A DNA stretch of 33,157 nt from Candidatus Poribacteria bacterium (GTDB lineage Bacteria; Poribacteria; WGA-4E; PCPOR2b): positions 1 through 33,157 of the forward strand of contig JAJEAL010000132.1 in the NCBI GenBank assembly GCA_022822785.1, in the 5' to 3' direction. The translations under genes were made by a program, and so were the position numbers. Every line of letters begins with the position of its first letter. The stretch's first letter is position 1. The notes beneath the pieces are model-generated. The model ran no database searches. It was not told the DNA's origin and saw only the letters and a list, made by a program, of their open reading frames with translations. Shown here piece by piece: positions 1-33,157 of the stretch.

Positions 1-561
1 CTGTTGTAGGAATGCAGGCTTACCAGTTTTGAGCTCTAACTCAACGCCATATTCCTGAACGGATTGCGTCCTATCCTGACCGGTATACCGTACCGCATCA
101 AGACAAACTTCAATACACCCCATAGCAGCGCTTAAGTGCCAGGTTTCACGGAGATTCTCAACGTAAAGCATCGGGACTACGGGCGTTCCATTTAGATACT
201 TTGCCGCCGCTTCGACCGCTTCAACGTGAATCTTCTCAAGGTTTCCCTTCAAAAGTGCTTGCGCTTGTTGATCGGTAAGCGACATTTCGAGCTCTGTATA
301 CGTATACATCTCTTCGGTTTGAGCTTTGAATGTAACTAGTTGCGTTATTTTCCTATCACGTCCGGAGGCAACGGGCCTCGTTCTAAGTCGCAAAGCAGCA
401 CCGTTCCGTGCGAGCTGTCCGGTCGTCGTATCGAGGTAAGTATCCTGTTGTGGAGACTTCCTATAATCCGAAAGTATATAGCCCGCCACCTGTTTCTGTG
501 ATCGAATCTGATCGAGCACCTGTGACGATGTCGCTTGGAATTTTGCTTCAACTTCAATCAT
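1..561 (-). CDS. CYTH-domain protein, triphosphatase/adenylate-cyclase-like (3' end cut by window edge)
   Basis: The open frame runs from an ATG at 561 to the left edge with no stop, so 187 codons are visible and the C-terminus is missing. The protein opens MIEVEAKF, which carries the ExExK signature of the CYTH fold (E3, E5, K7). An LRLR strand at about residues 58-61 and a TFKAQTEE segment at about 79-86 fit the alternating basic and acidic strands of the triphosphate tunnel. CYTH enzymes bind a triphosphate with divalent metal and act as inorganic or thiamine triphosphatases or class IV adenylate cyclases; the sequence does not decide which. It lies 66 bp downstream of a PPP-type phosphoesterase and is probably the last visible gene of that operon. 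No strong Shine-Dalgarno sequence precedes the ATG. The family call is firm; substrate is unknown. Confidence 0.8.
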   Translation of the reverse strand, partial: MIEVEAKFQATSSQVLDQIRSQKQVAGYILSDYRKSPQQDTYLDTTTGQLARNGAALRLRTRPVASGRDRKITQLVTFKAQTEEMYTYTELEMSLTDQQAQALLKGNLEKIHVEAVEAAAKYLNGTPVVPMLYVENLRETWHLSAAMGCIEVCLDAVRYTGQDRTQSVQEYGVELELKTGKPAFLQQ

Positions 562-627
562 GATATAGCTGCACCAAAGATGATTAAGATTCGCTTCCAA
601 CCGCTGAATTTGAGGTATATCAAGGAA

Positions 628-1668
628 TCAGTCGATTAGTCTGTTCACTGTAGCAAAGGTCCGCTGCGGATAAATATCCTGAAGAATCGAAATCGCTGCA
701 TCCGTATAGATGGCATCGACACAAGAATTACGAATCCGAATCATGCCTTCAATGTTTCCACGCATATACGGATCAGTACTCACCGCTTTGTCCCAAACAC
801 TTCCAAGTATCCCACGTGACTCAATTGCTTTCGGATCATGCCCGAAAGCAGACCGCTCAATCTCAAACTGATCGAATAGCAGTTCCACCTGTGATGCATT
901 CTCCCACCAGCGGCGTGTTCCAACCGGACTGTTCAATGAACTATCAGAGACTAGCAATGGGTGTTCAAAGCTGCCTGCCCGCCGGAGCGCATCAAACTGA
1001 TTGTTCAGGTCGTCGATGCTACCTTCAAACCCGATTGGCGGTCCAGCGTGGAATAATCCCCACTCCTTTGCCCGATGGGCAACCGGCAATCCCTCAATCC
1101 ATTCTAACGTGCCATCTGCCTCAATGATACGGAGAAACAGATTCCACGCATTCCGCAGGTCTGCCGTGAAGTAGGGTTGGTTAAGCCGCCATTGCTGTGT
1201 TGCACGCTGGAGCAATGAATCTGAATCGGGATCGGATTTCGCTGCTGCCTGATAAATTTCTGCGATTGTCCGCGTCGAGAGTGGCTCAATGTGAAGGCGC
1301 CGCAACGAATTGTCCAATTCCTCGTTTGTCTTTGCCCATGAAGCAATCGTCTGCCAGTCTTCCGGATTTGCCGGATTTGCCAACCATTCTTGACGATGAC
1401 GCTTGTCATGAACAGTCCGTAGCAGGAAGAGTTCGTGATTTCCGAGAAGTGCGATAACCTGATCGGGAATCTGACGGTCCAGCGATCGGATCAGATCAAT
1501 AACCTGCTTGGAATCGGGCCCGCTTGTGATGTAATCGCCGAGGAAAAATAGACACGCCTCTCCACCAACCCACTGATTGCTTTCATCAATGAGCCGTGCG
1601 TGTAGAAGCAGATTACGAAGTGCTCGGTAATTTCCGTGGATATCTGAGATAATATACCATAAACGCAT
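628..1668 (-). CDS. Calcineurin-like (PPP-type) metallophosphoesterase, ApaH/PrpE-like
   Basis: This 346-residue protein has the ordered metal-site motifs of PPP phosphoesterases: DIHGN (D9, H11), GDYITSGPDS (D45), GNHE (76-79), FHAG (H207) and FGHDP (H277). They are spaced as in bacterial symmetrical Ap4A hydrolases and PrpE-like phosphatases. Those enzymes use a two-metal centre to hydrolyse phosphoesters or dinucleoside polyphosphates. One oddity is that the usual GDxVDRG box reads GDYITSG, so the conserved D-R pair is absent. The ATG at 1668 is preferred to an in-frame TTG two codons upstream. The gene ends 66 bp before the CYTH gene and starts 21 bp after the stop of the upstream propeller gene, consistent with one transcript. 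A role in nucleotide or polyphosphate turnover together with the CYTH protein is inference. Confidence 0.82.
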   Translation of the reverse strand: MRLWYIISDIHGNYRALRNLLLHARLIDESNQWVGGEACLFFLGDYITSGPDSKQVIDLIRSLDRQIPDQVIALLGNHELFLLRTVHDKRHRQEWLANPANPEDWQTIASWAKTNEELDNSLRRLHIEPLSTRTIAEIYQAAAKSDPDSDSLLQRATQQWRLNQPYFTADLRNAWNLFLRIIEADGTLEWIEGLPVAHRAKEWGLFHAGPPIGFEGSIDDLNNQFDALRRAGSFEHPLLVSDSSLNSPVGTRRWWENASQVELLFDQFEIERSAFGHDPKAIESRGILGSVWDKAVSTDPYMRGNIEGMIRIRNSCVDAIYTDAAISILQDIYPQRTFATVNRLID

Positions 1669-1689
1669 AAGCAATTACACAGATCTGAT

Positions 1690-3066
1690 TCATTTAACGT
1701 GGCGCATGTAAATATCGCCAATATCGCTACGGGCATCGCTCCACACAACGCTCAGTTGATTCAACTCGGATTCGACGACATAAGGGGGTTGCTGCACACC
1801 GTCCGCCGTGCATAGCGGAATTCCGTTATCAACCCAAAGCGCCTTCCCTTCTAAATTGATTTTCTGTCCGTAGATGTTGTCGCTGCTCTTGTCGTCGTAA
1901 TCTTCTCGAAAGTCCAGCCACGCAACAAAAAATTCGTTTTCGCCACAGCGGGTCAAGAACGGCTTATCTTGATACCCACCAGCGATACACAGTGGGATGC
2001 CGTTGCGTGTCCACCGGGGGGTTCCATCAGCACTGATTCGTTGAGCGTAAAGATCCGAAAAGACATCCCGCTCATCCCGCCAAACGGCTACCACGCCTCC
2101 ACGTCCGTCGTTCGTCATTGTGAGATTTTTTTGAACCCCGTCCGCATCGCAAATTGGCACACCGTTCTCGTCCCAAACCTTGTTTCCTTTTGAATCTATC
2201 CGTTGTGCGTAGAAATCGTCGTTTATAAAGTTCTCATAGTTCTGCCAGACAACGATAAGTCCACCGCGTCCGTCGCTCACAGCACGCGGTTCCCCCTGCA
2301 GCCCTGCCATTGGTGAAATAACGGTTGGTTTGTCCCAAAGATGTTTCCCGTCCAGTCCTATTCGGTGTGCCAGGATATTCCACTGCTCGTAACCGATTAC
2401 CTCCCACCAGACCACGTAAAAGCTACCTTCCCCACCGGGGACCAACCGGGGTGTGCTCTGAAGTGCATCTGCGGACAGGAAAACGGGTATGCCATCAAGT
2501 TTCCACATTGGTTGGCCGTTCCTGTTAATTCGTTGAACATAAAGATCATGAAAGTCCGGGTGTTGACGCCGATCTTTCCAAACGATAATCGCCCCACCTG
2601 ATTCATCGCTCAAAATTTCTATATCAGATTGGTCTGCTATATCTGTACATACCGGGGCATCTCCGTCAGGTATCAGCTTATTGCCGGATAGGTCGATTAC
2701 TTGGGCGTAGACATCCCAATTCCCCGGTTCGCGTTGATCCGTCCAAGCAATGATGATGTGCCCTCCATTTCGCGTCATCCGTAACCATCGTTGATCGCGT
2801 TTTCGGTCGCAAATCGCTATCCCATTCTCGGTCCAGAGGGGGATGCCATCGACGTTGAGTCGTTGAGCGTAAACATCCCAATCCTTTCCAGTCCGGAAGT
2901 CTTCCCAAATAACAACCGTTCCACCAACGCCGTCACTGACTCCCCGCGGCGCAAACTGGCCCTGAGGGGCAATCGCAATCGGGATGTTCTCCGAAGCACG
3001 GGCTCGCATAACGCCGGTCAGGATGAGTACACTGCACAACATCGACCAGAAATGTATCTGCTTCAT
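1690..3066 (-). CDS. Secreted repeat protein, probable beta-propeller with about eight 50-residue repeats
   Basis: The 458-residue product begins with a signal peptide (MKQIHFWSMLCSVLILTGVM, cleavage likely after ARAS), so it should be exported. The rest is about eight repeats of roughly 50 residues. Each repeat has a G-G-hydrophobic-V-W-x-D/E-x-R strand, a D-hydrophobic-YAQRI strand, a DG turn, a W and then NGIPIC. The period and strand pattern suggest a propeller, with the last repeat lacking its closing segment. No catalytic motif is visible. The ATG at 3066 is chosen because it puts the signal peptide at the N-terminus; an upstream in-frame start would add 16 polar residues. It lies between the isochorismatase and phosphoesterase genes on the same strand. 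A binding or surface role is likely, but no ligand can be named. Confidence 0.72.
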   Translation of the reverse strand: MKQIHFWSMLCSVLILTGVMRARASENIPIAIAPQGQFAPRGVSDGVGGTVVIWEDFRTGKDWDVYAQRLNVDGIPLWTENGIAICDRKRDQRWLRMTRNGGHIIIAWTDQREPGNWDVYAQVIDLSGNKLIPDGDAPVCTDIADQSDIEILSDESGGAIIVWKDRRQHPDFHDLYVQRINRNGQPMWKLDGIPVFLSADALQSTPRLVPGGEGSFYVVWWEVIGYEQWNILAHRIGLDGKHLWDKPTVISPMAGLQGEPRAVSDGRGGLIVVWQNYENFINDDFYAQRIDSKGNKVWDENGVPICDADGVQKNLTMTNDGRGGVVAVWRDERDVFSDLYAQRISADGTPRWTRNGIPLCIAGGYQDKPFLTRCGENEFFVAWLDFREDYDDKSSDNIYGQKINLEGKALWVDNGIPLCTADGVQQPPYVVESELNQLSVVWSDARSDIGDIYMRHVK

Positions 3067-3157
3067 GTTTTGCTCGCATCCGCATGGTGTTAAACTGAAT
3101 TGGTGTGTCAGCAAGGGGAGACTGGCGGACTTAAAGGACAGTCACGGTATAAATGAG

Positions 3158-3958
3158 CTACTGAGCTGCATTTGCGGTTAGGTCGTCACTCGTTACTGTT
3201 GGACACCAGAACTTCTCTATGTATGCGATAATGAGTTGTGTCCCCTCTTCGTGACTGACATAGGGAGGTTTGAACGGATTGTACATTGCGTCCGTGAGAT
3301 CTCGAACCAACGCAACGTTGAATTGTCCCGACCGAACCATCGCTTTTATCGCGAAAGATCTGCCCAACACACACATATTGGTGTGGACCCCCATGTAGAG
3401 CAGATTTTTTATCCCCTTTTGCACAAGGAGGTTATATACCTCTTGACCGTTATCGCTAATAGCATCTCCATCCTTAATCTCAATTGCTGGATGTTGGCGA
3501 TGCCACGCCTTGAAGCCTTGATCTTCGCCGGTGTCCGAACCGCCATCCGATGAATCAACTGGTTGGGGCGGATCTGGATGCTCAATCGGATCGGGCATTT
3601 CTACATGTGGGACATCGAGTATCCACCGCCGTGCGGGGTGTCCATCGTAGAAATCCATCGTATCCGACGGCGCGTGAATAATCTGCACCCCTCTATCTCG
3701 GGCGGTGTTTATCACGACATTCATGCGTGGTGCCATGATATTGACCCGCTCCGTCGCGCCCCACGACCAATGTTTGTTCCACATGTCCACGATGATAATC
3801 GCTGTCTCAGAAGGACGCCAAGCCACCTCCTCTTCGACTACCCGCCAACCGTTGCGCCCGGTTATCTTAGCGAGTTGTCGAAGGGTTGTTAATTGCAGGG
3901 CATCGTTACGGTTAGGCTCGCTTGCCCCAGATATGATGAGTGGAATGTTGAATGTCAT
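3158..3958 (-). CDS. Isochorismatase-family cysteine hydrolase (nicotinamidase-like)
   Basis: This 266-residue cytoplasmic protein has the isochorismatase-like alpha/beta core. D58 lies in AIIIVDMWNKHW. A lysine near 162 sits in the position before the helix that carries the catalytic lysine in this family. The nucleophile C196 is in GVHTNMCVLGR, with the preceding turn typical of the family. Members hydrolyse amides or ethers such as nicotinamide, N-carbamoyl compounds or isochorismate; the substrate here is not evident. An unusual acidic, proline-rich insertion lies at about residues 118-148, between the strand ending in HAPSD and the catalytic lysine region. AAGGAG precedes the ATG at 3958 with good spacing. 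The gene follows the M20 peptidase with a 37-bp gap, so the two could act in one amide-degrading route. Confidence 0.85.
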   Translation of the reverse strand: MTFNIPLIISGASEPNRNDALQLTTLRQLAKITGRNGWRVVEEEVAWRPSETAIIIVDMWNKHWSWGATERVNIMAPRMNVVINTARDRGVQIIHAPSDTMDFYDGHPARRWILDVPHVEMPDPIEHPDPPQPVDSSDGGSDTGEDQGFKAWHRQHPAIEIKDGDAISDNGQEVYNLLVQKGIKNLLYMGVHTNMCVLGRSFAIKAMVRSGQFNVALVRDLTDAMYNPFKPPYVSHEEGTQLIIAYIEKFWCPTVTSDDLTANAAQ

Positions 3959-3995
3959 TGGATAGTCTCCTTATTCCCTCTATTTCTTATGTTTT

Positions 3996-5237
3996 TCAGG
4001 AAATGCTCTTCGCCATGAATGTTGCGTACACCTTTGTGGTTTTGACCAGATCCGATATACTGACCCGCTCATTCATGCCGTGGGCACCCTGTCCATTGGG
4101 ACCGTAACCGACACCGGGCATTCCGCCCTCTTCAACGAAGAAATGCAAATCGGTGAATCCGCTCGTTGTGCTGAATTTTGTGGGTTGACGACGTATGCTG
4201 CGCACCGCGCGTGCAAATGCTTGAGGAAAATAGTGGTCTGGTTCCACAACACACGGCTCTATCTGCAATGTCGAAGCCACATCAGTCTTCAATTCTGTAT
4301 CGGATTCACAGACTTCCCGAATCGTCCCACGCAACTCCGCTTCTGCCCTTGCCAAACGCTCATTGGGGAGGATTCTCCGATCTATGGAGAAGGTCACTTG
4401 TGCAGGGACAGTATTGACCTTATCCCCCTCCGTGCCGTGAAAAATGCCGCCAATGTTGACTGTGGGATATCGGTCACTGCCCGAAAAGGTTTTGAATACG
4501 CGATCTGACGCTTTTAACTGCTGCTTCAGAGGTTGAATCCCCGTCACAAGAGCGGCTGCCTTTTCAAAGGCGTTTAATCCCTTGTCCGGATTGGCGGCGT
4601 GTGCTGCTTTGCCGTGGACTTTTACCTCTAACCACAACACACCGTTGTGCCCCACACCCACGTTGAGAACGGACCCGCCTTCGCAATTGACGACATAATC
4701 TGCCTGAACTAACCCGTTGCGTACGACGTATCCGGCGCCTAGTTCACCACCGGTCTCTTCGTCACAGGTGAGCGAACATTCAATGTTGAAAGTGGGCTTG
4801 ACACCGGTCGCTTGCAGTGCCGCGATCGCAAACAACAACGCAGCGATAGAGTCTTTCATATCGTCCGCTCCCCTACCGTAGAGCCAATCCCCAACAATCT
4901 CGGGCTTGAACGGATCGAAACGCCAATCGCCGGAGACCGGAACAACATCGTAGTGAGCGTTGAAATGGACGGTTTTTTCTGCCCCGACATCCCACCGCGC
5001 AATCAGATTCAGGCGCGGATAATTGTCGGCGTGTGGTACAACTACTTGCGCTTCAGCTTGAGGGACCGGCACAACCTGTGTGCTCATGCCGAGTGCTTCG
5101 CACCGTTCCTGAAGCAGCTGCACGATTTCTGCGTAGTTTGTGCCGGGCGGATTCACAGTGGGAATCCTGACCAATTCTTTGAGCGAATCGCAAAGCAGCG
5201 AACTGCCTTGATCGATATAGTCGTATATTTTCTGCAT
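3996..5237 (-). CDS. M20 family metallopeptidase/deacylase (ArgE/DapE/ACY1-like)
   Basis: The 413-residue product carries the two-zinc M20 motifs: HYDVVP (metal histidine), GRGADDMKD (bridging aspartate), CDEETGG (general-base and metal glutamates) and a late NGQGAHGMNERV segment with the last metal histidine. A central dimerisation domain contains the GKAAHAANPDKGLNAFEKA stretch. These enzymes remove acyl or aminoacyl groups from amino acids or peptides in the cytoplasm. The motifs alone do not separate acetylornithine deacetylase, succinyl-diaminopimelate desuccinylase and carnosinase-like members. AAAGGAA sits seven bases before the second ATG (5237) and directly abuts the first ATG (5243), so 5237 is chosen. 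It lies between the EF-Tu-like gene (45-bp gap) and the isochorismatase gene (37-bp gap). Confidence 0.88.
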   Translation of the reverse strand: MQKIYDYIDQGSSLLCDSLKELVRIPTVNPPGTNYAEIVQLLQERCEALGMSTQVVPVPQAEAQVVVPHADNYPRLNLIARWDVGAEKTVHFNAHYDVVPVSGDWRFDPFKPEIVGDWLYGRGADDMKDSIAALLFAIAALQATGVKPTFNIECSLTCDEETGGELGAGYVVRNGLVQADYVVNCEGGSVLNVGVGHNGVLWLEVKVHGKAAHAANPDKGLNAFEKAAALVTGIQPLKQQLKASDRVFKTFSGSDRYPTVNIGGIFHGTEGDKVNTVPAQVTFSIDRRILPNERLARAEAELRGTIREVCESDTELKTDVASTLQIEPCVVEPDHYFPQAFARAVRSIRRQPTKFSTTSGFTDLHFFVEEGGMPGVGYGPNGQGAHGMNERVSISDLVKTTKVYATFMAKSIS

Positions 5238-5282
5238 AATCATTTCCTTTATGGTATTACAGCTAGTAAATCAAATGTTCTA

Positions 5283-6467
5283 TTATTCTATAATTTCTGT
5301 GACAACCCCCATTCCAATCTTTGCTTCCATCTTCTTAATCTCGAATCGCGTACCGATTTCTAGTGCCATCGGTATATCAAGGGAAATTCGCACGGTCGCG
5401 TGTTCGCCCGGATTGACAATCGCAACCTCGGACGAAAGGTGGAGATGACCCGTAACATCGATTGTCCAGAGGTGAATCTCCGGTTTATCGTTCCCAACGA
5501 GAGGGATATGTGTTCCGCACTCCTCTTGGGTCATCACATAAACAGCCGCTTCAAATTCTGTATGCGATCTGATGCTCTTCGGTTGTGTGACCACCTGTCC
5601 CGGCGTAATCCATCCCATCTCCGCATCGACTCGGACTTCATCGTCAGCGCTTTCATTCGTATCGTCGTGTCGCAAACCCACGCAACGGGTTTTGATACGA
5701 TCCCCTTTGCCAACGACATCGACCGGGTGTCCCACAGCGAGACCGCCCTGCACCACCGGGCCATACAGTGTAGAAATGCCTTTTGGGTCGTCAGTAACCT
5801 TGCGAATCGGCATCAGCAATGGCAATTCAAGTGGGTTCAGCGGTTGCGGCATACACCGATTCATCGCGAAGATGAGATTGACAATCGGTTGCCAGTGATC
5901 TGAATTAAGATTTTGCCCCTTATAGTTAAATGCTTTCGCTGCATCGCCAACAATGACCGGCGAGTCGTCCTCTGCATAGCCACAATCGGTGAGTATCTCA
6001 CGAATCTCCATCTCGCAAATCTCAATTAATTCTGGATCTTTGACCTTCTCTGCCTTGTTCAGGAAGGTTACAACCGCGGGTACGCGAACTTGACTCGCAA
6101 GTCGGATCTCGGCTTCGGCTTCCGCGGTTACGCCGTCAACTGCACTCACCACCAAAATTGCCCCACGAATCCCCGGCGAACCACCGATCAACATCTTAAC
6201 GTTATCCCCATGGCTCAGTCCGTCAATATGTGTGTAATGCCTGCCGCTTGTTTCATAATCAACCACCCTATAACTGACATAAGTCTGTTCTCTTATCGAG
6301 TGATGCGTTGGTTGCTGCGGTCCAAAGTCGTCTGCGTCCGTCTGCGTGGAGCCAATCCGTGAAACTACCTTGATTATTCCGGCGATCAGCGTCGTTTTGC
6401 CGTGTCCTATCCCGCCGAGGGTGCAGATTGTCAACCCTTGATGTCGGTATTGCCTTTTTTCATCCAT
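5283..6467 (-). CDS. Divergent EF-Tu paralogue with degenerate GTPase motifs
   Basis: The 394-residue protein has the length and three-domain order of bacterial EF-Tu. Landmarks are VDYETSGRHYTHID, RGAILVVSAVDG, VPAVVTFLNK, SHTEFEAAVYVMTQEE in domain 3 and a C-terminal GMGVVTEIIE. The P-loop reads GGIGHGKT (18-25) instead of GHVDHGKT. The switch-I GITI box is not kept, although a threonine (T62) is near its place. DCPGH has become DGLSH (82-86), losing the DxxG glycine while keeping the catalytic histidine. NKCD has become NKAE (137-140), and the G5 SAL is GDAA. A canonical translation role is therefore doubtful; altered nucleotide binding or a regulatory or decoy role is inference. AGAGGA lies seven bases before the ATG at 6467, and that start gives the EF-Tu length. 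It heads the minus-strand operon. Confidence 0.85.
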   Translation of the reverse strand: MDEKRQYRHQGLTICTLGGIGHGKTTLIAGIIKVVSRIGSTQTDADDFGPQQPTHHSIREQTYVSYRVVDYETSGRHYTHIDGLSHGDNVKMLIGGSPGIRGAILVVSAVDGVTAEAEAEIRLASQVRVPAVVTFLNKAEKVKDPELIEICEMEIREILTDCGYAEDDSPVIVGDAAKAFNYKGQNLNSDHWQPIVNLIFAMNRCMPQPLNPLELPLLMPIRKVTDDPKGISTLYGPVVQGGLAVGHPVDVVGKGDRIKTRCVGLRHDDTNESADDEVRVDAEMGWITPGQVVTQPKSIRSHTEFEAAVYVMTQEECGTHIPLVGNDKPEIHLWTIDVTGHLHLSSEVAIVNPGEHATVRISLDIPMALEIGTRFEIKKMEAKIGMGVVTEIIE

Positions 6468-6887
6468 CGCTTTCCTCTCTGACAGATATGTAGTAAGTAA
6501 TGCGTCAAACACAATCTGGGATTACTCCGCATGAATCTGTGACCCCACTGCACACCTACTCACTGCTCCCGCTTAAAGATTGGATTGAAAGATAGCCTCC
6601 CGTATTTTACCACAGAGAAGCGTGCAGCGTCCATCAAAAGCAAAATGGGATTCAGCGAATCTTGAGGGAATTTGCCTAGTCCGGCGTCCACATGATAGTG
6701 CACACTTTGAGCCTGTTCTGCCTGACACCGGCTGCAGTCTCATCCGCCGGTAAGATCTTACCGGCGAACTTAATCGTGTTTCCCATCATTCTAACTTTTA
6801 CAGAATTAATCTCGATTTGACGAAAAAACTTGAGAACTCTCAGCAAGAATTTGTGTCTATATATTAATGCGATTGTGTTAGAGCCGG
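6468..6887. other. Noncoding stretch upstream of the EF-Tu-like operon
   Basis: I see no supported gene here. The minus-strand open frame at 6676-6936 lacks a Shine-Dalgarno sequence, a recognisable domain and operon partners. The EF-Tu-like Shine-Dalgarno sequence lies at its left end, and a perfect 22-bp palindrome sits at 6745-6766. No clear minus-strand promoter for the operon was found. Confidence 0.5.
6745..6766. repeat. Perfect 22-bp palindrome
   Basis: The half-site CGCCGGTAAGA is followed directly by its exact reverse complement, giving 11 plus 11 bases with no spacer. A zero-loop palindrome suits a dimeric DNA-binding protein better than an RNA hairpin, although extrusion is possible. 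It is about 280 bp upstream of the EF-Tu-like start and about 120 bp upstream of the plus-strand promoter at 6888. No regulator can be assigned. Confidence 0.55.
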
Positions 6888-6916
6888 TTGATAATCTGTA
6901 TTGAATCGTGTAAAAT
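6888..6916 (+). promoter_or_regulatory. Near-consensus sigma70-type promoter
   Basis: TTGATA (6888-6893) and TAAAAT (6911-6916) are separated by exactly 17 bp; each hexamer has one mismatch to consensus. The expected start is near 6922-6924. The next signal downstream is a Rho-independent terminator at 6981-7010, and the next same-strand gene starts at 7240. Confidence 0.5.
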
Positions 6917-6921
6917 AGCCC

Positions 6922-7010
6922 TGCTGGTGTTTTCATCCTAGAGCAAATCCCCGCTGTGAACGGTTTTGAGGTGATACTTCAGAGCGAGGTTTGAATCACT
7001 CGCTTTTTTA
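6922..7010 (+). ncRNA. Candidate small RNA or attenuated leader
   Basis: The segment is bounded by a good promoter and a hairpin-plus-T-run terminator, giving a predicted RNA of about 90 nt with no convincing ORF. GGTGAT (6970-6975) can pair with ATCACT (6995-7000), overlapping the terminator's 3' arm, so two exclusive folds are possible. It could be an independent sRNA or a leader controlling read-through into the gene at 7240. It matches no RNA family I recognise. Confidence 0.35.
6981..7010 (+). terminator. Rho-independent terminator
   Basis: AGCGAG (6983-6988) pairs with CTCGCT (6999-7004) across a 10-nt loop and is followed by a run of T. Two further weak pairs can extend the base. It reads in the plus direction and has no protein gene upstream on that strand. 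Confidence 0.6.
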
Positions 7011-7160
7011 AAATCAGGGCTTTGAGTTGTTTTGTGCTATGTTGTCCTGCTGAGGTATGGTGATATATTGACGTGTTAGATTTGACAGTTCCCAGCTAGC
7101 TCGATTTATGGGTCGCCAAATGTCCACCCTGGCAACTTGTGTAAAATAACAGCGTGCCCT

Positions 7161-7186
7161 ATAGGCCAGTATTCGTATTTCGATAC
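7161..7186. repeat. Short interspersed repeat, copy A
   Basis: This stretch and its left flank resemble 11257-11287: 25 of 33 aligned bases match, sharing TAGGCC and TATTTCGA. The element is upstream of the FG-GAP protein gene. It may be a decayed member of the GTAGG-headed repeats found elsewhere in the window. Confidence 0.35.
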
Positions 7187-7239
7187 AACAACACGATCGT
7201 TGATCGAGGAAGCGGTTCAGTCCGAAAGGAGTGTTATCA

Positions 7240-8889
7240 ATGAAAACCTTGCAGATAACCTTGGCCTGTTTGATTCTATTGATTGGGCAAGTTTTACTGA
7301 GTGACGCTAAAACCCCTAAACCAGTGATTATTTCTGCTCCGGAGGGTGTAAATTCCGGCTGGGGGCATTCCGTTGATGTCAGTGGAAAAACGCTCATCGC
7401 CGGATACACCTCGTATACCGGCAATAATGGGGGGGCGTTTATCCTTGAACAGAAGGAGAACACATGGGAGATTTTGAATCACTTTCAAACATCAAATTGG
7501 GTTATGAGGGATTGGTTTGGACACGCTGTTGCCATCAGTGGCAACACCGCTGTTATTAGTGCTTACGAGTTTGGTGGTAACAAGAGAGGCGCCGGTATTG
7601 TTTTGGTAGGTGGCCCCGGAAGAATCTACACCTACCGGCGAGGAACGAAAGGATTTATCCCGGCACAAGACTTCATAGCTGCCGATGCCCAAAACGACGA
7701 TCGATTCGGATATGCCGTTGACCTCAGTGGAGAAAATCTCCTTGCTGTTGGATCCCCCTATCATGACGAGCAGAAAGGTGCCGTGTATGTCTACGTTCGG
7801 GAGGGGGACGCATGGGTACAAAACGTCAAGCTCCAAGCGGATGACGCAGCCCCAGGAGCCCGGTTGGGGTGGGATGTCGGTGTTGATGAAAACACTATCA
7901 TTGCTGGTGCACCGCTCGCTGCTGCGCCCGAGCGGAACTCCGGTGCCGCTTATGTCTTTAAGCGTCAGGGAGACGATTGGGTGCAGGTGGCAAAGTTGAC
8001 TCCTGAAGATGGAGATGGCGGCGATGTTTTTGGTTTTTCTGTTGATGTCAGTAAGGAGCGCGTAATCGTCGGAGCCAGCAAAGATGAGAACGATGTGCAG
8101 AGGCACGGTTCCGGCTCCGCGTATATCTTTAGCAACGTCGGCGATATCTATACACAGGAAGCCAAATTGAGTGCTAAAAGACCCCAGAAAGGCGCTAACT
8201 TTGGGTTAACAGTTGCGCTTGATACCAACCGTGCCCTTGTCGGCGCGCCCACGAATGATACGAAAGTAGGTAAAGATTCCGGTGCAGTTTATTCCTTTTT
8301 AAGGGTCGATGCCGAGTGGGTACTGCAGGCAACAATGATACCTAAACTAATACCAAACGTCGCTCGAGGTCAAACCCTAACTAGCGGAGACAACATGGGC
8401 TGTGCCGTTGCGATTGATGGGGTGTTAGGACGAAAATTTAACTTCGTTGCTGTTGGTGTACGGTGGGCTGCCACTGCTAACGCTGTTGATGCCGGTTCGG
8501 TGTATGTTTTTGATACCGAAGATGAGGCAAGTCTTAATCTGCCGTTGTCCGTTGGTCCGCGCAGTGACTTGGCGTTGACGACGTTTGGAGACATCAAACG
8601 GACAGCCTTACTTCAAAACTTCCCCAATCCGTTTAATCCCGAAACATGGATACCTTACACCCTTGTCCACGATGCGGACGTGAACGTTCATATCTACGAT
8701 ATCCAAGGCGAGTTAGTCCGCCAGTTAGAGGTCGGCCCGCAGCCGGCGGGCAGCTATCTCAGCAAAGAGACCGCGGTCTATTGGAATGGTAAGGACCGGT
8801 TGGGTGCGTCGGTTTCGAGTGGTATCTATTTCTATAGGCTAAAAGCGGACGCGTTTTCAGATACCCGACGTATGGTTATCCTAAAATAA
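7240..8889 (+). CDS. Secreted FG-GAP/integrin-alpha-like seven-bladed propeller with FlgD-like C-terminal sorting domain
   Basis: The 549-residue product starts with a signal peptide (MKTLQITLACLILLIGQVLL). About seven repeats follow, each with an FG-x-V-D/A-hydrophobic-S/D strand, a hydrophobic-GA/SP turn and a closing SGAAYVF-type strand; this is the FG-GAP propeller pattern. Residues 457-549 form a FlgD-like Ig tail opening NFPNPFNPETWIPY and ending in RRMVILK. Tails of this kind are found on secreted proteins of Bacteroidetes-related and poribacterial genomes and are linked to cell-surface sorting. AAAGGAG at 7225-7231 is eight bases before the ATG at 7240, so the GTG at 7231 is rejected. 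A TTGACA at 7082 with a weak TTTATG 17 bp on could be its promoter. Ligand and partners are unknown. Confidence 0.85.
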   Translation: MKTLQITLACLILLIGQVLLSDAKTPKPVIISAPEGVNSGWGHSVDVSGKTLIAGYTSYTGNNGGAFILEQKENTWEILNHFQTSNWVMRDWFGHAVAISGNTAVISAYEFGGNKRGAGIVLVGGPGRIYTYRRGTKGFIPAQDFIAADAQNDDRFGYAVDLSGENLLAVGSPYHDEQKGAVYVYVREGDAWVQNVKLQADDAAPGARLGWDVGVDENTIIAGAPLAAAPERNSGAAYVFKRQGDDWVQVAKLTPEDGDGGDVFGFSVDVSKERVIVGASKDENDVQRHGSGSAYIFSNVGDIYTQEAKLSAKRPQKGANFGLTVALDTNRALVGAPTNDTKVGKDSGAVYSFLRVDAEWVLQATMIPKLIPNVARGQTLTSGDNMGCAVAIDGVLGRKFNFVAVGVRWAATANAVDAGSVYVFDTEDEASLNLPLSVGPRSDLALTTFGDIKRTALLQNFPNPFNPETWIPYTLVHDADVNVHIYDIQGELVRQLEVGPQPAGSYLSKETAVYWNGKDRLGASVSSGIYFYRLKADAFSDTRRMVILK

Positions 8890-9088
8890 TTATCCCCTGA
8901 CGTTGTTTAACCCCTTTCCAGCTCCTCCAAAGCCCAGGAGAGAGTCCGATTAGCTAACCGCTACTTTTGGCTGTATATCGATAATCTGTTTATCATTGAG
9001 CCGGAGCCGGGCGGCCTAATAACTCACGCCTTTGTTGTCGCAAACGTATCAGTCTCTTCGTTCTTCATCGCGCTCTAGGAAATTGATT

Positions 9089-11200
9089 ATGCCAACAGAT
9101 CGAGACCTTATTCATCAAACGCTCACGGGCAATCCACAGGCTTTCGACTCCCTGGTCCAGAAATATCAGCCGGTGATTTATGCGCGATCACGGCTTCTCG
9201 TACAGAATCCGCAAGATGCCGAAGATCTAACGCAAGAAGTGTTTATCAAAGCGTATCAGAATCTCACAAAACTGCGCGATACCAGCCGGTTTGCCGGGTG
9301 GCTGTCGCAGATTACGAAGAATGTCTGTGTGACATGGCTCCACCAGCAGAAGGGAATGTCGAAATTTTACACGAGGGATGGGGATGTGGCTTTAAGTCTA
9401 TCTTCTGCTGAGGCGACGCCCGAACAATTCCTGATGAAAAAAGAATTGAACCAGACAATCTTGAAGGCAATTCATTCGCTGCCTGCTACGGATGCGGCAG
9501 TTACGCACGATTTTTACATTGACTACCTCAGCTATGACGAAATCTCAGAGAAACACGGATTGTCACATCGTGCCATCGCTAGCCGACTACATCGCTCCAA
9601 ACAGCGCATCGCCGAGAAGATCAAGCGTTCTCTCAGCACATTCGGTGTATTCTGGAAGCTTTGGGAGACACCTCTACTGAAAGGAATAAAGGTTATGTCA
9701 ATCGTTGCGCGTTCTTGGTCTATTTCTTTCGTGATTCACCTGTGTCTTGCTGTTATCATTGGAATGTATCTGGTAACGCAAAGCCAATCATTCAAGGATT
9801 TAGTGGGTGTTGAAATCATTCAGCGGACAAATCCGCCGCCCAAGCCGCAAGTTCGAAAACCGGTTATCAAACCCGTTCAAAAACCAGCGGTGCCAATTAA
9901 AAACACGGTCGTCGTTGAACCGGCTAAAGCTCAACCGAGGGCAACGAATACGGCTGTCGTTCGCACATCCTCTGTCCAACCGCGCACCGTTTCCGCGTTC
10001 TCAAATCAAGCCTTGAAATTCAACGTTCCCGTCAACGCCAATGTGCCGAAAGTGGTCAACCCGAATGTACTTGTGCCTCAAATTGTAACACATACGGATG
10101 TACCCATTTCTGACTCGCCCGATGCGCTAGCATGGTCTTCACCTGCCATTGCAGGCATAGGGCAAAACGGTGGACGCATGGGCCGTGGGATTGGGGGTGG
10201 TGGTCGTGGACTTTCTGACAATCCTGTGCAGGTCAGGATCACTGATGTGTTCGAGTTGCCGTCGGCGCTTGCGATGGTCAAGGAGGTTGGAGCCGTTCGG
10301 GATGCCTTGGACAGCGTAGTTGATAACATTGTGCTCGGTAATCTTGAAGTGCTGCCCCTGCCCCGTGGTGAGCCGGGGGGTCGCGTTATTGGTAAGGGCC
10401 GTGATATTCGTGGTCTCCTCCGTTTTACTCGTGTCCGTCACAGTCTTTCTGATTGGTGGGCAGATGCTTCTGCGCTGACTGCGTGGACAAAATGGATGAA
10501 CGCACGGACGAAAATTAAAACAGACATGAACGTCGAAGGCGGAGCACTTAAGTTCACCGATGTGGACCTACATAAAGCCCCTCTGCTTTTCATGACAGGA
10601 CATGATCCAGCACTCGCCCGTTCCGGTGGCTTGATAGGTCATGGGTACGGCGGTAATAAATTGGACAGCCGCTTGTCTGAACCTGAAGCAGTGGCGTTGC
10701 GTCGGTATCTGGTTGAAAGGGGTGGTGTCCTTTACTTTGACGACTGTGGCGTGAACGCACCAGCACAGGCGATGATTCGTATGTTCTTGGCTCAGATGCG
10801 TCTTATTATACCTGAATATCAGGTGACGCGGATTCCCAATGACCATGAGATATACAGCAATTTCTATGAGATGGGCGGACCGCCTGTTGGGTTTGATGTG
10901 TGGTGGTCGGGAGCCAAAGGGCCAAGGTTGAACTATCTCGAAGGAATTTTGGTTGATGACCATATTTCCGTCTTGATATGCCGTCGTGATTATATGTGTT
11001 CTATGGAGTCAATCGGTGTGCCAAGCCGTGATACGCACTACTCGCCTAATGTTTACCGTTTTATGACCAATGTTGCCATCTATGCGCTCACACACGGTAA
11101 AATTTCAGATTACTCCGGTTATTTGCCGGAAGATAAGCAAGCGCAGCAAAAATTTCCAAGCCGTGCGCCACAAGCGGCAACCATCGGAGCGGTTAAGTAA
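9089..11200 (+). CDS. ECF sigma factor fused to a membrane-anchored TonB-like/DUF4159 protein
   Basis: The 703-residue frame has three parts. Residues 1-185 are an ECF sigma factor: region 2 includes DAEDLTQEVFIKAY (43-56) and region 4 includes YLSYDEISEKHGLSHRAIASRLHRSK. A single membrane helix follows at about 210-232, then a proline/lysine-rich stretch (PPPKPQVRKPVIKPVQKP) like the periplasm-spanning part of TonB. The last part is a DUF4159-like domain opening LRFTRVRHS and DWWADASAL. The predicted topology puts sigma in the cytoplasm and DUF4159 outside. AGGA lies eight bases before the ATG at 9089, so the upstream TTG at 9032 is rejected. There is no stop between the parts, but an internal Shine-Dalgarno sequence and ATG at 9695 could also yield the C-terminal part alone. 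A paralogue of that part follows at 11483. Membrane tethering of sigma is inference. Confidence 0.8.
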   Translation: MPTDRDLIHQTLTGNPQAFDSLVQKYQPVIYARSRLLVQNPQDAEDLTQEVFIKAYQNLTKLRDTSRFAGWLSQITKNVCVTWLHQQKGMSKFYTRDGDVALSLSSAEATPEQFLMKKELNQTILKAIHSLPATDAAVTHDFYIDYLSYDEISEKHGLSHRAIASRLHRSKQRIAEKIKRSLSTFGVFWKLWETPLLKGIKVMSIVARSWSISFVIHLCLAVIIGMYLVTQSQSFKDLVGVEIIQRTNPPPKPQVRKPVIKPVQKPAVPIKNTVVVEPAKAQPRATNTAVVRTSSVQPRTVSAFSNQALKFNVPVNANVPKVVNPNVLVPQIVTHTDVPISDSPDALAWSSPAIAGIGQNGGRMGRGIGGGGRGLSDNPVQVRITDVFELPSALAMVKEVGAVRDALDSVVDNIVLGNLEVLPLPRGEPGGRVIGKGRDIRGLLRFTRVRHSLSDWWADASALTAWTKWMNARTKIKTDMNVEGGALKFTDVDLHKAPLLFMTGHDPALARSGGLIGHGYGGNKLDSRLSEPEAVALRRYLVERGGVLYFDDCGVNAPAQAMIRMFLAQMRLIIPEYQVTRIPNDHEIYSNFYEMGGPPVGFDVWWSGAKGPRLNYLEGILVDDHISVLICRRDYMCSMESIGVPSRDTHYSPNVYRFMTNVAIYALTHGKISDYSGYLPEDKQAQQKFPSRAPQAATIGAVK
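9680..9697 (+). promoter_or_regulatory. Internal Shine-Dalgarno and in-frame ATG at the sigma/DUF4159 junction
   Basis: AAAGGA at 9680-9685 is followed nine bases later by an in-frame ATG at 9695 (codon 203 of the fusion). The tandem paralogue's start at 11483 aligns with this ATG (MSIVARSW against MSTVSRYW). That makes it a likely original or still active start for a separate membrane protein. Confidence 0.5.
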
Positions 11201-11250
11201 CATCTGTTAATCAAGCACTCCCGGCTACATCTCTATTACCTATCCCACCT
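9695..11250 (+). repeat. Tandem duplication, unit 1
   Basis: This unit aligns with 11483-13064 over the whole DUF4159 coding part and about 50 bases beyond the stop, where both have TTAATCAAGCA and CGGCTACATCTCTA. The similarity begins at the internal ATG, so the sigma domain was not included in the duplication. Confidence 0.7.
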
Positions 11251-11261
11251 ATAAGTAGCCT

Positions 11262-11287
11262 GTAGGCCGAGATTCATATTTCGACAC
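11262..11287. repeat. Short interspersed repeat, copy B (GTAGG-headed)
   Basis: GTAGGCCGAGATTC is followed by ATATTTCGAC. CGAGA and TTTCG can pair with one G-U. It resembles copy A at 7161 and lies immediately 3' of the first duplication unit. Confidence 0.4.
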
Positions 11288-11482
11288 TCGAATGTCAACA
11301 ACATCTAGTTTATCATTCACCTTAAGAATAGTTATGTGGTAGAATCTAGAGTGTTCATGAGTTTGGATTGCCTCTCGTTAATTGAAATAGTTTGCGATCT
11401 CGATTAACCCTACTATTGAGAAAATCGACTCATGATGCCTAAATTATCCTAGCGCCATTGGTTATTAAGGGGGATGAAAATT

Positions 11483-13012
11483 ATGTCCACCGTTTCACGT
11501 TATTGGTTTGTCTCGCTTGCTATTCATTTGTGTCTCGCTGTTATCATTGGAATATATCTGGTAACGCAAAGCCAGCCATTCAAGGATTTGATGGGCATGG
11601 AAATCCTTCAACCAGCGAATCCGCCGCCCAAACCGCGAGTTCGGAAACCGGTCATCAAACCTGTTCAAAAGCCAGCGGTGCCAACTCAAAGCACAGTCGT
11701 TGTCGAACCAACTAAAATCCAACTGAGACGGACAAATGCGGCTGTCGTTCGCACCGCTACTGTCCAACCGAGGACCGTCTCTGCCTTCTCAAATCAAGCC
11801 TTGGAACTGAATGCTCCGATCAACCCCAATGTGCCGAAAGTGGTCAACCCGAATGCACCTATACCTCAAGTCGTAACCCATACAGATATGCCTATTTCTG
11901 ACGCCCCCGATGCGCTAGCCTTGTATTCATCCTTCGTCACAGGCACAGGTAAAAACGGTGGACGCATGGGAGGTGGGATTGGAGGTAGTGGTCGTGGAAT
12001 TTCTGGGAGGACTGTTCAGGTCAGGATTACTGATGTGATCGAATTGCCCCCGGGGCTTACGGTGGTCGAGGAGGTTGGAGCTGTTCAGGACGCCTTGGAC
12101 GAGGTAGTTGATGGTATTATGCTCGGTAATCTTGAGGTGTCCCCCCTGCCCCACGGCGAGCCGGGAGGCCGTATTGTTGGAAAGGGTCGCGATATTCGAG
12201 GGGTGTTCCGTTTTACGCGTCTTCGTCACGATCTCTCTGACTGGTGGGCTGATGCGTCCGCGCTCAACGCATTTACGAAGTGGCTCAATGAAAAGACGCA
12301 AATCCGAACAGACATGAACGTTGAGGGTGGAGCGTTAAAGTTGACTGACGCTAGTGTGATGAAATCGCCGATGCTCATCATGACTGGACATGATCCCGCG
12401 CTTGTTGCTAGTTCACAGGCTTTAAAGCAATTGGATACTAGGCGTAAAGACAGTCAATTCTCTCAATCGGAAGCGGTCTCGTTGCGTCGATATCTGGTCG
12501 AAAAAGGCGGGCTCCTCATTTTTGATGACTGTGGTTTCTATGGTGCTGCTCAATCAATGACCCGCCTGTTTTTGACTAATATGCGATACATCATGCCAGA
12601 ATATCAGGTGGGACGCATTCCCAACAGCCATGAAATTTATCACAACTTCTATCAAATGGGTGGTCCACCCATTGGCTTTGATATTTACCAACCCGGGCGG
12701 ACCATTTCCCGTTTTTCAACGCACTTTTCTCTTCCATCACGCAATTTTCTTGAAGGCATTTTGATTAGCGACAAACTTTCTGTGCTGGTTATTCGTCGAG
12801 ACTATATGTGTGCGATGGAGGCAGTCAGTCTGCCAAGTCGTCCTGTGCACTACTCACCGAGTGTCTACCGTTTTATGACCAATGTCGCTATCTACGCGCT
12901 CACACACGGTAAAATTTCAGATTATTCCGGTTATGTGCCAGAGGATGAGCAAGAAGAGCAAAAATTTCCAAGCCGTGCGCCGCAAGCGGCAACAATCGGA
13001 GCGGTTGAATAG
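11483..13012 (+). CDS. Membrane-anchored TonB-like/DUF4159 protein, tandem paralogue without sigma domain
   Basis: This 509-residue protein has one N-terminal membrane helix (about residues 8-27). A proline/lysine-rich TonB-like spacer follows (PPPKPRVRKPVIKPVQKP), then a glycine-rich linker (GGRMGGGIGGSGRG) and the DUF4159-like domain from about FRFTRLRHDLSDWWADASAL. It is closely similar to the C-terminal two thirds of the preceding fusion over its full length. The ATG at 11483 is nine bases after AAGGGGG; the ATG at 11474 abuts that sequence and is less likely. A TTCACC/TAGAAT pair with an 18-bp gap (11316-11345) could be a promoter. DUF4159 function is not established; a link to TonB-type energy coupling or envelope transport is inference. 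Only one such gene in the pair carries the sigma domain. Confidence 0.8.
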   Translation: MSTVSRYWFVSLAIHLCLAVIIGIYLVTQSQPFKDLMGMEILQPANPPPKPRVRKPVIKPVQKPAVPTQSTVVVEPTKIQLRRTNAAVVRTATVQPRTVSAFSNQALELNAPINPNVPKVVNPNAPIPQVVTHTDMPISDAPDALALYSSFVTGTGKNGGRMGGGIGGSGRGISGRTVQVRITDVIELPPGLTVVEEVGAVQDALDEVVDGIMLGNLEVSPLPHGEPGGRIVGKGRDIRGVFRFTRLRHDLSDWWADASALNAFTKWLNEKTQIRTDMNVEGGALKLTDASVMKSPMLIMTGHDPALVASSQALKQLDTRRKDSQFSQSEAVSLRRYLVEKGGLLIFDDCGFYGAAQSMTRLFLTNMRYIMPEYQVGRIPNSHEIYHNFYQMGGPPIGFDIYQPGRTISRFSTHFSLPSRNFLEGILISDKLSVLVIRRDYMCAMEAVSLPSRPVHYSPSVYRFMTNVAIYALTHGKISDYSGYVPEDEQEEQKFPSRAPQAATIGAVE

Positions 13013-13064
13013 CGCCTATTAATCAAGCATGTACGGCTACATCTCTACGACTTATCCCATCTCA
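11483..13064 (+). repeat. Tandem duplication, unit 2
   Basis: This is the partner of 9695-11250. The 3' similarity ends about 50 bases past the stop, just before the convergent kinase gene. The spacer between the units (11251-11482) has no counterpart here. Confidence 0.7.
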
Positions 13065-13068
13065 GGTT

Positions 13069-13713
13069 TCACCAGGTATGTTGATTCACAATTCGATCTC
13101 GTAACCCCGCAACCAGCGTTTGCACCGCCACCGGATTCTCATCTAGGAAGGGTACAACGATATCAGCGTACGCCTTACACGGCTCGGTGTAGACCGGAAA
13201 ATTAGGAATAACATCCCGGCGATACCAAGCAACCGCTCGCTCAAGGTCGCCGCCGCGTTGTGCGACATCCCGTAACAGACGACGCAGCACTCGCTCATGC
13301 GGTTCAACATCAACGTAGAGCTTCACATCCATCAAATCTCTGAGCGCTGCATCCCACAGGATAAGGTGCCCTTCAACGATAATCAGATCGCTCGGTTGAA
13401 CGGTGGCGGGTGCGTCGCCGCGTACAAAAGCGCGTGTCCCTTTGGGTGGAGTTTCAATCGGTTGACGTGCAATTAGCTGACGGATATGCCCGAGCAGGGA
13501 TTCCCATTGAACTGCATCCGGATGGTTCGCGGTAATTACCTTCTCCCGCTCTTCTGAAGGGTATTCCGACCAATCCCTGAAGTAGTAATCTTGGTGAAGA
13601 ATCACCGGCGATAATGTTTGAAGCGCTTCTGCTAGCACCGCCGCTAATGTTGTTTTCCCTGATGCTGAACCACCCGATATCCCAACCGTCACCGGTTTGA
13701 AGTCTTGGGGCAT
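13069..13713 (-). CDS. Uridine-kinase-like P-loop phosphotransferase
   Basis: The 214-residue protein has a Walker A loop GGSASGKTT (14-22). An HQDYYFRDW segment and a NHPDAVQW segment correspond to the uridine kinase/phosphoribulokinase substrate region, and IIVEGHLILW corresponds to Walker B. The late KLYVDVEPHERVLRRLLRDVAQRGG and YADIVVPF stretches match uridine kinase order. Family members phosphorylate uridine/cytidine or related small molecules in the cytoplasm; the true substrate could differ. It converges on the DUF4159 paralogue with a 56-bp gap and has no same-strand partner within 220 bp. A weak GGAG-like sequence precedes the ATG. The superfamily call is secure, the exact substrate less so. 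Confidence 0.82.
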   Translation of the reverse strand: MPQDFKPVTVGISGGSASGKTTLAAVLAEALQTLSPVILHQDYYFRDWSEYPSEEREKVITANHPDAVQWESLLGHIRQLIARQPIETPPKGTRAFVRGDAPATVQPSDLIIVEGHLILWDAALRDLMDVKLYVDVEPHERVLRRLLRDVAQRGGDLERAVAWYRRDVIPNFPVYTEPCKAYADIVVPFLDENPVAVQTLVAGLRDRIVNQHTW

Positions 13714-13937
13714 CCACTACTCCTTATCGCTAATCAAGCGCGGTTATTTCGCAATTGGCTCATGTTATTCTAGGTGCTCCGTTCCGAGATTTTCCAGCTT
13801 GCAAACCTACTGACTGGAACGCGGGGTTCTCCTGACCACCCTTGATCATGAGCGAATGAACGAAGGGTTTTTACGTTTCACGCATCACGTTTCAGATTTT
13901 TAGTGTTTTGCACTTTTCTTGACGTGAGTCTTGCGAC

Positions 13938-14837
13938 TTACCACACATTATATCCCCAATTCGCCTTCCGGTTACCGTATTTTATTCCATTGAGGACTGT
14001 CTGATGGCATTCGAGACACGCATTGTAGGATTTGACCCCATGACTCTCGTGGGCTTCCTGAATTTCGGGGGTGTTGTGAACATGGCAGGTAAGGCAGGTG
14101 TAAGCCTCGTACACAGCATCCGCATGGACAGTTAATCGCTCGTCCGCTTTCTCGACCGTATATTCTTCTTCATTTTTTGAGTCAATTACTAGCCAGCGGT
14201 TGCCTTTTTCTTTCGTCGAAATCGTTGTTTCTCTAGAGAGGGAGGTCCCGTGAAGACCGAATTCCCACTGCAAGTTCTCCGAGATAACCCCGCCACTATC
14301 TAAATCGGTCTCAAAGTACGGATCGATACTAAACAGTAGCGCTTCCGACGTATGGCATTTCGCGCATGGAATGTTGTGAACCTCTGTTAACGGGAAGAAT
14401 TCTTCGTGATCCAATTTTTCTCTGCCGTGCAGGACAACGGTAAGCAGCAAGATGGGGGCGAGGACAAGGTGACAGCGCAGCAAAATACGTCGGGTGCGTT
14501 GTGCAGTGAGGCTGACACCAACACCGGTTCCCAGGTTGAGCAGCGCTAGTATAAACGCCAACCACGAATGCCACACGAGCGGTTGAGCTGCGGAGTGGAT
14601 GAGAACGAGCGCCAATCCTAACGAGGCGAGTCTTTGATGGTATTTGAGCCAGACCTGTCGGTTCCCCCATCGGATCAATCGTGTCCGTAAGATGTAACCG
14701 CTTGCGACCAGGAGGATGATGGCGCCGATGATACTGAGTGTGTGCCGGGCTTCGCCGAAGCTTGATCTTAGGATGAAGAAGAGGGAGATAAGAATCGCAC
14801 CAACAACGCCTTGAGCTATTTGAAAGAAGGGATTCAT
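13938..14837 (-). CDS. Membrane cytochrome: four-helix bis-heme b module fused to a tri-heme c domain
   Basis: The 299-residue protein starts with about four hydrophobic helices. Two of them carry H-x13-H pairs: H67/H81 and H123/H137. This spacing is typical of ferric-reductase/NOX-like and related bundles that stack two b hemes. A soluble C-terminal part follows with three CxxCH motifs: CAKCH (158-162), CLTCH (248-252) and CLECH (274-278). Nearby histidines (154, 196, 238, 254, 263, 266) could be axial ligands. The likely role is electron transfer across the membrane between a quinone or cytoplasmic donor and periplasmic c hemes. No oxidase, reductase or cytochrome maturation gene is in the window. 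A strong minus promoter at 15068-15096 would give a long leader. The ATG at 14837 has no clear Shine-Dalgarno sequence. Confidence 0.75.
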   Translation of the reverse strand: MNPFFQIAQGVVGAILISLFFILRSSFGEARHTLSIIGAIILLVASGYILRTRLIRWGNRQVWLKYHQRLASLGLALVLIHSAAQPLVWHSWLAFILALLNLGTGVGVSLTAQRTRRILLRCHLVLAPILLLTVVLHGREKLDHEEFFPLTEVHNIPCAKCHTSEALLFSIDPYFETDLDSGGVISENLQWEFGLHGTSLSRETTISTKEKGNRWLVIDSKNEEEYTVEKADERLTVHADAVYEAYTCLTCHVHNTPEIQEAHESHGVKSYNACLECHQTVLNGIKYGNRKANWGYNVW

Positions 14838-15001
14838 AAATGGGAATTTAATAAAAAAGCCGGGGCATGTTACGGAAATGTAGTCTCAACGGAAGTATTC
14901 CAGTTGATAGGCGAGGCGAGTGCCAGTCGAACCTCGAAACAAATTAAACATACTCAGGAAAACCACAATTCCCACAACTGACCCGGCAACTAACTTTTGG
15001 A

Positions 15002-15037
15002 GGCAAATGTGATTGCACAAGGGGCAATCTTTGTGCC
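15002..15037 (-). promoter_or_regulatory. Hairpin in the predicted cytochrome 5' leader
   Basis: GATTGC and GCAATC pair across a 7-nt loop, and outer GGCA/TGCC can close the stem. It lies between the minus promoter and the cytochrome start, so it would be in the leader RNA. A regulatory role is only inferred. Confidence 0.3.
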
Positions 15038-15067
15038 AACACCGATATCTCGCTAAAGCGTATTATA

Positions 15068-15096
15068 ATTAGAACATAGCTTTATTAAAATGTCAA
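15068..15096 (-). promoter_or_regulatory. Strong sigma70-type promoter for the cytochrome gene
   Basis: On the minus strand a perfect TTGACA (15096-15091) is followed after 17 bp by TCTAAT (15073-15068), five of six to consensus. Transcription would start near 15061, about 220 nt upstream of the cytochrome ATG. Confidence 0.6.
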
Positions 15097-15152
15097 GTGC
15101 TGTACAAATATTTAACAGGGGTGTTCAAGTTTTGAACAACCTGAACTGACTT

Positions 15153-16670
15153 TTATTTTACGGTGACATACCGTGCTTGCCCCTCATGTTTTACAAGTAG
15201 CAAGACCTTGGGTTCCTCCATCACCTTGTCCACCGCCGATTTGAATTCTGCCACGTTGTGAATGGCTTGGTTCTCGACTTCAAGGATCAGATCCCCTCTG
15301 CGGAGGCCCGCTTTAGCAGCCGCACTACCCGGGGCTACGCTAGCAATTAACACCCCTTCATCGGTAGTGTGCCCAAGCTTTTCAGCCAGATCTGCCGTCA
15401 GATTCTGAACAGAGACTCCTTTCCAAAGCTCTACATGTGCCTCAGAATCGTCGGTAGGCGGGGCAATCTGTGCGGAACGTTGACTAAGCGTCACAGAAAT
15501 ATCTTGCGTTTGACCATCCCGCAGGATAGAAATCGAGACGGTGGTCGCCGGTTTATGCCTAGCGATTGCAGCACGCAGATGATTCACATCCTTAATTGTC
15601 TCACCGTTAATAGTGACGATTACGTCACCTTTTTGTAAGCCGAATTCTTCTGCGGGAGTGTCATTGAGGACACGGTTGACTAGGACACCCATCGGTTTGT
15701 CTAAACCTAGTTTCGCAGCGAGATCGGAATCAATCTCCTGAATCGAAACGCCCAGCCAACCACGCGCGACTTTTCCGTCTTCAATCAGCTCGGTGGCAAC
15801 CTGTCTAACTGTGTTAATCGGAATAGCAAACGTTGACGAGCCCCCGACGCTCATTCCGATGATTTCGCCTTCTACGCTAACAATGGCACCACCACCCACA
15901 CCGGGATTCAGATTCGCGTCTATCGCGAACCAGTTTTCATAATCGACGATGTGCGGGTTGCGTCCAACACCGCTAATCATACCCAAAGAAATTCCGGGCT
16001 CCTGATTCGGGCTATGTCCTAGGACGACTGCCAACTCACCCAAGGTAACGTCGTTCGAGTCGCCAAATTTTGTTGTCGGCAGTGCACTGCTTTCGACTTT
16101 AATCACAGCAATCCCTGTGCCTCTATCAGATGCAACCACTTCAGCCCTAAGCTGTGTACCGTCCTGAAGCGTGATAGCAATCCCCTTACTATCGTCGACC
16201 AATTCCCTAACGGTGGCAATGTGCCCGTGTTCATCAAGTACGATGCCGGACCCGAAATTGATTTTAGGTTGAGTCATATTTGGGCGGATCTCGTCAGGCA
16301 TAGGTATCACATCACGGCGTCGCCCTTGCCTCTCACGATACGGATCAGGGGAAAAGAAATACTCTTCGGGCGCTTCACCTCGATCCGGGTTTTCGCGAAA
16401 CCAACGACGAAATTCCTCCGGACCGAACGGAAATACGTCGCGACGTTCAAAGTGCTCAAAGCGCGGTGTCCAATCCCTGTCTTCATCTGACCGCTCAATT
16501 TTAATTCCAACAACTGCTTCTCCAACTTCCTGTGCGAGCACGGCAAAGCTTTGACTGAGTGTTTGCAGTGTTTGTCGTTCATCCGCCGCCGATGCAGCAT
16601 GTTGGAGTATACCAAAGGCGAGTACGCAGATGAAGAGGATGCTACGTGTGTGGGTTACATTCACTTTCAT
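15153..16670 (-). CDS. HtrA/DegP-like pseudoprotease with two PDZ domains (catalytic triad lost)
   Basis: The 505-residue protein has a signal peptide (to about AASA, residue 28). A long charged LA-like loop (60-135) follows, then a trypsin-fold domain with NFGSGIVLDEHGHIAT, FGDSNDVTLGELAVVLG and DANLNPGVGGGAIV, and two PDZ domains (about 303-395 and 415-505). All three catalytic positions are replaced. The TNNHVV box reads TVRELV (His to E156), the RTDLAL box reads GTGIAV (Asp to G186), and NPGNSGG reads NPGVGGG (Ser to G259). It should be periplasmic and not a serine protease. A chaperone, scaffold or sensor role through the PDZ domains is inference. The reading frame is intact and a strong GGGAGG precedes the ATG at 16670, so it is not a decaying pseudogene. 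Confidence 0.88.
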   Translation of the reverse strand: MKVNVTHTRSILFICVLAFGILQHAASAADERQTLQTLSQSFAVLAQEVGEAVVGIKIERSDEDRDWTPRFEHFERRDVFPFGPEEFRRWFRENPDRGEAPEEYFFSPDPYRERQGRRRDVIPMPDEIRPNMTQPKINFGSGIVLDEHGHIATVRELVDDSKGIAITLQDGTQLRAEVVASDRGTGIAVIKVESSALPTTKFGDSNDVTLGELAVVLGHSPNQEPGISLGMISGVGRNPHIVDYENWFAIDANLNPGVGGGAIVSVEGEIIGMSVGGSSTFAIPINTVRQVATELIEDGKVARGWLGVSIQEIDSDLAAKLGLDKPMGVLVNRVLNDTPAEEFGLQKGDVIVTINGETIKDVNHLRAAIARHKPATTVSISILRDGQTQDISVTLSQRSAQIAPPTDDSEAHVELWKGVSVQNLTADLAEKLGHTTDEGVLIASVAPGSAAAKAGLRRGDLILEVENQAIHNVAEFKSAVDKVMEEPKVLLLVKHEGQARYVTVK

Positions 16671-16746
16671 TTTGGACCTCCCTTACAATTTGAAGGGTAA
16701 CACACTGTCTAAACCGATAAGTTTCATCAATTTCGTCCAGATCCTA

Positions 16747-16776
16747 TTGGAAACTAGAGGGATAATGCGGTATACT
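16747..16776 (+). promoter_or_regulatory. Candidate promoter in the divergent region, overlapping an opposing -10
   Basis: TTGGAA (16747-16752) and TATACT (16771-16776) are 18 bp apart on plus. On minus, TTGATG (16796-16791) and TATACC (16774-16769) are 16 bp apart and share the same -10 bases. The secreted-protein and HtrA-like genes may therefore be read from overlapping, mutually exclusive promoters. Confidence 0.4.
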
Positions 16777-16862
16777 GTATATGTAGGATCCATCAACAGA
16801 TTGCTAAGACATCTGTACGATACTTACCCGTTTGGCTGGTACAATTAAGAGGAGGATTCACC

Positions 16863-17669
16863 ATGTGTCGCAACCTAAATTCTCAAACACGATGGATTCC
16901 CGCTGTAATCTGTATTTTAGCGGGCATCCTCGTCCTACCTACTTTGATTCAAGCGGGGGAAATCCTGTTTGAAGATAATTTCGATAAGTCAAAAGACAAG
17001 TTGAACGGTACAGGCAAATGGCACACAGCTTCTGGGTCGTGGGTCATTAAAGATGGTAGATTGGTACAGAACCAACGAAATGGCAAAAATCTTATCTTGG
17101 TGTCTGATGAGTATTGGAATGAAGAATGGAACGATTACTGGTTCTATTCAACAGTCAAGCTTGCAGCCGGCGACAGTCCGCTCATCATTTGGCGGTTTCA
17201 TAGCGACGAGGGCGCGGGATTTGCTGGTAAGGACGCTTTACCGCCTCGGATGCAAGAAAGTTTACGCCGTCATGTCATTTATTGGGAACTGAATAAGGAA
17301 GGAAAAAGATCCGTTGTGGTGCGGCATATACGGCATATTGTGAAAGAGTTTGAAAAAACCGAGACGAAGACGACACTTAATAGAGGGGTAGACTACTGGA
17401 TCAAAATCGAAAATCACCCGAAAGGTTACCGTTTTTTCCTCACGGATAACGGTGCAGCGGCGGCTCTGGGCAATTACGGTCCCGCTCTCGTTGACGTTAA
17501 AGATATCAATATCAACGGGGAGGGTCGGATCGGTTTCGGGACGCTAGAGTCGATAATCGAGGTAGATAACGTGTATGTCACTGAACCTAAAAAAAATCCT
17601 TTCGCTGTGGAAGCGCAGGGCAAGTTGACAACTATTTGGGGTCTGCTGAAATCAGGTTCAGTTCAATAG
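16863..17669 (+). CDS. Secreted concanavalin/jelly-roll-like protein (DUF1080-type lectin fold suspected)
   Basis: This 268-residue protein has a signal peptide ending near LIQA (residue 31). The mature part opens with LFEDNFDKS and GKWHTASGSWVIKDGRLVQ, a pattern common to secreted LamG/DUF1080-like beta-sandwich proteins that start with a D-x-F strand. No catalytic residues can be assigned. AGAGGAGG precedes the ATG with good spacing. The gene is 22 bp upstream of an epimerase/dehydratase and is probably cotranscribed with it. Carbohydrate binding or cleavage is a reasonable guess from the fold and context, but the sequence does not prove it. Confidence 0.65.
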   Translation: MCRNLNSQTRWIPAVICILAGILVLPTLIQAGEILFEDNFDKSKDKLNGTGKWHTASGSWVIKDGRLVQNQRNGKNLILVSDEYWNEEWNDYWFYSTVKLAAGDSPLIIWRFHSDEGAGFAGKDALPPRMQESLRRHVIYWELNKEGKRSVVVRHIRHIVKEFEKTETKTTLNRGVDYWIKIENHPKGYRFFLTDNGAAAALGNYGPALVDVKDININGEGRIGFGTLESIIEVDNVYVTEPKKNPFAVEAQGKLTTIWGLLKSGSVQ

Positions 17670-17691
17670 GATTGTGAAAGGACTATAGTGA

Positions 17692-18453
17692 ATGAAGGTT
17701 GTGGTATTCGGCGCAGCCGGCTGGTTAGGTCGTGCTGCGCTTGTCAATTTAGAAGGTAAGCATCAGGTTCGTGCTTTTGATCGGGGCCCGGAGGCATGGC
17801 AGCAGTGGGAGGATATCCATGGGGAATGGCGGGGTGGAGAGATTATCCACGGGAATATTGCCGACTTCACCGATGTGCATAACGCCGCAGAGGGGATGGA
17901 CGCGATTATTCATCTCGCTGTCTATTTCGGTGGATATGGCGTAGACGATCCGCTGCCGTTTCTAATCAATTTGAAAGGCTTGTGGAATGTGCTGGAATCC
18001 GCACGGCAGCGCGGTATTGAGCGGGTCGTGCACGTTGGTTCATGTCAAACGGTGCATCCCGATGGAACCTTTTTCACCGCGGATGTCAGAAGACCCGATG
18101 GCAGTCAGTACGCGGTTTGTAAGCGTTTGCAGGAGGAGATGTGCCGGCAGTTTTACGATGCGTACGGATCCCGCATTATTGTTCTGCGTCCGGATTATAT
18201 TGTGGATAGTCGATTGGGACTCAACAGACGGCGAGAGACACTCGGTTCCGAGGAGGCACCGGTGCGGAATGGATGTGTGTGCCGGCACGATCTAGCGGAA
18301 GCATGTCGCTTGGGAATAGAGTCCACAACAATTGACTTCGATATCTTTCACATTGTAGGTACTCCTGAAGCGGATGAGACTTGCAATGTTGAGCGGTCTC
18401 GCAGTGTGCTAGGGTTGGAATACAGGGGAGATCTAGAGCAGTATCGGCGATGA
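17692..18453 (+). CDS. NAD-dependent epimerase/dehydratase (extended SDR)
   Basis: The 253-residue protein has a Rossmann GAAGWLG nucleotide-binding loop (7-13), D30 after the second strand suggesting NAD rather than NADP, and a DAIIHLA segment (70-76). The catalytic YxxxK pair is Y140 and K144 in SQYAVCK, with LRPDYIV further on. It matches short extended SDR enzymes that act on sugars or sugar nucleotides; the substrate is not evident. AAAGGA precedes the ATG. The 22-bp gap to the upstream secreted protein suggests an operon. It is shorter than typical UDP-glucose epimerases (about 330 residues), mostly in the C-terminal substrate domain. Confidence 0.87.
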   Translation: MKVVVFGAAGWLGRAALVNLEGKHQVRAFDRGPEAWQQWEDIHGEWRGGEIIHGNIADFTDVHNAAEGMDAIIHLAVYFGGYGVDDPLPFLINLKGLWNVLESARQRGIERVVHVGSCQTVHPDGTFFTADVRRPDGSQYAVCKRLQEEMCRQFYDAYGSRIIVLRPDYIVDSRLGLNRRRETLGSEEAPVRNGCVCRHDLAEACRLGIESTTIDFDIFHIVGTPEADETCNVERSRSVLGLEYRGDLEQYRR

Positions 18454-18583
18454 GGACCGGTTTCTTTTCGATTGATTTCTTTTTTGGATCAGTATAGTAT
18501 CTCTGCACCATAAAACCGACTGGCGTTATCTCATAAGTTGAAATGAACTAACAATTCAAAGCAAAGTGAGTCGAGGAATCCCG

Positions 18584-18841
18584 ATGAGCACACACAAAAC
18601 AGGTTCGTTTGAAATTTTGGCGGACCGTATAACAATAGACCCTGAAATCTGTCATGGCAAGCCGTGCATACGCGGCTTGCGCTATCCTGTTGAATTGATA
18701 CTAGAGTTGTTGAGTGCTGAAATGACTATCGACGAAATTTTGGCAGATTATGCCGACTTAGAACGTAACGATATCCGAGCGGTTTTGGCGTTTGCAGCGC
18801 GACTGACTCAGGTTCAACGGATGCAGGCTACTATGGTATGA
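18584..18841 (+). CDS. DUF433 antitoxin-like protein
   Basis: The 85-residue protein has the DUF433 core RITIDPEICHGKPCIRG, then an LRYPVELILELL helix and an MTIDEILADYADLERNDIRAVL helix. This is a winged helix-turn-helix-like fold typical of antitoxins paired with DUF5615 (PIN-like) toxins. GAGGA lies seven bases before the ATG at 18584, so the in-frame GTG at 18566 is rejected. Its stop overlaps the ATG of a toxin stub by four bases (ATGA), the coupling expected in such pairs. With no toxin left it may be a leftover or an orphan regulator. Confidence 0.88.
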   Translation: MSTHKTGSFEILADRITIDPEICHGKPCIRGLRYPVELILELLSAEMTIDEILADYADLERNDIRAVLAFAARLTQVQRMQATMV

Positions 18842-18888
18842 AGTTTTTAGTAGATGCCCACCTACCGCAAAGGACATGCAAATTATGA
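18838..18888 (+). pseudogene. Truncated DUF5615 toxin remnant
   Basis: The frame starting in the ATGA overlap encodes only MKFLVDAHLPQRTCKL and then stops. The first ten residues match the start of DUF5615 PIN-like toxins (MKFLVDAxLP, with the first acidic active-site residue). Full toxins have about 110-120 residues, so at least 100 are gone. The stub's 3' end overlaps the start of the next gene and supplies its Shine-Dalgarno AAAGGA, pointing to a deletion that joined the two. Confidence 0.65.
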
Positions 18889-20078
18889 CCAAACGCCCCA
18901 AAATTGCGGCAATCGTCACAGAGTATCGTAAATATTCCCACGGTCAGCACATCGTTGATCGCTTTTTGGAAGGATACGGCTGGAACAGCCGACACCACCA
19001 CCCACCGATGGATCTGGTCTCACTCTACGTTGATCAGCGACCCGAAGGTGACCTGAGTTGTGACCGTGCGGAACGTTTTCCTCAGATGAAAATCTATCCT
19101 ACTGTCGCCGATACCCTCACCCTAGGGGGAAGCGATCTTGCCGTTGATGGGGTCCTATTGATCGGCGAGCACGGCAGCTATCCCACCAACGAGAAGGGAC
19201 AGCATCTTTACCCACGCTACGAGTTATACAAGCAGATCGTCTCCGTCTACAAAACGACCGGGAAAACTGCCCCTGTTTTTAACGATAAACATCTCTCATG
19301 GAACTGGGAGTGGGCAAAGGAGATGTACGACATCTCTCAAGAGATGGACTTTGCGTTCATGTCGGGATCGTCCCTACCGGTAACGTGGCGCACCCCGTCC
19401 ATCGACATGCCGTTGGGCACCGGTGTCGAAGAGGCACTATGTATCGCGATCGGCGGCGTTGACAGCTACGACTTCCACGCCTTAGAAACCATTCAGTGTA
19501 TGGTCGAGCGCCGGGCAGGCGGCGAGCGGGGAGTCAAATGGCTGCAAGCCTACCGCGGCGACAAATTCTGGGAGGCGCATCACGAGGAGTTGTGGTCGCG
19601 AGAACTGTTTGAAGCCGCACTCTCCCGCAGTCACACCCTGACCCCTTCCCGACAGGGTTTCAACAATATCTTTCCAACCTTAGACGAAATGAAGGAGTTG
19701 GTTGAAGATCCAATCGCCTACCGGTACGAGCATGTGGATGGGCTCAAAGCGACGATGATCCTTATGAATGGATTGGTGCAGGATTTCAACTTTGCCGCTC
19801 ATCTCGGAGATCAGGATGCGCCGCTGTCCACGCAGATGTACCTGCCGATGCCACCCGCCCGCACGACGCTTGCCAACTTTTTCTCGCCGTTGGTTAACAA
19901 TGTTGAGAAGATGTTCTTGAGTGGAACAGCGACCTATCCCGTCGAACGCACGCTGCTTACTACGGGGTTAGTTGCTGCTGGGGTGGATAGTCTCTTTCAG
20001 GATCAGACACGGCAGGAGACGCCACACCTCAACATTTCTTATCAACCGACGAAAGAATCGACTTTCTGGAGAACCTGA
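18885..20078 (+). CDS. Protein of unknown family, tandem paralogue 1
   Basis: I do not recognise this 397-residue protein. It begins with a Rossmann-like strand (PKIAAIVTEYRKYSHGQH). It contains SLYVDQRPEGD (46-56), IGEHGSYPTNEKGQHLYPRY (93-112), NDKHLS (133-138), GSSLPVTWR (161-169) and a later QCMVERR plus GGERGVK stretch. Several H, D and E residues in these boxes could form a metal or active site, but no known catalytic pattern fits. AAAGGA is ten bases before the ATG at 18885, and that start matches the N-terminus of its neighbour, so the ATG at 18876 is less likely. It is followed after 21 bp by a paralogue, then by a phytanoyl-CoA dioxygenase, suggesting one metabolic operon. No signal peptide. 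Confidence 0.75.
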   Translation: MTKRPKIAAIVTEYRKYSHGQHIVDRFLEGYGWNSRHHHPPMDLVSLYVDQRPEGDLSCDRAERFPQMKIYPTVADTLTLGGSDLAVDGVLLIGEHGSYPTNEKGQHLYPRYELYKQIVSVYKTTGKTAPVFNDKHLSWNWEWAKEMYDISQEMDFAFMSGSSLPVTWRTPSIDMPLGTGVEEALCIAIGGVDSYDFHALETIQCMVERRAGGERGVKWLQAYRGDKFWEAHHEELWSRELFEAALSRSHTLTPSRQGFNNIFPTLDEMKELVEDPIAYRYEHVDGLKATMILMNGLVQDFNFAAHLGDQDAPLSTQMYLPMPPARTTLANFFSPLVNNVEKMFLSGTATYPVERTLLTTGLVAAGVDSLFQDQTRQETPHLNISYQPTKESTFWRT

Positions 20079-20099
20079 TTCCAAAGGAGAAAAACGTAA

Positions 20100-21281
20100 A
20101 TGACGCGCAAACGCATCGCTGTGATTGCTACTATCTACCGCTACCTGTCACATGCCCAACACTTTGCTGATCGCTTCATGGTAGGCTATCCCTATGAAGG
20201 TCGCTGGCATCGTCCCGATACCCAAGTGGTTTCCCTCTACGTTGACCAGAGGCCCGAAGGGGACCAATCCACTGACCGCGCGCGTGAGTTCGGTTTTTCC
20301 GTTTACCCGACGATTGCTGAAGCGCTGCGCTGTGGGGGAGACAAACTTGCTGTCGATGCGGTGTTGCTCATAGGTGAACATGGTGAATATCCAAGGAATG
20401 AGAAGGGTCAGGTTCTCTATCCACGTTACGAGTTTTTCAAGGAGTGTATCAAAGTTTTTGAAGAGGACGGACGTACTGTGCCAATCTACAATGACAAACA
20501 TCTCTCCTACAATTTCGAGAAGGCGCAGGAGATGGTGGAGGACGGGCATCGTTTGGGATTTCCAATCCTTGCTGGGTCCTCTCTGCCGGTAACTTGGCGC
20601 CTGCCAGATATTGAGTTACCACTTGATTGCGAGATTGAGAGTGCCTTGATGATAGGGGTCGGCGGTTCTGACCCGATGGATTATCACGCCCTCGAGGCCA
20701 TGCAGTGCATGGTCGAACGCCGCAAAGGTGGTGAGACCGGGGTCAAGGCGGTCCAACTAATCGAAGGGGACGCGGTCTGGGAGGCTGGCGAGGTAGGCCG
20801 TTGGTCAAACGAACTTTTGGAATCGGCACTTTCTCGATGCGACAGCCCGTGTGGACTGACGGAGGAAGATGGACGGACTCAGGACCTACTCGGGACCGGC
20901 GAACTCCAGAAACTGGTCGAAAAGCCGGCAGCCTATTTTATCGAGCGCAACGATGGACTCCAAACCACGCTACTGATGCTCAACGGTGCGATCAGAGACT
21001 ACTGCTTTGCCGCACGTCTCAAGGGTGTACCTGATCCGGTTTCTACGCAGTTTTTCCTGCCGCCAACCCCTAACGTAACCTATTCCGCTTGCCTCGTTGC
21101 CAAGATTGTGGAGATGATCATGACCGGGGCTGCCCCTTTCCCCGCAGAACGCACCCTAATTGTCAGTGGGATGCTGGAGAGTTGCCTGACTTCGCGGATA
21201 CAAGACCATCAACGGTTAGAAACCCCACATCTGCGGGTGGAGTATCGGGCGCCCGCAGAGTCCCATCATGGACGCGCTTGA
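20100..21281 (+). CDS. Protein of unknown family, tandem paralogue 2
   Basis: The 393-residue protein is colinear with the preceding one and shares all its boxes: SLYVDQRPEGD (45-55), IGEHGEYPRNEKGQVLYPRY (91-110), NDKHLS (131-136), GSSLPVTWR (159-167), QCMVERRKGGETGVK, and a C-terminal FPAERTLIVSGML segment. The N-terminus IAVIATIYRYLSHAQH suggests a nucleotide-binding or Rossmann-like strand, but no GxGxxG loop is present. AAAGGAG precedes the ATG with nine bases between. Both copies are intact, so they may form a heteromer or have split substrates. A role in sugar or small-molecule metabolism is inferred only from neighbours. Confidence 0.75.
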   Translation: MTRKRIAVIATIYRYLSHAQHFADRFMVGYPYEGRWHRPDTQVVSLYVDQRPEGDQSTDRAREFGFSVYPTIAEALRCGGDKLAVDAVLLIGEHGEYPRNEKGQVLYPRYEFFKECIKVFEEDGRTVPIYNDKHLSYNFEKAQEMVEDGHRLGFPILAGSSLPVTWRLPDIELPLDCEIESALMIGVGGSDPMDYHALEAMQCMVERRKGGETGVKAVQLIEGDAVWEAGEVGRWSNELLESALSRCDSPCGLTEEDGRTQDLLGTGELQKLVEKPAAYFIERNDGLQTTLLMLNGAIRDYCFAARLKGVPDPVSTQFFLPPTPNVTYSACLVAKIVEMIMTGAAPFPAERTLIVSGMLESCLTSRIQDHQRLETPHLRVEYRAPAESHHGRA

Positions 21282-21331
21282 ATTTGCGCTTTTCCATTGA
21301 TTAGAGTCAAAGCTAAGCAAAGGAGGGTGGT

Positions 21332-22117
21332 ATGACACCGGAAGTAGCACTGCAAAAACGGGAACAGGTGATACGCGATGGCTACTGCGTGGTAGACGAC
21401 ATCTTGACTGAGGATTTCCTAGAGGAGCTGCGAGAAGAGTCGGAACGCTTGATCGCAGGGCATGAGCCACCGCCTGATGTCAGGTATCAGGGGCAGCATG
21501 TCGGTGTGCGAGGTGTAGACAATCTGATCATCCAGAAACTGTTGGATTGGGAACCATCGCGTTGTGCCCTTGAACAGATGGGCTTTGGAGACTTTGAGAG
21601 CACAGGGAGCATTATTATCCTTACGAAAGACCCCGAAGAGCCCGCGCTGTATTGGCACCAAGATTGGATGCTATGGAACGATCCAATGAGCTGTTCGCCC
21701 TGGCCCCAGACCATGTTTGTGTCCTACTACCTGACCGATACAACGGTTGAAAACGGCTGTCTCAAGGTTATCCCCGGCACCCATCTCAATCGGATTCCAC
21801 TGCACGACCAACTGGTGCCTGCCCACGAACAGGGTGCTCGGTTTATTGAGGAGGACCACCCGATTATGTTCAGCGATCATCCGGATCAGGTAGATGTCTT
21901 CGTCTCGGCAGGTGCGCTTGTCTTGGCAGATGCCCGCGTTCTGCATTCAGCGCACAGGAATCTGACGGACCAACGACGAACCCTAATTTTGGCGTGGCAT
22001 AGACGACCCATGACAATTCCCGACAATTGGGAGGGAGATATCCCTGAGATTATTGCCAACCGCGATCCGAATCAGGACTACCCCGGCTCTCGCATCCCTA
22101 GGGAGCTTCTCAAATAG
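21332..22117 (+). CDS. Phytanoyl-CoA dioxygenase (PhyH) family Fe(II)/2-oxoglutarate oxygenase
   Basis: The 261-residue protein has the iron-binding HxD pair H109/D111 in YWHQDWMLW and the distal histidine H205 in RVLHSAHRN. R215/R216 after it are candidates for 2-oxoglutarate binding. The ENGCLKVIPGTH stretch (140-151) is typical of PhyH proteins. Such enzymes hydroxylate varied substrates; most bacterial members are not known to act on phytanoyl-CoA. AAAGGAGGG gives a strong ribosome site. It follows the two unknown paralogues by 50 bp on the same strand. The fold and iron site are secure, the substrate unknown. Confidence 0.9.
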   Translation: MTPEVALQKREQVIRDGYCVVDDILTEDFLEELREESERLIAGHEPPPDVRYQGQHVGVRGVDNLIIQKLLDWEPSRCALEQMGFGDFESTGSIIILTKDPEEPALYWHQDWMLWNDPMSCSPWPQTMFVSYYLTDTTVENGCLKVIPGTHLNRIPLHDQLVPAHEQGARFIEEDHPIMFSDHPDQVDVFVSAGALVLADARVLHSAHRNLTDQRRTLILAWHRRPMTIPDNWEGDIPEIIANRDPNQDYPGSRIPRELLK

Positions 22118-22168
22118 TACCTACACATTTAATACACGATCTGCAGCACGGATTATAAGCACCGACCT

Positions 22169-22206
22169 CGGTTCGTCGGGGGATCCCCACATCCTCCGAT
22201 GAACCG
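22169..22206. terminator. Stable hairpin between convergent genes
   Basis: A 14-bp stem (22169-22182 with 22193-22206, two G-U pairs, 10-nt loop) lies between the PhyH gene and the convergent amidohydrolase gene. No T-run follows on either strand, so it may act as a Rho-assisted or bidirectional stop. Confidence 0.4.
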
Positions 22207-22263
22207 GTTCCACTACACCCAGAGTTCAAATCCCTATCCTAATCTTGTGCGTTTTTCACCCTG

Positions 22264-23145
22264 TCAATTACGGTTCTTGAACCAAATCTTTAGCGCAGTG
22301 CTCCCCATGATTTTGTCTTTCTCTTTTTTGCTCAGAGAAGGTAGATGAAAATCAATTAGATCTACCAGCTTCTGGTAGCCCGGCTCCTCAAGAATCCACG
22401 GAGAATCTGTACACCACATCATGCGCTCAGGTCCGTAGGCTTGGTAGACCTGCTCGACCATCGGTTTGATGTCTGCGTAAGGCCACGGCTGCTTCGAGAA
22501 AGCATATTCCCCCGAAACCTTAATATACACGTTGGGAAACCGTGCCATGTCAATAACCCGTGGATAGGTGGCAGGTGGCAACGGTTCATCGTCAAAACGG
22601 GGGCGTCCCCAGCGGTCTACAATGCTGGGGGTACTTGGCATTATACCGAGATGATCCAGAGAGATGTTCACGTTAGGAAAGGCACCCGCTAGCATCTCAA
22701 CGCCACCGATATTGGTGCTACCTGTGTAGATGTTGATGTTAATCCCTAACTCGTCGGCGCACTGAAATAGCGGAAAAACCTTCAGATCTTCAGGGCGTGT
22801 CGCGTTTGAATCACCTAAATCACCGATGCGAATGCCCTCAATACCGGTAGCGTCAACTAACTCCTTAAGCCGCGCGGACGGATTCGGATCGTTTCCATCT
22901 ACTAACCCGGTAGCGGTGAAACGGTCGGGCCACTTCTGGACACAATGCGTTACATACCGGTGCTCGTCAATCCGAGTACCACCCATATCGATCAACACTG
23001 TCTTATCTATCCCTGCTGCGTCCATCTCTCGTAGGAGTTGCTCAGCGGGTGCCTCTTTGTCCGGGGGCGCTAAACCGCTAACTTCGCGCGGGTATTCATC
23101 GCTCAACTTGGCAAATACGTGCACATGCACATCGACCTTATCCAT
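22264..23145 (-). CDS. Amidohydrolase 2 family TIM-barrel hydrolase/decarboxylase
   Basis: The 293-residue protein begins DVHVHVF, giving the HxH metal pair (H7, H9). LDHLGI carries H165 at the strand-5 position, and WCTDSPW carries the strand-8 aspartate D247. The family includes dicarboxylate lactonases, decarboxylases and metal hydrolases; substrate cannot be read from sequence. There is no signal peptide. The Shine-Dalgarno sequence is weak (GAAGG somewhat distant). It converges on the PhyH gene and is followed on its upstream side by an unknown helical protein gene. A role in lactone or carboxylate catabolism together with the RraA-like aldolase further along is possible but not shown. 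Confidence 0.85.
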   Translation of the reverse strand: MDKVDVHVHVFAKLSDEYPREVSGLAPPDKEAPAEQLLREMDAAGIDKTVLIDMGGTRIDEHRYVTHCVQKWPDRFTATGLVDGNDPNPSARLKELVDATGIEGIRIGDLGDSNATRPEDLKVFPLFQCADELGININIYTGSTNIGGVEMLAGAFPNVNISLDHLGIMPSTPSIVDRWGRPRFDDEPLPPATYPRVIDMARFPNVYIKVSGEYAFSKQPWPYADIKPMVEQVYQAYGPERMMWCTDSPWILEEPGYQKLVDLIDFHLPSLSKKEKDKIMGSTALKIWFKNRN

Positions 23146-23209
23146 ATTTTTTAGACCTTCTGACTTGCGTCCTTTCTCTGTTATCTCCCAGCCGTCCTGT
23201 CTTTACGGT

Positions 23210-23902
23210 TCACGATACAACCAAATACTGTTTCGCAAGGTGATTGAGTGCTTCTTTATAGACTTCAAACATAATCGACAAACGGAAAAAGACCTCACCA
23301 AGCGCATATTCCTGCGCCATCGAATGTGATGATGCGCGTTCATAGTATTCGCGCCCAAAATCAATGTAAAATTGCGCGCTCACCGGACGGTTCTTATAAC
23401 GACGACGGTATTCAATCCACTGTGGAAAGATGCCGGTGAGATAAAGTGAATAATTGCCGATGTGGGAGTAGATGAGAAACTGCCGCCGGGTATCCGCGTT
23501 GGCTGCTTCTTGAACCATGTCCGTCAGATAGTGGTGGGTTTGCTTGTCGTTCCGATGTGCGCGATATAACCGATCTGTCTTGACGAAAAGGCTCAGCAGA
23601 TTCGCAATATAATTGACAACCTTTTTATCTCCCAAAATTCGTTTATCCATCAAACTGCGTCGCAGGAGCACGTTAAAGAATAGAAATGGCGAAATCTCCA
23701 ATATCAACAGGCTTCGATCGCGAATCTTGTTGAACAGAGATTCACTGCTTAGCATCGAGTCAAGGGTGGCTGGCAGATGATGAATTAACTGGGCAATCTC
23801 CTCATAACTCCGTCCCGGTTTCGGGAAATTCTCGATTAAGAATTGCAAATCTTTGTCTACCAATTGACTCAGGTCTGTTCGGGCAAAATCGGGTTTTTGC
23901 AT
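23210..23902 (-). CDS. Helical protein of unknown function
   Basis: I do not recognise this 230-residue protein. It is mostly helical and rich in charged, leucine and tyrosine residues, with no signal peptide and no clear membrane helix; ILEISPFLFFNVLLRRSL is amphipathic. QFLIYSHIGNYSLYLTGIF and RRYKNRPVSAQFYIDFG are the most distinctive stretches. No catalytic motif is visible. GGAGGA lies seven bases before the ATG at 23902, so the longer start at 23920 is rejected. It is upstream of the amidohydrolase gene (64-bp gap) and may share its transcript. Confidence 0.65.
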   Translation of the reverse strand: MQKPDFARTDLSQLVDKDLQFLIENFPKPGRSYEEIAQLIHHLPATLDSMLSSESLFNKIRDRSLLILEISPFLFFNVLLRRSLMDKRILGDKKVVNYIANLLSLFVKTDRLYRAHRNDKQTHHYLTDMVQEAANADTRRQFLIYSHIGNYSLYLTGIFPQWIEYRRRYKNRPVSAQFYIDFGREYYERASSHSMAQEYALGEVFFRLSIMFEVYKEALNHLAKQYLVVS

Positions 23903-24399
23903 CGCGCTATCCTCCGTCAATCGAAAATTAAATCTATGTTATCGCTATCTATGTCCGTAACCTTGTGTGTTCACCGATGAAGCCTATCTGCTTCCCGTTA
24001 GGATACTGATCCGAATCCTAACCGAACTCAAAACTTCAGCCATTAAGTCGGGTATGGAAGCTATTGCCTTGAACTCCAGCTGCACAAGACCTGAACACAT
24101 CATAGCACACGCCGCAATTCATGTCAAATTACACCTATAGCTTGTCCATTGCTAAGCAGCTTTTAAAGCTAGCTAAGGGCACTTAATCGACCACCGGTCG
24201 CCAACGAATCGCATACATATCGGTATTGTTTCTGACCTCATCCCATGATCCGGGGGCTTAGTTTGAACCGCAGATCGACAATTATGTCCATTCTCTTAAT
24301 CCTTTCGCAGCGGGTTCATAAATCGACCGCACGCTCGCATCTCAGGTGATTTCAATGGATGAATAAACTCATGTTGTTCTCACGTTTCACTATTCCTTG
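23903..24399. other. Intergenic stretch with a decayed gene fragment
   Basis: No intact gene is present. It contains the BNR-like C-terminal remnant at 24183-24257. The rest shows no coding pattern in either strand that I can support, and no clear terminator. Confidence 0.5.
24183..24257 (-). pseudogene. C-terminal remnant of a second sialidase-like (BNR) gene
   Basis: A 24-codon frame closed by stops on both sides encodes WDEVRNNTDMYAIRWRPV. This matches the extreme C-terminus of the BNR protein at 26028-27152 (WDNCIGNTDYVIIRWRLV) at 10 of 18 positions without gaps, and both end within a few residues of a stop. Nothing of the preceding propeller remains. The intact copy is on the same strand, so this looks like a relic of a duplicated or lost gene. 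Confidence 0.5.
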
Positions 24400-25959
24400 T
24401 CACGCATATTCGAGCGTCAAAGCCAATCCCAGAATCGTTACAATGCTTTCAGGAAGTTCAATATCGTTCCGAGCCGCGATGTCCACGACATTACTCCCTG
24501 GCCGCAACGGCGGCACCCCCACATCGTACGCGAGTTGGCAATCCGTTTGACCGTCCGAAGCGGGGGTGAATCTGCCACCGGTCAGTTCCTTACCGTTCAA
24601 CCGAGCAAGCAGCGCACCCTTCCATAAGAGATCGTCGAACTCAAGGGTGAGAGTCGCTCTTGCCGGGGGATGCGATATCACATCGTCACCCACGATCAAC
24701 GTTAGGCGACCAATCACACCGCTACGCAGAGCACCGTGCTTCGATTCAAGCGGCAGCGGACGGGGCGGGGATAGGTGCGCGTAATACGGCAGAACGCCAC
24801 CGGTAGCACTATCAACGCTGAACAGTTTGTCTCTGTTGACCAACATGTTAGCATCCCCCACCTCATGCACGCAGGCGTAGCAACGGCGGCGGGTCTCAAT
24901 CAACTCGTCGCCGGTCATGAATTCAAACGGCGTTCCAAGGTTCCAGAAATACAGCCCATTGACACCGGCACGATACCAATTCGACGCCACTCCACGCACC
25001 AACGGCAACGACTCCTTACCCATGTTTACACACGGATAAACCGGCACACCGTGTGATCGTGCTGCATCAACCCACGTCTCGGCCGGCAGCGACCACGGCG
25101 CATATCCGCCGCCGATAATGAGAATGTCTATTAGGTCTTTCTCAAGCCATGATATGACATCCATACCGTTGTCAAGGCATGTAGTGAAAGTATCTGGCAC
25201 GCGCGCGGCAATGAGTAAAGGTTTGCCACGTCGTTCCGCTGCGGCATCTGTCAAGAGACGAATCTCCCCCATCATTGATGTGATGATGGCGATTTCGTCC
25301 GCCGTGCACGGCTCACCGCGCATCCGCCGGCTGAACAGTACCGGGTGGCGGATATAGTCCAACTCGAACCCATCCACGTCATACTGTTGGCAGATCTCCT
25401 CAATGATTTCGAGTTTGCGTTGCCGCACCGGTTCATGCGAGAAATCCTGCGCGGTCGTGTACAATTCAAATTCTGGCAGCGTTCCGTGGGTGTCAACCAT
25501 AAACTCCGGATGCGTACGCTTCCAAACGGTCATGGCGTTGGCGTCCATGAAGCTGTCGTGTACGTCGTTCATGCGTACCGACGCGAACGCCTCCATGTTG
25601 TGCTTGTGCGCGAAGTCACAAACCAAGTGCAGCGGACAGCGATGCTCCCGTGCTAGTGTCTTGACGTTCTCTGTCACCCTGTGCCAATATTTGACCGGTG
25701 CACCTTGCGCGTCACCGTAAATCGGCTGTACCTTACTGTCGTAAGCTGGTGCGTCAAACTGCCCACACAGCACCGACCATGAGATGGTGCCGACCTGCGT
25801 TTCAGTGAGTGGCGCGATCCGATGTGCTAAGAAGCCTTCAGGCGTATTTGCGTCCGCTAGCGCTAGTTCGTGTGTGTCATCGTTGAAGATGATGCGCCGG
25901 GGGCGTTGTGCTGCTTCAACCCGCGCTCGTTTGGCATCGGACCAATCAGTCTCGGACAT
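24400..25959 (-). CDS. GHL10-like TIM-barrel glycoside hydrolase-like protein
   Basis: The 519-residue protein has the barrel core of hypothetical glycosyl hydrolases of the GHL10/DUF4434-like type. AHKHNMEAFASVRMNDVHD comes early, and VDGFELDYIRHP (195-206) carries the acidic strand typical of the active site. VYPCVNMGKE and GLYFWNLGTPFEF follow in later strands. The last 110 or so residues form a beta-rich domain (ATLTLEFDDLLWKGALLARLNGKEL). There is no signal peptide. AGGAGGG lies five bases before the ATG at 25959. It sits in a minus-strand run with the BNR protein, separated by a hairpin repeat. Carbohydrate hydrolysis is likely but the linkage is unknown. Confidence 0.78.
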   Translation of the reverse strand: MSETDWSDAKRARVEAAQRPRRIIFNDDTHELALADANTPEGFLAHRIAPLTETQVGTISWSVLCGQFDAPAYDSKVQPIYGDAQGAPVKYWHRVTENVKTLAREHRCPLHLVCDFAHKHNMEAFASVRMNDVHDSFMDANAMTVWKRTHPEFMVDTHGTLPEFELYTTAQDFSHEPVRQRKLEIIEEICQQYDVDGFELDYIRHPVLFSRRMRGEPCTADEIAIITSMMGEIRLLTDAAAERRGKPLLIAARVPDTFTTCLDNGMDVISWLEKDLIDILIIGGGYAPWSLPAETWVDAARSHGVPVYPCVNMGKESLPLVRGVASNWYRAGVNGLYFWNLGTPFEFMTGDELIETRRRCYACVHEVGDANMLVNRDKLFSVDSATGGVLPYYAHLSPPRPLPLESKHGALRSGVIGRLTLIVGDDVISHPPARATLTLEFDDLLWKGALLARLNGKELTGGRFTPASDGQTDCQLAYDVGVPPLRPGSNVVDIAARNDIELPESIVTILGLALTLEYA

Positions 25960-25997
25960 ATTTCCCTCCTACACTCTCGGATAGTTCATGTAAAATC

Positions 25998-26020
25998 GTA
26001 GGGGCGGGGTTGCCCCGCCC
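25998..26020. repeat. GTAGG-headed hairpin repeat, copy C
   Basis: After GTAGG overlaps the stem, GGGCGGGG (26002-26009) pairs perfectly with CCCCGCCC (26013-26020) across TTG. It sits in the 68-bp gap between two minus-strand genes. Confidence 0.65.
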
Positions 26021-26027
26021 GTGCTTG

Positions 26028-27152
26028 CTAAACTAGCCTCCAGCGGATAATCACATAGTCGGTGTTGCCGATGCAGTTATCCCAAGCACTCACATCGCCG
26101 TAGCAGGAGCCGGTCAACGTCAGCATCTCTTCTCCGTCCAAACTGATTGTCGCTGCATAGCCAGCTGCATGACCGTGACTGAGGTAGTACACCTCGTCCT
26201 GCCATGTCTCACCGTTGTCATGGCTGACCACTGCTCGCGCGCTACTCATATTACGGGGATATCGGTGGTCGGTAATTACTACCGCGCGCTTGCTTGATAA
26301 CCCAACGCCGTATCCGTAGCACTGCCCCAGCACAGTGGCGAGCTGTCGTGGCGGCGTCCATGTAACGCCTGCGTCGTCTGAGTGGGCGACGAATACATGC
26401 TTGTACGGAAAGGTGTGACCGGCTGCGAGCGCGCCGGTCCGCTCCAAAAGATCTGGCGGATCATCGGACAAGCTTGGGCGTTGGTAGCGAATCGCTGCCA
26501 ATAGTCTGTCCGTGGACAGTTGTGCGACATTGACCTCACAGCTCCACTCGCCGAGGGCAGAGTAATCAGACCAAGTACTCCCGCCATCATGTGAACGGTA
26601 GATGCGACATACGGCAGGCGTTATCTCAGCTGCCTCACGATCCCCAATCCTGTCTGCTCCCACCAGCACCGGCACCATCAGTGTGCCATCATTCAGACGA
26701 GTCATACTGAACCCCAGCGAGAGCACATCCGAGGTCCCAACGTCGATTCCCCCAATCTGCCCCCATGTCTCCCCTTCGTCGTGCGATCCCCATACGGTCG
26801 GTGGTGTGCCGTTGTCTGGGGGTTTGACGTTTAGCATTACCCCCTCATCGTTGAACGCCATCCGCCAACCCATGCATACATTGGGATCGCGCTGGAGGTG
26901 TTCCCATGTTTTGCCGCCGTCGGTGGACCTGTGCAGCAGCGTGTGTTGGGCGGCGTAGATTATGCCGTTTGGTGCCTGTACCAAGCACAACCGCTGGGTG
27001 TGTCCCTCCGGATCGCGCGGCAACCGAATTTTTTCTACGGCAACTTTCTCTAATTTTTTATCGCGGGCATGGAGGATGTAGTCGTTCGCCTGCATTGCTC
27101 GCAGCGCATCAGGCTGAATGGATACTCCGCCCATGTTGTGTGTTGAGAGCAT
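26028..27152 (-). CDS. Sialidase-like BNR-repeat protein
   Basis: The 374-residue protein contains five Asp-boxes of the S-x-D-x-G-x-T-W type at about residues 76-83, 123-130, 187-194, 258-265 and 310-317. The fold should be a six-bladed sialidase-type propeller. ITDHRYPRNMSSARAVV and IRYQRPS supply arginines that could form part of a carboxylate-binding site, but a full arginine triad was not confirmed. Without a signal peptide it appears cytoplasmic. AAGGAG precedes the ATG. It may be an exo-sialidase or another glycan-processing or binding protein. A decayed copy of its C-terminus is present at 24183. Confidence 0.82.
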   Translation of the reverse strand: MLSTHNMGGVSIQPDALRAMQANDYILHARDKKLEKVAVEKIRLPRDPEGHTQRLCLVQAPNGIIYAAQHTLLHRSTDGGKTWEHLQRDPNVCMGWRMAFNDEGVMLNVKPPDNGTPPTVWGSHDEGETWGQIGGIDVGTSDVLSLGFSMTRLNDGTLMVPVLVGADRIGDREAAEITPAVCRIYRSHDGGSTWSDYSALGEWSCEVNVAQLSTDRLLAAIRYQRPSLSDDPPDLLERTGALAAGHTFPYKHVFVAHSDDAGVTWTPPRQLATVLGQCYGYGVGLSSKRAVVITDHRYPRNMSSARAVVSHDNGETWQDEVYYLSHGHAAGYAATISLDGEEMLTLTGSCYGDVSAWDNCIGNTDYVIIRWRLV

Positions 27153-27193
27153 GACATCTCCTTTTTTCGTATGTTATTTGAGTTGGGGGTGTT

Positions 27194-27220
27194 GTAGGGG
27201 CGGGGTAATCTCACCCCTAT
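27194..27220. repeat. GTAGG-headed hairpin repeat, copy D
   Basis: GTAGGGGCGGGG pairs with the following TCTCACCCCTAT, with one mismatch and a few G-U pairs. It lies in the gap between the BNR gene and the DxxGG-repeat gene, and its head matches copy C. Confidence 0.55.
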
Positions 27221-27259
27221 TAAAGTGCATAAGTCCTGCAGAGATTAAAAGTTCAAATT

Positions 27260-27751
27260 TTACTCAGGGGTAATGAGCCACCGTTCTCCGTCTCTCCCTG
27301 TTAGACGAAGATTTGGCTTAGAGGTAGTCATACCTAGACTTGCAACACTTGTCCCATCTTCGCTTTTTGCAACGACACGCCCTCCGAATGAATCATTGTC
27401 CAATGAAACAAAACCTTCCCCATCTTTCCCGTATGTGTAGACGTACCCGCCATCTTCATCGGAACCAATGGAAACAGCATATTTCCCGTCTTTATCACGT
27501 GCATAGACGTGCCCACCATCTTCATCAGAATCGGTAAAAGCAACCATTTTACCTGCTGCATCAACGATTTCTAAACGGCGGCAGACCATTTTTTCTCGCG
27601 CACCAACACTTGCCATCATACAACCCATAGCTAGGGAAGAACCACCTAATCCGAATAGTGATAACTTCCACTCACTACTTGCCAGAATGTAACCTATCGT
27701 TACAAGAAGCGCTCCTAATCCAATGTATACTAATTTCTGTTTGAAATTCAT
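27260..27751 (-). CDS. Small membrane protein with DxxGG beta repeats
   Basis: The 163-residue protein has two N-terminal hydrophobic segments (about 7-25 and 32-50). Three to four repeats of about 21 residues follow: DSDEDGGHVYARDKDGK, GSDEDGGYVYTYGKDGE and DNDSFGGRVVAKSEDGT, with a degenerate last one. The repeats look like stacked beta strands joined by DG turns, probably a small beta-helix or sheet outside the membrane. No enzyme motif is present. Aspartates could bind calcium, but no EF-hand or RTX nonapeptide pattern is exact. AAGGAG precedes the ATG. It lies between the RraA-like and BNR genes. Similar repeat proteins occur in poribacterial genomes; function is unknown. Confidence 0.7.
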   Translation of the reverse strand: MNFKQKLVYIGLGALLVTIGYILASSEWKLSLFGLGGSSLAMGCMMASVGAREKMVCRRLEIVDAAGKMVAFTDSDEDGGHVYARDKDGKYAVSIGSDEDGGYVYTYGKDGEGFVSLDNDSFGGRVVAKSEDGTSVASLGMTTSKPNLRLTGRDGERWLITPE

Positions 27752-27855
27752 CAGTCTAACTTCTCCTTTTCATACTTGAACTGGGCAATCGTTCTCTGCT
27801 CTGCTAATCCTATTTTGGCGTGAAATACCCCCTCTCAATTCAGCACCCTCTCAAC

Positions 27856-28629
27856 TCACCACTTCTGAGCAGCCAACCACTCCTCATACTCTTTTCTACC
27901 TTCATCGTTGAACGGATAATATTTCCGTAGATCCCCGCCCTCCCGTAGCTTCATGCGGACAAAGACCTCATGCTCCTCACGCTCGCCGGCAATGTCGAGG
28001 ATGCGCGGTATCAACCGGGGCGGCACAACGATCGCCCCACCATCGTCCGCCATGATAATGTCTCCGGGATTCACCAAGACCTTGCCGCAACCGATGGGAA
28101 GGTTGAAGTCAGCGGGAAAAAGGTTCATGTGCCCCGCCCCACCGGTGGTCACAGCGGTCGACCAGACCGGCACTTTCAGTTCTTGGAAGATCGGCACGGA
28201 ATCCCGAATGCCGGCGTCTATAACGACACCAGCCCCGCCCTGCGCTTGGAAATAGGTCATCAACATCTCTCCGAAGCAGCCCGTGGCGAGGTCTCCTCTG
28301 CCGTCAACTACGATCACGTCGCCAGCCTGCACTTCAAACATCACCTCCCACAGGGCAGAGGTTTTCTCTCCTGCTTCTTCGCCTTCGGGTTCCGATTCTT
28401 CGGCGGAGGCACCCGGTATCTGGTAGCCTCGCATCTGATCTTCCCGCTGTGGTGTGAAGCGGAGCGTCAATGCGGGTCCAACAATTTTGCTTCCGGGCAC
28501 ACGAGCGATGGGCCCCTCCATAAAGGTCCGGCGCACTCCCAACGCTTCCATGGTGGAGGTTACGGCATCGGTTCCCAATTCATACAACGCCTCAATAATT
28601 TCAGGTGCGGGTCGTTTAATGGTGGACAT
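27856..28629 (-). CDS. RraA-like/HMG-CHA aldolase family protein
   Basis: The 257-residue protein has the RraA fold signatures: VQAGDVIVVDGRGD (100-113), GCFGEMLMTYFQAQGGAGVVIDAG and IRDSVPI, with R142/D143 at the aldolase active-site position. NPGDIIMADDGG follows. Family members include 4-hydroxy-4-methyl-2-oxoglutarate aldolases and the RNase E inhibitor RraA; the context of hydrolases favours a metabolic aldolase or related lyase. An acidic insertion lies at residues 75-91. AGGAG precedes the ATG at 28629. It is first in a minus-strand run with the repeat membrane protein, BNR and GHL10-like genes. Confidence 0.85.
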   Translation of the reverse strand: MSTIKRPAPEIIEALYELGTDAVTSTMEALGVRRTFMEGPIARVPGSKIVGPALTLRFTPQREDQMRGYQIPGASAEESEPEGEEAGEKTSALWEVMFEVQAGDVIVVDGRGDLATGCFGEMLMTYFQAQGGAGVVIDAGIRDSVPIFQELKVPVWSTAVTTGGAGHMNLFPADFNLPIGCGKVLVNPGDIIMADDGGAIVVPPRLIPRILDIAGEREEHEVFVRMKLREGGDLRKYYPFNDEGRKEYEEWLAAQKW

Positions 28630-28917
28630 ATTTTGGACTCCTATGGATCTGCTCGATTGGCGGATTCACGGACGGGATGGGCGGTCAGAGGGATTGGGGC
28701 ATCTATACCATCTGTCAGATCCGCGGTTGGATTTTTTGTTTACTTTGGAAATATACGATAGCCATTTTACTCCTTTGTTCTGCTTGGGTCAACAGCAAAA
28801 ATCACTGCGAAAAAACGATTGCTTTTTCGGCAAGCGATGACAAAAATTTTGCTTTTCGCTCTCTTTTTTGCCCTATTCCTGTTACAATGTTCGCTGGACT
28901 GATGGTAACTCAAGTTG

Positions 28918-29094
28918 CTAGGTTCTGTTGACATTTCATCGTAATCAGATAATAGAGAGGCACAAATCGGTTCACTAAGGTAGCCCCCCTAGAAAAGAAA
29001 CCGAGTTTTGAAGAAAAAACTCGGTTTCTGGCAGCTTTTTCAGTGACTTGAGCGTTTTTGGCAACAGCAAAAGCAAAATGTCAACACGCCCTAG
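28918..29094. mobile_element. MITE-like element with CTAG flanks
   Basis: CTAG at 28918-28921 and at 29091-29094 flank 169 bp whose ends are imperfect inverted repeats: GTTCTGTTGACATTT inward from the left and GGCGTGTTGACATTT inward from the right, 12 of 15 matching. A CTAG target duplication fits the YTAR site of IS5-group elements. No transposase is encoded, so this would be a nonautonomous element. Confidence 0.5.
28996..29029. repeat. Perfect 14-bp stem hairpin repeat, copy 1
   Basis: AGAAACCGAGTTTT (28996-29009) is repeated in perfect inverse at 29016-29029 across six bases. The same arm begins at 33131 at the right edge of the window. It lies inside the MITE-like element. Confidence 0.7.
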
Positions 29095-29280
29095 TTAAAA
29101 AATCTTTAGAATTTTCATAGTTTTCATAGTTTTGTGAAAAATTTGCTAAAGATAAAAAAGTGGAGAACCCGTGCTATGACTGGTTTCTGTGCAATTTATA
29201 CAGGAATACTACTCAGGCATACTATGAAATTTACGTCATTTCCTATCTCTGATGTTTATCTGAATTTGATGCAAACAAAG

Positions 29281-29306
29281 TGTAATTGTTTGTAATTATT
29301 TGTAAT
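29281..29306. promoter_or_regulatory. Three TGTAAT sites in exact 10-bp phase
   Basis: TGTAAT occurs at 29281, 29291 and 29301, so the three sites face the same side of the helix. They are about 155-180 bp upstream of the gene at 29460. They could be operator sites for a cooperative regulator, but the stretch is AT-rich and chance is possible. Confidence 0.3.
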
Positions 29307-29459
29307 ACGATTAGCGGTCTATGATAGAACGTTTCATTCTGACTGAGATAGAAACAGTTTCCCCATTTTCGTGTGTAAAATGTTACCTTTTTAATTTCGT
29401 TTATGCTACTAATTGAATGACTCTTACGGCATCAGCCAAAATCAACAAGGAGGGTATTT

Positions 29460-30947
29460 ATGATACCTCTCACTTCCGCAATGCTTACATTATTAAGAGA
29501 TGCAACCACGCAAACGGTTTCACCTATTGACATCGGAGATCGGCTGGAACTGTTTGTTGACGATTATCTGATTGAGGAAATAGCTGGTGCAACGCAACGG
29601 TTACATCATCCGCAACCGCAAGAGGTTGCCTGTGTGCATGACAATCCCTGGGAGGGTAGCACCTGCGGTTATAAAACTGTGTTCCAGGATGGCGATCTTT
29701 ACCGGATGTATTACCGAGGGAGCCACGTCATTTATACAACTGAGGGTTTTGACAATGACCATCACCCACAGGTGGTGTGTTACGCTGAAAGCCACGATGG
29801 GATACACTGGACCAAACCGGAACTCGACTTGATTGCGTTTAATGGTGGGAAACAGAACAACATCATCTGGGAAGGGATCGGATCACACAACTTCGCACCT
29901 TTCAAGGACGAGAATCCCGATTGCAAGCCGGACGAAAAGTACAAGGCACTCGGTTCAGCTGAGCGTACTTTATATGCGTTCAAATCCCCCGATGGCATCC
30001 ACTGGTCGCTCATGAGCGATGAACCCGTAATCACCAAAGGTGCGTTTGACTCACAGAACCTTGCCTTTTGGGATACGGTGCGCGGCGAATACCGTGAATA
30101 CCATCGCGATTTCCGAGACGGACGCGACATCCGCACAGGGACATCGCCAGACTTCCTCAATTGGTCTGATCCTGAATGGTTGGACTATTCGCCAAGTCGA
30201 GTCAGCGAATTGTACACGAATCAGATTATTCCGTACTACCGTGCCCCACATATCTTCCTCGGCTTTCCAACCCGATACACCGATCGGGGGTGGACAGAAT
30301 CGACGAAGGCCTTGCCGGAGCTTGAGTATCGCCGTCTCCGAGGCCATGTATCTGAGCGCGAGGGGACAGCCGTGACGGATGGAATGTTCATGAGCAGCCG
30401 TGATGGGGGCCATTTCAACGTTTGGCCTGAATCGTTTATCCGTCCCGGTTTGCGATTGAGAGGCAACTGGTTTTACGGTGACAACTATCAGAATTGGGGA
30501 TTGGTCGAGACAAAATCACATATTGACGGCGCACCCGATGAGATTTCCATCTATGCGAGTGAAGATTCGCATCAGGGGGACGATTGTCGCTGGCGACGCT
30601 ATACGATCCGAATTGATGGATTTGTCTCAATGCAGGCACCATTGAGCGGCGGGGAATTTGTGACAAAGCCTTTGACCTTCAAGGGAGGTCAGCTGGTTAT
30701 TAACTTCTCAACTTCTGGGGCAGGCAGTATTCAGGTCGAGATTCAGGATGCGTCCGGCAACGCCATCTCTGGTTTCGGATTGGACGATTGCCCGGAGGTC
30801 TTTGGTGATGACCTTGAACGGATAGTAACGTGGAAGAGCGGCACAGATGTGAGTCAGCTTTCGGGACAGCCTATCCGCCTGCGATTTCTGTTAAAGGACG
30901 CAGATCTCTATTCAATTCGATTTATAGTGAATTCTAAAAATAAATAG
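29460..30947 (+). CDS. GH32/GH43-like propeller protein
   Basis: The 495-residue protein opens with LELFVDDYLIEEIAG. Blade-like repeats follow: LYRMYYRGSH, CYAESHDGIHWTKPELDL, LYAFKSPDGIHWSLMSDEPV and FMSSRDGGHFNVW. These SxDGxHW turns are found in GH32/43-like five-bladed propellers and related putative hydrolases. The C-terminal 130 residues are a beta-sandwich (LVINFSTSGAGSIQVEIQDASG, IRLRFLLKDADLYSIRF). The catalytic acids are not identified with certainty, and there is no signal peptide. AAGGAGG gives a strong ribosome site. It is divergent from the RraA-like cluster and convergent with a lipoprotein gene. Glycan processing is likely, not proven. Confidence 0.75.
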   Translation: MIPLTSAMLTLLRDATTQTVSPIDIGDRLELFVDDYLIEEIAGATQRLHHPQPQEVACVHDNPWEGSTCGYKTVFQDGDLYRMYYRGSHVIYTTEGFDNDHHPQVVCYAESHDGIHWTKPELDLIAFNGGKQNNIIWEGIGSHNFAPFKDENPDCKPDEKYKALGSAERTLYAFKSPDGIHWSLMSDEPVITKGAFDSQNLAFWDTVRGEYREYHRDFRDGRDIRTGTSPDFLNWSDPEWLDYSPSRVSELYTNQIIPYYRAPHIFLGFPTRYTDRGWTESTKALPELEYRRLRGHVSEREGTAVTDGMFMSSRDGGHFNVWPESFIRPGLRLRGNWFYGDNYQNWGLVETKSHIDGAPDEISIYASEDSHQGDDCRWRRYTIRIDGFVSMQAPLSGGEFVTKPLTFKGGQLVINFSTSGAGSIQVEIQDASGNAISGFGLDDCPEVFGDDLERIVTWKSGTDVSQLSGQPIRLRFLLKDADLYSIRFIVNSKNK

Positions 30948-30969
30948 ACATTTTTGCTCCCCATGTTTG

Positions 30970-30993
30970 GTAGGCGCTGTTTCTAACTGCGCC
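30970..30993 (+). repeat. GTAGG-headed hairpin repeat, copy E
   Basis: GTAGGCGC is followed by TGTTTCTAACT and GCGCC; GGCGC and GCGCC pair. It lies just after the GH-like stop and is inverted relative to copy F. Confidence 0.55.
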
Positions 30994-31015
30994 GTTTCAA
31001 CCCACGCGCTTATGT

Positions 31016-31040
31016 GGTGCGGTTGGAAACCGCACCTACC
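31016..31040 (-). repeat. GTAGG-headed hairpin repeat, copy F, also a likely terminator
   Basis: GGTGCGGTT (31016-31024) pairs perfectly with AACCGCACC (31028-31036) across GGA, and the minus strand starts GGTAGG. It lies between convergent genes ending at 30947 and 31062, so it may halt transcription from both sides. Confidence 0.6.
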
Positions 31041-31061
31041 GGGCCTGGGGAAAACAGAGAA

Positions 31062-32867
31062 TCATTTCTTCTTAATCCACTCCTCACACCACTGATAGCG
31101 GTTCGGTATGAGTTCCTGCAGTGTTTTTCCCACTTGGTGACCACCCCAAATCGGCGTTCGTGCTCCTTCCCACTGATGCTCAATAGTCCAGTAGACAGCA
31201 ACAGTTTCCGCCGCATTTTCAAGATCACTATCCCTATAATAAGGAACATGGTCAAACCATATGGTATATGCCCCCGCCACATCCTTTTCTTTTGCCGCTA
31301 CAAACGCTCTTCCTTCAGGGGTGTTTACCCAGTCGTGAATGAACCCGTCACTATGAATGAAAGCTACTGCGTCTTGATGGGCATGCACAAGCTCGTGGAT
31401 AAAAACTGCCAACACTTCTATCGGTCTATTCCAGTTAATAGATCCACTGGCAAATACGGCAACAAGCCCCCTCGTATAATTTCCTGATGCTACAGTGATC
31501 GGTATTGATCCGAAATCAACATACAACAGATCATGCACCACCAAGTTCCGTTCAAGGAACTCACGGGCCTCTTCCGGCCATACCTGGCCGATCAGAATGT
31601 TGCCGGGGTTCCGTTGGGGGTCGCCGGGGTAATTCGGCACAATACCGTTTGCAAGCGCGGTGGGACGGGAGCGGTGCACGATCACTTCTTTGGGTTCAAA
31701 GTGATGTCGTTCAACACGAAGGTGCAGGGTGTCTCCCGGGACATTCAGGAAGCGGTAACGACCGTTTCGATCGGTGACGATGTGTTCTCCCTGTCGGGGG
31801 CCTGAAGCGATGGTGACGGTGACACCGGCTAGCGGTACTGAGTTGTTACGATCGGTTTCTCTCAGCTCAGTAATCCGCATCGTATACACCTGACCGACAA
31901 AGTCAGTGGGATCTGAGGTGGTGATAGTCTCACCGACATTCGCGGGTATCTCACCGGTATACTCAAAAAAGCGTACCGGCAGCGGAGCGCCTGACACGGT
32001 GCCGTGGAGAGCATGACTGCGGAAGGTATCGGCGAAGTCTCCTCCCCGTATCACATACTTACAGATGAAGATATGATCGGTGTTTTGATAGGGCTTCGCC
32101 TCCCCGCTCTCAAGCGGTGTGTGAGGCGGTACTACACGATACTGAAACGCACCTGATCGTGCGGTGGATGACAGGTGCGGTAGGGCACTGCCGTCACCGG
32201 CAACAACCACGGGAGGTGCTTTTGAGAACTCCACCCTGGTGTAGACGGTGTCACCGACATACGCGGTGTCAGTGATCGGTTCCGTGAAGTCAGGGTTCAG
32301 GTAATAGCTGATGTCAACCACCCTGACCGGCATGGTGTCCAATACCTCCGGAGGGTTACTGATCGTCCGGAAAAACCATGCTTTGTATTCCTTAGTGATT
32401 ACCCCTCTCAGTGAGAGGTACGCGGTCTCGGACGGTGCAACAACACGAAGATAGCCTGAAAACGAATCACCCTCTTTGCCGCCGAGCGTTAACCACATCC
32501 GGGTTAACGGTTCGGTATCCTCCGGCAGATCAGGAACAACGGTAATCTCCGTGGCTTTGTGTAAAAGATCAACCATCCTGCCGATACCGATACTGTCGGT
32601 CTCTATTACCGGATAAAGCGTATGGGTACTCACGTCAGGGTCATATATCTCCAGAACAACCTGTTTGGTCATACCGGCATCAGCCGGGTTAGCATTGTTC
32701 GGACCGATACGGACATCTATCCGATGTCCTCTCCTGCCGTGTATGTCGGTGAGGGTTGTTACCCTGATACTGTCAGGGGTTTCAAACACACCGTCACGAC
32801 TGCAACCGAGAATACTGAGTACCACGACAAAAAAAAGAGCGGCTGACCGTACACATGTTTGTAACAT
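31062..32867 (-). CDS. Lipoprotein with Ig-like/CarboxypepD_reg-like domains and C-terminal HExxH metallopeptidase
   Basis: The 601-residue protein has a lipobox LSILGC with the lipidated cysteine at C22, so it should be anchored to an outer or inner membrane. The middle contains beta-rich domains, including a carboxypeptidase-regulatory-like unit (about 340-400: VPLAGVTVTIASGP, TDRNGRYRFLNVPGDT). The C-terminus has HELVH (491-495) and ENAAE with E554 about 60 residues on, the arrangement of gluzincin-type zinc peptidases. Substrate is unknown. GGAG precedes the ATG at 32867. The gene stands alone on minus, convergent with the GH-like gene. It may process surface or environmental proteins. 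Confidence 0.8.
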   Translation of the reverse strand: MLQTCVRSAALFFVVVLSILGCSRDGVFETPDSIRVTTLTDIHGRRGHRIDVRIGPNNANPADAGMTKQVVLEIYDPDVSTHTLYPVIETDSIGIGRMVDLLHKATEITVVPDLPEDTEPLTRMWLTLGGKEGDSFSGYLRVVAPSETAYLSLRGVITKEYKAWFFRTISNPPEVLDTMPVRVVDISYYLNPDFTEPITDTAYVGDTVYTRVEFSKAPPVVVAGDGSALPHLSSTARSGAFQYRVVPPHTPLESGEAKPYQNTDHIFICKYVIRGGDFADTFRSHALHGTVSGAPLPVRFFEYTGEIPANVGETITTSDPTDFVGQVYTMRITELRETDRNNSVPLAGVTVTIASGPRQGEHIVTDRNGRYRFLNVPGDTLHLRVERHHFEPKEVIVHRSRPTALANGIVPNYPGDPQRNPGNILIGQVWPEEAREFLERNLVVHDLLYVDFGSIPITVASGNYTRGLVAVFASGSINWNRPIEVLAVFIHELVHAHQDAVAFIHSDGFIHDWVNTPEGRAFVAAKEKDVAGAYTIWFDHVPYYRDSDLENAAETVAVYWTIEHQWEGARTPIWGGHQVGKTLQELIPNRYQWCEEWIKKK

Positions 32868-32943
32868 TACATTCTCCGAATCTATAGTAGATTTTAGAAA
32901 TTAATACACTTTCAATGCACAACCAACCCCCTAAATCCCCCAC

Positions 32944-32961
32944 CCCCTCTGATAAGAGGGG
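32944..32961. repeat. CCCCTCT hairpin in a C/G-run noncoding repeat
   Basis: CCCCTCT and AGAGGGG pair across GATA, next to a CCCCCTAAATCCCC stretch and a later GCAGGGGACTT. The surroundings (32868-33130) hold no gene that I can support. Confidence 0.45.
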
Positions 32962-33130
32962 AAAGACAAGTTGCTTTGAATCCCGATTTATCGGAGGGAG
33001 TTGCAGGGGACTTCGGAAACTTCGAGTGGGTCGGGGTTGTCCGTTCCGAGACTAGGATTGGTAAATGTCTCTTGATTTCTCGTGTTTACTGTAGTTGATG
33101 CCTTGCATTTCGTGGTAGGTATAAAAAGGG

Positions 33131-33157
33131 AGAAACCGAGTTTTTGTCAAAAACTCG
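33131..33157. repeat. AGAAACCGAG hairpin repeat, copy 2 (cut by window edge)
   Basis: AGAAACCGAGTTTTT is followed by GTC and AAAAACTCG, the start of the inverse arm, before the window ends. The left arm equals that of the copy at 28996, extended by one T. Confidence 0.65.

Follow-up and report, generated by a model that had tools for sequence, protein, structure and literature searches.

An ECF sigma factor joined in one reading frame to a TonB-type membrane anchor and a DUF4159 domain in Poribacteria

Membrane control of ECF sigma factors is mostly exerted through anti-sigma domains, which are either separate proteins or fused to the sigma factor itself. A gene at positions 9089 to 11200 of the window (the whole stretch of 33,157 nucleotides analysed here, a contig of a 5.6 Mb Poribacteria genome, G000) raises the question of whether a sigma factor can be tied to the membrane with no such domain, and whether the joined frame that encodes it is real. 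The frame runs on the forward strand from the ATG at 9089 to the TAA at 11198-11200 and specifies 703 amino acids with zero internal stops. Its product carries, in order, ECF sigma regions 2 and 4, a junction of about 30 residues, one helix, a Pro/Lys-rich spacer and a DUF4159 domain. A single uninterrupted frame with these parts had been proposed by a sequence-only reading of the window, and the frame check, Pfam and hydropathy confirm it.

The ECF sigma domain occupies 9089..9637 (+), with region 2 at 9152-9352 and region 4 at 9458-9610. Pfam places Sigma70_r2 at residues 22-88 (1.4e-14) and Sigma70_r4_2 at residues 124-174 (2e-5), the latter at 24.4 bits and hence narrowly below its curated cut-off of 25.7, and NCBIfam reports a match to the sigma70-ECF family TIGR02937 (6.5e-25). 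Region 4 is nevertheless sound despite this marginal Pfam score, because the sigma part (residues 8-178) matches the SigW structure 5wuq along nearly its full length, and the RpoE and AlgU structures also. In the Pfam, NCBIfam and PDB matches taken together, regions 2 and 4 are present and regions 1 and 3 absent, as in ECF sigma factors. The junction (residues 177-202; 9617..9694, +) is stop-free and contains no zinc-finger motif. Region 4 and the helix of the window protein are separated by about 30 residues free of Cys and His, and Pfam returns no match there to an anti-sigma domain, whether FecR-like or zinc-finger. Hydropathy identifies one hydrophobic helix at about residues 211-229 (9719..9775, +), which is of the TonB/TolA type and bears the motif Ser213-x3-His217. 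It is followed by the Pro/Lys-rich spacer (9800..10080, +), predicted to be disordered, with pLDDT below 50 across residues 240-418. The chain ends with the DUF4159 ectodomain (10298..11197, +), which Pfam places at residues 528-667 (3e-25, 89.3 bits against a curated cut-off of 25.9). Structure prediction for the whole protein scores poorly overall (pTM 0.41). In its model (mean pLDDT 68), the DUF4159 part is matched to the structure 4i66 of Hoch_4089 with an E value of 2e-10 and a TM-score of 0.74 by target length, and a profile comparison returns the same structure at 7e-14; the window ectodomain thus shares both domain family (PF13709) and fold with 4i66. By analogy with the N-in topology of TonB, the sigma factor would lie in the cytoplasm and DUF4159 outside the inner membrane.

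An open frame in one assembly may arise from two genes joined through a lost stop or a frameshift error, and the internal ATG of the frame does lie at the position where free DUF4159 proteins start. The sequence-only reading had advised a search for the same fusion in related genomes, and had named a stop or frameshift at the junction in other assemblies, or two separate genes in all relatives, as refuting it. Among the Poribacteria MAGs compared, G002 and G003 each have complete in-frame fusions of both forms, A and B, and G004 has a complete B fusion whose DUF4159 part contains one in-frame UGA; G005 has one copy, whose sigma part is interrupted by an assembly gap. The fused frame is accordingly known from the species of the window and from three or more others in its genus, in two paralogous forms, A and B, and the junction is open in these other species. 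Across its 26 codons (177-202), pS is 0.4-0.6 against a pN of 0.11-0.25; the difference gives Fisher p values of 0.0003-0.005 in four of the seven pairs, which are non-independent, and is weaker in the three pairs that involve G004 (0.06-0.33). On these codon alignments, the amino acids of the junction are kept between fusions, and the closest comparisons show purifying selection on its codons. Since pS exceeds pN across species, the fused frame represents a conserved coding unit rather than a chance absence of stops. An open and selected junction that repeats in independent assemblies of other species rules out an assembly artefact or lost stop for all practical purposes.

The fusion could also be chiefly a DUF4159 envelope protein in which the sigma domain does little. 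The DUF4159 membrane protein is present in 85 of the 85 Poribacteria species searched, and the sigma-fused form occurs only in the genus of the window among the matches listed from these genomes; this narrow distribution, along with the persistence of free paralogs after sigma loss, would suit an idle sigma domain. However, sigma regions 2 and 4 are both complete, and the sigma domain is under strong purifying selection, being more constrained in the A copies (dN/dS about 0.1) than the DUF4159 part (about 0.2), so that a sigma domain merely carried along is very improbable. Within the genus, no fusion is found in G001, a one-contig genome. Candidate fusions in other genera were rejected, as the long frames beside DUF4159 proved to be sigma genes that stand apart from it and have C-terminal extensions of their own.

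The origin of the fusion may be traced through an internal site at 9680..9697 (+), made up of a Shine-Dalgarno sequence AAAGGA (9680-9685) and an ATG (9695-9697). In alignments, this ATG coincides with the start codon that free DUF4159 proteins use, which suggests that the fusion arose when a sigma gene was placed in front of a DUF4159 gene, leader and body included; judged from the alignment, the internal start is probably a relic of the free gene. A start codon is also retained at the equivalent place in free paralogs that have no sigma part. The sequence-only reading had proposed that an internal ribosome site there yields both fused and free forms. The site itself stands, with Shine-Dalgarno and ATG intact in the A copies, but the B fusions of G002 and G003 have lost the Shine-Dalgarno while keeping the joined frame open, and the codon in G003 is GTG; hence two products are possible in A copies and are not a general property of the fusion. 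Production of the whole fusion together with a free DUF4159 protein from ATG 9695, the latter competing with or diluting the tethered sigma, is favoured by the intact site of the A copies and by the aligned ATG that free paralogs kept after sigma loss. Set against the eroded B copies and the separate free DUF4159 genes already present in all genomes, it remains a doubtful proposal. One such free gene lies in tandem with the fusion at 11474..13012 (+): this group C paralog has the same anchor, spacer and DUF4159 domain without the sigma part, at 70% identity. Remnants of sigma region 4 are found just upstream of the group C orthologs in G004 and G005, and group C was hence most likely derived from a fusion through loss of the sigma part.

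The membrane anchor invites comparison with energy-coupling proteins. The Ser and His of the Ser-x3-His motif in the E. coli TonB helix touch ExbB (PMC12215075). The same motif is present in 54 of the 54 distinct helices of the family against 5.3 expected by shuffling, these being related sequences and not 54 independent cases, and the helix segment is homologous to that of the TonB of the same genome (BLASTP, 3e-6 in that single comparison). The earlier proposal of a membrane-tethered sigma factor in one polypeptide, with a TonB-like anchor and a DUF4159 ectodomain, thus finds support at the level of sequence. It may be asked whether the helix docks ExbBD, with DUF4159 engaging an outer-membrane or wall partner, so that force or the proton gradient, acting via the spacer, would control cleavage or the access of sigma to RNA polymerase. 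The conserved motif, the homology to the TonB helix and the presence of one ExbB-ExbD-ExbD locus in the genome agree with such coupling. That locus, however, is on another contig, unlinked to the fusion; by Pfam, the fusion has no TonB C-terminal domain (PF03544) and carries DUF4159 in its place (the genome has three TonB_C matches, with zero in the window); and, since free DUF4159 proteins are the source of the helix, docking to a motor may be of use to them and only be carried along in the fusion. A motor-coupled sigma factor is considered unlikely, and the same applies to direct gating of sigma release by the ExbBD motor or envelope tension through a motor-binding anchor of the TonB/TolA type, as a form of one-chain cell-surface signalling. 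The locus L188 (G000:C89) encodes an ExbB-like protein whose N-terminal region is repeat-like; after it come two ExbD genes and a response regulator of the sigma-54 type.

The two forms of the fusion differ mainly in the ectodomain. Their sigma, anchor and spacer parts are close, whereas their DUF4159 parts are far apart, and trees of these two segments are in conflict. The DUF4159 part of B shares 78-79% identity with subfamily E, a separate group that has a member in the same region of G002. On this evidence, the B ectodomain was most likely replaced through recombination, and an exchange of ectodomains between A and B is what would be expected of a sensor module.

Because evolution has kept the chain joined, it is likely to relay a signal from the envelope to genes with no separate inhibitor protein of the usual kind. 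The preferred reading is that of a single-chain, membrane-tethered ECF sigma factor, which would be held inactive and released by HtrA/DegS-type and then RseP-type cleavage following a signal to DUF4159; the full scheme has about an even chance of being correct, and release of the tethered sigma by proteolysis is considered probable. Tethering would keep the sigma inactive, although with no anti-sigma domain in the chain it may not suffice by itself. A signal arriving at the DUF4159 domain would lead to a cut outside the membrane by an HtrA/DegS-type protease, and a second cut inside the membrane by an RseP-type protease would free the sigma, which could then bind RNA polymerase and switch on its own gene and others. 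Internal initiation at 9695 may add some free DUF4159 protein in A-type copies. A precedent is the single-chain sigma factor IutY, which is activated through cleavage by Prc and RseP (PMC8999054). An RseP-type M50 (site-2) protease is encoded in the genome of the window. The candidate site-1 protease is an HtrA/DegS-type protein with Trypsin_2 and PDZ domains (Pfam), encoded at 15153..16670 on the reverse strand, 2 kb downstream of the fusion and its paralog. An HtrA-type gene lies beside the cluster in G000, G002, G003 and G005; in the G004 stretch L068, where the neighbours are the same, none is found between them, which counts against the scheme.

Alignment of six upstream regions identified a block at 9031..9088 (+), TTTGTTGTCGCAWA...GTCTT...TAGGAAATTGATT, kept in all A and B copies and regarded as a candidate ECF-type auto-promoter with a ribosome site, its promoter role being a prediction. 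The full motif occurs once in the window. A regulon search for its exact upstream 14-mer in five genomes of the genus returned the sequence nowhere but at fusion genes; a near-match in G001 was rejected as a chance hit. Directly upstream of the fusion, at 7231-8889, is a gene for an FG-GAP repeat protein with a FlgD_ig/Por_Secre_tail-like C-terminus, which is kept in G002 and G003.

Several known systems share parts of this design. IutY (ECF243) of Pseudomonas putida likewise joins an ECF sigma factor and a membrane regulatory part in one chain (PMC8999054). Its extension is a membrane-bound anti-sigma, whereas the gap between sigma and helix in the fusion accommodates none and the ectodomain is DUF4159. 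Similarly, SCO4117/ECF52 of Streptomyces combines sigma, helix, proline-rich extension and C-terminal extracytoplasmic domain in a single chain, a group described as exclusive to Actinobacteria (PMC5826349). In ECF52, unlike the fusion, the helix is preceded by a zinc-finger domain and followed by a carbohydrate-binding module. The feature common to IutY and ECF52, a sigma factor and a helix within one selected frame, is found in the Poribacteria gene. TonB and TolA resemble the fusion in their N-in single helix with Ser-x3-His (PMC12215075), which in TonB is also followed by a Pro/Lys-rich spacer; the fusion differs in that DUF4159 replaces the TonB C-terminal domain and a sigma factor precedes the helix. 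The sigma factor is thus tied straight to a TonB-type anchor without an anti-sigma domain, and its ectodomain has apparently been swapped by recombination. It thereby becomes possible to test whether tethering is enough to control a sigma factor, and whether gene control can take input from a Ton-type motor.

Literature searches on Poribacteria with ECF sigma factors, and on DUF4159, returned no paper. A quick tree, in which some branches are long, groups the sigmas of all six fusions into a single clade (SH-aLRT 100). Its sister group consists of other Poribacteria proteins in which an ECF sigma, a short linker and one helix are likewise followed by a long C-terminal part. The listing of these sigma-TM proteins was drawn with the sigma of the fusion as query and is no census. 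They differ from the fusion in their ectodomains (CarboxypepD_reg, M16, BNR/sortilin-like, or none recognised by Pfam) and in the TonB motif, which is absent from the helices inspected. The genome of the window has 28 region-2 matches, among them about seven frames that show a helix after the sigma part. Poribacteria ECF sigmas with long C-terminal extensions, many with one helix and with varied ectodomains, are found at L007-L012, L018, L028, L084-L109 and L189-L200. As the sigma of the fusion sits among such proteins, single-chain tethered sigmas are common in the phylum; hence tethering itself is not unique, and the sequence-only reading understated its spread. What is unusual about the fusion is its TonB-type anchor, its lack of an anti-sigma domain and the exchange of its ectodomains. 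DUF4159 genes and ECF sigma genes adjoin outside the genus of the window too. At L118-L121, L123, L124, L129, L132, L143 and L169, all from other genera, the free DUF4159 gene has about 300-700 bp downstream of it an ECF sigma whose long extension is soluble; the one extension scanned, that of L119, consists of TPR and AhpC-TSA.

The UGA of the G004 fusion leads to a side finding. In subfamily E of DUF4159, an in-frame UGA occurs at one position in ten genes of eight genomes, namely the G004 sigma fusion (L063:5466-7676) and L230, L231, L232, L233, L234, L235, L236, L237 and L238, and three further copies have Cys at this position. Six of the seven pairs tested show purifying selection on the sequence past the UGA (dN/dS about 0.1-0.2), and the remaining pair is near saturation. 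A SECIS-like hairpin with the loop GGUC is conserved 33 nt after the UGA, and codons +10 to +13 show zero synonymous variation in the ten UGA copies. The GGUC loop resembles that of E. coli fdhF; it has changed to GGUU in the two Cys fusions and is kept in the third Cys copy. Rfam gave nothing useful on the UGA region. The gene for tRNA-Sec is present in 11 of 11 genomes searched, with the anticodon TCA in the four checked, and SelB in seven of seven. From these sequence features, subfamily E is a probable new selenoprotein family with one member fused to an ECF sigma; DUF4159 does not figure among the DUF entries retrieved from a 2026 review of prokaryotic selenoproteins (PMC13188914). If this is true, the G004 protein would be a sigma factor fused to a selenoprotein domain. 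The window gene itself belongs to a sister subfamily, outside the UGA-bearing one.
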